From Actinomycetota bacterium (GTDB taxonomy: Bacteria; Actinomycetota; Aquicultoria; Subteraquimicrobiales; Subteraquimicrobiaceae): a stretch of 64,000 nt of DNA. The position numbers and the translations under genes were made by a program. The notes below the pieces were generated by a model. The model was not told where the DNA came from and made no database searches. It was given only the letters and a program-made list of their open reading frames with translations. Within the stretch, counting starts at the first letter, position 1, and every line of letters begins with the position of its first letter. Below, one piece after another: positions 1 to 64,000 of this stretch. Location: contig JASEGB010000004.1 in assembly GCA_030018275.1 (NCBI GenBank), positions 1 to 64,000 of the forward strand. Direction: 5' to 3'.

Positions 1-177
1 TAAAGAATAAATTTGAAAACTAAATTTGCCAAAATTTGGAGGTTTTAAAATATTTACATTTTGATTTGTGATTTTTATTTTTGATTTTTGCATTTTGCAT
101 TGACCTGGATAAACAGCATGCTGGAAGGAACTCCTATGAACGAATTATGTCCAGGGTTAAAGCTCATTTTTGTGGAA
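1..177. other. Non-coding stretch downstream of pyrD
   Basis: I see no gene here. It is AT-rich and contains repeated GATTTTT-like words. Bases 120-165 contain, on the minus strand, a CCTGGACATAATTCG string similar to the end of the TAGACATAA repeat family found elsewhere in the window. No clear terminator hairpin was seen, and no pyrF or pyrE follows pyrD within the window. Confidence 0.4.
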
Positions 178-1101
178 CTAATCTATCCTTACTTTCCCCA
201 CAATCTCCCAAATGGCTTCAAACCCTTTTTCTTCTAAGAACTTTTCCAACCCCCTGATGATTTCGATGGTTATCTGAGGATTGATTAAATTGGCCGTTCC
301 AATGGCGATCGCCGTTGCTCCCGCCAGAAAAAACTCGATTGCATCCTTCACACTCGCAATTCCGCCCATACCTATGATGGGAATATCGATGGCCTGGGCA
401 ACTTGCCAAACCATCCTTATGGCTATGGGTTTTATAGCCGGACCGGAAAGACCTCCAATAATGCTCGCCAATTCCGGACGGAAAGTTTCCACATCTATAC
501 ACATTCCCAAGAGGGTATTGATCAGTGATACACCATCAGCTCCTGCAATCTCGACAGACCTGGCTATCTTGACGATGTCGGTGACATTTGGGGTGAGCTT
601 GACGATGAGGGGTAAATTGGTCACCCTCCTTACCTCGGTGACAACCTTCGATGCTGATCTTGAACTGGAACCGAAGATTGCTCCACCCTTTTTCACGTTG
701 GGGCAGGAGATATTGAGCTCGATTCCGGAGATCCCATGCACCTGATTTAGCCTATCGCAGACGGCGACGTACTCATCGATGGTGCTCCCTGCAACATTGA
801 CGATAATTGGAACATTATAATTTCTAAGATATGGCAAATCCTCTTGAACGAAGCGATCGACACCCTTATTTTGAAGTCCTATGGAGTTAAGAATACCAGA
901 GGCGGTTTCGCACATTCGGGGAGGTGGATTACCCCTTTGTTCCTTCAGAGTAATACTTTTAACCACAATCGCCCCCAGCTTACTTAAGTCTATGAACTGG
1001 GCATACTCCCAGCCGCAACCAAAGGGTCCCGAAGCGTTCATCACCGGATTCTTCATTTTAATTCCAGCTAAATCTATACTCAAATCTGGTTTCATACCCA
1101 A
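178..1101 (-). CDS. pyrD: Dihydroorotate dehydrogenase B, catalytic subunit
   Basis: FMN flavoprotein that oxidises dihydroorotate to orotate in de novo UMP synthesis. The class 1B form passes its electrons to PyrK. At 307 residues it has the usual length. Visible are the N-terminal MNASGPFG loop (about 21-28), NISCPNVK near residue 130 carrying the cysteine used as catalytic base in class 1 enzymes, and C-terminal GGIASVKDA and GATAIAIGTA phosphate-binding stretches. It is the last gene of the pyr operon, about 20 bases after pyrK, which supports assignment to the PyrK-dependent class. The start is either TTG at 1101 (AAAGG six bases upstream) or the ATG two codons later. The family call is certain, the start is not. 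Confidence 0.96.
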   Translation of the reverse strand: MGMKPDLSIDLAGIKMKNPVMNASGPFGCGWEYAQFIDLSKLGAIVVKSITLKEQRGNPPPRMCETASGILNSIGLQNKGVDRFVQEDLPYLRNYNVPIIVNVAGSTIDEYVAVCDRLNQVHGISGIELNISCPNVKKGGAIFGSSSRSASKVVTEVRRVTNLPLIVKLTPNVTDIVKIARSVEIAGADGVSLINTLLGMCIDVETFRPELASIIGGLSGPAIKPIAIRMVWQVAQAIDIPIIGMGGIASVKDAIEFFLAGATAIAIGTANLINPQITIEIIRGLEKFLEEKGFEAIWEIVGKVRID

Positions 1102-1122
1102 TCACAACCTTTAACCTTGAAC

Positions 1123-1890
1123 CTACCACACGATCTCAGTTGCATCAAAGACCGGACCATCGATACAAACTCTCTTGTAACCATCCCTCGTATCGCAAAC
1201 ACAGGAAAGACAGGCACCAATTCCACACCCCATGCGCCTTTCCATGGAAACTTGGGCGGGAATTTCAAATTCCGAGGAAATTTCGGCGACTTCCTTTAGC
1301 ATTTCTTCAGGACCACAAGCATAGATGCAATCGGGCTTACACTCTTTGATTGCCACATGTAGAAGATCCGTGACAAGACCCTTGTGGCCAATGCTTCCAT
1401 CCTCCGTAGCCAGAAAGATTTTTCTGGCTATCCTCTTTAAATACATGAAATAGAGTAATCTCTCTCTAGTTGCCGCTCCCTGGAGGATATAGAGCCTAAT
1501 CCTTTGTAAATCGATTTCTTCTATCAGAGACACCAAGGGGGCAATCCCCATTCCTCCGGCGACAAGTATGGTGCTTTTGAGACCATCATCGATGGTAAAG
1601 CCACTTCCCATGGGACCGATGATGTCCAGAATCTCATGAGGGTGAAGTTGAGCCAGGCAGGAGGTCCCCTTGCCCACAACCTTGAAGAGTATCTCGAAGG
1701 TATCCGGACCCAGAATTCGATGGATGCTGAAGGGACGGCGAAGAATGAAATTTCTATTCTCTCCGCATTTAACGTGGATAAATTGTCCAGGTTTGGCTCT
1801 GGAAGCAATTTCGCGACAAAAAAATCTTAAGGTATAAATCCCCGGTGCTATTTGTTCCTTTAAAAGAACGTGCGCTTTCACTTGGAACAT
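1123..1890 (-). CDS. pyrK: Dihydroorotate dehydrogenase B, electron transfer subunit
   Basis: Ferredoxin-reductase-like subunit that takes electrons from PyrD and passes them to NAD+ through FAD and a [2Fe-2S] cluster. The 255-residue protein shows the FAD-binding RPFSIH motif (about residue 53), a nucleotide-binding [11 protein letters not shown] segment (about 112-122), and near the C terminus the cysteine pattern [10 protein letters not shown]...C with a fourth cysteine in RVCIDGP, as expected for the iron-sulphur centre. Its ATG lies 13 bases inside the end of carB, so the two genes are translationally coupled. The PyrK-PyrD pair is typical of anaerobes and Gram-positive bacteria. Confidence 0.95.
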
Positions 1891-4800
1891 TTCTTTTCCT
1901 CCACAGCCGAAGCTGATTCGGTCTTGGTTTCTAGGAGAAATTCTTCAATGTGATAATCTTGAATGGCTTTAACGGCGATGTCGCCAACTATCATGGCCTC
2001 AATCCCCTTGATAGCTGCAGAAGCTCCTGCAATGGTGGTGATGCATGGAATACCATAGGCTGATGTAGTGGTTCGAATATAATATCCATCCGTTCGAGGA
2101 CCTTTGCCCCAAGGGGTATTGATCACTAGGTCGATCTCCCCGTTCTTTATCAGATCTACCACATTGGGGCGACCCTCCCGAACCTTCAAAACTTCTTTGA
2201 CCTTAACACCACTCTGGGTGAGCACCTCCGCTGTCCCCTTGGTGGAGACGATCTCAAAACCCAATTCCGCGAGTTTCTTGGCGATGTGAACTATGGCTTT
2301 TTTATCTCTATTGCGAACGCTTATAAAGATAGTGCCCTTTGTTGGTAGAGGCACGCCTGCACCCATCTGAGCTTTAGCGAAAGCCTGCCCGAAGCCTTGA
2401 TCTATTCCCATAACTTCGCCAGTGGATTTCATCTCTGGTCCCAAGACCGTGTCCACCTCTGGGAATCTTCCAAAGGGAAGGACAACTTCCTTAATGGCAA
2501 TGTGCTTTAATTCATGGCGTTCTTCGTAGCCTAACTCTTTGAGAGTTCTCCCAACCATGGCTCGAGCTGCAAGTTTAGCCAGAGGTATGCCCGTTGCCTT
2601 ACTCACGTATGGCACCGTTCTAGAAGCTCGAGGATTAACTTCAAGCACATAGAGAGTTCCATCCTTTATGGCGTACTGGATGTTGATCAGTCCCACAACA
2701 TTTAAAACTCTGGCCAGAGTGCGGGTACACTCCTTAATCTCCTCAATTTGATGATCAGTTATAGAAAGTGGGGGTATCACGCAGGCACTATCCCCCGAGT
2801 GGATTCCAGCTTCCTCTATGTGCTCCATGATTCCCCCTATGAATATGGTTTCTCCATCGGACACCGCGTCGACATCGATCTCTACCGCATCCTCAAGAAA
2901 TTTATCGAGCAAAATGGGGTGTTCCGGCGAAGCCTTGACCGCCGAGGCGATATAACCATCGAGCATTTCCTCTGAGTAGACAATTTCCATGGCCCGACCA
3001 CCAAGGACGTAAGATGGGCGAACCAGTAAAGGATATCCTATTCCTCGGGCGACCTTTAACGCTTCTTTAAAAGAGGTTGCCGTGCCATGAGGTGGTTGGT
3101 TTATCCCTAACTTCCTCAACAATGCTCCGAATCTCTTTCTATCCTCGGCGAGATCGATGCTATCAGGTGAAGTACCTAGGATTTTGACTCCAGCTTTCTC
3201 CAGAGGAACAGCCAGTTTTAGAGGCGTTTGTCCACCAAATTGAAGGATGACCCCTTTGGGTTTCTCTGCTCCAACGATGTTCAAAGCATCCTCCAAGGTA
3301 AGAGGCTCAAAATAGAGTCTATCGGAGGTATCATAGTCTGTGGAAACCGTCTCTGGATTGCAGTTGATCATGATGGTCTCAAAACCTTCTTCCTTGAGAG
3401 CAAAAGCGGCATGGACGCAACAATAATCAAATTCTATTCCCTGACCAATGCGATTGGGACCGCTTCCGAAAATGGCTATCTTTGGCTTAGTTGATGGTCT
3501 AATCTCACTCTCAACCTCATATGTAGAGTAATAGTATGGTGTGTACGCCTCAAACTCAGCTGCACAGGTATCAACGAGCTTAAAAGTGGGAGTAATTCCA
3601 GAATCTTTTCTTTTCTCGCGAACTGCCTCCTCGGTCGACCCCGTAAGGTAAGCAATTTGAACATCTGAAAAACCATGCCTTTTTGCTTGTTTAAGAAGCT
3701 CCTTGGGAAGGGTTTTCAAATTATACTTCGAGATTTCTTGCTCCACTAGGACAATTTCTTGAATTTGGTACAGGAACCAGGGATCGATTTTGGTCAGCTC
3801 ATAGACCTCTTCAACGGACATTCCCATGGATAGAGCATATTTAATGTAAAAGATTCGATCTTGAGTGGGAACGGCTAATTTTTGATGGACTTGCTCCTCG
3901 ATAATCTCCTCGCGCCCGTCAGCCCCCAAACCATATCTATCGATTTCCAGAGATCTAATGGCCTTCTGAAGTGCTTCTTTGAAGGTTCGCCCGATGGACA
4001 TCGCTTCTCCCACGGATTTCATCTTCGTGGTGAGGCGTGCATCGGCTTCGGGAAATTTCTCAAAAGTCCATCTTGGGATCTTTACCACCACATAGTCTAT
4101 GGTCGGTTCAAAGCAAGCCGGAGTCTCCTTGGTGATATCATTTGGAATTTCATCCAGAGTGTATCCCACAGCAAGCTTAGCAGCGATTTTGGCGATGGGA
4201 AAACCGGTAGCCTTGGAAGCAAGGGCTGAACTTCGAGAAACCCTGGGATTCATTTCAATGACCACCAGACGCCCTGTTTCGGGATGAACAGCAAACTGGA
4301 TGTTGGATCCACCGGTTTCCACCCCTATCTCCCTCATGATGGCGATGGCAGCGTCTCGAAGTTGCTGATATTCCTTATCGGTCAGGGTTTGAGCAGGAGC
4401 AACGGTGATGCTATCTCCGGTGTGGATCCCCATGGGATCAAAATTCTCGATGGGACAGACGATGACCACGTTGTCCTTGAGATCTCTCATCACCTCTAGC
4501 TCGTATTCCTTCCAACCGATCACCGACTCCTCGATTAAAACTTCATTTATGGGGCTGAGCATGAGACCCGTAGAAACAATATTTCTAAACTCCTCCAGAT
4601 TATAAGCGATGCCTCCACCGGTCCCACTCAGAGTGAAACTGGGTCGAATGACTATGGGAAAACCGATATCCTCCACAATTCTTAAAGCTTCACTTAAGCT
4701 ATAGGCAAAACCGCTGCGGGGTAGGTCCAGTCCAATTCTACTCATTGCCTTTTTGAACAAGCTTCTATCCTCAGCCTTTTTAATTACCTCGAGTTTCGCT

Positions 4801-5150
4801 CCAATGAGCTCAACTCCAAATCGATGAAGCACGCCACTTTCAGCGAGAGCAACGGCGGTATTAAGTCCCGTTTGACCACCCAACGTTGGTAGCAAAGCAT
4901 CGGGTTTTTCCTTTTCAATTATCTTTTCTACGACCTCCGGTGTTATGGGCTCAATGTAGGTTCTATCGGCGAACTCGGGGTCGGTCATGATGGTTGCCGG
5001 ATTGGAATTGACCAGGATGACTTTGAATCCATCCTGCTTTAAAACCTTACAAGCCTGGGTCCCCGAATAATCAAATTCGCAAGCCTGTCCAATGATGATG
5101 GGTCCCGAGCCAATTATCAAGATTTTTTTAATATCCGTTCTTCGAGGCAT
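1878..5150 (-). CDS. carB: Carbamoyl-phosphate synthase large subunit
   Basis: Makes carbamoyl phosphate from bicarbonate, ammonia delivered by CarA, and two ATP; it feeds PyrB here and arginine synthesis generally. At 1090 residues it is full length. Two homologous ATP-grasp halves are visible: the first opens with [22 protein letters not shown], the second with [22 protein letters not shown] near residue 555, and each half has an EMNPR or EVNPR metal-binding motif. The last 150 residues form the methylglyoxal-synthase-like regulatory domain, with VINTPWGKG. The extreme tail is lysine/glutamate-rich. carB lies downstream of carA, but 234 bases holding a repeat separate them, the only large gap in the operon. 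Confidence 0.97.
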
Positions 5151-5167
5151 GATATATGTTCTCTCCC

Positions 5168-5394
5168 TTATGCCCTTGACATAACTCTAGAAATTAAGTT
5201 TGCAAACCCTAAATTCGAAATCCTAAATCCTAAACAAATTCAAAATCCAAATTTTTTGAAATCCTAAACCTTGTTTCATTTTGTTTTGAACTTTGGATTG
5301 TTCAACTGAGTTCACAACGAAGTTTTGGTCATTTAATATTGTTTAGAATTGGCAAAAAAAGCTTCTGCCGTAGGCGATTTATGTCTAACCTATG
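5168..5394. repeat. MITE-like repeat, TAGACATAA family, between carB and carA
   Basis: About 227 bases bounded by a left end reading TGCCCTTGACATAA and a right end reading TTATGTCTAACCTAT. These are imperfect inverted repeats shared with copies at 33859, 43784 and 58859. The interior holds tandem words of the type CCTAAATTCGAAATCC, which recur in inverse orientation near 59150. The right end overlaps carA: on the minus strand ATA GGT TAG supplies the last two residues and the stop of carA. Confidence 0.7.
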
Positions 5395-6551
5395 TTCTCT
5401 TCCTCCATTAACTTCACAAACTGCTCGAATAAGTACCTGGAATCATGGGGACCCGGTGAAGCCTCTGGATGATACTGCACAGAGTAGGCGGGAATATCCA
5501 GACATTGCAAGCCTTCCACAGTCCCATCATTCAAATTAATGTGGGTGATCTCGATGCTCCCAAACTCGGTTTCTCCTTTCCACCCACCAATTGGGATCGT
5601 CTTTCCCACACGCCATTCCCTCTCGCTAACCTTAAGAGAATTTTGATCCACGGCAAAGCCATGGTTTTGGGCCGTTATTTCAACGCCTCCTGTCAGCAGA
5701 TTTTTAACTGGCTGATTTCCGCCTCTATGACCGAACTTAAGCTTATAAGTCCTGCCCCCTAAAGCTAAGGCAAGTATCTGATGCCCCAAACAAATTCCAA
5801 AGATGGGTTTTTTGCCTAGGAGTTTTCCTGTAGTTTCAATGGCGTAAGGCACACCCGCGGGATCTCCCGGACCATTGGATAGCAAAATTCCATCGGGATT
5901 TAAGGCTAACACCTCTTCGGCCTTGGTGCTGGCGGGCACAACGGTTATCTTGCACCCTACCGTTTCAAGAGATCTTAAGATACTGCGTTTTATGCCAAAA
6001 TCAAAGGCGACGACATGAAAGTGCTTAACTCTCTTCGTTTCCCACCATATATGGGGTTTATCAGTGGTAACGTTTTTAACCAAGTCTCTGCCTATAAGTC
6101 CTGGAGATGCCTTGGCTTTCTCCACTAGGCTCTGGGTGTCCAGATCAACTGATGAAAGAACGCCTTTCATGGCTCCCTCGCTTCGAATGTGCTTGGTTAA
6201 AGCTCTGGTATCGATATCCTGAATCCCCACAATGCCGTAAGAATTAAGGAAATTTTCCAGGGAATCCTCAGCCCTCCAGTTACTATAGATTCTGGAGTAT
6301 TCTCTGACCACAAATCCCTCCACAAAGGGCCCTCGAGACTCGTAATCCTCGGAATTTACCCCGTAATTGCCGATATGAGGGTAGGTCATTGTTACTATTT
6401 GACCCGCATAGGAGGGGTCGGTCAACACCTCTTGATACCCAGTCATACTGGTGTTAAAGACGACCTCTCCTACTGCCTCACCAATTGCCCCAAAAGCTGT
6501 TCCCTCATATGTGGTTCCATCTTCCAATGCCAATATCGCCCTTTCCCTCAT
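5385..6551 (-). CDS. carA: Carbamoyl-phosphate synthase small (glutaminase) subunit
   Basis: Class I glutamine amidotransferase that releases ammonia from glutamine and channels it to CarB. The N-terminal CarA-specific domain starts [14 protein letters not shown]. The C-terminal triad is visible as the cysteine in GICLGHQ and the histidine and glutamate in HPEASPGP. I chose ATG at 6551, giving 388 residues: AGGGGA lies eight bases upstream and homology begins there. The open frame extends to a TTG at 6596 overlapping the pyrC stop, but those 15 extra residues are encoded by a degenerate TCGANNCTC direct repeat and are unlikely to be translated. The stop codon comes from the end of the adjacent repeat element. 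Confidence 0.95.
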
Positions 6552-6592
6552 ATCACTATCCCCTAATGTCTTCGACTCTCGTCCCTCGATTC

Positions 6593-7921
6593 TCAATGCT
6601 CGACCCTCGACTCTATTCCGTAACCTTTGACGATATTACCTTCCCTTATAACTATCTCCCCCGCCACTAAAACATATTTCACAATACCATTCAATTCCCA
6701 ACCGTGGAAGGGGGAATTTTTGCTCTTGGATTCAAATTTGTCGATATCAACCTTAAGTTTAGATTTGTGATCAAATATGGTGATATCAGCATCACTTCCT
6801 ATGGATAAACTTCCCTTGTGAATTCCTAGAGTATTTGCGGGATTTATCGCTAACTTTGCGATCAACCGCGGCAAATCAAGCACGCCAGTTTCCACGACCT
6901 TGGTGAGCATCAAGGGAAGGGTCGTTTCAAGCCCCACAATTCCAAATGGAGCGTGGTCAAACTCCCTCTCCTTTTCATGCAGCGCATGTGGAGCGTGATC
7001 GCTGGCAATGGCATCAATTGTCCCATCGGAAAGTCCCTTCAAAAGTGCCTGCACATCTCGCTGGGATCTGAGCGGGGGATTCACCTTAAAATTAGTGTCG
7101 AAATTCATTAAAGCCTTGTCAGTGAGTACCAAATGATGAGGAGTAACATCGCAAGTCACCCGAATTCCCGCCTTTTTAGCCATGCGGATTAAAGCTACGG
7201 TCCCCTCCGTACTAACATGGGCTATATGAAGTCTTCCCCCAGTTACCCCAGCTAGAATAATATCTCGAGCGACCATGACCTCTTCAGCAGCCGCTGGGAT
7301 GCCTTTCAATCCAAGCAGTGTGGAATAAAAACCTTCATTCATCTGACCATGGAAAGAAAGATTTTTGTCTTCCGAATGAGCAATCAGTGGGATGTTAAAC
7401 ATTCGTGAATATTCAAAGGCTCTCCTCATCACCTCGGCATTCATCACCGACTCTCCGTCATCCGAGAAAGCCACCGCACCTGCTTTAACCAACTCGCCCA
7501 TCTCAGCGAGTTCTTTACCCTTTAAACCCTTGGTGATGGCAGCGACTGGAAAGATACTGGCCATTCCCTCTTCTCTGGATTTCTCCAGTATCATCTCGAT
7601 CACAGATGCTGTATCGGCAACTGGATTTGTGTTTGGCATGCAAGCAACGGAGGTGAAACCACCTTTAATAGCGGCTCGGGTGCCAGTTCTTATGGTTTCC
7701 TCATCCTCTCTACCGGGTTCACGTAGGTGGACATGCATATCTATGAGACCAGGTGTTACAATCATATCCCTGGCCTCAATAGTTTCAGCATCCTCTGCCG
7801 CTAAATTCTCCGCAATGCTCATTATCTTTCCATTTTTAACCAGAATATCCAAGGTGGCATCAACTTCATTTGCGGGGTCGATGACTCTCCCCCCTCTTAT
7901 TAGCACCTTAGACACTCTCAC
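6593..7921 (-). CDS. pyrC: Dihydroorotase
   Basis: Zinc amidohydrolase that cyclises carbamoyl aspartate to dihydroorotate. At 442 residues it matches the long type I dihydroorotases of Gram-positive bacteria. Metal-ligand motifs are visible: [10 protein letters not shown] (about residues 61-70), histidines in LIAHSED and HIAHVSTEG, and the aspartate in ASDHAPH (about 309-314). The start is GTG at 7921, 14 bases inside the end of pyrB, so the genes overlap. The last six residues are encoded by a short TCGANNCTC direct-repeat tract that continues into the gap before carA. Confidence 0.96.
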
Positions 7922-8849
7922 CGCCCCCTATAAGCAAGTATAGTATGGCCATCCTCACCGCCACTCCATTCGTTACCTGATCCGTCATCACCGATTGGGG
8001 GAGATCTGCAACTTCAGAGGTTATTTCTATCCCTCGATTCATGGGTCCCGGATGCATAATGAGTGCGTTTTCCCTAGCCCTTGTGATCCTCGCCATATTC
8101 AAACCGAACAGCGTTGTGTACTCTCTCAAAGAGGGAAAGAGATTTTCCGTTTGACGTTCGAGTTGCATCCTCAGGCAGTAGACGACGTCGACCTCTTTTA
8201 TGACCTCATCGAGATTATAGCTTACATCCACGCCGAAGGCCTCGATGTTCACTGGGAGTAAAGTAGGTGGAGCAACCAGGGTAACCTTTGCTCCCATCTT
8301 TGTGAAAGCCAGAATATTGGAGCGCGCTACCCGACTGTGAGCGATGTCACCAACTATGGCTACATACAAGTCCTCGATTCTTCCAAGTTTCTCCCTGATG
8401 GTGAACAAATCGAGGAGGGCCTGTGTGGGGTGTTCGTGAGCTCCGTCTCCTGCATTTACTACTCCGCATCTGACCAGCCTGGCTAAAAGATGCGGTGCCC
8501 CGGCGGCGGAATGCCTGATGATTACAAGGTCCGCATTCATGGCCTCGATGGTTTTGGCAGTATCTTTAAGACTTTCCCCCTTCACAGTGGCACTGTCTTT
8601 ACCCGAAATATTCACAACATCAGCACTCAAGCGCTTAGCGGCCAGTTCGAAGGATGTCCGTGTGCGAGTACTTGGTTCCAGAAAAAGATTGACTATTGTT
8701 CTTCCCCTTAAAGTAGGAACTTTTTTGATGGTACGAGTGGAAATCTCTTTGAAAGACTCGGCTGTATCCAGAATCAATTCGATCTCCTCGCGATTTAGTT
8801 CTCTTATTCCCAAAAGGTTCTTGCTTTTAAGCTGGATTTTAATTTTCAC
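7908..8849 (-). CDS. pyrB: Aspartate carbamoyltransferase catalytic subunit
   Basis: Condenses carbamoyl phosphate with aspartate, the committed step of pyrimidine synthesis. The 313-residue protein shows the carbamoyl-phosphate site FLEPSTRTRTSFE (about 56-68), the HPTQALLDLFTI motif (about 140-151) and MHPGPMNRG near the C terminus. No pyrI regulatory subunit is adjacent, so control is expected at transcription through PyrR, as in Bacillus. The GTG start at 8849 directly follows the pyrR stop with no spacer. Confidence 0.96.
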   Translation of the reverse strand: MKIKIQLKSKNLLGIRELNREEIELILDTAESFKEISTRTIKKVPTLRGRTIVNLFLEPSTRTRTSFELAAKRLSADVVNISGKDSATVKGESLKDTAKTIEAMNADLVIIRHSAAGAPHLLARLVRCGVVNAGDGAHEHPTQALLDLFTIREKLGRIEDLYVAIVGDIAHSRVARSNILAFTKMGAKVTLVAPPTLLPVNIEAFGVDVSYNLDEVIKEVDVVYCLRMQLERQTENLFPSLREYTTLFGLNMARITRARENALIMHPGPMNRGIEITSEVADLPQSVMTDQVTNGVAVRMAILYLLIGGGESV

Positions 8850-9500
<651 letters not shown>

Positions 9501-9513
9501 TTACCTCCTTCCT

Positions 9514-9527
9514 AGCCTCGCAGGACT
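9514..9527 (-). promoter_or_regulatory. PyrR binding loop (anti-antiterminator)
   Basis: The minus strand reads AGTCCTGCGAGGCT, a full match to the PyrR-binding consensus ARUCCNGNGAGGYU, framed by CTAG and CTAG that can close the hairpin. PyrR-UMP binding should stabilise this hairpin, free the terminator and reduce pyr expression. Confidence 0.9.
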
Positions 9528-9546
9528 AGATTTAAAGGTTTTTTTT

Positions 9547-9575
9547 ATCATAACAGAACAAGGATTTGACGTCAA
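9547..9575 (-). promoter_or_regulatory. pyr operon promoter
   Basis: On the minus strand a TTGACG -35 (9570-9575), a 17-base spacer and a TATGAT -10 (9547-9552). Predicted start near 9540 gives a leader of about 150 bases that contains the complete PyrR attenuator. Confidence 0.8.
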
Positions 9576-9649
9576 CGCTTTGCTGGAATAAAATGCTTTT
9601 AATCGTAACTGATTTGAAAATAATTGTAACAGTAATATAATTTAAGTTG

Positions 9650-9773
<124 letters not shown>

Positions 9774-9781
9774 TATTGTTG

Positions 9782-10294
9782 TTAGTACTTTGGGCTACGT
9801 GAACTGTGCATTTTCTTCCAAGATTCAAGTATCAATCTTTTTGCCCTGCTCTTTTTAATTTTTTTAGCCCAAGCTATCTCGGTACTCAACAGGTAAAGTC
9901 CTCTTTTAAGGAGTTCTCGTTCCCTCAAACTTAAATTTTTTCTATTTCTTTTACCCAAGAAATCAGCCACGGCTTCGGCAACTTCGAGTATATTTGAACT
10001 CTCTATCTTTTCAAGGCAATTAGCATACCATTTGTAATAGTCCTTATCCTTGGAGCATAGATGATTTCTTTCCTCCAGGATGCGAAGAACCTTGGGGACA
10101 TCTCGTGATGAAATAACCCTCCTTAATCCCACACTCTCCGCGCGCTCAATGGGGATCATTACCTTCATTTCCTCGGGGGATATATCTATTACGTAATATT
10201 CCTGTTCATGTCCTTGAAAATCCCCCACTATAATATCTTGAACTGTTCCAATGCCGAAATAAGGGTAGTATACCTTATCCCCGATACGATGCAC
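9782..10294 (-). CDS. carD: CarD/CdnL-family RNA polymerase-binding regulator
   Basis: CarD-family proteins bind the RNA polymerase beta subunit and stabilise promoter open complexes, notably at rRNA promoters. The 170-residue protein has the N-terminal Tudor-like module shared with TRCF (GDKVYYPYFGIGTVQDI, residues 5-21) and a basic helical C-terminal DNA-binding region with RERELLKRGLYLLSTEIAWAK. Length matches the family. The start is GTG at 10294 with AAGGTGAT upstream. It has its own consensus promoter, diverges from the nuclease gene at 10486, and converges on the 5S rRNA gene. Confidence 0.92.
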   Translation of the reverse strand: MHRIGDKVYYPYFGIGTVQDIIVGDFQGHEQEYYVIDISPEEMKVMIPIERAESVGLRRVISSRDVPKVLRILEERNHLCSKDKDYYKWYANCLEKIESSNILEVAEAVADFLGKRNRKNLSLRERELLKRGLYLLSTEIAWAKKIKKSRAKRLILESWKKMHSSRSPKY

Positions 10295-10327
10295 CTCATC
10301 ACCTTCAAATCAAATTTGATTAATTCT

Positions 10328-10356
10328 ATTATACCGCTGACAAGGAATTCTGCCAA
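10328..10356 (-). promoter_or_regulatory. carD promoter
   Basis: Minus strand TTGGCA (-35, 10351-10356), a 17-base spacer and a perfect TATAAT (-10, 10328-10333). The spacing to carD leaves a short 5' leader of about 30 bases. Confidence 0.8.
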
Positions 10357-10394
10357 AAATTTACATTCATATTTTAATGAGTGTTGAAAAAAAT

Positions 10395-10434
10395 TTGACA
10401 AAAAATTGACTCGAACATTAGTTCGTTATACAAT
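10395..10434 (+). promoter_or_regulatory. Promoter with embedded LexA (SOS) box
   Basis: TTGACT at 10406-10411, a 17-base spacer and TACAAT at 10429-10434 form a promoter; an overlapping TTGACA sits at 10395. Inside the spacer is the palindrome CGAACATTAGTTCG (10412-10425), containing the GAAC-N4-GTTC core of Gram-positive and actinobacterial LexA boxes. The central four bases do not follow the full Bacillus consensus. Placement between -35 and -10 is that expected of a repressor site. Confidence 0.65.
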
Positions 10435-10485
10435 AAATTGAGTTAATTTTACTCTTTCGCTACTAGATACTGTATAGGAGGAATT

Positions 10486-19289: not shown

Positions 19290-19614
19290 GTGTTTCTTCT
19301 TGAGATTTGCCTCTAGGAGATCGGAAAATTCATTTTCAAAGGGAGAGTAGTAATAGGTTTTCCTCTTACCATCGGGTGACTTTGGGTACTATACATCGTC
19401 ACGGGTGAAAGCATTACGACAAGAAAATCGGAATCAAATTGGGGCTCGAAATAAACATTTATGGACTCCAAGAATGCAGGTGCCTAAAAAATTGCATTTG
19501 TCTTGCGTGACTCCTTCAACGAAAATTTGAAAACATATTTGGTTCCACCAAGTTCACTTAATAAAGCATGGAGCAAACCTAAAAATCAATTTTGAATGCA
19601 AGTATCTTCTTCAT
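19284..19614 (-). pseudogene. cas6: Decayed, truncated cas6 remnant
   Basis: Cas6 is the endoribonuclease that cuts CRISPR transcripts within the repeat. Reading the minus strand from ATG 19614 across a TGA or frameshift near 19585, an in-frame TAG near 19482 and a frameshift near 19380 recovers a Cas6-like middle segment: MLSPVTMYSTQ, then PDGKRKTYYYSPFENEFSD, then LLEANLKKK, matching the Cas6 pattern LSPI-V-YST...GKKKTYYYSPFE-EFSELL-NL-KKY. The C-terminal half with the glycine-rich loop is missing; the sequence passes straight into the orphan CRISPR repeat. Three or more lesions make it non-functional. The family call rests on this one motif block. Confidence 0.6.
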
Positions 19615-19626
19615 GAGCAAAGAAAT

Positions 19627-20373
19627 TTAGGATATCTCTTGGATGTCGTTTTCTTCGCTTACCTGCTTTGGGGCTTTTTGTAATCTCTTTAAAATTTCCT
19701 CAATGTCCTGACTTCTCTTCTTTTTGGATTCTTTTTTGGTCTCTGTCTCCTCTGCCATCTTTACTTCCTCTCCGGCACCTTCCTCCCCAAGCGGCTCAAA
19801 AACTGGGGCTTCGATGGTTGCTTCTTCCTCAGCGAGTTCTTCCGCCCTCTCAGCGAGCTCCTCCACATGCTCCTCGGCAATCTCTTCCTCAGCCGCGGGA
19901 ACCTCTTCGACTTCCTCGCCTTTCAATTCCTTTTCAGCCTCGGCTATCATACCCAGGTAAGATTCTAGCATTGCCTTAAATCTCGCGCGAAACTCCTCCT
20001 CAGCCTGTTTTAAATTGCTGTAGGTAGCTTGGAGGTTTTGCTTTTCTTCCAGTATATCCTGGATCGTTGCCTTCGCCTTAAGCTCCGCATCCTTCACAAT
20101 AAGCTCCGCTTCTTTCTTGGCGTTGGCTTGAACTTCCTCAGCCATCTTTTGAGCAGTAACGAGAGTTTTTTGAAGAGTCTGTTCAATGTTTTCGTATTGT
20201 GTCACTTTTTCCTGGAGCTTCTCAAGCTGCTCCTTTAACTCGATGTTTTCCTTAAAGAGCCGCTCAAATTCCTCGGCTACTTCATCAAGGAATGCATCGA
20301 CTTCCTCTTCACTGTAACCTCTTATTGCGCGTCGAAACTCTTTGTGGTGAATATCTAGGGGAGTTAATTTCAT
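19627..20373 (-). CDS. divIVA: DivIVA-domain cell-division protein
   Basis: Coiled-coil protein that binds curved membrane at poles and septa and organises growth or division. Residues 1-60 match the DivIVA lipid-binding domain (LTPLDIHHKEFRRAIRGYSE, EEVDAFLDEVAEEFERL). Residues 30-145 are a long coiled coil. From about 150 to 215 a very acidic, alanine/glutamate-rich segment follows, then a basic stretch with KKKRSQDIEEILKRLQK. Length (248) is between Bacillus DivIVA and actinobacterial Wag31. It is preceded by AAGGAGGAAG and is the last gene before the CRISPR scar and ileS T-box. Confidence 0.92.
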   Translation of the reverse strand: MKLTPLDIHHKEFRRAIRGYSEEEVDAFLDEVAEEFERLFKENIELKEQLEKLQEKVTQYENIEQTLQKTLVTAQKMAEEVQANAKKEAELIVKDAELKAKATIQDILEEKQNLQATYSNLKQAEEEFRARFKAMLESYLGMIAEAEKELKGEEVEEVPAAEEEIAEEHVEELAERAEELAEEEATIEAPVFEPLGEEGAGEEVKMAEETETKKESKKKRSQDIEEILKRLQKAPKQVSEENDIQEIS

Positions 20374-20400
20374 CTTCCTTCCTCCTTCTTTGAGATTTGC

Positions 20401-20688
20401 TTAAAGCATGAATTGGAATAGGATATTTAAAACCAACCTACGTATAAAATGTAATACTATAATGGCAATAATTGGTGATAAGTCGAGACCCATTCCACCC
20501 AGACTTACCATGGGTAGCAATCGCCGAAATAATCTCAGGTAAGGTTCGGTGATATCATACACAAAACTCCTTATCCGCTCCACAAATTCACTCGAGGACA
20601 GTGGAATCCATGAAAAAATTATCCGAACGATGATCAACCAGAAGTAGACGGTGAATGCAAAATCAATGAACCGAACGACCGCTACCAG
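20401..20688 (-). CDS. YggT-family membrane protein
   Basis: Small two-span membrane protein of the YggT/YlmG family, found beside sepF and divIVA in Gram-positive bacteria and linked to division or envelope homeostasis; the precise role is unknown. The sequence FAFTVYFWLIIVRIIFSWIP forms the first span, a PYLRLFRRLLP loop follows, and the second span is near the C terminus. The first standard start, TTG at 20637, would cut the first membrane span; the frame is open further, and CTG at 20688 lies nine bases after GGGAGG, giving 95 residues. I chose CTG. proC ends six bases upstream. Confidence 0.8.
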   Translation of the reverse strand: MVAVVRFIDFAFTVYFWLIIVRIIFSWIPLSSSEFVERIRSFVYDITEPYLRLFRRLLPMVSLGGMGLDLSPIIAIIVLHFIRRLVLNILFQFML

Positions 20689-20693
20689 CCTTT

Positions 20694-21503
20694 TTAACCT
20701 CCCAACTCCACAGCGCGTTTGATCGCAGCTTCGATGGCTTTAAAGGTAGCCGCTCGCAAGCCTCCCTCTTCGAAAGCCTCCAGAGCAGCTATGGTTGTCC
20801 CTCCTGGTGACGTCACCATTTCCCTGAGCAATGCGGGGTGTTTCCCAGTTTGTTTTAACATGGCACCCGCTCCGATCAATGTTTCAACCACTAATTTAGT
20901 AGCTATCTCTCGAGTGAGCCCAGATCTAACACCCGCATCGATGAGAGCCTCCACGAAAAGATAGAAATAAGCAGGACCACTACCGCTGATGGCCGTTGCC
21001 TCATTCTGATACCTCTCATCTAATTGGATGGTCTCGCCGACTCCCGAAAAGAGCTTTGAAACCAAATCTATGCTCTCCCTTGTAGCATATCTACCGGGAC
21101 TGGTCACGGAAATTCCGGCACCCACTAGAGCCGGGGAATTTGGCATAACTCGAACAAGGGGTATTTTTTTGTCTAGTTTATCGTAAATATGTTTAGTGCT
21201 TATCCCAGCGGCGATTGATATTAAAATCTGTTTTTCCTTAATTACCCGACTTATTTCTGTTAAAACACCATCTATCTGCTGGGGTTTCACAGCTAATATG
21301 ACTACATCGGATTTTTCAAGAGCATTGATGTTATCTTTTGCCACCTCGACCTGATACTTCGCCTTAAGTTCAGAAAGTCTATCCTTCCTTATATCGCTCA
21401 AGATTATCTGACCGGGACTCAGGATACCTGATTTCAGGAAACCCTTGAGGAGAGCTTCACCCATCTGGCCAGCACCAATTATTGCCACCCTCTTACCGAG
21501 CAT
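20694..21503 (-). CDS. proC: Pyrroline-5-carboxylate reductase
   Basis: NAD(P)H-dependent reductase for the last step of proline synthesis. The protein (about 269 residues) opens with the Rossmann motif KRVAIIGAGQMGEALLKGF, contains VILAVKPQQ (about residue 75), and has the C-terminal signature VTSPGGTTIAALEAFEEGG. It lies between sepF and yggT, the conserved position in Gram-positive ylm/sep clusters, where linkage to division is positional rather than functional. Two earlier in-frame starts (ATG 21518, TTG 21521) lack a ribosome binding site; ATG 21503 has GGGAAG upstream. Confidence 0.94.
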   Translation of the reverse strand: MLGKRVAIIGAGQMGEALLKGFLKSGILSPGQIILSDIRKDRLSELKAKYQVEVAKDNINALEKSDVVILAVKPQQIDGVLTEISRVIKEKQILISIAAGISTKHIYDKLDKKIPLVRVMPNSPALVGAGISVTSPGRYATRESIDLVSKLFSGVGETIQLDERYQNEATAISGSGPAYFYLFVEALIDAGVRSGLTREIATKLVVETLIGAGAMLKQTGKHPALLREMVTSPGGTTIAALEAFEEGGLRAATFKAIEAAIKRAVELGG

Positions 21504-21605
21504 CTGTACACTTCCCATCAATTTTAGTATTTTTCACTAATGCTCTCGGCTTTCAGCCCCTCAGAAGATAATTTGAGCTGAATGCTGAAGGCTGAAAGCT
21601 AATCT

Positions 21606-22076
21606 TTAGTATTGGTTGAAAAGTCCTCTCTCCTGCCATCTCCGTTTTTCTGCTTCTGAGACCTCAACATTGCTCGGGGTGAGCAAGAATACCTTTTCAG
21701 CAACCCTTTGTATTCCCCCATCCAATCCATAAGTTAGACCACTGGCGAAATCGATCAGGCGTTTTGACAGATCGGTATCCGCTAATTGCAGATTCACGAT
21801 GACTGGGACGTTGGCCTTAAATTTATCGGCGATCTGTTGAGCATCGTTGAAACTTCTGGGTTCTACGATGTGGACCTTCGTTTGAGGCATGGCAATGGCT
21901 CGCAGCGCTGCAGCGCGCTGAGTTCTCTCAAGGTCCGGAGAACGGACGATCTTTCTTACGGAAGGTGGTGCTTGCTCATACAAATCCGTATAATCTTCCT
22001 CTTCCTCAAATTCCTCATATTCATCTTCCTCGGCCAATCCAAAATAGATGAGCGCTTTCCTCAACAGATTTCTCAT
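21606..22076 (-). CDS. sepF: Cell division protein SepF
   Basis: SepF anchors FtsZ to the membrane and aligns the ring. The 156-residue protein has an N-terminal amphipathic helix (MRNLLRKALIYFGLAEE), an acidic linker, then the conserved globular domain with KVHIVEPRSFNDAQQIADKF, VPVIVNLQ and RLIDFASGLTYGLDGGIQRV. It is therefore intact. FtsA is also present in this window, so the organism carries two potential FtsZ membrane anchors. A small inverted GGCTTTCAGC/GCTGAAAGC repeat sits at 21545-21600 downstream. Confidence 0.95.
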   Translation of the reverse strand: MRNLLRKALIYFGLAEEDEYEEFEEEEDYTDLYEQAPPSVRKIVRSPDLERTQRAAALRAIAMPQTKVHIVEPRSFNDAQQIADKFKANVPVIVNLQLADTDLSKRLIDFASGLTYGLDGGIQRVAEKVFLLTPSNVEVSEAEKRRWQERGLFNQY

Positions 22077-22111
22077 AATCTCACCTCACCATCTTGGTTG
22101 CTGGGTATTAC

Positions 22112-22801
22112 CTAATCACCTTTAAAAATACCGGTTCCGATTCTAACCATATTTGAACCTTCTTCTATGGCTATTTCAAAATCGTTGGTCATGCCCATGG
22201 ACAGGTACTCCATTTCAACCCGAGAAAGATTTAATTCCTTCACATGCTCTCCAAGCTCTCTCAGGGTTCTGAAGACCGGTCTTATTTCCTCAGTATCTTC
22301 TACCAAAGGAGCCAAAGTCATTAACCCTTTAACTACGATGTGATCGAGTTTTGCAATTTCTTTCATAAAGCTCACGAGTTTTTGAGGATCGATTCCAAAT
22401 TTACTTTCCTCCCGGGAGACATTCACCTCCACCAATACCTTCTGAATCCTATTTGCTTTTTGAGCACGCTTCTGTATCTCTTGGGCCAGTTTCAAGCTAT
22501 CAACGGATTGGATGAGCTCCACAAAATCTATAATGTACTTTACTTTATTCGTTTGCAAATGTCCAACGAAGTGCCATGTTACGGCATTCCCCAGTTTTCC
22601 GAATTTTTTCCTCATCTCCTGAACTCTATTCTCTCCTATATCGGTTATCCCTGCCTCGATGGCTTGATTGATTTCTAAGACGGGGACATTCTTGGTCACA
22701 GCCACGAGTTTTATTTCCGTTGGATTACGACCTACCCTTGATGCGGCTTTTGCCATTTTATCTCTTATCAATCTTAAATTTTGGGCGATAACCAAACTCA
22801 T
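22112..22801 (-). CDS. YggS-family pyridoxal phosphate homeostasis protein
   Basis: PLP-binding TIM-barrel protein of the YggS/PROSC family that buffers pyridoxal phosphate. Visible are the PLP-lysine motif [12 protein letters not shown] (about residues 27-38), [24 protein letters not shown] and the C-terminal [28 protein letters not shown]-like phosphate site. About 229 residues from ATG 22801, chosen because AAGGA lies upstream; TTG 22819 is an alternative overlapping the preceding gene. It keeps the conserved position before sepF. No division role can be claimed from sequence. Confidence 0.93.
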   Translation of the reverse strand: [229 protein letters not shown]

Positions 22802-22815
22802 ACCCGAAATATCCT

Positions 22816-24438
22816 TCAAAACTCAGCCAATATTACATGGGCGATGCTATCGGTGTGATCACCTGTTCTCTCCAAGTTTCTCACAATATCCACGAACAAT
22901 ATCCCCGCCTCGGGTAGACAGATACCATCCTCGATTCTCTTAATGTGATCAGCATGAAGCTTTTTCTCAATATCATCGATTTCACTTTCTCCCTGTATCA
23001 CTTTATAAGCTATCTCACTATCCTCATTTTTTAAAGCCACGACTACATCATCATATACCTCGTTTACCTTAGAGAACATATATTGTAGTTGATCCATAGC
23101 CTTTGCGGAAAAGGGCAGATTTCGATTTATTTTATGTTCAGCTAACTGTGCAATATTATTGACATGGTCTGCTATCCTTTCGATCTCGGTTATGACATGG
23201 TTAAGTCCAGCTAACTTTCGGGATTGATCTTTAGTCAAAGGCTTCTGAGAAAGTTTCACCAAATAATCGCTAATCGCCAGGTATATTCCATCCGAAGCTT
23301 CCTCCATTTTCACCAAGGTTTTAATCAAGGTTTTAATCAGCTCGCGATTATTGCGATTGGAGTTCAGAAAGATTCGCTGGCAATCATGGAGCATCTTCGC
23401 GACCATCTCGGCGAGTCTTATGGTCTCCTTGGTTGCCTGGGTCAAAGCCACTGAGGGCATGACCAGAATGTGTTTCTCAATGTATTTTATTCCTCTATCT
23501 ATGACTACTTCCTCGCCAGGAACTATCCTTTTAACCATGGCTACCAGAAAAGATATAAATGGAAGTACGATAAGTGCATTACCCACATTAAACAGAACTT
23601 GGGCATTCGCAATTTGTCTAGGAAGGTAAGTCGATGTCCTCGAAACGACCTGCACGAAAAGGGGCAAAATGAGGAGAAATATTAATACGCCCAAGACATT
23701 GAAGAGTATGTGGGCTACAGCCGTTCTTTTAGCGGAGATCGATGTACCGATTGAGGCTAAAAGGGCGGTAACACAGGTTCCAATGTCTGCTCCAAAAATT
23801 AAACAGATAGCTGAGGTTAGATTTAACAACCCTTGCATCGAAAGAGCAATAACCAAACCGATTGTCGCACTACTACTTTGAATAACGGCCGTAAATAACG
23901 CAGCGGCAAATACTCCTAAAATCGGTTGTTTTCCGAAATTTACAAGCATATTTACGAAAAAAGGTAGCTCTCTAAGAGGTTTGGCTCCCCCGCTCATGAA
24001 ATTCATTCCCAAAAATAAAATTCCGAATCCTATTAGAATTTGCCCCGGTGATTGGTATTTATCCTGTGGCATAAACCACAAAAGACATCCGATCGCTATT
24101 ATGGGTAAAGCGTACATTCCAACCTTGAATGCGACGATCTGAGCTGTGACGGTGGTCCCAATGTTAGCCCCCATGATCACACCCACGGATTGTTGAAGGG
24201 TCAAAACCCCCGCGTTTACCAATCCCACAAGGGTAACCGTGGTAATACTGCTGCTCTGTATTATAGCCGTAATACCGGCTCCGACCATTATGCCTCTCAA
24301 GGGACTTCCAGTAAATGTCTCTAAAATTTTACTGGTTCTTTCCCCAGCGACCTTCTGGAATCCCTTGCTTATCAAGGAGATGCCATAGAGGAAGAGCGCT
24401 AACCCACCAATTAAACTGAAGACTATTTGCGCAATCAT
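22816..24438 (-). CDS. Na+/phosphate cotransporter with PhoU-like C-terminal domain
   Basis: Type II sodium/phosphate symporter. Two inverted halves carry the signature QSSS motifs (QSSSITTVTLVGLVNAG, about residue 60, and QSSSATIGLVIAL, about 190), each with a GANIGT or GADIGT partner, within eight or so membrane spans to residue 320. The last 200 residues are helical and PhoU-like (RIADHVNNIAQLAEHK), probably regulatory. I chose ATG 24438 (about 540 residues) because GGAGG lies seven bases upstream; the frame extends to 24513, but that part overlaps pgeF. Its place between pgeF and yggS interrupts an otherwise standard division-gene order. Confidence 0.9.
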   Translation of the reverse strand: MIAQIVFSLIGGLALFLYGISLISKGFQKVAGERTSKILETFTGSPLRGIMVGAGITAIIQSSSITTVTLVGLVNAGVLTLQQSVGVIMGANIGTTVTAQIVAFKVGMYALPIIAIGCLLWFMPQDKYQSPGQILIGFGILFLGMNFMSGGAKPLRELPFFVNMLVNFGKQPILGVFAAALFTAVIQSSSATIGLVIALSMQGLLNLTSAICLIFGADIGTCVTALLASIGTSISAKRTAVAHILFNVLGVLIFLLILPLFVQVVSRTSTYLPRQIANAQVLFNVGNALIVLPFISFLVAMVKRIVPGEEVVIDRGIKYIEKHILVMPSVALTQATKETIRLAEMVAKMLHDCQRIFLNSNRNNRELIKTLIKTLVKMEEASDGIYLAISDYLVKLSQKPLTKDQSRKLAGLNHVITEIERIADHVNNIAQLAEHKINRNLPFSAKAMDQLQYMFSKVNEVYDDVVVALKNEDSEIAYKVIQGESEIDDIEKKLHADHIKRIEDGICLPEAGILFVDIVRNLERTGDHTDSIAHVILAEF

Positions 24439-24470
24439 TCCCATCCCTCCGCATTTAGTTTTAGGGATTT

Positions 24471-25274
24471 TTAGAGTAAAGCAACGAGACCCGCTTGGCG
24501 ACCGGTCTTGCAATTCTCGGCACGATAGGAAAAGAATAAGTCAGTATTGCAAGAGGTACATATATCTGCCGAATAAATATTCTGCCTCGGTATCCCCACT
24601 CCTTCAAGCTGTTTTATATTAAGAGCTTCGAGGTCAAAGGAGTCATTTTGATGGACTTCCATCAACCGGGGAAATTCCCTCTTAAATCGATCGAGCTTTG
24701 TGGATTCCAACCAATAACAACAAGGACCAATGCAGGGGCCCATAAATACCAGAAGGTTTGAAGCTTGGCAATTAAAGCGACTCATCATGAGATTTGCTAG
24801 ATTTGAACTGATTCCAAGGTAAGTGCCTTTCCAACCCGCGTGAGCGATGCCTATTACCCTCTTTATTGGATCAACAATGGCAATGGGTACACAATCCGCA
24901 AAGAATAAAGCGAGGGATACCGTATTAAGGTTTGTAACAAGGGCATCTACTCCTGGTATCGGTATTCCTCCAAATGCTCCTTGTCCAACAGAATCTTCAT
25001 TTACTTGAGCGACCCGATCTTCGTGGGTCTGTTCAGCAGTAGTAAACGATGCGGCATCTAAACCGAGAGCTAAACAAAGCATACGCCGATTCTTGATCAC
25101 ATTTTCCCACTTATCTCCTACATCGAAAGCAAGATTGAGAGAATTATAGGGGGATGGGCTAACTCCTCCCATCCTCGTGCTAAACATTACCAAGATAGAT
25201 GCCTCATCCAACAATTTCGGAGAGGTGAGAAACTTGATATCTCCTCTTTCTTTATATAGCAAATCAAAAGCCAA
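24471..25274 (-). CDS. pgeF: Multicopper-oxidase-fold purine nucleoside phosphorylase, PgeF/YfiH
   Basis: Laccase-domain protein of the YfiH family. Members cleave adenosine and inosine, and in Escherichia coli one corrects misincorporated amino acids in peptidoglycan precursors. The 267-residue protein shows TAEQTHEDRVAQV, ADCVPIAIVDP, the zinc-binding GIAHAGWKGTYLGI and the cysteine/histidine-rich GPCIGPCCYWLE. It follows ftsZ directly in transcription order, the conserved arrangement in Gram-positive and many other bacteria. Confidence 0.92.
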   Translation of the reverse strand: MAFDLLYKERGDIKFLTSPKLLDEASILVMFSTRMGGVSPSPYNSLNLAFDVGDKWENVIKNRRMLCLALGLDAASFTTAEQTHEDRVAQVNEDSVGQGAFGGIPIPGVDALVTNLNTVSLALFFADCVPIAIVDPIKRVIGIAHAGWKGTYLGISSNLANLMMSRFNCQASNLLVFMGPCIGPCCYWLESTKLDRFKREFPRLMEVHQNDSFDLEALNIKQLEGVGIPRQNIYSADICTSCNTDLFFSYRAENCKTGRQAGLVALL

Positions 25275-25577
25275 GAGCAGTGCTCCTCAAGCGCCTTGGA
25301 TTTGTTTTAGCTCAGATTTAACCTGGACTATTAACAAGATGGGTTAACACTATGGTCGGGATGAAGTGCTTCGAATGTCTAAAGTTTTCATAGATGTAAA
25401 CCTAACTCGTTAATAATATATTAACCTGGTCTAAAACAAGCTCTATATAGCTTACCCGAGACCATTATAAACTGCAAGACTTTTTTAATTTTCAAGGTTG
25501 TAGATTTTTGAATATAAATAAGCACAGCCCGTACGGACTGTGCTATGAAAGCGACAATCAAATCTCGCTCAAATTGA
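25275..25577. repeat. MITE-like repeat, CTATTAACRAG family, plus ftsZ terminator
   Basis: Gap between ftsZ and pgeF. Bases 25328-25419 form an element starting CTATTAACAAGATGGGTTAA and ending CCTAACTCGTTAATAATA. Its left interior (CACTATGGTCGGG..GAAGTGCT) is the reverse complement of the right interior of the copy at 28898-29159, so the two lie in opposite orientation. The rest holds the ftsZ terminator and no gene. Confidence 0.65.
25522..25550 (-). terminator. ftsZ terminator
   Basis: Hairpin GCACAGTCCGTACGGGCTGTGC on the minus strand (25522-25543) followed by TTATTTATATT, about 30 bases after the ftsZ stop. The T-run is interrupted, so read-through into pgeF is possible. Confidence 0.65.
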
Positions 25578-26633
25578 CTAGGATTTGTAATTTCTTTTCC
25601 TCAAAAAAGTGGGAATATCCAAGTCCTCCGTGTCAAAGGTGGGGACTTCTTTCTCTCCCAGCAATTCCAATCTTTCCTGCTTTCTTACATCGAAGCCGGT
25701 GGCGATCACGGTAACCCTAACTTCATCGCAGAGTGAATCATCGATAACCGCTCCGAAGATGATATTCGCATCGGGATGAGCGGAGTTCGCAATGATCTCA
25801 GCAGCCTCATTGACCTCAAAGAGACCGAGATCTGAACCACCTGAAATGTTTAAAAGGACTCCCTTTGCTCCCTCAATGGATGCTTCAAGCAAGGGGCTGG
25901 AGATGGCAGCTTTTGCGGATTCGGTCGCCCTATTCTCGCCACTGGCAACACCTATTCCCATCAGTGCTGAACCTGCATTAGTCATAATCGCTCGCACATC
26001 GGCAAAATCAAGATTAATCAACCCCGGGACGGTAATTAGATCGGTTATCCCTTGGACACCCTGGCGAAGGACATCATCAGCGACTCTGAATGCATCTAAA
26101 ATGGTGGTTTTCTTTTCGACAACCTGAAGTAATCTGTCATTGGGGATAATGATTAGAGTATCCACCTTTTCCTTGAGTTTGGTTATTCCCTCATCGGCTT
26201 GTAAACCCCTCTTTCTGCCTTCAAAACCGAAGGGCCTTGTAACCACACCTACTGTGAGTGCATCCAGCTCTTCTCTGGCAATTTCCGCTATCACAGGAGC
26301 AGCTCCCGTTCCTGTACCGCCCCCCTTACCGGCTGTGACGAACACCATATCCGCGCCTTGTAAGACCTCTTTTATTTGTTCACGGTTTTCTTCCGCAGCT
26401 TGATAACCAATTTGTGGATCGGAACCAGCTCCAAGTCCTTTGGTTATATTGGCACCTATGTGAACCTTATAGTCTGCATCAGACATCAAAAGTGCTTGGG
26501 CATCGGTATTTATCGCTATAAATTCCACACCAGTTAAACCAGCCTCTATCATCCGATTAACTGCGTTAGTTCCTCCGCCACCGATTCCTACAACCTTAAT
26601 CACGGCTAAATAATTCGCTCCGGCATCAAACAC
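25578..26633 (-). CDS. ftsZ: Cell division GTPase FtsZ
   Basis: Tubulin-like GTPase that polymerises into the division ring. The 351-residue protein has the tubulin signature [13 protein letters not shown] (about 105-117), NxDxQAL in NTDAQALL, and [11 protein letters not shown]. The short linker ends in the C-terminal peptide DIPTFLRKR, the docking site for FtsA and SepF, both encoded here. The start is GTG at 26633 behind AGGAGGTGA. A 200-base gap separates it from ftsA, room for a separate promoter, although I see no convincing consensus. Confidence 0.97.
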
Positions 26634-26835
26634 AATTTCACCTCCTCAACCTTCAAGTAGAACTTAAGAGTTTTTCTTACCTGATAGCCTAATTCTCGGC
26701 AATAACCTTATCTCATTCCAAAAAAAATTGCAACCCGAAATTTCTTAAACTTGGCAAAACTCAAGGATAATAAGGAAGAAAAAATTTGTTTTCAACTTGA
26801 AGGTTTAAACTGAAGGGTGAGCGCTTAAGTTATTT

Positions 26836-28095
26836 TTAATGCCAGAATTTACCAATATTAAATACCTCCCTAAACCAACCCTTTATACGTTCTATGATCT
26901 CCTCCACGAAATTAGATTCCCTAGCGGCTAGGAGGGGCTCGATCTCGGGGCTCTTTTCCGCGTAATGCAAAAGCCCAACCCCCGTTGAATAAATGGGGTT
27001 ATTTACCGCCTCCACCGCACCCACAATTCCCTTGGGAAAACCAATCCTCACCGGTAGGTCAAACATTTCAGAAACCAACTCCGGTAGACCTTCTAATAGC
27101 GAAGAACCGCCGGTGATGACCACCCCGCCTGGGAGGAGTTCAAACCTACCCGTCGCTATCACTTTTTCCCTAACCAAATTGAATATTTCCCGCATCCGGG
27201 CTTCAATTATTTCCGCCAGTAGCTTTCTGGGTATGGGTTTTCGCCCACGCTTGCCGAATGTGCTTACTTCAATGATCTCCAACTCATCAACCAGTCCACT
27301 AAAGGCACAACCATACTCAATCTTCAGCGATTCTGCCTCAGAGAGAAGAACCTTTAACCCCACAGCTAGATCGTGAGTCACCTGGTTTCCTCCCAGTGGA
27401 AGAACACTGCTATACCAAATGCTCCCCTCGGAAAAAATAGCTATGTCCGTAGTTCCTCCACCGATATCCACCAGTATGGTTCCCAACTCTCTCTCCTCAT
27501 CGGAGAGAACGGCCTCGCAGGAGGCAATGGGTTGGAGCACTATATCTTCAACATCGATTCCGGTTTGATTGACACATCGAACGATATTTTGTATGGATGT
27601 AACCGCTCCCATAACGATGTGAACTGCAGCCTCCAGGCGCAGGGCAGCCATTCCTAAAGGATCTTTGACCCCCTCTTGTCCATCAATGAAGAATTCTCTG
27701 GGAACTATGTGAATTACCTCACTATTTGATGGAATATCCACAGCACAAGCTGCCTCAATAGCTTTATTACGGTCTTTCTCGGCGACGATGTGATCTCCAT
27801 GAGTTATGTCAATGCCTCCGCGACTATTGAGGGAAGTGACATGGGCTCCGGTGATCCCCACATAAGCGGATTTTATCTCCGTTTTACATGCTCTTTCGGC
27901 TCTTTTCAGAGCCGCGGAAATAGAAGCCGCTGTCCTTTTCATGTCCACGACAATGCCCTTCCGTAAGCCGTAAGATGGACAGGCTCCAACACCCATGATC
28001 TCTATTTCTCCATCAATCGGTCTCCCCACAATGGCACAAATTTTAGTGGTGCCTATGTCCAAAGCCACTATGGCTTCTCTTCTCGCTTTACTCAC
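26836..28095 (-). CDS. ftsA: Cell division protein FtsA
   Basis: Actin-like ATPase that tethers FtsZ to the membrane and recruits later division proteins. The 419-residue protein shows the phosphate-1 motif ALDIGTTKICAIVG (residues 11-24), the 1C/SHS2 region, phosphate-2 ILVDIGGGTTDIAIF (about 205-219) and the adenosine motif VVITGGSSLLEGL (about 328). The extreme C terminus (IIERIKGWFREVFNIG) is an amphipathic helix suited to membrane binding. GTG 28095 overlaps the ftsQ stop by eight bases. FtsA is unusual beside a DivIVA/SepF set of actinobacterial type. Confidence 0.96.
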   Translation of the reverse strand: MSKARREAIVALDIGTTKICAIVGRPIDGEIEIMGVGACPSYGLRKGIVVDMKRTAASISAALKRAERACKTEIKSAYVGITGAHVTSLNSRGGIDITHGDHIVAEKDRNKAIEAACAVDIPSNSEVIHIVPREFFIDGQEGVKDPLGMAALRLEAAVHIVMGAVTSIQNIVRCVNQTGIDVEDIVLQPIASCEAVLSDEERELGTILVDIGGGTTDIAIFSEGSIWYSSVLPLGGNQVTHDLAVGLKVLLSEAESLKIEYGCAFSGLVDELEIIEVSTFGKRGRKPIPRKLLAEIIEARMREIFNLVREKVIATGRFELLPGGVVITGGSSLLEGLPELVSEMFDLPVRIGFPKGIVGAVEAVNNPIYSTGVGLLHYAEKSPEIEPLLAARESNFVEEIIERIKGWFREVFNIGKFWH

Positions 28096-28870
28096 TTTTT
28101 GGAACTCCTTCTAAGCGTTTGACGACGGGGTTTGAGACCACCCTCACATCGATGAAGATGATCTTCCCCCGCGGTTCAGATAGAATCTTTTTGATTATAA
28201 AATTCTTCTTTGAATTATTTTCCGCTTTTCCATAAAGTATCTCCACATCATCCTTTGTGTATAGTGAGAGCTTATCCACGGAAGAAGCGGAAACCAAGTT
28301 AAGAGAACCCCTAAGGTCCGGATCGAGTTCTCTAAGGCAGGTAAGGGCATTAGAGAGAGATTTTGATCTTAATCTTTTCCCAACCTGGAAGGAGCCAATC
28401 TTTAAATCACTGATGACCGGCATATTTGATCCCCTTAAGTCCTCCTTGCATTCCAGAACAAAACCCTCACCATCGATGAGGATAAAAGAATCATCGATGG
28501 GAATAATAGCTATGGGTCTTCGCTCCGTTATCCTAATTTCGAGCGTATTTGGAAGATGACGTAGGATTCCTACCTCCTTTATCCATGGTTCTTGAAGAAG
28601 TCTATTTCTTATTTGCTTAAGCGGAGTCTTAAGCAGACTAGTTTTCCGGGTTACCTTGGCAAGTTTTACGATGTGCTCATCGGATAGGTGACTGTTTCCA
28701 GTTACATTAATCCTTTTGATATTAAATAAGTCGGAGTTGTAGATTCTTATTCCACCCCACACAATTAAGGCTAATACCAGTAAAATCAGCAATAATCTCA
28801 AACGTCTTTGTCGCCTGATCCGAGCAACTTTTTTGCGGCGTTCTCGGACCTTTTCCTCGACGGTCTTCAT
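28088..28870 (-). CDS. ftsQ: Cell division protein FtsQ/DivIB
   Basis: Bitopic division protein that links early and late divisome components. A very basic cytoplasmic N terminus (KVRERRKKVARIRRQRRLRL) is followed by one membrane span (about 26-42), then a POTRA domain (FNIKRINVTGNSHLSDEHIVKLAKV) and the FtsQ beta domain. 260 residues is normal. It is separated from murB by a 339-base gap that holds a repeat rather than a gene. Confidence 0.93.
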   Translation of the reverse strand: MKTVEEKVRERRKKVARIRRQRRLRLLLILLVLALIVWGGIRIYNSDLFNIKRINVTGNSHLSDEHIVKLAKVTRKTSLLKTPLKQIRNRLLQEPWIKEVGILRHLPNTLEIRITERRPIAIIPIDDSFILIDGEGFVLECKEDLRGSNMPVISDLKIGSFQVGKRLRSKSLSNALTCLRELDPDLRGSLNLVSASSVDKLSLYTKDDVEILYGKAENNSKKNFIIKKILSEPRGKIIFIDVRVVSNPVVKRLEGVPKSE

Positions 28871-29209
28871 GATGTCACCTTTTTACCCTGAGCTGGACTA
28901 TTAACGAGTTTGGTTTACACATATATTTAAGGGAGGAGTAAGTGTTAAGAAAGTGTCGGAGCCTCGCTTATGAAAACTTTTGAACAGACTCACAGTTCTG
29001 TAGCGAGGCGAGACCCGAGCGGCCCCGAAGGACTCGTTTCACTCGCCAACGGGGTAAACGGCCGTAACTGCGTCTGCCCCGTAGACGCGACAGCGTTCTT
29101 CGGGGTGTTTTCGGAGCACTTCACCCGACCATAGTGCTAACCCATCTTGTTAATAATACATCTGAGCCTTCCAGCTTAAACTCAAAAATATATGGAAGCC
29201 CTAGCAATC
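28871..29209. repeat. MITE-like repeat, CTATTAACGAG family, long copy
   Basis: The ftsQ-murB gap. Element ends are CTATTAACGAGTTTGGTTTA (from 28898) and GCTAACCCATCTTGTTAATAATA (to 29159). The interior is GC-richer than its surroundings and folds, with GTAGCGAGGCGAGAC and GAGCCTCGC inverse strings and a CCCCGAAG/CTTCGGGG pair (29015/29098). No reading frame resembles a transposase, so mobilisation would have to be in trans. Confidence 0.65.
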
Positions 29210-30130
29210 TCATTCAAAGTCGCCAACCAAGGTAACCTCGGGTTCCAACAAAATCCCCTTAACTCTGAATACCTCCTCTTGAACCATCCGCATTAGAGAA
29301 TAAACATCACGAGCAGAAGCATTGCCCAAATTAACGATAAAATTGGCATGTTTGAGCGAAACTTGAGCATCTCCCGTTCGAAGACCCTTACACCCGACTT
29401 CCTCGATGAGTTTACCAGCTGAAAGACCCGGTGGATTTTTAAAAATACTTCCCACATTTGGGAGTTTAAGGGGTTGCGTTCTCTTCCTTTTTCTGAAGTA
29501 CCTTTCCATCTCAGCTCTAATCAGATTGAATTCTCCCTTCTCTAACCTCAGAACCGCTTCCACGATTACCCCTTGGGAAGATAAAGAGCTACTTCGATAA
29601 CCAAAGGAGATTTCAAACCCATCAAATGCTTTAAGTTCACAATCTGAGGTATAGACGGTCACATTCTTGACTACGTCTCCAATGGCCTGACCATGAGCTC
29701 CCGCATTTAACGTCAAAGCCCCTCCCAAACTCCCTGGGATACCAATGGCAAAAGCGAGTCCCTTTAATCCATTCTCAAGAGCTTTTTGAACTAAAACCTG
29801 TAAGGGAACACCGGCGCCCGCTCGAATATGGCAACCATCCACGGAAATCCCTTTAAAATCCTTACCTAATACCACAACTATTCCTGGGAATCCCTTGTCT
29901 GAAACTAAAAGATTTGACCCTTTTCCCATAATGAAGCAGGGAAGTTCAAAATCAGCGGAGGTTTGCAACAGCAGGCGAAGTTCTTCCAAAGAATTGGCGA
30001 TGGCGAAGATGGTTGCAGCTCCACCAACTCTTAAGCTTGTATACTTTGAAAGAGGCTCGTCTCCAACTACATTGCTTTTTAACTTGTATTTTAATCGATT
30101 GAGGGCTTCACAAGTCGCCACACGATTCAC
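29210..30130 (-). CDS. murB: UDP-N-acetylenolpyruvoylglucosamine reductase
   Basis: FAD enzyme that reduces UDP-GlcNAc-enolpyruvate to UDP-MurNAc. At 306 residues it is a type II (Gram-positive) MurB. Visible: SLRVGGAATIFAIANSLEEL (FAD domain), GKGSNLLVSDKGFPG, GIPGSLGGALTLNAGAHG and the catalytic serine region NVGSIFKNPPGLSAGKLIEE, followed by KHANFIVNLGNASARDV. In transcription order it sits after murC and before ftsQ. The start is GTG at 30130. Confidence 0.96.
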   Translation of the reverse strand: MNRVATCEALNRLKYKLKSNVVGDEPLSKYTSLRVGGAATIFAIANSLEELRLLLQTSADFELPCFIMGKGSNLLVSDKGFPGIVVVLGKDFKGISVDGCHIRAGAGVPLQVLVQKALENGLKGLAFAIGIPGSLGGALTLNAGAHGQAIGDVVKNVTVYTSDCELKAFDGFEISFGYRSSSLSSQGVIVEAVLRLEKGEFNLIRAEMERYFRKRKRTQPLKLPNVGSIFKNPPGLSAGKLIEEVGCKGLRTGDAQVSLKHANFIVNLGNASARDVYSLMRMVQEEVFRVKGILLEPEVTLVGDFE

Positions 30131-30145
30131 TTCGCACCTCTAACC

Positions 30146-31528
30146 TCAAGTGGTTTGACCTAAAGATTCAAGGAGTTCTTGCCCCACAGTCCAGATATCA
30201 CCAGCGCCCATGGTTAGAACCAAATCCCCGCTCTCTACAATACTAGCCAGAAATCTCTTTGCCTCAAATTTGGTGGGAAGATATGCAACTTGACTTTTGG
30301 GATTGTTTTGTAGCACCGCTTCCAAAATCAATTTTCCACTCACGCCGGGAATGGGTTCCTCCCCAGCTCCATAAACGTCGGTGAGAATCACCAAATCCGC
30401 ATCATCGAAAACATCAGCAAATTCTCGACTCAAAAACTTGGTTCTGGAGAAGCGATGGGGTTGAAAAAGACAAATTATTCTACTCCAATTCCCCTCTCGC
30501 GCGGTTTCTAGCGTCACCTTAACCTCCGTAGGAAGGTGAGCATAATCATCTATGAGGGTGACACCATTGTAGGATCCCACTACTTGATACCGCCTTTGAA
30601 CTCCTTTGAATTGACCCAAAACATCGGAAATAGTTTCAAAGCGTAAACCAATGGACATACCTAGGGCAATTGTTGCCATTGCATTATAGATATTATGAAT
30701 ACCAGGGATATGTAATAATGTCTCTCCAAGCTTCTTATTGGCTTGATAAACCTCGAAACTACTACTGAATTTCTCCAATCTGATATCTTTAACACAAAAA
30801 TCGTTTTCTTCCTTCACCCCGTAAGTAATGCACCTGCGATCGGTTCGCTCCAGTAGCCTTTGGACGTTAGGGTGATCCCCGCACACCACACCATAGCCTT
30901 CTTCGGGCAAGCTACTGATGAACTTGAGGAAAACCTCCTGAATTCTATCGAAAGTTCGATAATAATCGAGATGATCGGGTTCGATGTTCGTCAATACAAT
31001 AATTTTTGGCTTCAGATACAGAAGGGAGCCGTCACTCTCATCAGCTTCAGCAATGAAGAAATCACCTTTACCATATTTTGCATTGCTTCCGATATCATTC
31101 AATTCTCCACCAATGAGGAAGGTGGGATCAAGATGGTTTTTCTGGAGAACCATTGAAATCATCGAAGTTGTAGTCGTTTTTCCATGGGTTCCCGCTACTG
31201 CAATTGCAATCTTATTTTCCGAGAGTTTGGCGAGCATTTCTGCCCGGCGAAGTACGGGGATTCCATTCTTGCAAGCATATTTCAATTCGCAATTATTTGG
31301 AGGGATTGCGGAGGACACCACAACCATATTCGCCCCTTCAACATTGCTAGGGTGATGTCCGATGCTGATCTTTGCCCCCAAATTCGAGAGTCTGAGAGTA
31401 TTTCTGGATTCCTTAAGGTCGGATCCAGAGATTTGATATCCAATTTCAAGTAATACTTTGGCAATAGCACTCATTCCAGCGCCACCTATCCCAATGAAGT
31501 GTATCCCTTTTGTTTCCGCGTTTTTCAC
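30146..31528 (-). CDS. murC: UDP-N-acetylmuramate-L-alanine ligase
   Basis: ATP-dependent Mur ligase that adds L-alanine to UDP-MurNAc. 460 residues, with the Rossmann start HFIGIGGAGMSAIAKVLLE, the P-loop AGTHGKTTTTSMISMVL (about 114-130), EADESDGS and the DDYAHLPTEV motif (the MurC aspartate/histidine box) and QPHRFSRT. It lies between murG and murB in the usual Gram-positive order. The 66-base gap to murG has no feature other than an ATTATGACCCGG string resembling a repeat end. Confidence 0.97.
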   Translation of the reverse strand: MKNAETKGIHFIGIGGAGMSAIAKVLLEIGYQISGSDLKESRNTLRLSNLGAKISIGHHPSNVEGANMVVVSSAIPPNNCELKYACKNGIPVLRRAEMLAKLSENKIAIAVAGTHGKTTTTSMISMVLQKNHLDPTFLIGGELNDIGSNAKYGKGDFFIAEADESDGSLLYLKPKIIVLTNIEPDHLDYYRTFDRIQEVFLKFISSLPEEGYGVVCGDHPNVQRLLERTDRRCITYGVKEENDFCVKDIRLEKFSSSFEVYQANKKLGETLLHIPGIHNIYNAMATIALGMSIGLRFETISDVLGQFKGVQRRYQVVGSYNGVTLIDDYAHLPTEVKVTLETAREGNWSRIICLFQPHRFSRTKFLSREFADVFDDADLVILTDVYGAGEEPIPGVSGKLILEAVLQNNPKSQVAYLPTKFEAKRFLASIVESGDLVLTMGAGDIWTVGQELLESLGQTT

Positions 31529-31595
31529 TAACTTTCTCCCCTCTTGTTACGAGTTATCATAATGGTAAATTCTAAAATTATGACCCGGCTTCGAG

Positions 31596-32708
31596 TTATT
31601 GCTTTTTAGCTAAGCTGAGTACTAGATTGGCTAATTCTCGTGAGGCTTGTGGCTTTCCCAAATTGCGAGAGTTTTCTCTCATGCTACTTAGGGATTTTTG
31701 ATCGAAAATTAGTTTTGTCACCTGTTCAAAGAGTGTTTTTCCATTTAAATCTTCGTCGGGTATTGCCCGAGCGGCACCGTACTTCTCCAAAATTTTTGCA
31801 TTCTTCCATTGATGATCATCCGTAGCATAAGGATAGGGAATCAGCAAAGCTGGTATCCCTCTCGCTGTGATTTCGGCGATCGTCGTCGCCCCCGCTCGGC
31901 AAAGTGCTAAATCCGCTACGGCATAGGCTAGATTGATCTTATCTAGATAGGGGAAACATTTATAAATCAATTTATCCTGCGGTTTCTCTATATTTTTTAT
32001 GGCATATGAAACATTTTCAAAGTCAATCATACCCGTGGCGTGAACTATCTGCAAGTCATAAAAATTGCGAAAGAGTGGATAAGCCTCAACTACAGCATGA
32101 TTTATTCTCCGTGCACCTCTACTTCCTCCAAAGATTAAGAGAGTTTTCCTCCCCGGATCCAATCCCAGAGCAAGAATTCCATCCTCATGAGTGGGTTTCA
32201 AAATTTCGCCCCGGATGGGATTTCCCGTTAGGATAATTCTCTTCCTTTTCGGGAAAAATTCTTCAGTATCGGCGTAGGATATGGCAATGACGATTGCAAC
32301 TCGGCTCAATAGGCGGTTTGCCAAGCCGGGGATCACATTCTGTTCATGAATTACCGTGGGAATTTTTAAGAAGGCTGCAACTCCCACCACGGGTACGCTT
32401 ACATACCCTCCCATACCCACCACTATGTGGGGTCTAAATTCCCTCAAAATTTTCAAAGAATCGAAAGCGCCCTTGCCCAATGAAAAAGGCGTTTTTAATA
32501 AATCAATGGCAAATCTTCGAGGAAGTCCCCTCGCATCGATGGTTTTGAGGGTATATCCCATTTGGGGCACCATCTCTGACTCCAGACCCGATTCAGTGCC
32601 CACAAATACAATCTCAATCTCTTCCACCAGTGATTTTAATTCTTCCGCTAGAGCGAGGCCGGGATAAATATGCCCGGCGGTTCCTCCTCCACCTATGAGT
32701 ACTCGCAT
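31596..32708 (-). CDS. murG: UDP-GlcNAc:lipid I N-acetylglucosaminyltransferase
   Basis: GT28 enzyme that converts lipid I to lipid II on the cytoplasmic membrane face. 370 residues with the N-terminal GGGGTAGHIYPGLALAEEL, GMGGYVSVPVVG, HEQNVIPGLANR and the donor site GGSRGARRINHAV, then LCRAGATTIAEI. The ATG at 32708 lies 95 bases inside the 3' end of ftsW in another frame, an unusually long overlap. Confidence 0.96.
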   Translation of the reverse strand: MRVLIGGGGTAGHIYPGLALAEELKSLVEEIEIVFVGTESGLESEMVPQMGYTLKTIDARGLPRRFAIDLLKTPFSLGKGAFDSLKILREFRPHIVVGMGGYVSVPVVGVAAFLKIPTVIHEQNVIPGLANRLLSRVAIVIAISYADTEEFFPKRKRIILTGNPIRGEILKPTHEDGILALGLDPGRKTLLIFGGSRGARRINHAVVEAYPLFRNFYDLQIVHATGMIDFENVSYAIKNIEKPQDKLIYKCFPYLDKINLAYAVADLALCRAGATTIAEITARGIPALLIPYPYATDDHQWKNAKILEKYGAARAIPDEDLNGKTLFEQVTKLIFDQKSLSSMRENSRNLGKPQASRELANLVLSLAKKQ

Positions 32709-33831
32709 TTACCTTCGCTCCCGCTTTTCGTGGCTCTTGAGAAGCTATATTGAGCAAAATTCCGATGGAACATAGCGTAAAGAATAATGATGATCCACCG
32801 AAACTAATTAAAGGCAGGGGAATGCCCGTTATGGGAATGACTCCCGTAACTGCCCCCATGTTGATGAGCGCCTGAATCAAAATCATACAAATGATCCCAG
32901 CTCCTAATAACTTTCCAAATCTTTCGCGAGATTTTAAAGAAATTCTCAATCCCGCAATGGCAAGGATTGAGTATAGCACCACCACAAGAAGTGTCCCCAA
33001 CAGACCAAGCTCTTCACCGATCACAGCAAAAATGAAATCCGTGTGTGAAGCCGGGAGATAAAAAAATTTCTGACGTCCCAGACCAAGTCCCACCCCTCTT
33101 AAGCCACCGGAACCAAAAGCGAGCAAAGATTGAATGATGTGAAATCCCGATCCCCGGGGGTCGGACCAGGGATTGAAGAAGCTTAGGAATCGCTGGCGCC
33201 GATATCCGGCGGAAAAAATGAGGAGAAAAATGGAGACACATCCCACCAAGCCCACGCCAAAAATATGGTGAATTCTTGCTCCGGCTAGAAACATTAAGAT
33301 GAAGATGGAAAGACATATGGCAAAAGCGGTACCCAAATCGGGTTGGAATATCACCAGCAAAGCGATGAAGACCGCTATTGGGACGAGAGGGATCAAAAGA
33401 TGAGATAAATTCGTGATTTCCCGACGTTTTTTAGTGAGGATATCTACAGCGAAGATGATGATGGCCAATTTGGCAAATTCCGAGGGTTGAAAGGTGAACT
33501 GACCAAAAGTCAACCATCTGCTGGCACCACCAGCAGTCCTCCCCATCCCGGGAATTAAGACCAGAGCTAAAAGAGCAATCGTGATGATTATTCCCGTGGT
33601 AGATAGCTTTCGTAATTTGTGATAATCGAATTTAGCTAGTAAACCCATGCTTATAAGTCCCAAAAAGGCCCATAAAAGTTGCCTCTTCAGGTAATAATAG
33701 CTGTCGCCTTCCTTTGTATACGCTGTACTTAAGCTTGCGCTAAAAATCATGATTATTCCGAACAATAGTAGCACAATGGTGGTACCCAAAAGCCAATAAT
33801 ATGAAATTGGCTTCCTCCTAAACCTCTTCAT
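32614..33831 (-). CDS. ftsW: Lipid II polymerase / division protein FtsW
   Basis: SEDS-family peptidoglycan glycosyltransferase working with FtsI at the septum. Ten hydrophobic spans, with GGASRWLTFGQFTFQPSEFAKLA (the SEDS loop), FQPDLGTAF, the GLGLGRQKFFYLPASHTDFIFAVIGEELG signature split over residues about 255-285, and GIPLPLISFGGSSL. I prefer ATG 33831 (GTGGAG upstream) over GTG 33846. The last 30 residues are basic (RWRRNRRAYLSRPRSSGR) and overlap murG by 95 bases; this tail may be a recent extension through loss of an earlier stop. Confidence 0.95.
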   Translation of the reverse strand: MKRFRRKPISYYWLLGTTIVLLLFGIIMIFSASLSTAYTKEGDSYYYLKRQLLWAFLGLISMGLLAKFDYHKLRKLSTTGIIITIALLALVLIPGMGRTAGGASRWLTFGQFTFQPSEFAKLAIIIFAVDILTKKRREITNLSHLLIPLVPIAVFIALLVIFQPDLGTAFAICLSIFILMFLAGARIHHIFGVGLVGCVSIFLLIFSAGYRRQRFLSFFNPWSDPRGSGFHIIQSLLAFGSGGLRGVGLGLGRQKFFYLPASHTDFIFAVIGEELGLLGTLLVVVLYSILAIAGLRISLKSRERFGKLLGAGIICMILIQALINMGAVTGVIPITGIPLPLISFGGSSLFFTLCSIGILLNIASQEPRKAGAKVNASTHRWRRNRRAYLSRPRSSGRIKITGGRD

Positions 33832-33858
33832 AAGCGTTAACTCCACCTATATTAGATT

Positions 33859-34001
33859 TATGCCATAGACATAATTTCAGAAAGGTGGCTCAAATCCTAA
33901 ATTCAAAATGCTTTGTGCTTAGAATTTGAAATCATCCTTTGCTTAAAGATAATATTTTGGCAAAAGAGCTTCTGCCGCAGGCGATTTATGTCTAACCTAT
34001 A
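33859..34001. repeat. MITE-like repeat, TAGACATAA family, between murD and ftsW
   Basis: 143 bases bounded by TGCCATAGACATAATT and ATTTATGTCTAACCTAT. The whole element is present inverted at 43784-43920, including the interior strings GGTGGCTCAAATCC, AAATCATCCTTTGCTTAA and CTTCTGCCGCAGGCG. Its right end supplies the TAG stop of murD (ATA TAG GTT AGA on the minus strand). Confidence 0.8.
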
Positions 34002-35370
34002 TTGGATTTCTAAAACTCAATACAGTCTCCTTGAAGACTTCCCCCCTCTCCTCAAAATTAGAGAACATATCGAAACTGGCACAAGCTGGAGAGAAAAGTA
34101 CCACATCTCCCAACTTCGCCAGTTCCTTTGCCATAAAAACGGCTTCTGGAACGGAGGAGGCGCAATGAACCTTTGATCCCTTACCCAAAATAGCTTTAAT
34201 TTCTGAGGTAGCCTCCCCGAATAAAACCACGGCTTTTACTCTCTTCTTAATCTCTCGAGCCATATCTTCAAAGCTATTTCCCTTATTCCTTCCCCCCAAA
34301 AGCAAAATTACGGGGCGATTAAAAGCCGTTAAAGCCTTAATCGTCGCCCCGGGATTGGTGGCTTTGGAATCGTTATAATAATCTATGCCATCGATGGTGA
34401 GGACATATTCCAATCTGTGTTCAACTCCCGAGAAATCGCAAAGGGCTTGATTTATGGCTTCCGGGGGAACCCATGATAAAAGAGCAGCTGCAGTAGCCGC
34501 AAGGGCGTTATCTAAATTATGCTCGCCTTTTATCTTCACTCCATCGACGTCGCAGATTTCGGTTTCATTGCCCCTCAAATTGGCCACAATTTTATCGCCT
34601 TTTATATAGACCCCCTTTCCGAATGTCCTAAATTTACTGAAGGGCATCAGGGTAGTTTTCACGGCGGGGAGAAGCCATCGAGCTAGAGGATCATCGTAAT
34701 TTACTACGGCGTAATCTCCTTTATCCTGGTTTAAAAATATCCGACTTTTTGCCTGGATATAATCCTCGAAATTCACGTGCCAATCCAAGTGATCCTGTGT
34801 GATGTTGAGAAGTACACCGATATGGGATTTAAAATGAACTATATTCTTAAGTTGAAAACTCGAAAGTTCTACGATTAAGGTGACGCCGTCTTTGAGTTCT
34901 TCAATGCATTTTACCAAAGGATGTCCGATGTTCCCAGCAACGATGGCTGGGCGTTTGGCCCTTTTAAAAATCTCCCCCAATAATAAAATGGTCGTTGTCT
35001 TCCCATTGGTTCCCGTGACTCCAATTATGGAAACACTGAGCTCTCTCAAGTTAATGAGAGAATAGGCGAGTTCGATCTCGCTCCACACAGGGATGCCGCG
35101 TCGCCTCGCCTCTGCCAGGAATGGTATTTTATCGGGAACGCCCGGGCTGACAACCACCAACTCTTTGCCGTTGAGATCATCAAAACTATGATTCCCCAAC
35201 CTGGTGCTGATATCCTTTTTCTCCAATTGCAAAGCCCTCTGTTCAAGGACAGTATTCCTGGCACAATCCACTATGGATACCGATGCGCCCAAATCATTCA
35301 GCTTCTCTGCAGCGGCCATTCCACTGCGAGCCATTCCCACTACGAGTACTTTCTTCCCAGAAAAATCCAT
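33997..35370 (-). CDS. murD: UDP-N-acetylmuramoyl-L-alanine-D-glutamate ligase
   Basis: ATP-dependent Mur ligase adding D-glutamate. 457 residues: KKVLVVGMARSGMAAAEKL at the N terminus, VIGVTGTNGKTTTILLLGEI-type P-loop split at about residue 112, NITQDHLDWH, the carbamylated-lysine region and YNDSKATNPGATIKAL, all typical of MurD. The stop codon is provided by the end of the adjacent repeat element, so the last residues may differ from the ancestral C terminus. Three bases separate it from mraY. Confidence 0.97.
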   Translation of the reverse strand: MDFSGKKVLVVGMARSGMAAAEKLNDLGASVSIVDCARNTVLEQRALQLEKKDISTRLGNHSFDDLNGKELVVVSPGVPDKIPFLAEARRRGIPVWSEIELAYSLINLRELSVSIIGVTGTNGKTTTILLLGEIFKRAKRPAIVAGNIGHPLVKCIEELKDGVTLIVELSSFQLKNIVHFKSHIGVLLNITQDHLDWHVNFEDYIQAKSRIFLNQDKGDYAVVNYDDPLARWLLPAVKTTLMPFSKFRTFGKGVYIKGDKIVANLRGNETEICDVDGVKIKGEHNLDNALAATAAALLSWVPPEAINQALCDFSGVEHRLEYVLTIDGIDYYNDSKATNPGATIKALTAFNRPVILLLGGRNKGNSFEDMAREIKKRVKAVVLFGEATSEIKAILGKGSKVHCASSVPEAVFMAKELAKLGDVVLFSPACASFDMFSNFEERGEVFKETVLSFRNPI

Positions 35371-35373
35371 ATT

Positions 35374-36387
35374 TTAACCACCTTTCATGGCAGCTATGAA
35401 GTACAGAGCGAATCCCAACCCAGCTAAGGCTCCAGATACAATCCAGAATCTTATCATCACCTTTGTTTCCGACCAACCAAGGATTTCAAAGTGGTGGTGG
35501 ATGGGGGTCATCTTGAATACCCGCTTTTTGAATCGCTTGTAGCAAACGACCTGAATGATGACCGATAGAGTCTCTATAACGTAGATACCTCCTATAAGGA
35601 GGAGGAAAAGCTCCGTTTTGGTCAAAACGGCTAGAGCTGCAATGGCTCCTCCCAAACCCAATGCACCGGTATCACCCATAAAAATATCAGCGGGATACGA
35701 ATTATACCATAGAAAACCAATGCAAGCTCCACCCATAGCTGCACAAAAAATCGCTAAATCGAGGCAATCCTGTCGAAAGGCTATACCAGCATAGGCCATC
35801 ATAACTAAAGTTACCGTGCCTGCAGCTAGACCATCAAGGCCATCCGTTAGATTGACGCTATTTGTGGTGGCAGAGATGATGAGAAAAAGAAATATATAAT
35901 AAAACCAGCCGAGATCAAGAGTGATTCCGGTAAGGGGAAGGGCGACGGATGTCGAAAGGTGAAGATATTTTACGGCTATCCAACCAAAGGCAAGTGAAAT
36001 AATGAGTTGCCAAGAAAGCTTGGTTCTGGCCTTAAGTCCTAAAGACCTCGCCTTTATAACTTTGCAATAATCATCAAAAAAACCCAACAATCCACAGGAT
36101 AAAGCGGTCAGCAGCGCTAAAATGCTTGAGTACGTAAACCCTCTAAATCGGGACATCAGAAGGAAGGTGAAGGTTACAACCACGAGGATTAGAAGACCTC
36201 CCATGGTAGGAGTACCCTGTTTTTGTAAATGTTCCTGAGGTCCATCGGTCCGCACAATTTGTCCAATATTTCTCGATTTTAAAATCTTTATCCATAAGGG
36301 TATAAGAATAACGACTCCCAAAAGGGAAAGACCAGCTGTTAGAAAAAGTTGATAAGTTGGATAATAGTATATTCTTAAGATTACCAT
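35374..36387 (-). CDS. mraY: Phospho-N-acetylmuramoyl-pentapeptide transferase
   Basis: Polytopic enzyme that moves phospho-MurNAc-pentapeptide to undecaprenyl phosphate, giving lipid I. 337 residues with about ten spans and the signature loops GFFDDYCKV (metal-binding aspartates), NSVNLTDGLDGLAAG, MGDTGALGLGG and the C-terminal TPIHHHFEI. Start ATG 36387 with AAGGAAG upstream. The 284-base gap to murF is filled by repeat sequence. Confidence 0.97.
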   Translation of the reverse strand: MVILRIYYYPTYQLFLTAGLSLLGVVILIPLWIKILKSRNIGQIVRTDGPQEHLQKQGTPTMGGLLILVVVTFTFLLMSRFRGFTYSSILALLTALSCGLLGFFDDYCKVIKARSLGLKARTKLSWQLIISLAFGWIAVKYLHLSTSVALPLTGITLDLGWFYYIFLFLIISATTNSVNLTDGLDGLAAGTVTLVMMAYAGIAFRQDCLDLAIFCAAMGGACIGFLWYNSYPADIFMGDTGALGLGGAIAALAVLTKTELFLLLIGGIYVIETLSVIIQVVCYKRFKKRVFKMTPIHHHFEILGWSETKVMIRFWIVSGALAGLGFALYFIAAMKGG

Positions 36388-36671
36388 CTAATCTTCCTTA
36401 TCCCAAACTATTGAAACTTGAAATTATGGAGTGTCGTAAATCTAATCTCTTGTGCCCTAAACATAAATAGAGTGACTTTAAGAGCCATCCTTACAGGCGC
36501 TAGCTGCTGCCCCGACTTGTCGGGGAGCCTGCGGCCTTTGAGCCGCGCGGATGACAATTTAGCACTGCAACAAGAGCAGTCTAAAGCGAACCCCAAGCTC
36601 AAGGCCCTTTGTTTTATTCACAACCAGGAACTATGACCCACACTTGAAATTGTGAATGTACATAGAAAGTT
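36388..36671. repeat. Composite repeat patch between mraY and murF
   Basis: No gene is visible. From 36450 GTGCCCTAAACATAAATAGA begins a TAGACATAA-family end whose interior (AGAGCCATCCTTACAGGCGC) is the inverse of 45020-45070. It runs into a CCCCGACTTGTCGGGG hairpin at 36510-36525, then AGCCTGCGGCC, and ends in CTATGACCCACAC near 36640, similar to strings at 14040 and 59240. Confidence 0.6.
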
Positions 36672-38069
36672 CTACAGCAAAGAATCGGCTACCTCCTCTA
36701 ACTTCATTGCCCGAGAGGCCTTTATCAAGACTATATCCCCCTGTTCTAGCATCCGATTTAAAATCCGCGCTGCTTCGGTGGAAGTATCACAAGAGATAAC
36801 TTCCTTCGAATCCATGCCACTTTGTAAGGCTCCCTCGGCTATTCGTTTACTCCTCTCCCCAACCGTGATGAGGGTATTTACGCCTACCTCTTTTACAAAT
36901 TTACCTAGTTCGAAATGGGAAACGTCTGTGATTTCTCCCAGTTCCAACATATCCCCCAAAACGGCTATTTTTCGCGACTGCGATTTTATATCCCCGAGAG
37001 CTATTAAGGCTGCCCTCATGGAGGTAGGATTGGCATTGTAAGCATCATTTAAAATGGTGATTCCCTTGGGCGTGGTCAATAATTGCATTCGCATCCCGGA
37101 TAAAGTGCACGTCTCCAAACCGTTTTTGATATCCTCCAGGGGTAGACCCAAATAGGAAGCTATGGCAAAGGTAGCCAGAGCATTGTAAACATTATGTCTC
37201 CCTAGAATGGGCAAATTCACCCAAATATCTCCCCTGTTCGAAAGGATTTTAAAGGAAGGCTTACCCATGGAATCCACATTAATATCGCAGGCACGAAAAT
37301 TTGAAAGTTCTGAAAGTCCGAAGGTTAACACTTGTGCCAGGCTTAAGGATTTTAACCTCTCTGTCCAGAAGTCATCTTGATTCAAAAAGACAATGCCATC
37401 TTCGGGTATAGCTTCAACCAATTCGCTTTTTGCCTGGGCAATTAACTCCTCAGAGCCCAAGAATTCAAAGTGGGTTTTCCCAACATTCGTTACCAATCCT
37501 ATTGTGGGATGAGCAATCTCAGCAAGCTCACGAATTTGGCCCAACCCTCGCATGGCCATTTCCACGACCAGTATCTGAGTACCCTGCTCGGCTTTAAGAA
37601 TGGTAAGGGGGACACCGATTTCATTATTGTAGTTTCTTTCGGACCAAATCACCTTCATCCTTTGAGATAACACGTTGGCGAGCATATCCTTTGTGCAAGT
37701 CTTTCCCGTACTGCCCGTGATCCCAACGACTTCGACTCTTAGCTGTCCTCGCAAATACTGCGCTAAATCCTTAAGAGCTTTTAGACCATCCTCAACCCTT
37801 ATTACAATTGTTTCCTCCTTTAACTCGCCAAAGATATTCTTTAACGCCTTATCCCACTTCTGGGTGAGGAAACCAAAAGCTCCTTTCTCCAAAGCGCACT
37901 TAAGAAACTGATGGCCATCGTAATGATCGCCTTTAATGGGAATGAATAAATCACCCGGCTTCAAGGTGCGAGTATCGATGCTAATATCGTTTATAACCCG
38001 CTGAGGTAAGCCATTCAAAAGTTCTCCATTTGTGGCCAATAGAATCTGAGATACAGTTAGTGGGAACAC
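36672..38069 (-). CDS. murF: UDP-MurNAc-tripeptide-D-Ala-D-Ala ligase
   Basis: Mur ligase that attaches D-Ala-D-Ala to the tripeptide precursor. 465 residues with N-terminal SIDTRTLKPGDLFIPIKGDHYDGH split motif, the P-loop VVGITGSTGKTCTKDML (about 114-130), NNEIGVPLTIL and the C-terminal NDAYNANPTSMRAAL. It overlaps murE by 13 bases, consistent with coupled translation. Confidence 0.96.
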   Translation of the reverse strand: MFPLTVSQILLATNGELLNGLPQRVINDISIDTRTLKPGDLFIPIKGDHYDGHQFLKCALEKGAFGFLTQKWDKALKNIFGELKEETIVIRVEDGLKALKDLAQYLRGQLRVEVVGITGSTGKTCTKDMLANVLSQRMKVIWSERNYNNEIGVPLTILKAEQGTQILVVEMAMRGLGQIRELAEIAHPTIGLVTNVGKTHFEFLGSEELIAQAKSELVEAIPEDGIVFLNQDDFWTERLKSLSLAQVLTFGLSELSNFRACDINVDSMGKPSFKILSNRGDIWVNLPILGRHNVYNALATFAIASYLGLPLEDIKNGLETCTLSGMRMQLLTTPKGITILNDAYNANPTSMRAALIALGDIKSQSRKIAVLGDMLELGEITDVSHFELGKFVKEVGVNTLITVGERSKRIAEGALQSGMDSKEVISCDTSTEAARILNRMLEQGDIVLIKASRAMKLEEVADSLL

Positions 38070-39532
38070 CTTCTCAACTCCCTTAAAATTTCATGAGCCA
38101 CCAAGCGATCGTCAAAGGGAATCGTTTTATCAGCGAATATTTGGCCGACTTCATGCCCCTTCCCGGCGATTATAACAGTATCCCCCTCATTTGCTAGGGA
38201 AATAGCTCTATAAATGGCTTCCCTTCTATCCATAATTTTGCAATATTTTTCGGAAGTTTCCCGTTTTATTCCCTTCTCAATCTGGTCGATGATCTCCCCT
38301 GGATCCTCGCTTCGGGGGTTATCGGAGGTTATTATGGTATAGTCGCTCAAGCGACTCGACACTGCACCCATTAGGTGTCTTTTAAGTCTATCTCTGTCTC
38401 CTCCGCATCCGAATACTGTGATCACCTTTCCCTTCGTTATCTCTCGGGCTGTACTGATTACCTTATCTAAACTATCCGGCGTGTGGGCATAATCCACCAC
38501 CACGGTGAATTTTTGACCACAATCGATGATCTCAAATCTCCCGGGAATACCCTTTACCTTCCTGATACCTGTTCTTATAACTCTAAGGGGGAGCCTGAGG
38601 CTTAGACTTGTTGAAATCGCTGCTAGTGCATTGTAAACATTGAACAGCCCTAGAAGGCACATTGAAAAATCACAATCTATACCTGAGCTTAAGACTTTGA
38701 ATCTCGTCCCTTTATCGCTCAATCTAACTCGCGAAGCTTTAATATTTGCCAAGGGACCCAGACCATATAAGTAATTTTCCTCCGAATGAGAAATCTCAGC
38801 GATCCTTCGTCCATATGGATCATCTATGTTAACAATATGGCAGCTAGCATCGTTGCTTCTGAATAATTCGCTCTTTACCCTGAAATATTCTTCCATATTT
38901 TGGTGATAATCGAGGTGATCCTGGCTCAAATTCGTAAAAACCAAAACATCGAACTGACAATGATCGGTGCGATGTAAGTCGATGGCATGAGAGGTGACTT
39001 CCATAACCCCTACATCTACATGTTCCCGAACCATTTCCCCCAATATTTTCTGGAGATCACAGGACTCTGGAGTCGTTCTTTCCACGGGAAAAATCCTTTC
39101 CCCAATTTTATATTGGATAGTTCCCAATAATCCCACCTTATATCCCGCCTCGGTGAGAATGCTTTCCACGAGATGAGCGGTGGTAGTCTTGCCATTGGTA
39201 CCCGTAATCCCCACTAAGGTAAGCCTAGAACTGGGACGTCCATAGAAAATATGAGAAAGATGAGCCAGAGCTTTTCTAGAATTGGGAACCAAAATTCGAG
39301 TGACGGGGGAAGCAATTTCCGTCCAATTCTCCATCACAATAGCCACAGCGCCATTAGTGATGGCTTCTTCTATATAGAGATGTCCATCGGTCTTCAATCC
39401 TTTAATGCACACAAAAAGATCTCCAGGTTTAACCCTTTTAGAATGATGGGAGAGACCTCTTATATCCACCTCGCGGTCCCCTTCGATTCTTAAAATGTTA
39501 TCTACACAAGAGATTAACTCCACTAATTTCAC
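38057..39532 (-). CDS. murE: UDP-MurNAc-L-Ala-D-Glu:meso-diaminopimelate ligase
   Basis: Adds the third residue of the peptide stem. 491 residues from GTG 39532, chosen because AAGGAG lies seven bases upstream; the frame extends 15 codons further without homology. The P-loop reads LVGITGTNGKTTTAHLVESI, followed by HAIDLHRTD and NLSQDHLDYH. The substrate-selecting box reads ITSDNPRSEDP: DNPR is the meso-diaminopimelate form, as opposed to the lysine-type box, so the peptidoglycan is predicted to contain meso-DAP. Confidence 0.96.
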   Translation of the reverse strand: MKLVELISCVDNILRIEGDREVDIRGLSHHSKRVKPGDLFVCIKGLKTDGHLYIEEAITNGAVAIVMENWTEIASPVTRILVPNSRKALAHLSHIFYGRPSSRLTLVGITGTNGKTTTAHLVESILTEAGYKVGLLGTIQYKIGERIFPVERTTPESCDLQKILGEMVREHVDVGVMEVTSHAIDLHRTDHCQFDVLVFTNLSQDHLDYHQNMEEYFRVKSELFRSNDASCHIVNIDDPYGRRIAEISHSEENYLYGLGPLANIKASRVRLSDKGTRFKVLSSGIDCDFSMCLLGLFNVYNALAAISTSLSLRLPLRVIRTGIRKVKGIPGRFEIIDCGQKFTVVVDYAHTPDSLDKVISTAREITKGKVITVFGCGGDRDRLKRHLMGAVSSRLSDYTIITSDNPRSEDPGEIIDQIEKGIKRETSEKYCKIMDRREAIYRAISLANEGDTVIIAGKGHEVGQIFADKTIPFDDRLVAHEILRELRRCSH

Positions 39533-39599
39533 TTGAATTCTCCTTATACAATGTCTACGGCTATAATATAATATCATTCGTCAGCTCTAGGTCTCAAAT

Positions 39600-39699
39600 A
39601 CATTTAAAAATCTTTAATTTTCGCGATTCTGTTTGAGAAAAGGCAAAAATTCAGTTTAGAAGGCAAAAGAGCTGCCTCGGGTATTTATGTCTAGCCTAT
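39600..39699. repeat. Partial TAGACATAA-family repeat between murE and ftsI
   Basis: The right part GGCAAAAGAGCTGCCTCGGG then TATTTATGTCTAGCCTATAA matches the end of the elements at 33859 and 43784. A matching left end is not evident, so this copy is diverged or truncated. Confidence 0.55.
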
Positions 39700-39711
39700 A
39701 AGACCTTAATA

Positions 39712-41406
39712 TTAGGGGGCAATCCTAAGGTGACGTAGACTGAACTCGGCTATTTCTTTAAAGATGGGGGCGGCTGCCACACTGCCCCAAATAGCATCCT
39801 GAGGTTCATCGATAACTACGAGAATAATGAGCTGGGGATCCTGGGCTGGTACGAATCCAACGAAGGAGGCGATGTACTTCCCAGATTCATATCCACGATT
39901 GTATTTTTTAACTTTCTGAGCGGTTCCCGTCTTTCCAGCTACTCGATAACCGGGTATCCTGGCAGTCTTACCAGTTCCCATGTTCACCGCTTGTTCTAAA
40001 ATATCCCGCATTTGACGGGTGGTTTTAGAAGATAGAACCTTTTCACCCGAATCTCTGGAAAAGGTTTTTACCACTTTCCCTTGAGGACTGATTATGGAGG
40101 AAAGCAAATGAGGACGAACCTTCAATCCATCATTTGCAATGATGGAAATGGCCTGGATCATCTGTAAGGGGGTTGCGGATAAACCCTGACCAAAGGGAAT
40201 ATTTGCGATGGTTGTTCCATACCATTTATCCGGCGGTGGAACATATCCCTTGGATTCACCGGGAAAATCGATTCTGGACTTCTCCGTTAAACCAAAGGCG
40301 CTAAGATACTCATAGATTTTTTCCCTGCCCAATTTTAAGCCAATGGTTACTACCCCAACATTGCTGGACTCGGTGATAATCTGAGTGAAGGTGAAATTTC
40401 TTGGGGGTCTTGGATGAGCTTCCTTAATCACCTTATTTGAAACTTTAATGGTGCTGGGGAGGTAAAAAATGTTTTTCGGTGTAAATAATCTTTCCTCCAA
40501 AGCAGCGGAGGCGATGATCGCTTTTACCGTGGAACCGGGTTCATAAATGTCGGTGACCGCTCGATTCCGTATAACCTCGGAGCTCGTCTTTGAGAAATTA
40601 TTCAAATCAAAGGATGGATAATTAGCCATGGCGTAAATTTCCCCAGTTTTGGGATTCATGACGATGGCGAGACCGCTCTTAGCATGGAATTTTTCAACAC
40701 CCTTCTTAAGAGTCTCCTCAGTTTTAAACTGAATATCCCTATCTAGTGTAAGCGTTATGCTATTTCCGTCTGTGGGGGGCAATAACTGTAAAATTCCCCC
40801 GGGTATAGCTCTTCCACAAGGATCTTTCTCGACAATAAGCTCACCTGGTCTACCTCGCAAAAGATCATCGTAATAGAGTTCAAGTCCAGTGAGACCCTTA
40901 TTGTCAACACCAACAAATCCTACGACCTGAGCGGCAACGGAATTACATGGATAGTACCTTTTATTCTCCTTTAAAAATCCTATCCCCTCAATCTCCAATG
41001 CCCTTACAGCCTCAGTTTTCTCCTGATCTACTTTGCGAGCGAGGTAAACAAAGCCACAGTCTCTGGTTAGCTTTTTGTAAAGAATCTCCTCATTCACATC
41101 AAGAATGGGGGAAAGTTTTGATGCAACATGAAGGGGTTTTTTGATGAGATAGGGGGTGGCATAAATCGTTTCCCTCTGAACACTTACCGCTAATTCCTGG
41201 CCATCTCTATCATAAATCGTGCCACGGTGAGGAGCTAACTCAATACGTCTTAGACGCTGCTTGAGAGCTAAAGTATCATATTTCTTGGCTTCAACTCCCT
41301 GAATAAAGATAAGGCGGGTGGCAATCCCCAATAGACCAATAATGATGATACCAAGGAGGAGAAGTATTCTTCGCTCCTCCTTCTTGCGCGACTGGACGTT
41401 TCCCAT
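39712..41406 (-). CDS. ftsI: Septal peptidoglycan transpeptidase (PBP2/FtsI)
   Basis: Class B penicillin-binding protein that cross-links septal peptidoglycan. 564 residues with one N-terminal span (ILLLLGIIIIGLLGIATRLI), the dimerisation domain (LAPHRGTIYDRDGQELAVSV) and the transpeptidase domain: SxxK in YEPGSTVKAI (active serine about residue 293), SxN in TESSNVG and KTG in VAGKTGTAQK. No PASTA repeats, unlike many Gram-positive division PBPs. It is followed by the repeat patch and murE, and preceded by ftsL. Confidence 0.95.
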   Translation of the reverse strand: MGNVQSRKKEERRILLLLGIIIIGLLGIATRLIFIQGVEAKKYDTLALKQRLRRIELAPHRGTIYDRDGQELAVSVQRETIYATPYLIKKPLHVASKLSPILDVNEEILYKKLTRDCGFVYLARKVDQEKTEAVRALEIEGIGFLKENKRYYPCNSVAAQVVGFVGVDNKGLTGLELYYDDLLRGRPGELIVEKDPCGRAIPGGILQLLPPTDGNSITLTLDRDIQFKTEETLKKGVEKFHAKSGLAIVMNPKTGEIYAMANYPSFDLNNFSKTSSEVIRNRAVTDIYEPGSTVKAIIASAALEERLFTPKNIFYLPSTIKVSNKVIKEAHPRPPRNFTFTQIITESSNVGVVTIGLKLGREKIYEYLSAFGLTEKSRIDFPGESKGYVPPPDKWYGTTIANIPFGQGLSATPLQMIQAISIIANDGLKVRPHLLSSIISPQGKVVKTFSRDSGEKVLSSKTTRQMRDILEQAVNMGTGKTARIPGYRVAGKTGTAQKVKKYNRGYESGKYIASFVGFVPAQDPQLIILVVIDEPQDAIWGSVAAAPIFKEIAEFSLRHLRIAP

Positions 41407-41427
41407 GAGATTCCTCTCAAACTATTA

Positions 41428-41922
41428 TTAATTCTTTGCTTCGGCTTCTGGGCTTCTCAGGAATTTCTCGAGACGTCCAGCGAGCTTGCACAGTCTCCCA
41501 AGGATAGCCGATTCTTTAGAAGGAGGTGAACCTCGTGCAAATGATTCTCTCCCTCCCTGGAGATTCATCTCCGGAGGGAGAGTGATGTAACTAACCTCTG
41601 TCGGACTTATCATGCCCAGTTCCTCGCAGGCAATCTTTCTTATTCTCTCGGGGGATTTTAATTCCATCGCCTGCAAAAGGAGTTTCTCATTTCTGATTTG
41701 CTCCACATGAAGAGTTGTTTTAAGCTTTTCCATCTGAAGAGCATATTGGGCAATGAGAGCACGTTGAGAGAGATTAAGCATTACGAATAGGGCGAGGATG
41801 AAACTGAAGAGTAAAAAGTTTACAAAGGTGGAAGAGAACTTTCCATACCTTCGATTCTCGATGACTTTAAATGAGCGTAAGGGTTGACTTGGAGTTTTTG
41901 CTATTTTCCTTGCTGCTTGCAT
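41428..41922 (-). CDS. ftsL: FtsL/DivIC-like septum formation protein
   Basis: Bitopic coiled-coil division protein in the position of ftsL, between rsmH and ftsI. 164 residues: a basic N terminus, one membrane span (about 33-52, FVNFLLFSFILALFVMLNLS), then a leucine/glutamine coiled coil and the septum-formation-initiator-type ELKSPERIRKIACEELGM. The C-terminal 50 residues are low-complexity and not conserved. FtsL rather than DivIC is inferred from gene order. Confidence 0.82.
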   Translation of the reverse strand: MQAARKIAKTPSQPLRSFKVIENRRYGKFSSTFVNFLLFSFILALFVMLNLSQRALIAQYALQMEKLKTTLHVEQIRNEKLLLQAMELKSPERIRKIACEELGMISPTEVSYITLPPEMNLQGGRESFARGSPPSKESAILGRLCKLAGRLEKFLRSPEAEAKN

Positions 41923-41933
41923 TGGTTCCCACC

Positions 41934-41977
41934 TTACCTGCCTGCCCGTCCGGCAGGCGGGCCTACCGGTAGGCTAG
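41934..41977. repeat. GC-rich palindromic element at the rsmH 3' end
   Basis: CCTGCCCGTCCGGCAGGCGGG followed by CCTACCGGTAGGC: same family as 18703 and 18914. It is translated as the tail of RsmH and provides its stop codon. Confidence 0.85.
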
Positions 41978-42884
41978 GTATCTTTTCCGCTGCGCGTAAT
42001 CTTGCGCTATCCGCCCGCGGATTTGCTTCAATCTCTTCAGGACTTGGCCTTATAGGTCTCCTTGTTAAAATCTTGATCGAAGATTTTCTGCCACATTGGC
42101 AAATTGGTATCGAAGGTGGACATATACAACCCCTCGCCAACTCCTTGAAAGTATCCTTAACGATCCTGTCCTCCAAGGAGTGGTAAGATATGGTTACTAT
42201 CCGACCTCCAGGTTTAAGCCACTTAACTGCATCCCTTATGGCTCTATCCAAATCCTCAAGCTCTTTGTTAACCTCTATCCTCAGAGCCTGGAAAGTTCTT
42301 CTAGCCGGATGTCCTCCTCTACGACGAGCCGAAGCGGGAATTGCGTCTTTTATGATCTCCACAAGTTGAGTGGTTGTTTTGATATGTTCCCTTTCCCTAG
42401 CTTCTACTATGAAGTGAGCAATTCTAGATGCCCACCTCTCCTCCCCATATCTTTTGATAATGGATGCTAATTCTGCCTCCGAATATGTATTAACCACATC
42501 CGCAGCAGTTAATTTCTGTGAAAGATCCATTCGCATATCCAAGGGAGCTTCAAATCTATAACTGAAACCTCTTTCGGGTGCATCCAATTGAGTTGAGGAA
42601 AGACCGAAATCAAAGAGAATGCCATCTATCGCATGAATACCTAAATTGTGAAGAATTTTATCGAGATTTTTGAAATTGTCCTTAATTAATTTGGTTTGCT
42701 GGCTGAAGCGTGCATTTTCTCTTGCTGCTTCAATTGCTGTTTCATCTACATCGATCCCTATTAAGAGACCTCCTGGTGCGATTAAATCTGCAACCGCCTT
42801 TGCGTGTCCTGCCCCGCCTAAGGTGCAATCTACGACGATGCTGCCATCCTTGCAATTAAGTTGCTTTAGGACTTCAGCCAGCAA
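41934..42884 (-). CDS. rsmH: 16S rRNA (cytosine-1402 N4) methyltransferase
   Basis: SAM-dependent methyltransferase of the 30S decoding region. Motifs: DCTLGGAGHAKAV (SAM motif I), GILFDFGLSSTQLDAPERGFSY, ARRGGHPARRTFQALRIEVN and VTISYHSLEDRIVK. Two oddities. TTG 42884 is the only standard start, yet the family motif HKPVLLAEVL begins six residues upstream in the same open frame, which continues to 42932 without ATG, GTG or TTG; AGGGGGTGAT sits ahead of an ATC at 42923. At the other end the last eleven residues (PVGPPAGRAGR) and the stop codon are encoded by the palindromic element at 41936. The real N terminus is unknown. Confidence 0.93.
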   Translation of the reverse strand: MLAEVLKQLNCKDGSIVVDCTLGGAGHAKAVADLIAPGGLLIGIDVDETAIEAARENARFSQQTKLIKDNFKNLDKILHNLGIHAIDGILFDFGLSSTQLDAPERGFSYRFEAPLDMRMDLSQKLTAADVVNTYSEAELASIIKRYGEERWASRIAHFIVEAREREHIKTTTQLVEIIKDAIPASARRRGGHPARRTFQALRIEVNKELEDLDRAIRDAVKWLKPGGRIVTISYHSLEDRIVKDTFKELARGCICPPSIPICQCGRKSSIKILTRRPIRPSPEEIEANPRADSARLRAAEKIPSLPVGPPAGRAGR

Positions 42885-42900
42885 AACCGGTTTATGCTCA

Positions 42901-42956
42901 AACTTTTTTGAAAAAAGTTTGATTAAAAATCACCCCCTGCCGGTCAGGCAGGTCTG
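42901..42956. repeat. Inverted repeat and palindromic element at the rsmH 5' end
   Basis: A perfect AAACTTTTTT-G-AAAAAAGTTT inverted repeat (42900-42920) lies where the rsmH N terminus should be encoded, and CCCTGCCGGTCAGGCAGG (42935-42952), a short palindromic element, lies just upstream of the GGGGGTGAT ribosome binding site. Together they occupy the mraZ-rsmH junction. Confidence 0.7.
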
Positions 42957-42975
42957 TACTTTTGAAAGATCAATT

Positions 42976-43407
42976 CTATATGCTAAATTCGGGTAGATGC
43001 TCGGCGACCTCAGCATAAGATTTCTCAGCTTGCTTTCGGTAAGTTTCCCACTTCTCCCTATTCCAAATCTCCAATCGATTTGAAACACCTATTATGACCA
43101 CATCTTTATTTAAGCCTGCGTATTTTCTCAAATGATCGGGGATCAAAACTCTACCTTGTTTATCTAAAATCCCTTCTTTCGCCCCTGAAAAGAAGCAGCG
43201 AGAAAATTGACGCGCATCTTTCTTAGTTAATGGCAAAAGCCTTATTTTATCCGCCAACTGTAGCCACTCCTTGCGAGAGAAGATGAACAAGCATTTTTCC
43301 ATTCCCTTAGCAATGAACAAGCCATCCGCCAGAGCATCTCTAAACTCCGCTGGTAGTATCAATCGTCCCGTACTGTCCAATGTGTGATGAAATTCACCTG
43401 AGAACAC
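42976..43407 (-). CDS. mraZ: Transcriptional regulator MraZ
   Basis: AbrB-like DNA-binding protein that represses its own division and cell-wall operon. 143 residues with two MraZ repeats: GEFHHTLDSTGRLILPAEFRD at the N terminus and GAKEGILDKQGRVLIPDHLRKYAGL in the middle. It is the first gene of the dcw cluster and its 5' leader holds four TGGNN boxes at ten-base spacing, its own predicted binding site. The start is GTG at 43407. Confidence 0.96.
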   Translation of the reverse strand: MFSGEFHHTLDSTGRLILPAEFRDALADGLFIAKGMEKCLFIFSRKEWLQLADKIRLLPLTKKDARQFSRCFFSGAKEGILDKQGRVLIPDHLRKYAGLNKDVVIIGVSNRLEIWNREKWETYRKQAEKSYAEVAEHLPEFSI

Positions 43408-43425
43408 GCCACTAAGATCTCCTCA

Positions 43426-43460
43426 TCCCAATTTACCCCATTTCAAACCATTTCCTTCCA
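43426..43460 (-). promoter_or_regulatory. MraZ operator: four TGGNN repeats
   Basis: The minus strand carries TGGAA, TGGTT, TGGGG and TGGGA, each starting exactly ten bases after the last (43460, 43450, 43440, 43430). This matches the direct-repeat operator architecture reported for MraZ (TGGGN spaced by five bases). The boxes lie just after the predicted transcription start. Confidence 0.75.
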
Positions 43461-43468
43461 TACCAACT

Positions 43469-43497
43469 ATTCTATCCCAATACTAAAATTCCTTCAA
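43469..43497 (-). promoter_or_regulatory. dcw cluster promoter
   Basis: Minus strand TTGAAG (43492-43497), a 17-base spacer and TAGAAT (43469-43474), directly upstream of the MraZ boxes and mraZ. Confidence 0.7.
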
Positions 43498-43680
43498 TTT
43501 TTTTCATAATTTTTTTAAAAATTTTAGTACTTGGGAAGGCGTTCCGTTTAAAGAGTTTGATGAGCTAGAGCAAACCCGAAGTTTTAAGGGCAGCCTTTGA
43601 GCACTTTGCATTGAATAATTCGATTCTAAAAGGAATCTTAGGGATTTCCGTCGAATAAAAGAAAAATGGAGGTGTATTAG

Positions 43681-43782
43681 ATGATTATAGAATCGGTGCA
43701 AACACTTTGGGCTCTTTGTCTATTCGTGATAGCGATCCTCGCTATTGTGATGGGGGTAATAGCTTACCGCTCTATTAAATAA
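43681..43782 (+). CDS. Small single-span membrane protein (33 residues)
   Basis: ATG at 43681 is preceded by GGAGGTG at six-base spacing, a near-ideal ribosome binding site. The 33-residue product has a short acidic N terminus (MIIESVQT), one hydrophobic helix of about 22 residues and a basic end (YRSIK), an N-out/C-in arrangement by the positive-inside rule. It diverges from mraZ. I do not recognise the family and no function can be given. The TAGACATAA repeat begins right after its stop. Confidence 0.55.
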   Translation: MIIESVQTLWALCLFVIAILAIVMGVIAYRSIK

Positions 43783-43783
43783 A

Positions 43784-43920
43784 CTATAGGTTAGACATAA
43801 ATGCCCGCAGCTCTTTTTGCCAAACTGTTCTTAAGCAAAGGATGATTTTAAATTCTAAGCACAAAGCATTTTGAATTTAGGATTTGAGCCACCTTTTTGA
43901 AATTATGTCTAGGGCATAAT
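43784..43920. repeat. MITE-like repeat, TAGACATAA family, inverted copy
   Basis: From CTATAGGTTAGACATAAATG to ATTATGTCTAGGGCATAAT. Reverse complement of the element at 33859-34001 over nearly its full length. Confidence 0.8.
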
Positions 43921-43934
43921 AAACCATTTTTGCT

Positions 43935-44224
43935 TCAAAATTCCCTGCATGTGTAAGGTTTTTGCTCACACTTCGGGCATCCCTTGCTATACTTATTCAC
44001 TGCCATCTCCTCTAAGTTGACATCGCATAGAGAAGCCAAACTAACGAGCCAGGCAAGTACATCGGCGAATTCTCCCTTGAGTTTTGTGGTATCCCCAATC
44101 TTAAAGCCCGAGCCAGCTCCCCGACTTCTTCGGTAAACCACACAAAGGTTCCATCAATCCCCCTTCGATTGTCCTTTTCAAAATAAATCTCCCTTATAAG
44201 GTCTTGAAACTCGTAAATTCTCAC
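43935..44224 (-). pseudogene. Frameshifted MazG-like nucleotide pyrophosphohydrolase
   Basis: Members hydrolyse nucleoside triphosphates to monophosphates, often as house-cleaning. The first frame (from 44224) gives MRIYEFQDLIREIYFEKDN and FVWFTEEVGELARAL, carrying the E-E-x-x-E metal site. A one-base shift near 44100 moves to the second frame, KIGDTTKLKGEFADVLAWL (the E-x-x-D half of the site), ending KYSKGCPKCEQKPYTC, a C-terminal cysteine motif seen in a small MazG subgroup. Joined, the two parts make a complete protein of about 95 residues, so the lesion is either a very recent mutation or a sequencing error. Confidence 0.75.
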
Positions 44225-44254
44225 TTCTACCTCCTTATGCTCCGCTAAGCAGCT

Positions 44255-44659
44255 TTATTCTTTATTTCCACGAATTTTGTTTGTGCTTGTCCCTTGATCT
44301 TGAAGACTGATGGATTTACCAGGAACCTTTGGAACCCTCGGGATCTTTGGTTTCGGAGGTGTAATGATTCTCCCCTTCTTAAGAGCCACCCTCTTCTTTG
44401 TCTCCAGCAACTAACAGCTTTATCTCACTGAGTCTATTTTCCGCGAATTTTAGGTGCAGCTGGGCTTTACTATAATCGTCAAAGGCAAAGACCAGTTGAA
44501 CTCGTTCCATGGCTATCTTCAAGGGATAAAGTGGGAGTAAATGTATTCATAAACGCGATCGAAATAGATATCGTATAACATCCCAAAAGCTTCACTATCT
44601 CTTACTTTTGCTCGTTCCACAATGTCCTTTAAGTCTTGTGCTGTCTTTAAAGGTGTCAT
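44255..44659 (-). pseudogene. Chimeric remnant: ECF sigma N terminus fused to DUF5667 protein
   Basis: From ATG 44659, behind GGAGGAATTA, a 46-codon frame reads DLKDIVERAKVRDSEAFG and LYDIYFDRVYEYIY, the region 2 start of an ECF sigma factor, then stops. In an overlapping frame from about 44535 the sequence becomes PLYPLKIAMERVQLVFAF and KAQLHLKFAENRLSEIK, the core of the DUF5667 domain of secreted proteins often encoded after such sigma factors. After another shift a proline/lysine-rich tail (PPKPKIPRVPKVPGKS) ends at 44255. An internal deletion appears to have removed most of the sigma gene and the start of its neighbour. Confidence 0.6.
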
Positions 44660-44830
44660 TAATTCCTCCGTTTGTATAAACGTGAAAAGAATTTGAAAGA
44701 TATCTTCTAAAAGAACTCTTTTATTTATTTATGGAATCACCGAGATTTCCCTCCAAATAAATGGAATTTAATACCCTAATGCTCGCTCTCAGAAGAAAGC
44801 TCAGCAATGATGATGAGCCTCTGTCTAGCA

Positions 44831-44923
44831 CTATGAGATGTCAGTGAATATCAGATACATAAGCATCAGAACGCCAATGACGATGAATAATTTTCCAATG
44901 GGTTTTAAAATGTTTATTTTCAT
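44831..44923 (-). CDS. Possible 30-residue membrane peptide
   Basis: ATG 44923 to TAG 44831 encodes MKINILKPIGKLFIVIGVLM and a further hydrophobic stretch: a basic N terminus plus one membrane helix. AGAAGGGA directly abuts the ATG, so the ribosome binding site is poorly spaced. No family is recognised; it may be a signal-anchor remnant of a lost gene. Confidence 0.3.
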   Translation of the reverse strand: MKINILKPIGKLFIVIGVLMLMYLIFTDIS

Positions 44924-44987
44924 TCCCTTCTCTAAAATTAAGCAAAGCGAACAGGCAATCCTATGATACCAAAATAAATATAATACT

Positions 44988-45076
44988 TTATAGCCTAGAC
45001 ATAATGTAGGCTCGCAGCAGCTAGCGCCTGTAAGGATGGCTCTTAGAGATCACTCTACTCTATGTCTAGGGCACGA
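44988..45076. repeat. Short TAGACATAA-family repeat
   Basis: 89 bases from TTATAGCCTAGACATAATG to CTCTATGTCTAGGGCACG, with near-perfect inverted ends. The interior (GCAGCTAGCGCCTGTAAGGA) is the inverse of 36460-36508. Confidence 0.75.
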
Positions 45077-45094
45077 TACTTTTTAAATGGACAA

Positions 45095-45130
45095 GCGGGT
45101 GATCCTTCATCAGAAATCACCCGCTTTTTC
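45095..45130. terminator. Intrinsic hairpin downstream of surface-protein pseudogene
   Basis: GCGGGTGAT and ATCACCCGC arms (45095-45103 and 45116-45124) with a 12-base loop, followed on the plus strand by TTTTTCTC. On the minus strand, where the upstream gene lies, the T-run is weaker. Confidence 0.6.
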
Positions 45131-45157
45131 TCTGAGATTCTAATTTATTTAGTTTTT

Positions 45158-46245
45158 TCATATCCTCCGGGAACCAACGAGCTGCAGAACAAAACCAACG
45201 ATTATCAGGAGTATTGCTATTGCTAAATAGTATAATAACTCAAACCCAGTGGGAGGAAGCTCAGGTGGATAAGGCAATACCTCAGGTACAGCTTCTGGAT
45301 AAGGTAGAACCGCTGGAACTACTTCTGCAACGGATATTTCGACCGATGCCTCCCTAGGTTCTAGAATCTCGTGACATCTAATTACCGCGATATTTTTAAT
45401 GACTCCAGAGGCGGTACTGTCGACGGTGACTTGGAAAGTGACGGTTCCACTGCTACCAACGGGCAGCGCACCAATATTCCACGTAATTGTGCGCGTATTG
45501 GGATCATAGACGCCACCATGGCTTGCACTCCCCTCCACATAGGTCAAACCCTCTGGAATTTGATCGGATATTACTACACCCGTGAGGTCAACATTGCCCG
45601 TATTCTCAAAAGTTATAGTATAGGTGACAATCTCTCCCCTGGAAACGTTGATTTATCGGCTTGTTTTGTGATAGTGAGTTCGTAGGTTACCGGGGTTATT
45701 ATTACCACGGGTATGCTCAGTGACCAACCCACCATAGTGGAAACAGTCATTCCCAAAGAATCGGTACCAGTTGCCGTGGCCGTGTTCACCAGGGGATCCG
45801 GATCTGTTGCGGATATGGTGTAGTCCTTGGTGAAGGTCTTCTCCTCACCGATGGCGAGGCTCTCACCGGTGACCACGGTTCCGGCTTTGTCGTCGACTAT
45901 GGTGACATCGGTCAAGGGACAGTCCCCGGTGTTTTTCACGATATAGGTGTAGGTTATGGTATCACCCACGTGTGCCAAGCTTGGACCACTCTTGGTGATC
46001 GAAATTGCGGGATGTAGGATGTCCACCGAGTGTGAATCGGTATCGGTTACCGTGGCACCGAGCTCGTCAGTGCCTGTTGCGGTAACGGTGTTCACCAGGG
46101 GATCCGGAGCACCTTCTGGAATTGTATAGTCCTGGGTGAAAGTCACCTGTTCACCTTTCGGAAGATGACCGATATGGTGCTCCCAGCTTGCACCGAATAA
46201 TGGGTCCGTAACGGAAACAGCAACAACAGGTAGATTCAGCCTCAA
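45158..46245 (-). pseudogene. Frameshifted, N-terminally truncated LPxTG surface protein with DUF11 repeats
   Basis: Fragment of a cell-wall-anchored protein. The first frame (from TTG 46245) contains DUF11/beta-sandwich repeats with recurring PDPLVNTVTATGTDELG and ITKSGPSLAHVGDTITYTY blocks, and ends after FPGERLSPIL. A one-base shift near 45640 restores the repeat (VTYTITFENTGNVDLTGVVI) into the second frame, which ends in a proline-rich stalk and the sorting signal LPPTGFE, a hydrophobic helix and GSRRI. No signal peptide precedes the first repeat, so the 5' part of the gene is gone. It implies a sortase elsewhere in the genome or the ancestor. Confidence 0.75.
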
Positions 46246-46380
46246 TTCGACATCTTACTAATTTTTCCTACTAAAAAGCATAAATTAAGTACAAGCTCTT
46301 TGTGTCGCCCAAATTGCCGTGCATCCTTGAATATGATTTAATGAAATTGGAAGATATTACTATCCATTTAACCTTTATGA

Positions 46381-47031
46381 GTGAATATGAAGCCACTACT
46401 CCAAGTAGCTTTAGATATCACAGATAGGGAAAAAGCTTTAAGGTTGGCTGCGGAGACAGCAAACTTCGTAGATATCATCGAAGCCGGGACTCCATTGATT
46501 AAAACCGTGGGTTTAAGTATAGTACGCGAACTCAAAAGGTTATTCCCGAAAAAAAGTATTGTCGCGGATATGAAAACAGCAGATGTAGGAGCTCTCGAAG
46601 CGAAATTGGCGTTTGAAGCCGGTGCCGATTTGACCACGGTCCTGGGGTCAGCTTCCCTATTCACAATTGAAGAAGCGATCTTAGAAGCAAAAATTCACGG
46701 GAAAAAGGTGATGGTGGACTTAATCGGGGTGGAAGACAAGCTTACCAGAGCCCAAGAGATACAGAGATTGAATCCAGATTATATTGGGATTCACACTGGT
46801 ATTGATGAACAAGTAAAGGGTAAAAGCCCATTTCAGAACATTCGGGAACTCATCAAGTTGAAAGTACCCCTCGCTGTTGCGGGAGGAATCAAACTTGAAA
46901 ATCTGGAGCGCTTAAGGGAATTCAAACCGGCCATAATCATAGTGGGCGGGGGCATAATTAGAAAGGAAAAGCCAGGGGAGGCGGCAAAAGCAATCAAGGA
47001 AAAGATCAACGAGCTCTGGCCCCAAGATTAA
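46381..47031 (+). CDS. hxlA: 3-hexulose-6-phosphate synthase
   Basis: Condenses formaldehyde with ribulose 5-phosphate to hexulose 6-phosphate in the ribulose monophosphate pathway, or runs in reverse to make pentose. 216 residues, the orotidine-monophosphate-decarboxylase fold: LQVALDITDREKALRLA, EAGTPLIKTVG, and the signature VADMKTADVGALEAKLAFEAG (about 61-81), then AVAGGIKLENL and VVGGGI. The DxKxxD motif is present. ATG 46387 may be the true start; GTG 46381 is two codons earlier. It is followed 21 bases later by hxlB. The plus orientation sets this pair apart from its neighbours. Confidence 0.93.
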   Translation: MNMKPLLQVALDITDREKALRLAAETANFVDIIEAGTPLIKTVGLSIVRELKRLFPKKSIVADMKTADVGALEAKLAFEAGADLTTVLGSASLFTIEEAILEAKIHGKKVMVDLIGVEDKLTRAQEIQRLNPDYIGIHTGIDEQVKGKSPFQNIRELIKLKVPLAVAGGIKLENLERLREFKPAIIIVGGGIIRKEKPGEAAKAIKEKINELWPQD

Positions 47032-47052
47032 AAGTATTCGAGGTGAAAATAT

Positions 47053-47622
47053 ATGTATTATCGGGAGCTCTTAGACAGGATTGATGAGGTTACCTCCAAA
47101 ATCGATCCACTGGAATTTAAAAAAATTGTGGATATCATCAAAGAAGCACGAAGAATTTATATCATTGGTGCTGGAAGGAGTGGACTGGTGGCCAAGGCCT
47201 TCGCTATGCGCCTGGTGCACTTGAGGAAAAGAACCTTTGTGGTCGGGGAAACCGTGGTTCCGGCCATGCGTAAGCAGGATATTTTGATAGCCGTCTCTGG
47301 CTCCGGAAGAACCAAATCCGTAGTCGAAATCGCCAAAACAGCCAAGTCCATTGGAGGTAAAGTAGTAGCGGTAATCGGGGATAAGCAATCCGAACTTGCA
47401 CAACGCTCGGATTTAATCGTGGAAATTCCAGTGCCCAAAGTGAAGGACGTCATCACCAGTTACGATTCCCGGCAGTTGATCGGTAAAATAACCCTAGTTC
47501 CTCTGGGCTCGCTCTTTGAACTCTCCGCCATGATATTCTTCGAATGCGTCATTGCCGAGTTGATGAGAAAGCTCGAAATCAGCGAAGAGGAAATGAAGCG
47601 GGAGCACACCATTTTAGAATAG
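47053..47622 (+). CDS. hxlB: 6-phospho-3-hexuloisomerase
   Basis: SIS-domain isomerase converting hexulose 6-phosphate to fructose 6-phosphate, the partner of HxlA. 189 residues with IYIIGAGRSGLVAKAFAMRL, VGETVVPAMRKQDILIAVSG, SGRTKSVVEIAKTAKSIGG and the C-terminal FECVIAELMRKLEISEEEMKREH split motif. Length and motifs are standard. The TTG or ATG start ambiguity does not arise: ATG 47053 follows GAGGTG. Confidence 0.94.
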   Translation: MYYRELLDRIDEVTSKIDPLEFKKIVDIIKEARRIYIIGAGRSGLVAKAFAMRLVHLRKRTFVVGETVVPAMRKQDILIAVSGSGRTKSVVEIAKTAKSIGGKVVAVIGDKQSELAQRSDLIVEIPVPKVKDVITSYDSRQLIGKITLVPLGSLFELSAMIFFECVIAELMRKLEISEEEMKREHTILE

Positions 47623-47682
47623 CCATTAATTTTCAACAACACTTTTTGCGTTTTCTCTTGCCGCTGGGGAATTTCAGGATCA

Positions 47683-47707
47683 ATAAAAGCGAGGCTGAAA
47701 GCCTCGC
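47683..47707 (-). terminator. Terminator of the GT81-like gene
   Basis: On the minus strand GCGAGGCT-TTC-AGCCTCGC (47689-47707) followed by TTTTATT, ten bases after the glycosyltransferase stop. Confidence 0.8.
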
Positions 47708-47717
47708 ACTCCCACGT

Positions 47718-48968
47718 CTATGCCTTCTCGAAAAGTTTTGTCGCCCTTTTCACTAGGTAAGATTTAAGCTCTTCAAAGATTTGGGCTTGATTCTCAATTA
47801 ATTGATCGGCTTTCTTCATCGAGATATCCTTCGCCTCCAAAATATAAGAGGCTGTACGACCATAATAAAGAGGTGTCATCATACTGACCAGTTTTTGCTT
47901 GTCCTTCTTCCACTTCTTATAATTTAACGCAAAATCGTAAACTACTCTCGCCCACAAATCCGATGGAAAGTTAAATTCATCGCGACTTAAGAACACACTT
48001 TCAACCTCGTTAAAGCTCTCTTCGGATAAAACTTCCCTCCACAAAGGACTAAAATGACCAAACCCAAGACAAAAATTTTCGATGAGATCCTGCACGGAGA
48101 CCTTTATTGGTTCCGGTTCAACCTTTGGAGCTCGTCCATAAAAATCAACTTCATCACTTTCCTTAATCCTGTACAACTTATCCTCATGCTGAGCCATGAG
48201 GGTAAAAAGAGTCCCTGCGACCTGTCTAAACATGGGACCTAAAGTTGTCGGTTCCCTCCCGGTATGGACCTTTGTGCCCAGTCGAGATTGACAAATCTTG
48301 ACTCCTTGCTCAATCGCCGTTATCGTAAGCCAGATATCGATACCATATTTGGCCACATCGGTTTCCCAAACATCCTGCTTTATATAGAAGTCAAAGAGCT
48401 CTCTAGAGATGCCAAACTCTCCTCCAATTGGTTGACGGATTCTTTTACCAAAAATGGCTCTAGTGAGGGGATAAGCGAGGAGCTTGGTGATGGTTCCATC
48501 ATATTTGTGACGCGTATAATAGGGTGCTACGAATTCGTATTCACCCTTCAGAATGGGATCCGCAAGGAGTTCTATCCACTCGGGAACAATGCTTTTCAAG
48601 TCGGAGTCCACCACAATTATAACATCGGCTCTCAAAGCATAACCGATCTCAAATACTGCCCGGAGGGAAGAACCTTTTCCAGGTAGTCCCCGGTAAATGG
48701 TGACCAATCTCTCAACACCTGCTGAGCGGGGAAGGTCTTGAGCAATCTCACGGCTGTCGTCGGTGGAACCTCCATCGGAGACCACGATCAAAGATCTTTT
48801 ATTAGGGGAATATTTACGCAAGCCGGTCTCAACGGTGTTTATAACATAACCCACGGTCCTCTGGTTATTGTAGCAGGGGATACCGACCAGTACATCAACC
48901 TGACCTATCTCTTTGATCCTTGATCTAGCTTCATCACGAAGTGCAGTGGCAAATATCGTAATAATCAC
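47718..48968 (-). CDS. GT81-like glycosyltransferase (glucosyl- or mannosylglycerate type)
   Basis: Family 2/81 GT-A glycosyltransferase, 416 residues. DVLVGIPCYNNQRTVGYVIN, VVSDGGSTDDSREIA, a GKGSSLRAVFEIGY segment and the metal site VVDSDLKSI (DxD-like, about 119-127) are visible, then IGGEFGISRELFDFY and GIDIWLTITAIEQG. This layout resembles glucosylglycerate/glucosyl-3-phosphoglycerate synthases, which make compatible solutes or the first sugar of methylglucose lipopolysaccharides. The acceptor cannot be determined here. The C-terminal 130 residues are helical. It stands alone, convergent with hxlAB. Confidence 0.75.
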   Translation of the reverse strand: MIITIFATALRDEARSRIKEIGQVDVLVGIPCYNNQRTVGYVINTVETGLRKYSPNKRSLIVVSDGGSTDDSREIAQDLPRSAGVERLVTIYRGLPGKGSSLRAVFEIGYALRADVIIVVDSDLKSIVPEWIELLADPILKGEYEFVAPYYTRHKYDGTITKLLAYPLTRAIFGKRIRQPIGGEFGISRELFDFYIKQDVWETDVAKYGIDIWLTITAIEQGVKICQSRLGTKVHTGREPTTLGPMFRQVAGTLFTLMAQHEDKLYRIKESDEVDFYGRAPKVEPEPIKVSVQDLIENFCLGFGHFSPLWREVLSEESFNEVESVFLSRDEFNFPSDLWARVVYDFALNYKKWKKDKQKLVSMMTPLYYGRTASYILEAKDISMKKADQLIENQAQIFEELKSYLVKRATKLFEKA

Positions 48969-49050
48969 CCCTTCTCAATATGTTCACCGTTCGCGGTTCA
49001 CAGTTTGCCCCAAACAAATATAAGTATTAACAAGTTCGTAAACATTACTA

Positions 49051-51204
49051 CTACCTACTAAGATCAATGACCTTATCCGCATAGGCATCATATCTATCAC
49101 TGCAGGTAAAAAGGATTATCTGGTACTCCTTTGCGATTTCTTTGACCAATTCCATGGTGTTCCTCAATCTTTCATCATCGAAGGTGATAAAGGGATCATC
49201 GAAAAGCAAAGGAGGCTTTTTGCCCTTGGAAATGAGCTTGACCAAACCCAAACGAGCTGATAGATAGATCTGGTCGATGGTTGCCCGACTGAGTTCTCCG
49301 GCTTTTACATAGTCCTTCTTTTCCTCAGAGTAGACGAAAAACTCCAAATTTTCCTGATTTACTTTTACCCTGTTATATTTACCATTGGTTATTATGTTAA
49401 TATATCTGGAAACCTCTTCCTCCAAGACCTTCGTCGCCGAGCGTAGAGTGGATTCTCGGGCTTCATCTATGCTTTTCAATACAAGCTCATAAACTCTTCG
49501 TCGCCTTTGGTAGAATTCCAGCCTCTGTTGTAAATCGGCGAGTTTCTCATCAATGGCTGCCAAATCCTCAGAGGTGGCTCTAGCTTTGGAGATGACGATC
49601 TCCAACTCCTTTTTCTCCTCATCGATTGCCCTTTTTTTCTCCGCCAGATCCTCTATTTCCTGGAGCAACTTCTGAAACTGCTCAGGATCGAGGGCTATGG
49701 GATCGAGGCTTTCCCACTCCTCCTTCTTGGCATTACGATCCAGAGCTAAGGTTCTTGACTCCTCCACCAAATCTTCAATCGATTTGTCCCCTAGAATCCC
49801 GCTCAATTCACTATCCTTCGCCAACTTTTCAGCGCGGAGGGGTTTATACTTCTCATATCTCTCCAAGCACTCAGTGGCAGTTTTACACCTCGCTTTAGCC
49901 AAAAGATATTTGATTTGATCATTTATTTCGGTTATCTGCTCTTCGACTTTAATCTTTTGATACCTTATTTGAGAAACTACCGTTCCCAGATCAACTTGGG
50001 GCTCGGGTTTTATGCGTAAAACTCCATAACCGGCTACCAGCAGACCAACAATGGCCAAAATGAGCATAAACTTTGAAAGAAAAGCACCGATAATGCCCAA
50101 TAAGAGGAGGATCGTACCCAAGATCAAAGGGTAATTACCGGTGGGAGTGGACTGGAGCTGAAGATCTATCTGCCCTGCCGGTCCCAAAGGGAGGCTTCGC
50201 TCTAGGCGGGCCTCATGGTAGGCAAGGCTTGGTTCCACCAGTTGCTGCTCTAGAGAGTCCCTCATTTGCTCCAAAGATTGCTTTCTGCCAAGGAGAGTGC
50301 GAAGTGCATCCACGTCTTCATCCTCTATTTTCTCCAAGAAGCTGTAGGGTTTGAGCCTCTCATTAAGATCATCGATCTCGTGCTTTATACCAAAGGCGCG
50401 TTGGATATTCTGGTAGCATTCCTCGATTTTCTCCAGTTCTTGCTCAAGCCATCGCCTCCTCTCATTCCTACACTTAAGATTCATTTTGGTGGAAAGTTCT
50501 GTACTTAAATCCTTCAGTTCCCTTTCCACTTCAAAAAGTCTGGTGCTGGTTCTCCGAACTTCCTCTATCTCATCCTCCAGTTGTCTCCGCTTCTCCTCCA
50601 GTTCAGCAATGGCATTGGAAAGCTTTTGAATTTCCCCAGGATATTTTGTTATTTTGCCCTCCCCTTTGATCAGCTCTTTTAAAGTAACTTTTAACCTTTC
50701 ACAAGCCCAAGAGGCGGTCACCTCATCCTCCCCCGTAATCGTTGCTTGGAGACTATCACCTATTTCTCTCTCCCCTTTGGATATCTGCGCCACCCTATCC
50801 TGCTCAATACAGGCCGTACTTTTGAACACGGCTGCTGAACTGAAGCCCAGCCATTGCCCCACTTTTTCACCGACTTTTACGGGATCGATGATCTCCCGAG
50901 GAAGACCATCACCAATCAAAGTGAGCTTCTTGGTTTCAAAATCCTTATGAAGTGCATAATTTGCACCTTCATCTTCGACATCGAGGCCTATTTCGTACAT
51001 CCTCTCTGAACCCCAAGAGATCAAATTCCTGACCTCCTTCCGCCTGTGGGAAGGATTAAAGAATAATCCAGCAATTAAGGCAGAATGGAGCGTGGATTTT
51101 CCAGCTTCATTGGGTCCCTTAATCACATTGAGACCGGGAGAAAGCTCCGCCTCTAAATCTCGAAAACGTTTGAATCTCTGAAGCTTTATCTTCTTTATGA
51201 TCAT
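49051..51204 (-). CDS. SbcC/YhaN-like ATPase with a central membrane hairpin
   Basis: SMC/Rad50-type ATPase, 717 residues. Walker A is GPNEAGKSTLHSALIAGLFF (about 31-50), coiled coil follows (about 180-290), then a hydrophobic pair of segments (LILGTILLLLGIIGAFL, LILAIVGLLVAGYGVL, about 365-400), a second coiled coil, the signature-like LSRATIDQIYLSARLGLV and Walker B PPLLFDDPFITFDD (about 665-678). It overlaps the nuclease-like gene upstream by four bases. The membrane hairpin in place of a zinc hook is the YhaN feature. Just before it an in-frame palindromic element encodes EARLERSLPLGPAGQ. No frameshift is seen. Confidence 0.85.
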   Translation of the reverse strand: MIIKKIKLQRFKRFRDLEAELSPGLNVIKGPNEAGKSTLHSALIAGLFFNPSHRRKEVRNLISWGSERMYEIGLDVEDEGANYALHKDFETKKLTLIGDGLPREIIDPVKVGEKVGQWLGFSSAAVFKSTACIEQDRVAQISKGEREIGDSLQATITGEDEVTASWACERLKVTLKELIKGEGKITKYPGEIQKLSNAIAELEEKRRQLEDEIEEVRRTSTRLFEVERELKDLSTELSTKMNLKCRNERRRWLEQELEKIEECYQNIQRAFGIKHEIDDLNERLKPYSFLEKIEDEDVDALRTLLGRKQSLEQMRDSLEQQLVEPSLAYHEARLERSLPLGPAGQIDLQLQSTPTGNYPLILGTILLLLGIIGAFLSKFMLILAIVGLLVAGYGVLRIKPEPQVDLGTVVSQIRYQKIKVEEQITEINDQIKYLLAKARCKTATECLERYEKYKPLRAEKLAKDSELSGILGDKSIEDLVEESRTLALDRNAKKEEWESLDPIALDPEQFQKLLQEIEDLAEKKRAIDEEKKELEIVISKARATSEDLAAIDEKLADLQQRLEFYQRRRRVYELVLKSIDEARESTLRSATKVLEEEVSRYINIITNGKYNRVKVNQENLEFFVYSEEKKDYVKAGELSRATIDQIYLSARLGLVKLISKGKKPPLLFDDPFITFDDERLRNTMELVKEIAKEYQIILFTCSDRYDAYADKVIDLSR
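50171..50222. repeat. GC-rich palindromic element in frame inside the SbcC-like gene
   Basis: GCCCTGCCGGTCCCAAAGG, GAGGCTTCGCTCTAGGCGGG and CCTCATGGTAGGC: near copy of the element at 18914-18968. It lies in the coding sequence and keeps the frame open, adding about 16 residues ahead of the membrane hairpin. Confidence 0.85.
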
Positions 51205-52334
51205 CTAAGAACATTTTCCCCTTTCAGCAAAGCTACGCCTAGCTTGAGTGCTTCCTCAATGACCCTTCTCTCTTCTGCTGTGGATTGCTCCAGCCTTTCC
51301 TCCATAATCCGAATGAATTTGCCGATGATCATATTTTCCGGTAAATCTTCGACCGATATTTCCTCAAGTTTTGGATGGGATTCATCGATCACTCTCAAAC
51401 GAAAGAAGAATGGCTCTAACTCTTGCTCCAACTCCTGTGGATCAATTTCAAGATGAAAGCTCGCCAGTCCCTGGAGTTTTACCTCGATTATGAGATCTGG
51501 GTCGGAATGAGCCTTTATGGCCTCATTGATCTCGTTCACACTACTCATCATATCCACCGGTAATTCCAGCATCTTGAAGAGGCGCTTCCCCACTCGTCTT
51601 GGTTCCACATTCACTGAGCCATCCGGATCGATGAATACTAAGAGAACATTGCCCGATCCTTTCTGGTGAATATCCAGTGCCTCTGGAGAGCCACAGTAGC
51701 AAGCCTTGGTTCGACCCCTGGAATAATCGGCGAAGGAATGCCAATGCCCCATGGCTATGTAATTCATGCCACTGCTCTCTACCTCCTCTAGGGTGAAAAT
51801 CGCTCCATCCTCCTCTACCTTTTCGGAAATTTTCATAGCTCCGTGGATGAGAGCGATGTGAAATTTTGTCCCCGTTTGAGGATGAATACCTTCAAGGGGA
51901 CTTTCTTCTAAGATCCACGGGGTGAGAGCCTTTCCATAGACTGTTAAATCCAAATTCTTGAAAGTTTTGAAGGTTACCTCATCGGTGAAAAGGGTAAGAT
52001 TGGGAAGAGCATCATTGAAATTGTAATGGCGATAGATGGAGGTTGCATCATAACGGTCATGGGTACCAGGTATGAGACAGATTGGAATGTTCCTCTGCTC
52101 TAGTTTCTTGAACAGCTGAACGACTCCATCCAAAGTTCGCCGGGAGGGATTATTGGAATCAAACAAATCACCCGCGATGAGGAAGAGATCCACATTTTCT
52201 TCAATGGCGAGATCAATTACATTTCCAAAGGTTTTAAGGATTTGAAGGCGTTGTTCCTCTCCTTTTTCACCAAGCATAGAGAATTTAGCTCCGAGATGGA
52301 TGTCGCCGGTATGCAAAATCTTCAAATCCATCAC
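51201..52334 (-). CDS. SbcD/Mre11/YhaO-like metallophosphoesterase
   Basis: Calcineurin-type nuclease subunit partnered with the ATPase gene that overlaps it. 377 residues with all five metal motifs: LHTGDIHLGAKF (3-16), LIAGDLFDSNNPS, PGTHDRYD, IHGAMK and GHWHSF. The C-terminal part is a small capping domain followed by a helical tail, RIMEERLEQSTAEERRV. The pair probably processes DNA ends, perhaps at the membrane given the partner's hydrophobic hairpin. The start is either GTG 52334 or the ATG one codon later. Confidence 0.9.
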   Translation of the reverse strand: MMDLKILHTGDIHLGAKFSMLGEKGEEQRLQILKTFGNVIDLAIEENVDLFLIAGDLFDSNNPSRRTLDGVVQLFKKLEQRNIPICLIPGTHDRYDATSIYRHYNFNDALPNLTLFTDEVTFKTFKNLDLTVYGKALTPWILEESPLEGIHPQTGTKFHIALIHGAMKISEKVEEDGAIFTLEEVESSGMNYIAMGHWHSFADYSRGRTKACYCGSPEALDIHQKGSGNVLLVFIDPDGSVNVEPRRVGKRLFKMLELPVDMMSSVNEINEAIKAHSDPDLIIEVKLQGLASFHLEIDPQELEQELEPFFFRLRVIDESHPKLEEISVEDLPENMIIGKFIRIMEERLEQSTAEERRVIEEALKLGVALLKGENVLR

Positions 52335-52366
52335 CCTTTTTAAGCCATGAGCCGTAAGCTATAAGC

Positions 52367-54461
52367 CTAAGATAAGTAGTAGTAGTCATAAATCCGTTCC
52401 CAACTTCCTCCTTCACTACTGGTTAATGCTACAGCTCGTTGACCAAATTCCAAAGCTTTCTGGAATTTTCCTTGCATGCCATAGAGTCTTCCTAGGGCGC
52501 GTAAGGTGAAGCATAGTCCCCAGGTATCATGCAACTCCTCGAAGATCGCCTTTGATTCCTCCACTAATTTCAAACCCTGTTTAAGTTCCCCCATCTCCGC
52601 CAGCGTTTCACCCATCGTCCAGAGGACCCATCCCCGCACCCGTCTGTATCCGAATTCCTCAACGATTTCCAAAGCTTGATGTGACACCCTTAAGAGACAG
52701 CTCATAATCTCCCTCCATGCGATGGACCATGGCGATATTACATAAAGTGAGGGCCATATCGTGTTTGTTTCCCAACTCCTGTCTCAATCGTAGGGACTTG
52801 TTGCTCATCCGCAGAGCATCGGCAAATTCTCCCCTCCCCAAGTAAGGGATAGCGAGGTTATGGAGAACAGAAGCTTGGGTAGCCTTATCCCCCACTTTTT
52901 GGCTAAGTGTAAGGGCTCTTTCAAATAAAGAAAGAGCCCGTTCAGGATCCATACGAAGGTGGCAACTCGCCAAACTACATAGGATGGATGCCTGATCTTT
53001 CTCCTCAAGATAATTCAATGATTGATCGAGAAGAGAGATCGCTCTTTTATAATCCGCCTTTAATCTATAGAGCTCGCCACTTCTGCCAAGACTTATCCCC
53101 GCGCCTTGCTTATCCTTTCTCCTCCTGAAGATGAGGAAAGCTCTTTCGTACAGAGCCAAGGCATCATCCCATTCCCCCTGAATTTCCCGGATTTTGCCCT
53201 TGTGGATCAGCAACCAAGGCTCTCCTTCAAGAATCTGATAAGGAATTCTATCAATCCATGATTTAAGAGTGGAAAACCTACTGGTGCTTATCATCTCACC
53301 AGCAATTTTTGAGATGAGCTTTGCTGCTTCACGGGGTTTTTCCGCTTGGAAATAATGGTAGATCGCATGATCCCACTCGCCTGTACTCTTGAAATAACGT
53401 GCGGCTTTCTGGCGAAGATTAAGGATTGTTGCTTTGCTCTCGGTTTCGATGGATTTGGCTTCCAAGAACTTTTGGAATAGATGGTGATAGCGGTATATGC
53501 CATCCAAACGCGTGGTAAAAACATGGCTTTTCTCCAAATATTCTAAAATATTTTGAGAATCTTTAATGCCCACTAAGATATTGCCGAGATCTGGATTTAT
53601 AAATGGTACAATTGAGGTTCTTTTAAGAAAAGTCTGAATCCTTGGGGATTCTTGCTCAAAAACCTCCTGGGCTAGATATTCGTAGATATCTCGAGTACCC
53701 ATAAAGTGATCTATAAATTCTTTCCTCTTAAGCGGTTCGAGATTCTTCAGGGAATCGTAGAGGAGCAAAAGACTGGCGATCCAGCCCTCAGTTTTAGTTG
53801 CCAGATTATTCAATTCCTCATCATCCAAGGAAAGAGGATAAAAATCATTGAACAGTTGGCGAATCTCTGGAGAGGTAAATTTCAAATTATCGGTCTCGAT
53901 TTCAGCCACCTCTCTCCGCGCCTTAAGTATTGCCAAGGGGAGATTTGGTGTAACCCGAGAAAGGATAACGAAATGAACTTTTGGAGGTAGCTGGTCAAGA
54001 AGGAATTTGATGATTTCACTTATTTCTGAATTATCATTCACATGGTGATAGTCATCCAAAATGAACAGCGTATCCTCTGGGATAATTTCCATTAACTCAT
54101 TGATGAAAATGGTTGCCACCGATTCCCTTTCCTTGGAAAGATCTACTGTTTCTCTTAACCTATTTTTGGTTTGAGTACCAAAGCGAGGAAACTCTTTCCT
54201 AATCGCCTCCACTAAATAACTCAAAAAAACGGCGGGGTCATTATCACCCGGGTCCAGACGATACCAAATTACCTTAAATTTTGTGTCGGAGGCGAAATCC
54301 GCAAGGAGCGTTGTCTTACCATATCCACTCTGAGCACATACAACTATAAGTCTTCGGTCGACATTTGCGTGCAGGAGCTCAAGCAATCTTCGCCTTTTGA
54401 GAATACTTTGTGCTTTTGGAGCGAGCAATTTTGTGCGCAAAATTGGAGTTTGATAAACCAT
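52367..54461 (-). pseudogene. Frameshifted MalT-type STAND ATPase with TPR repeats
   Basis: Signal-responsive STAND ATPase. The first 600 codons (from 54461) contain Walker A VCAQSGYGKTTLLADFA (about 44-60), Walker B TLFILDDYHHVND (about 131-143), a LEYLEKSHVFTTRLDGIYRY winged-helix segment and then several TPR repeats. Near 52690 a one-base shift moves into a second frame (from about 52700) that continues the TPRs (ALEIVEEFGYRRVRGWVLW, GLCFTLRALGRLYGMQGKF) to 52367. The joined protein is about 695 residues, with no C-terminal LuxR-type helix-turn-helix or BTAD domain, so the output domain is missing or lies on another protein. Confidence 0.8.
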
Positions 54462-54557
54462 TAAAAACCTTCTTCCCCTTTGTATCGGTTCTTCAAAGTC
54501 GTGTGCACGTTCTTATTATAATTTACAAACAGTCTGGAAACCAGATTTTTAAAGAAC

Positions 54558-54583
54558 AAAGACCCACACGTGGTGGGTCTTTG
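54558..54583. terminator. Bidirectional intrinsic terminator
   Basis: AAAGACCCAC-ACGTG-GTGGGTCTTT hairpin with T-runs possible on both strands, between the STAND pseudogene and the Ig-like remnant. On the minus strand it follows the remnant's stop. Confidence 0.75.
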
Positions 54584-54633
54584 CAATTGATAAAATCCGG
54601 GGGCATCACACAAAGCGAAGATATGTCTTTTTC

Positions 54634-54910
54634 CTATGGTACCAACAACGACTCACTAGTATCCACGTTTAAGGTGGAATCGTAGGTCCAATCGAGCTTT
54701 ACCACATCGGTTACCGTTGAGGTATAAGTTCCAGTCGCCTTTGTCGGGCCATACACAAAGGTCACCGTTCCATCAGCACCTGTGTTGCCACTACCACTAG
54801 CAATGAAATTACCATTTAAAGTCATTTCAAGATAAGCCGTAGCACCCTCAAGGCCAACGTTGTTCGTATCAACTACCTTCACGGTAGTGTATATTTTGGC
54901 GTTCCATATG
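54634..54910 (-). pseudogene. C-terminal Ig-like domain remnant of a secreted protein
   Basis: About 85 residues of a beta-sandwich domain: TTVKVVDTNNVGLEGATAYL, GNTGADGTVTFVYGPTKATG and YDSTLNVDTSES, a pattern typical of C-terminal domains of secreted subtilases and other exoproteins. It begins without its own start or signal peptide exactly where the glycosyltransferase frame (54879-56579) loses homology, in a different frame. It reads as the surviving tail of a deleted gene. Confidence 0.6.
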
Positions 54911-56579
54911 ACCAACGATATCTCTGCTTCCAAAGACCGCTCAAATCATTCGGTGCCTCAGTCCAAGCCACAGCGTGGTCTTCGTAACATATCTTGTAAC
55001 CCAACTTTCGAATGCTCATAGTCATATCAGTGTCTTCGGCAAGGGTCTCACTGCTGAAATATCCCGCCTCTTCAATTGCTTCTCTGCGAAAAGCACCCAC
55101 AGGACCCGGAACGACAGTTATACAGTTGAGGATGGACATCATCCTCCGATCCAGATTGCAACTCATGATGTATTCCATCGATTGCCAGAGGGTGAGAATG
55201 GTATTACGATTGCCGACCTTGATATTACCCGAGACCGCACCGATTTTAGGGTCTTTAAAATGTCTGACCAATTCTCCCACGGTATTCGGTTCAAACTTTG
55301 TGTCCGCATCCATCATCACCAAAATCTCGCCGTCTGAATTCCTAATCCCCTCATTTAAGGCCGATGCCTTACCCCCATTTGGTTTCCGAATGAGTTTAAC
55401 CTGATAATGGGCAAACTTTAAAACTTCATCGGCGGTACCATCCGTGGATCCATCATCGACCACGATTATCTCGTAATTGGGATAGGTTGTTTGCAGTAAC
55501 CAATTTATGCAATTTCCAATCACTTTTTCCTCGTTATATGCCGGAACTAGAATACTTACTCTCGGATTATGATTTAAAACCGCGGGTATCCTCCTCCCTA
55601 TGTAAACCTTTTGAAAAAGAGCGAAAAGAGCGACCAATATTGTTCGAATGAATGTGAGGAGAATTGCCAGAATGAAGATGACCACAAAGAATTTTTTCGC
55701 CCACAACCATGCGCGGTAGGTGCCAAGGACCGTATAACCCATGAATTGTTCGGCTCTTGAAGCGGGACGCAAGACCTCTGCTCTATTTAAGAGGAGAAGC
55801 TCCGAAAGGGTCACGAATTCGAAGCCCTTATCCCTTAAGGAAGTGATGATTTTGGGGAGGGCCTCGACCGTCTGACTACAATCCCTACCGCCATCGTGAA
55901 GGAGAATGACACTACCTCTCTCAACTTCCGAGAGACAGCTCTTAAGCATCTGTTCCACTCCGGGACGCTTCCAATCCTGAGGGTCGATTCCGTACAATAC
56001 CGAAATATATCCAAAATCCTGTGCAATTTTGATGGCTTTTAAGCCTTCATAATTGATTTTGTCGCCCACGAAGAAAACTTCAGGGGGTCTGAAAAGCACA
56101 AAGGACTTTCTGGTTATAGCCTGCAACAGACGTTGAGTCAGAGTAAGCTCGAGATGAGCTTGTAATCGCGAGGTCTTAGCGAGATGGACGTGGGAAAAAG
56201 TGTGATTGCCGATCTCATGTCCTTCATCGAATTCCTTACGGACGAGTTCGGGATGGACAAGAACTTTCTGCCCAACCACGAAAAAAGTTGCTTTTACATC
56301 GTGTCTCTTGAGAATCCTCAGGATTTTTGGAGTATATAATGGGTCGGGACCATCCTCAAAGGTAAGCACGATTTTCTTCTCACCGTATCCATATCTTTTT
56401 ACCTTGTATCCTTTCTGTCCGTGGATATACCTTTCAAAAACTTTGATTACTGCTCCCTTGCCCTTAACTTCTAGAACAGGGGATCCATAAGTGGTAGCAA
56501 TTGGTAACCACACTGCAATGGTAAACACGCCTATAAGGAGGACTAAAAATCCGCTGAATTTCGATAATTTTCGCTCCAT
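54879..56579 (-). CDS. Polysaccharide deacetylase / GT2 glycosyltransferase fusion, C-terminally truncated
   Basis: Bifunctional envelope enzyme. An N-terminal span (10-30) is followed by a NodB deacetylase domain with VLTFEDGPDPLYTPKIL (E replaces the usual first aspartate of TFDDGP), GHEIGNHTFSHVHL, LFRPPEVFF and ILLHDGGRD; a second membrane segment (about 295-325); and a GT2 domain with SILVPAYNEEKVIGNCI, VVDDGSTDGTADEV, MDADTKFEPNTV, LAEDTDMTMSI and WKQRYRWSYG. Relatives continue with further membrane spans after QRYRW; here the frame ends seven residues later, fused to foreign sequence. Probably inactive as a transporter-synthase, and the E-for-D change may affect deacetylation. Confidence 0.8.
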   Translation of the reverse strand: MERKLSKFSGFLVLLIGVFTIAVWLPIATTYGSPVLEVKGKGAVIKVFERYIHGQKGYKVKRYGYGEKKIVLTFEDGPDPLYTPKILRILKRHDVKATFFVVGQKVLVHPELVRKEFDEGHEIGNHTFSHVHLAKTSRLQAHLELTLTQRLLQAITRKSFVLFRPPEVFFVGDKINYEGLKAIKIAQDFGYISVLYGIDPQDWKRPGVEQMLKSCLSEVERGSVILLHDGGRDCSQTVEALPKIITSLRDKGFEFVTLSELLLLNRAEVLRPASRAEQFMGYTVLGTYRAWLWAKKFFVVIFILAILLTFIRTILVALFALFQKVYIGRRIPAVLNHNPRVSILVPAYNEEKVIGNCINWLLQTTYPNYEIIVVDDGSTDGTADEVLKFAHYQVKLIRKPNGGKASALNEGIRNSDGEILVMMDADTKFEPNTVGELVRHFKDPKIGAVSGNIKVGNRNTILTLWQSMEYIMSCNLDRRMMSILNCITVVPGPVGAFRREAIEEAGYFSSETLAEDTDMTMSIRKLGYKICYEDHAVAWTEAPNDLSGLWKQRYRWSYGTPKYTLP

Positions 56580-56632
56580 AAGTTTTACCTGATTTACTCT
56601 GTGAACTGTGAACTAATAAGAGAGGGGTGGGA

Positions 56633-57262
56633 TTACTCCTCGGTTAATAAAAGTGGGAACACGATATCGCTAATACAGCAGGGGATCATCACCGCGAGAA
56701 CCACTATTATGAAGACACTCCCTATGAAATCCATCCAATTCATTAATCCAAAAGCCGTTAAATATAAAATGGAGGCCATACTACTCACCATAACGTGTAT
56801 GGCATGAGAATACTGGGTACTTTTTGAAATTGCCAAGGGAGCCAGAAATCCCGCCACGATACCAACCAATACGAAAGGTAGAATCATACCAGGATGCTCT
56901 AAGATGCAGATATGCAGATGCATATTTACACCAAGCAAACTGCCTCCAAGAAAGGGAAGCACGATGTCACTTAAACCACATATAACCACCGCGCCAAGGA
57001 ATCCTATGATCAGAGCCTTTAAAAATCTTTTTTCGTGGCTCCAAAACATAGCCGTGGTCGCTGCAGCGCTTAAGAGTAGATGTACGGGGTGAAAGACATG
57101 GAATAATTCTTTTGAGGCTTTGGGCAGAACCTCCTCGGCCTTCAGTAACATACCAATATAGGAAAGAACCCCCAAAAAGAGCAGTCCCATCGCAGCACTG
57201 AAGATGGAATATGGCAAATGTTCTCCGAGTTCTTGAAGTACATGATAGGTTTTTCTGTGCAT
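56633..57262 (-). CDS. Histidine-rich polytopic membrane protein, unknown family
   Basis: I do not recognise this family. The 209 residues from ATG 57262 show about six hydrophobic segments and notable membrane-embedded or near-membrane histidines: HVFHPVHLLLSAAATTAMFW, then MHLHICILEHPGMILPFVLV and STQYSHAIHVMVSSMAS. Such spacing would suit metal ions, but this is inference. The frame continues to 57322, yet those 20 residues are encoded by repeat sequence, so I prefer 57262 although its ribosome binding site (AGGATCG) is weak. It lies after the deacetylase-glycosyltransferase and before the insertion element, in opposite orientation to the latter. Confidence 0.6.
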   Translation of the reverse strand: MHRKTYHVLQELGEHLPYSIFSAAMGLLFLGVLSYIGMLLKAEEVLPKASKELFHVFHPVHLLLSAAATTAMFWSHEKRFLKALIIGFLGAVVICGLSDIVLPFLGGSLLGVNMHLHICILEHPGMILPFVLVGIVAGFLAPLAISKSTQYSHAIHVMVSSMASILYLTAFGLMNWMDFIGSVFIIVVLAVMIPCCISDIVFPLLLTEE

Positions 57263-57329
57263 TGCTTCGATCCTGAAATTGGTAGCGCAGACTGCCGTAG
57301 GCAGGGAGTTCATCTCCCGCATTCCTTTA

Positions 57330-57348
57330 GTCGGGGATAAACCCCGAC
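57330..57348. repeat. GTCGGGG/CCCCGAC hairpin
   Basis: GTCGGGGATAAACCCCGAC, an inverse arrangement of the CCCCGAC hairpins at 11865, 36510 and 59316, just left of the IS1595-type element. Confidence 0.6.
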
Positions 57349-57362
57349 TCTACATTAATAAA

Positions 57363-57963
57363 GGTGATTCCCACCTAACTGGTATTGTGATATGATACCT
57401 TTATGCTTGATAACCAGGCAATATCCCTGGCAACTAGTCTGCCAAAAAGTAGACGACTTTTTGTCAAGCTCAGATGGGGCAGAAGAAGGATCTGCTCGCA
57501 TCCCCCTTAACGAAGTCGTACATCTTCGCTACCTCTTCTGTCTGGGTGTTCCAGGCTACAGAACAAGGCTTTACCTTTCCCACAATCTCTCCACCACCCA
57601 CAGAGCTTTTAGGCTCTTCAGGGAAGCCATCTATGACGCTTCTCTTGCCGAAATGGAGGCCCTCTCCGGAGAACTTGAGCTCGATGAGTCCCTCTTTGGC
57701 GGGAAAAGGAAGGGCAAAAGAGGTTGGGGAGCTGAAGGAAAGAGGCTGGTCTTCGGGATGTATGGAAGAACCCACATCAACGGCATTGAGGGATTCTTCT
57801 CCTACGCCAAGACTTGGCTCTATCACTACCGAGGTGTTCCTAGCCAATACTTTCATCTCCACCTCAAGGAGACCGAGTTTGGGTTCAACCACAGAGACGA
57901 AGATATCTTTGCCCTTATCGTGCAACTGTTGGTCAAACCAGTACCAGATGTATAGGAATTACC
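57363..57963 (+). mobile_element. Internally deleted IS1595-family element
   Basis: 601 bases between imperfect inverted ends GGTGATTCCCACCTAACTGG and, at the right, the complement of GGTAATTCCTATACATCTGG; both continue TATTG or TACTG. The ends share GGTRATTCC, seven variable bases and CTGGTAYTG. It contains the transposase remnant at 57392. No 8-base target duplication is evident. Both ends being intact, it could be moved by a full-length relative. Confidence 0.7.
57392..57955 (+). pseudogene. IS1595/ISXO2-type transposase remnant
   Basis: The middle and end match IS1595 transposases: LNEVVHLRYLFCLGVPGY, then ELELDESLFGGKRKGKRGWG (first acidic DDE residues) and THINGIEGFFSYAKTWLYHY with HLKETEFGFNHR. 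Between FGMYGR and THINGIEG about 100 residues of the catalytic domain, including the second aspartate, have been lost in frame, so a single 187-codon frame survives. The first 30 codons do not resemble the family's zinc-ribbon N terminus. Confidence 0.8.
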
Positions 57964-57969
57964 TGTATC

Positions 57970-57998
57970 GCGGCGGTTCATCCGCCGCATTTTGGTTT
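57970..57998 (+). terminator. Hairpin downstream of the insertion element
   Basis: GCGGCGG-TTCAT-CCGCCGC (57970-57988) followed by ATTTTGGTTT on the plus strand, seven bases beyond the element's right end. Confidence 0.5.
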
Positions 57999-58031
57999 CG
58001 GGGCGGCACCCGCCTACTGATCGCTAAACTG

Positions 58032-58081
58032 GATTGACGAGTTAGTTTGCATTTTAGACATTAACATATCTTGTTAAATAC
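58032..58081. repeat. Decayed CTATTAACGAG-family repeat
   Basis: GACGAGTTAGTTTGCATTTT on the left and TTAACATATCTTGTTAAATA on the right resemble the two ends of the elements at 12936, 25328 and 28898 with several changes. Confidence 0.4.
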
Positions 58082-58084
58082 AAC

Positions 58085-58741
58085 TTATGATTCTTTTAAC
58101 GCTTCAACTATAGCACGGGCAAAAGCCCTTGAGGCTTGAGGGCCACTAGCTGTGATGATATTCCCATCCCGAATCACATCGGTTTCCTCATATTTGGCTC
58201 CTTTGGCTTGAATCTCGCCAATTCTTGATGAATAAACGGTAGCCTTCTTGCCTGATAGGACACCAGCATTGGCTAAGGTAACAGGGGCAATACAAATTGC
58301 TGCAAGGATTTTGTTGGCTTCTACCGCCTTTTGGGCAATGGTATGAGCGGTGGAATTATCCCAATATTCTGAGGCTCCTGAGCCACCAACGAAGACGATT
58401 GCATCATAGTCCTCGACATTGACTTGATCCAGCAAAATATCGGGTTTAACTTCCATTCCCAGCATACCCTTCGCCTCTTCCAAACTCGAAGAGGCAACGG
58501 TGACATCAAAGCCTTCTTCCTCAAAAAGGTCCCTCGGTTGTTTATATTCCTCGTCTCGAAAATCCTTATGAGCGATGATCATCAAAATCTTCTTTGCCTC
58601 AGGAGTTGGTTTTGGGGGAGCTTCCTCTTCCACCACAGACGGTTTTTCTCTCTTGGGCGTAACTTTCTTCTCTCCCTTTTCCGCCGCTCGGCAACCCATA
58701 ATTAGGCTTATAGCGAGCAAAATTAAAACTACTCTTTTCAT
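58085..58741 (-). CDS. DJ-1/PfpI-family lipoprotein
   Basis: Class I glutamine-amidotransferase-like DJ-1/PfpI domain behind a lipoprotein signal: KRVVLILLAISLIMGC, with the lipobox cysteine at residue 17. A charged, proline-rich linker follows (about 18-50), then the domain, with MIIAHKDFRDEEYKQPRDLF, VGGSGASEYWDN and the nucleophile elbow AAICIAPVTLANAG (cysteine near residue 148). 218 residues. Surface location of a DJ-1 domain is uncommon; function may lie in stress, protease or deglycase-type chemistry, not decidable from sequence. Lgt and LspA, both encoded in this window, would process it. Confidence 0.88.
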   Translation of the reverse strand: MKRVVLILLAISLIMGCRAAEKGEKKVTPKREKPSVVEEEAPPKPTPEAKKILMIIAHKDFRDEEYKQPRDLFEEEGFDVTVASSSLEEAKGMLGMEVKPDILLDQVNVEDYDAIVFVGGSGASEYWDNSTAHTIAQKAVEANKILAAICIAPVTLANAGVLSGKKATVYSSRIGEIQAKGAKYEETDVIRDGNIITASGPQASRAFARAIVEALKES

Positions 58742-59394
58742 AATCCCCTCCCGTACTCAAGAATTCTTCTTTGACGCCTAAATTCCTCCAAGAAATATTG
58801 CTACAACTTCGACCCTTCCATGAAATTTCCTCTTTCTCTCCATGATCATCAAAACCAATTATAGGTTAGACATAATTCGTCTGAAGCGAAGAAAGCTCTT
58901 ATTTCGCTAAAAAACAGGTTCTCTTGGGTTTAAATTCTAATCCTTCGACAAGCTCAGGACAGGTTTCAAAATCCTAAGCACTAAACAATATCAAATACCA
59001 AAATGACACTCTAATTGTCATCCTGAGGGCACGGAGTGCCCGAAGGATCTCATATTCAGAAGAGATTCTTCGTCCCCTTCGTTTCACTCAGGGTCCTCAG
59101 AATGACAGCTTTGTTGTCTGTTTAGAACATTTGAACATTAGATATTTGGATTTGTTTAGGATTTAGAATTTCGGATTTAGGGTTTTTAAAGCCTTACTTT
59201 TTGGAATTATGTCTAGGGCACAAAACTAATGTGTATATATAGGTGGGTCATAAATTACCAAATATACTATTCTGAAGGAAGTGAGCTGGGAGGCGACTCT
59301 GAGCACGCCGTTAAACCCCGACTCATCGGGGAAGAGCTGCGGCCCTGATGAAATCGAGGGCACTCTGAGAACTGAGGGAGTAGGGAGGGCATAA
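58742..59394. repeat. Gene-free repeat region of 650 bases
   Basis: No gene. A long TAGACATAA-family element spans 58859-59222 (left TTATAGGTTAGACATAATTC, right GGAATTATGTCTAGGGCAC). Inside it is a second hairpin repeat, TGTCATCCTGAGGGCACG at 59009-59030 pairing with CCTCAGAATGACAG at 59094-59107. From 59238 a different patch begins ATAGGTGGGTCATAAATTAC, contains CCCCGACTCATCGGGG (59316-59331) and inverse CTCTGAG words, and runs to the ATPase gene. Confidence 0.65.
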
Positions 59395-60264
59395 CTAATT
59401 ATCCGAGTGAAAAAGACATCTTGAAACTACATCCCAGAGCTCATGGATAGCCTGGGCGGCAGGACCATTGGAGACTTCCACCACCACTTTTCCTTGCGCT
59501 AAAGCTCTTGAAACTTCGGGATCAAAGGGGATCATTCCCACCAATTTAATTCCCTTTTCTTCGCAGAATTCTTTGATCTCCTGAGCATTTTTGAGATTAA
59601 TATCATACTTGTTGATGCAAACCAGAGTTTCAATCTTAAAATGTTCCGCGACTCCGACTATTCGTTTTAAATCCGACAAACCCGATAGTGTTGGCTCGGT
59701 TACAACTAAAGCTAAATCTGTCCCGGCGAGGGAAGCGATCACCGGGCAACCGATGCCAGGAGAACCATCAAGAATTATAAGGTTGTAACTCCCTCCCTCG
59801 CTAATCTTTCGAGCATTGTTTCGCACCTCCGTGACCAATTTACCCGACGTTTCCATCCCCGCTTTAAGACGGGCGTGAATCATGGGACCGTATTTTGTCT
59901 CTGAATTATAAATGTAACCAGTGGGCTTATCTTCAAGGGTGATGGCTTCTTCTGGACATATATGAACGCATACACCACAACCTTCACAACGAAGGTAATC
60001 TATCTTTAGATCTCTTATCGCATTGAATCGGCAAATCTCCTCGCATTTGCCACACTTTGTGCATTTATTTTTGTCCTTCACAGCAATTTTGGCTCCGCTA
60101 AATTCCTCCTGACTAAGAATGGTGGGATGTAAAATTAAATGAAGGTCCGGGGCATCGACATCGGTATCAACGATGATTTTGTTCTCCGCCAAGACGGCAA
60201 AACAAGCGGCTAAAGTGGTTTTTCCCGTACCACCTTTGCCACTAATGATGGTGAGTTGCTTCAC
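59395..60264 (-). CDS. MinD/Mrp-type ATPase with inserted ferredoxin domain (second of pair)
   Basis: P-loop ATPase of the ParA/MinD superfamily with a bacterial-ferredoxin insertion. 289 residues: deviant Walker A SGKGGTGKTTLAA (8-20), then two [4Fe-4S] motifs CTKCGKCEEIC...C and CEGCGVCVHIC...P (about 63-110), then IILDGSPGIGCPVIASLAG (Walker B-like). These proteins occur as tandem pairs in anaerobes near NifX-like and radical SAM genes and are thought to act in metal-cofactor or Fe-S handling, but the client is unknown. It overlaps its paralogue by 23 bases. Confidence 0.88.
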   Translation of the reverse strand: MKQLTIISGKGGTGKTTLAACFAVLAENKIIVDTDVDAPDLHLILHPTILSQEEFSGAKIAVKDKNKCTKCGKCEEICRFNAIRDLKIDYLRCEGCGVCVHICPEEAITLEDKPTGYIYNSETKYGPMIHARLKAGMETSGKLVTEVRNNARKISEGGSYNLIILDGSPGIGCPVIASLAGTDLALVVTEPTLSGLSDLKRIVGVAEHFKIETLVCINKYDINLKNAQEIKEFCEEKGIKLVGMIPFDPEVSRALAQGKVVVEVSNGPAAQAIHELWDVVSRCLFHSDN

Positions 60265-61093
60265 CTAATCTCTCCTCGATACCTTCGAAAAGTTTTAAAA
60301 AGTTGGCTTTCCAATGAGGATGAGCTTGGACCAGGGGAATACCTTTAGAATAAAGCATAGCTATATCTCGACTGAAAGGAATCTTAAGCAGAATGGGGAT
60401 ATTTTCTTTCAGACAATAATCTTCGAGCTGGGAATCCCCTTCACCCCATCGATTGACGATGATTCCAAAGGGAATCCTCAAATTCCTCATGACCTCCACA
60501 GCCAACTGGAGATCATATAATCCAAAGGGAGTGGGCTCGGTGATAAGAAGGCAATAATCACTTCCTGAGATGGTCTCTATCACGGGACAACCGGTTCCCG
60601 GCGAAGCATCGAGGATGGCGATTTTCTCCTCATCAATCTCATCCTTTACTGCCCTGACTACGGGAGTCGCCATGGGCTCGCCAATGTTTAGTTTCCCCTG
60701 AACGAATTCAAGATGAGATGCTTTTCCCTTCTCCACCACCCCGATGGATCTATTTTCTTCAGTGATTGCGGAGTTAGGGCAGATTACCATACAGCCTCCA
60801 CAACCATGACAAAGTTCGGGAAAAATTAAAATATTCTCTTTAGCCACCGCTAATGCATTGAACTGGCAAAACTCAGCGCACTTACCGCAGAAGGAGCATT
60901 TCTCAAGATGTACATGGGGCACGGGGAGATAAACCGTTTTGCTCTCCTGAATTTGGGGACGCAAAAAAATATAGCCATTTGGTTCCTCTACATCACAGTC
61001 GACATATTGACAATTCTTTAAAGATAAAGCCAAATTCGTGGCAATCGTCGTCTTCCCAGTACCACCCTTGCCACTGGCCACCGAGATTATCAT
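60242..61093 (-). CDS. MinD/Mrp-type ATPase with inserted ferredoxin domain (first of pair)
   Basis: Paralogue of the next gene, 283 residues. Walker A SGKGGTGKTTIATNLA (8-23); ferredoxin insertion CSFCGKCAEFCQFNAL and CHGCGGCMVICPNSAI (about 63-110); AILDASPGTGCPVIETISG (about 175-193). Both members keep the signature lysine and all eight cluster cysteines, so a heterodimer carrying up to four clusters is plausible (inference). Translation of the partner is coupled by overlap. Confidence 0.88.
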   Translation of the reverse strand: MIISVASGKGGTGKTTIATNLALSLKNCQYVDCDVEEPNGYIFLRPQIQESKTVYLPVPHVHLEKCSFCGKCAEFCQFNALAVAKENILIFPELCHGCGGCMVICPNSAITEENRSIGVVEKGKASHLEFVQGKLNIGEPMATPVVRAVKDEIDEEKIAILDASPGTGCPVIETISGSDYCLLITEPTPFGLYDLQLAVEVMRNLRIPFGIIVNRWGEGDSQLEDYCLKENIPILLKIPFSRDIAMLYSKGIPLVQAHPHWKANFLKLFEGIEERLGEATHHH

Positions 61094-61176
61094 TTCAACT
61101 CTTTCCTAACCCGCAAATCTCTCGACCCTCCACAAGTGAGATTTCCATCGCGCTCCCACGCAATCTAATCGGTCGG

Positions 61177-61368
61177 TCAAGTCCCGGCTTCACAAGTATT
61201 ATCAATGTCGCTACCTGGGGAACCTCCTATTCCAAATGCCGAAAATACCCTCTCTAAATTCTTGCTTCCGCACTTTTTGCATTTCAATTCCTCTTTGGAG
61301 GATCCCATACCTACGAGAAGCTCAAATTCCTGCCCACAATCCCTACATTTATAGATATAAATTGGCAC
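61177..61368 (-). CDS. FmdB-type zinc ribbon protein
   Basis: 63-residue zinc ribbon of the FmdB/putative regulatory family: PIYIYKCRDCGQEFELLVGM, then ELKCKKCGSKNLERVFSAF, giving two C-x2-C knuckles. The start is GTG 61368, five bases after AAGGAGGG; the open frame extends to 61491 into the previous gene and should be ignored. The glycine-rich tail with GIGGSPGSD and a lone cysteine is normal for the family. Function unknown. Confidence 0.85.
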   Translation of the reverse strand: MPIYIYKCRDCGQEFELLVGMGSSKEELKCKKCGSKNLERVFSAFGIGGSPGSDIDNTCEAGT

Positions 61369-61400
61369 AATATCCCTCCTTCTTTCAAACAAATTTAGTC

Positions 61401-62105
61401 TTAAACCTTTATTGAGGTCCCTACACCAACCTCCATGAAATTTTCCTTGTATTCCTCTTTGAATAGTTTCATTGCTTTGTCCCCGGTGCAATGGGTGGGG
61501 GCTACCCTCTCCACACCAAGCTCTTTAAACTCATGAATTATGGACTTTATAACCCCCTCAGGCTGACCCATCAGATGGAATCCGCCCACCACCAGAAAAA
61601 TCTCTTCAGATATATCTCTCCCAACCTCTTGCAAGATGTCAACGATTCCGGGGTGAGCGCACCCTGTGATTACCACCAAGCCCTGGGGTCTTTTTAATAT
61701 CAAGGATTGCTCGGGGATAATTTGACCGAGCTTGCCAGTGGTGTACACATCGGGAAAGATTTCACAAAATTTATCCACCTCAGCTAAAGTCGATCCATAA
61801 TTTTTTATCCTGTCCTTAAGCCGCTTGGGAAAAACCCCTAGGATATAGACCTCAACATTTGGATTTTTCTCTAAAAAGCCCCATAATCCGCTGGTATGAT
61901 CGTAATGATTATGAGAGATGATAACGGCTTCGAAATCCTCCGGAGAGATGTCCAGTCTGCTCATGTTCTCTAGGAGAATGGATGCGTTTCCCCCTGTATC
62001 AAATAGGATATTCACTTCACCCCGTATTTGACAAGAAAAACCCCAAGAAATTGCGAGATGTTCATTTGAAGTTCCCCTGTTATCGTAGATTATTTTGAGT
62101 TCCAT
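61401..62105 (-). CDS. Metallo-beta-lactamase-fold hydrolase (COG1237-like)
   Basis: 234 residues with the metal motif ISHNHYDHTSGLWGFL (H-x-H-x-D-H, about 78-93), N-terminal WGFSCQIRGEVNILFDTGG, then ITGCAHPGIVDILQEV and PTHCTGDKA. The arrangement matches the COG1237 group, some archaeal members of which act on pterin-linked phosphates; the substrate here is unknown. It lies between the two FmdB-like genes and is likely part of the same operon. Confidence 0.87.
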   Translation of the reverse strand: MELKIIYDNRGTSNEHLAISWGFSCQIRGEVNILFDTGGNASILLENMSRLDISPEDFEAVIISHNHYDHTSGLWGFLEKNPNVEVYILGVFPKRLKDRIKNYGSTLAEVDKFCEIFPDVYTTGKLGQIIPEQSLILKRPQGLVVITGCAHPGIVDILQEVGRDISEEIFLVVGGFHLMGQPEGVIKSIIHEFKELGVERVAPTHCTGDKAMKLFKEEYKENFMEVGVGTSIKV

Positions 62106-62141
62106 AATTATCCTTAGAGATACTCCTTGTGTCCCGTAAAT

Positions 62142-62369
62142 TTATTTTCCGCAGCATCTCTTTGGGTTATCGCAGGGACGAATTTGTCCACAGCAACCAT
62201 CCATATCTGGAGCAGTACTTTTGCCAACCATGAATTTGGACCAGAGTATCTTCTCTAAATCACTGCTCCCGCAATTAAAACATTTAACTTCCTCTTTACC
62301 TTGAGCTAAACCGACTAAGATTTCGCTTAGGACTCCACATCTTTTGCACTTGTATTCGTAAATTGGCAT
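62142..62369 (-). CDS. FmdB-type zinc ribbon protein
   Basis: 75 residues: MPIYEYKCKRCGVLSEILVG and EVKCFNCGSSDLEKILWSKF form the zinc ribbon, followed by a cysteine-rich tail (DGCCGQIRPCDNPKRCCGK) that may bind further metal. Paralogue of the protein at 61177. Directly downstream of the NifX-like gene. Confidence 0.88.
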   Translation of the reverse strand: MPIYEYKCKRCGVLSEILVGLAQGKEEVKCFNCGSSDLEKILWSKFMVGKSTAPDMDGCCGQIRPCDNPKRCCGK

Positions 62370-62381
62370 ATTTTCCCCGAT

Positions 62382-62993
62382 TTAACCCTTCTTTTTCTTC
62401 TCAAGATCGCTTATTCTTTGATTAATCCGATCCAATTGCTCTTTGAGTATCTCGAACTGCTTCTTTAGTGCCTCCAGTTCTTGCTTGGTTGAGACGGATG
62501 GAGGCTGAAAAACTGCTCCGGGAGCTCCACCCATACCTGCGCCCATGCCTCTGCCCATTCCTCCACCTCGTCCCATGCCTCTACCAGGTCCTAATCCTGC
62601 TCCCGGAGGGACATAGGGGGAACCAACACCCCTCATGCCAAACTTCGGTCCCACTGTGGGTTGACTCACCAGTTTTAACTCACCACTTTTAAATTGCTCC
62701 ACAGCATCCTTAACCACTCCACCAACACCGGTAAAAACCTGAATACCTGCAGCCTGGAGCGTGGAAAAGGCATTGGGACCACATTGCCCTGTGAGAACCG
62801 CCTTGACACCCTTGCTCGCCATGAGCTGAGCGGATTGAATACCTGCACCTCCTGCAGCAGCAATATTGGGGTTCTGTATCACTTCAAACTCCATGGTCTC
62901 TGGATCAACGATGATGAAGAACTGACAGCGACCGAATCTTGGATCCATTTGAGATGATAGATCGGGACCCGTAGAAGTTACAGCTATTTTCAT
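62382..62993 (-). CDS. NifX/NifB-type (dinitrogenase FeMo-cofactor) domain protein
   Basis: 203 residues. Residues 1-112 form the Nitro_FeMo-Co domain (MKIAVTSTGPDLSSQMDPRFGRCQFF split at the DPRFGR motif, then GAGIQSAQLMASKGVKAVLT and GPNAFSTLQAAGIQVF). A glycine/methionine-rich linker with GMGRGGGMGRGMG follows (about 130-160) and a C-terminal coiled coil of DUF5320 type (KQELEALKKQFEILKEQLDR, 168-187). No nif genes are near, so it is one of the many such domains in anaerobes linked to iron-sulphur handling rather than nitrogenase. First intact gene after the radical SAM gene. Confidence 0.9.
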   Translation of the reverse strand: MKIAVTSTGPDLSSQMDPRFGRCQFFIIVDPETMEFEVIQNPNIAAAGGAGIQSAQLMASKGVKAVLTGQCGPNAFSTLQAAGIQVFTGVGGVVKDAVEQFKSGELKLVSQPTVGPKFGMRGVGSPYVPPGAGLGPGRGMGRGGGMGRGMGAGMGGAPGAVFQPPSVSTKQELEALKKQFEILKEQLDRINQRISDLEKKKKG

Positions 62994-63005
62994 ATTAACC
63001 CCTCC

Positions 63006-63159
63006 TCATTTTGTCTTTTTGAGCTCTTCAATTCTTGCATTGATTTGATCAAGCTGTTGCCTTAGCATCTCAGATTGATTTTTCAGCAACTCCAATTCTT
63101 GCTCACTTTAACCAATTTTTTCGTCCTCCGCCTCTTCGGCCTCTTTGGCCTCCTGGCAT
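63006..63159 (-). pseudogene. DUF5320-like small protein, frameshifted
   Basis: ATG 63159 (GGAGGG seven bases upstream) starts MPGGQRGRRGGGRKNWLK and then meets TGA. In the neighbouring frame the typical C-terminal coiled coil continues, SEQELELLKNQSEMLRQQLD and ARIEELKKTK, to a stop at 63006. The glycine-rich start plus coiled coil is the DUF5320 layout common in such clusters, here shortened and one base out of frame. Confidence 0.5.
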
Positions 63160-63162
63160 TCG

Positions 63163-64000
63163 TCATCCCTCCAAGTCCTCTTTCACATTTCCCTTCCATT
63201 GGATACTCGATCGAGACTTGTAATAAACCTGCTTCCCATGGACCACATAATCGACCTTCCCCAAATCCGCTAAGGCATTCAGATATTTAAGGGCTATAGT
63301 GGGATGGATATTCAGACCAGTCGATATATCCTCGATGGTACAAGGTCTTCGTCGGAGCAAACTAAGGATTCTCTCCTCCAAACTTCGTTGATGAATACCA
63401 TGGGAAATCTCTTTAAAATTTGGGATTATTTCAGCTTTGGATCCAATAATACTCTTAATGGCTTTTAACTGATCCACACTTAAAGCATGAGCTACGTCCT
63501 CGCTTGGAGGACGGATGACAGTATTTAGTTGAACCTTGTCCGGTTTTATATCCTTTATTGCTTCTTTCATCCTCTCTACCTCATCTTGATCATCATTAAC
63601 TCCTCGAGAGAAGAGAATTTCGAGCCACATTCTTCCTTTATAAGCTCGTCTAAAAGTTATCATCCCCTCAATTATCTTTTTGATATCCAGGGAATGATGC
63701 GGTCTATTAATGACTCGAAAAACCGAAGGCGTTACCGCGTCAAGAGATGGCAACACCAGATCAGCCTCGATCAGATCCTGTTGAACTCTGCTTTGATATA
63801 ATAAAGAGCCATTTGTTAACACCGCTATCGGTATCGTGGTTAACTTTTTCACCTCTTTAGTTAGCCGACCTATCTCGCTATTTAAAGTGGGCTCACCGCA
63901 ACCCGAGAAAGTAATATAATCTATATCATGATTACCTTCGGAGAGAAAACTCTCCAATTGATTCAGCACTATCTTCCAGGGGACATATTCTCTTCGAGTA
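63163..64000 (-). CDS. Radical SAM protein with C-terminal winged helix (5' end beyond window)
   Basis: The N-terminal part with the CxxxCxxC cluster motif lies beyond the window edge; the frame is still open at 64000 (RREYVPWKIVLNQLES). Visible are the SAM-binding YITFSGCGEPTLNSEIG, a LTNGSLL strand, and the long EILFSRGVNDDQDEVERMKE region, typical of COG0731-like radical SAM enzymes. The last 70 residues are a winged-helix domain (RRRPCTIEDISTGLNIHPTI), an uncommon addition that suggests regulation or nucleic-acid binding. Likely first gene of the ATPase/NifX cluster. Confidence 0.82.
   Translation of the reverse strand, partial: TRREYVPWKIVLNQLESFLSEGNHDIDYITFSGCGEPTLNSEIGRLTKEVKKLTTIPIAVLTNGSLLYQSRVQQDLIEADLVLPSLDAVTPSVFRVINRPHHSLDIKKIIEGMITFRRAYKGRMWLEILFSRGVNDDQDEVERMKEAIKDIKPDKVQLNTVIRPPSEDVAHALSVDQLKAIKSIIGSKAEIIPNFKEISHGIHQRSLEERILSLLRRRPCTIEDISTGLNIHPTIALKYLNALADLGKVDYVVHGKQVYYKSRSSIQWKGNVKEDLEG

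Follow-up and report, generated by a model that had tools for sequence, protein, structure and literature searches.

Fungal mitochondria have tiny GC-rich mobile hairpins, called GC clusters or double-hairpin elements, that nest in one another and also enter coding sequence. In Nostoc, small dispersed repeats (SDRs) of 21-27 nt, which Elhai et al. are said to have described in 2008, reportedly nest into their own copies and are clade-restricted; to our knowledge, SDRs are not known as in-frame protein insertions. Alongside these Nostoc repeats (mentioned in PMC2884548), palindromes that are read as protein have long been known from Rickettsia, where the Rickettsia palindromic elements (RPEs), of about 150 bp and in ten families, lie in frame in many unrelated genes, with some copies noncoding (PMC10969869). 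Palindromes of 20-40 nt inside genes, the intragenic GTAG/CGTC REPs, are described from several species, often in replication and repair genes (uvrA, dnaE, recBCD) and also at gene ends; Actinomycetota are not among the phyla named for them in the excerpted text of that report (Di Nocera et al. 2013, PMC3733652). The Y1 transposases of IS200/IS605 and RAYT systems recognize single-stranded hairpins and leave no target duplication (PMC6006769).

The GC-rich hairpin repeats borne by dozens of genes in Candidatus Subteraquimicrobium (Actinomycetota, class Aquicultoria), a deep-subsurface actinobacterium, share features with all of these. Like RPEs they lie in frame in many unrelated genes; unlike RPEs they consist of 21-nt units nested to 42 or 63 nt, well short of about 100-150 bp, use five frames, and belong to Actinomycetota. 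The element thus works like an RPE but is not one, the likeness being functional and the distinction one of described length and architecture. As palindromic repeats of 20-40 nt in many copies they resemble REPs, from whose GTAG/CGTC class they differ in their exact 21-nt units, three-level nesting, empty sites in congeners and lack of a flanked RAYT; and, unlike the mostly intergenic REP/RAYT repeats, 18 of the 24 sites of the basic unit examined in the source genome are genic. Nostoc SDRs, by their description, match in size class, in the nesting of small palindromic units and in clade restriction, whereas our units occur in another phylum, in frame in proteins, and the third unit differs in sequence from the other two. 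The fungal mitochondrial elements, as described, are organellar and longer. Unique junctions and absent target-site duplication set the repeats apart from MITEs; the same junctions would fit the Y1 systems, unlike which no linked Y1 gene and no element ends were found. In-frame palindromes as such are already known from Rickettsia (PMC10969869), and intragenic REPs from several species (PMC3733652); what is new is exact 21-nt nesting at three levels, direct empty-site evidence in three congeners, a contrast between 20- and 21-nt units, and the taxon. The nested 21-nt units are the more unusual part, compared with in-frame insertion itself.

The source genome, G000 (1.49 Mb in 38 contigs), was aligned at orthologous sites with two congeners, G001 and G002, whose identity to it is about 96% and 92% (over 87 and 96 kb, respectively). 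The window is the whole 64,000-nt stretch analysed (G000:C4:1-64000), and positions given without a contig refer to it; site counts refer to sites examined in chosen stretches, rather than to a complete genome census. The core of the element occurs seven times in G000, never in a backwards-pattern control and in none of 57 genomes outside the genus, and the family is therefore not a product of chance. A literature search found no publication on Subteraquimicrobium or containing the 14-17-mers of the element.

Three units make up the architecture. U1 is a 21-nt hairpin, CCTGCCTGYCGGYAGRCAYGG; a second 21-nt unit, U2 (CTGCCCGTCCGGCAGGCGGGC), is sited within U1, and a third, U3 (21 nt, TCCCAAAGGGAGGCTTCGCTC), whose sequence is unlike either, within U2. 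Between the three genomes, most length differences at orthologous sites are of 21, 42 or 63 nt; target duplications are absent, and element-bearing genes gain 7, 14 or 21 amino acids without breakage. Among 48 pairwise element-like indels, drawn from loci picked for the element and from non-independent pairs, 19 are of 21 nt and 11 of 42 nt; a few are not multiples of 21 (18, 26, 36, 39, 51 and 60 nt), those in gene interiors being multiples of three.

The initial annotation of the window listed five copies of one GC-rich element, at 18703, 18914, 41936, 42934 and 50171, and all five places carry sequence as described. The copy at the 3' end of rsmH (mraW; 41934-42884, minus strand; PF01795, E=1.4e-113 over residues 1-302 of 316) is a 42-nt element, U1 with U2 inside (41937-41978, plus strand), which adds PSLPVGPPAGRAGR in frame ahead of a pre-existing TAA. 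The site holds 42 nt in G000, none in G001 and an 18-nt U1 remnant in G002; U2 matches exactly (41942-41962, plus strand), and in alignment G000 differs from G002 at this point by a 21-nt insert. The G001 gene closes with ATA|TAA, and the G000 insert falls between those two codons, so that the old TAA stop is reused. The copy had been read correctly as 3'-terminal coding sequence, but it contributes 14 residues rather than eleven, and the stop attributed to it is already present in G001. The gene for a YhaN/SbcC-like AAA ATPase (49051-51204, minus strand; 717 aa; PF13514/PF13476) carries a 63-nt element of U1, U2 and U3 (50164-50226, plus strand), with an exact U3 at 50182-50202 (plus strand). 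Both G000 and G001 have the full 63 nt, and G002 has a 21-nt U1-like part only; its in-frame position was as annotated, while the proposed gain of about 16 residues gives way to 14, the extra part relative to G002 being 42 nt within the 63-nt element.

Of the remaining copies, the one annotated at 18914 is real and lies not in a gene but in the ileS T-box leader (18836-19148, minus strand; RF00230, 112.2 bits), where a long-form element of U2 and U3 (18911-18967, plus strand) occupies the unpaired stretch that links stem III to the T-box/antiterminator. Its U3 (18932-18952, plus strand, exact match) is absent at the orthologous G002 site, which is exactly 21 nt shorter, and the extra part in G000 is exactly TCCCAAAGGGAGGCTTCGCTC. 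Between the T-box and ileS is a short-form element (18696-18734, plus strand), a U2 with one mismatch and CAGAC/GTCTG arms. The string CCTGCCCGTCCGGCAGGCGGG at 18704 recurs unchanged at 41941, and the long forms at 18920 and 50170 share 93% identity over 44 nt. Between mraZ and rsmH lies the fifth copy, a short palindrome (CCTGCCGGTCAGGCAGG; 42936-42952, plus strand), which belongs to the family but weakly: it is common to all three genomes, so presence/absence lends it no support.

Nesting is read directly from sites at which one unit differs. U1 is otherwise intact and lacks U2 in another genome at C8:39475, C15:19258, C15:5835 and C7:863. At C7:863, U2 stands in opposite orientations in G000 and G001, and G002 has U1 alone, which reflects either two independent insertions or inversion of the hairpin loop; the host at this site (C7:863, L206; G001:C7:2901, L103) is a FecCD/BtuC permease gene. 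In the same way, a U2 that is otherwise complete lacks U3 both at the T-box site and in comEC, where G000 has the short and G001 the long form and the difference is the same 21 nt as the extra part of the T-box copy (TCCCAAAGGGAGGCTTCGCTC). A 42-nt difference separates genomes at the intergenic site C2:79250. Two palindromic inserts met in larger stretches, outside the site selection (C8:22737 and C4:88773), are both 21 nt and both genic. Three sites (C5:17927, C9:51857 and rsmH) are occupied in G000 and G002 and empty in G001, a pattern that suggests precise excision or recombination.

Palindromic inserts of 21 nt but of unrelated sequence were also observed at G000:C2:80389 (L083; GCCCCAGGCCCCTTTTCGGGG), G000:C5:48402 (L093; CCCCGACTCGTCGGGAGCGGG) and G000:C4:88773 (L225; CCCCGCCTGCCCGTGGGGAAG). 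One mobile sequence does not explain them, and they suggest that the 21-nt length is not bound to one sequence family.

For U1, counting both strands, and hence palindromic copies twice, there are 48 matches in G000, 34 in G001 and 55 in G002, with none for the backward control, and U1-only copies are numerous in each genome. Given a coding density of about 86%, the placement of U1 relative to genes (18 of 24 G000 sites in ORFs) is near-random. Orthologous comparisons gave a difference of exactly 21 nt 17 times and of 20 nt four times (at three sites), the unit being shared in nine; junctions are unique and lack target duplication. Units were gained at orthologous sites in both orientations, and the frame was kept in gene interiors: a check of genic copies for frame breaks found all 13 interior U1 indels to be exactly 21 nt. 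Units of 20 nt are confined to three sites, two of them close to gene ends (15-16 nt away) and one intergenic (Fisher p=0.006 for the 20/21-nt contrast by location). Five of the six reading frames are used, yielding unrelated peptides such as PACRQTR, GLPVGRH, PCLPTGR and VPTGRQA. A filter best accounts for survival in frame, with both 20- and 21-nt units being made and only the latter persisting inside genes. The units are poor in stops, though shuffles that keep their composition are just as poor; the idea that openness in six frames is a special design of the unit found no support, such shuffles being open about equally often.

Hosts identified by NCBIfam and Pfam comprise SbcD, B-family DNA polymerase (PolB), DnaA, DnaN, RecO (two copies), RadA, UvrA and XerC/D, together with a dGTPase, ComEC, RNase R, LeuS, ArgD, TrpE, a GlmM-like protein, RsmH and the YhaN/SbcC-like ATPase; those of G002 include topoisomerase I (topA) and PcrA. 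Copies in TrpE and at C15:5835, C7:863 and C5:17927 are near the predicted start and may lie upstream of it. Distant UvrA, DnaN and RsmH were checked for the inserted residues and lack them: UvrA exceeds its solved homologues by about 14 residues and DnaN by seven, and RsmH homologues stop before the inserted tail. In RadA an older, eroded copy lies past the part that can be aligned to solved RadA. Of the three genomes, only G000 has the DnaN copy and one of the RecO copies, and these copies are therefore gains, the outgroup proteins being without the residues. By a strict count, 8 of 35 element-bearing genes serve replication or repair (p of about 5e-4 to 2e-3, against a background of 5.5-7% that is assumed from general knowledge), an enrichment that is only suggestive.

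Overall, it seems probable that the element is a very small, non-autonomous mobile hairpin built on a 21-nt unit, nested, and filtered for frame by selection. U1 would insert in either orientation without target duplication, and further 21-nt units would enter the centre of the palindrome, U2 into U1 and U3 into U2, generating the 21-, 42- and 63-nt forms. Insertion would be almost blind to genes and reading frame, selection purging the copies that break frame; many genic insertions would be tolerated, given a unit length divisible by three and a GC-rich sequence that seldom has a stop codon. Since insertion would be near-blind and selection would only remove frame breakers, the inserted peptides may be regarded as passengers rather than a selected domain. 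Movement would most likely occur in trans as a single-stranded hairpin, by peel-and-paste of the Y1/HUH type, with occasional precise excision. A bolder formulation, which we offer only tentatively, is that the 21-nt hairpin independently transposes and precisely excises, ranking among the smallest mobile DNAs known, moved in trans by a Y1/HUH or other enzyme, and that the machinery fixes a length of 20-21 nt whatever the sequence, feeding seven-codon blocks to proteins.

Y1 transposases are natural candidates as movers because they act on hairpins and leave no duplication, and the case for the Y1/IS200 type is only suggestive. A strict RAYT/REP system, with REP-associated tyrosine transposases encoded in the genome itself mobilizing the units as REPs, appears somewhat unlikely. 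It draws on three Y1_Tnp genes each in G000 and G001, on a unit size and palindromic structure matching REPs, on junctions consistent with Y1 chemistry, and on IS200-type Y1 proteins above 90 bits in 5 of 7 U1-bearing genomes outside the genus as opposed to 2 of 50 others (p=1e-4, a value that ignores phylogeny, four of the five being from one family). However, the genus itself has only RAYT-like Y1 genes and none of the >90-bit IS200 type; the Y1 genes of G000 and G001 are not flanked by element copies; a Y1_Tnp search in G002, which carries elements, found none; and the GTAG/CGTC signatures (GGTAGG and CCCGTCC) sit inside the element palindromes rather than as unpaired tags at an end. Distinctly less probable is a history mainly of loss, in which ancestral 42- or 63-nt elements were trimmed by replication slippage or by hairpin deletion between short repeats (CCTGCC...CCTGCC, 21 nt apart), the 21-nt steps being deletions. 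Repeats of the CCTGCC type do flank U2 at 21-nt spacing, both are the local variant CCTGTC in the G002 copy at the C15:19258 site, and the three sites empty in G001 resemble precise loss; but at the T-box, rsmH and C2:79250 the differences in U3 or in the whole element lack flanking repeats from which an exact deletion could arise, and neither the absence of the residues from distant UvrA, DnaN and RsmH nor the confinement of the DnaN copy and one RecO copy to G000 fits loss.

Selection for the inserted peptides on account of some benefit, for instance the tuning of replication and repair proteins, we regard as very unlikely. The replication/repair share noted above, topA and pcrA in G002, and the same gene bias reported for other intragenic REPs (Di Nocera 2013, PMC3733652) speak for selection of this kind; yet five frames give unrelated peptides, presence is not conserved between genomes of 96% identity, the background fraction is assumed, and repair genes are long. 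An artefact of assembly or binning at palindromes in metagenome-assembled genomes is hardly credible, although palindromes do disturb assembly and G001 has N gaps at some copies: independent assemblies have the same sites, with flanks that match and substitutions of their own, lengths are exact, and frames are kept.

Across the class, the distribution of U1 alone is patchy. Allowing no more than one mismatch, it was found in 12 of 198 related genomes, control matches being almost nil; these are the genomes of the genus, two further members of the order, four from a single other family (with 17 to 86 matches, on both strands) and a few others. In two genomes of another family of the class (G012 and G024; loci L330-L349), U1 is present in high copy and is intergenic at 25 of 33 sites, so that its placement differs from that in Subteraquimicrobium (p=2e-4) and offers a natural contrast to the genic U1 there. 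A search for U3 (TCCCNNNGGGAGGCTTCGCTCC) in a genome contig collection returned, among the matches listed, which may leave out the source genome, only Ca. S. carltonvillense and four chance matches lacking a flanking palindrome; one match in viral contigs was likewise judged to be chance.

The annotation's broader proposal, an in-frame palindromic repeat family resembling RPEs in a Gram-positive-type genome, is borne out, as a functional resemblance and not as membership; it came through both of the checks named for it, on distant orthologues and on frame breaks in genes. In three close genomes the same genes have sites that are full, half-filled or empty, which allows in-frame survival to be interpreted as a filter acting on a 20/21-nt unit, and lets the order of nesting, the orientation and the excision be seen at the sites themselves. 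Core proteins such as the sliding clamp, the initiator DnaA and UvrA tolerate ready-made inserts of 7 and 14 residues. The genus thus offers a new natural model for studying the conversion of mobile DNA into protein, and the enzyme question becomes testable with 21-nt oligonucleotides.

Other repeats were seen in the window. A single match to a CRISPR-DR2 direct repeat (19261-19290; 38.5 bits) is probably chance or a relic. An intergenic, MITE-like repeat of about 270 bp (28891-29160), starting near TGAGCTGGACTATTAACGAG, has more than 20 copies in G001, and a 104-nt relative near 25320-25423 is present in G000 and absent from G002. A small family, GCAGCAGCTAGCGCCTGTAAGGATGGCTC adjoining a CCCCGAC.GTCGGGG hairpin, is represented at 11865-11904, 36476-36525 and 45014-45048. 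A second dispersed family of about 90-150 bp, with TTATGTCTAACCTAT, occurs in both orientations at 33857-34003, 43831-43919, 5355-5396 and 58852-59190, and has many copies in the congeners.
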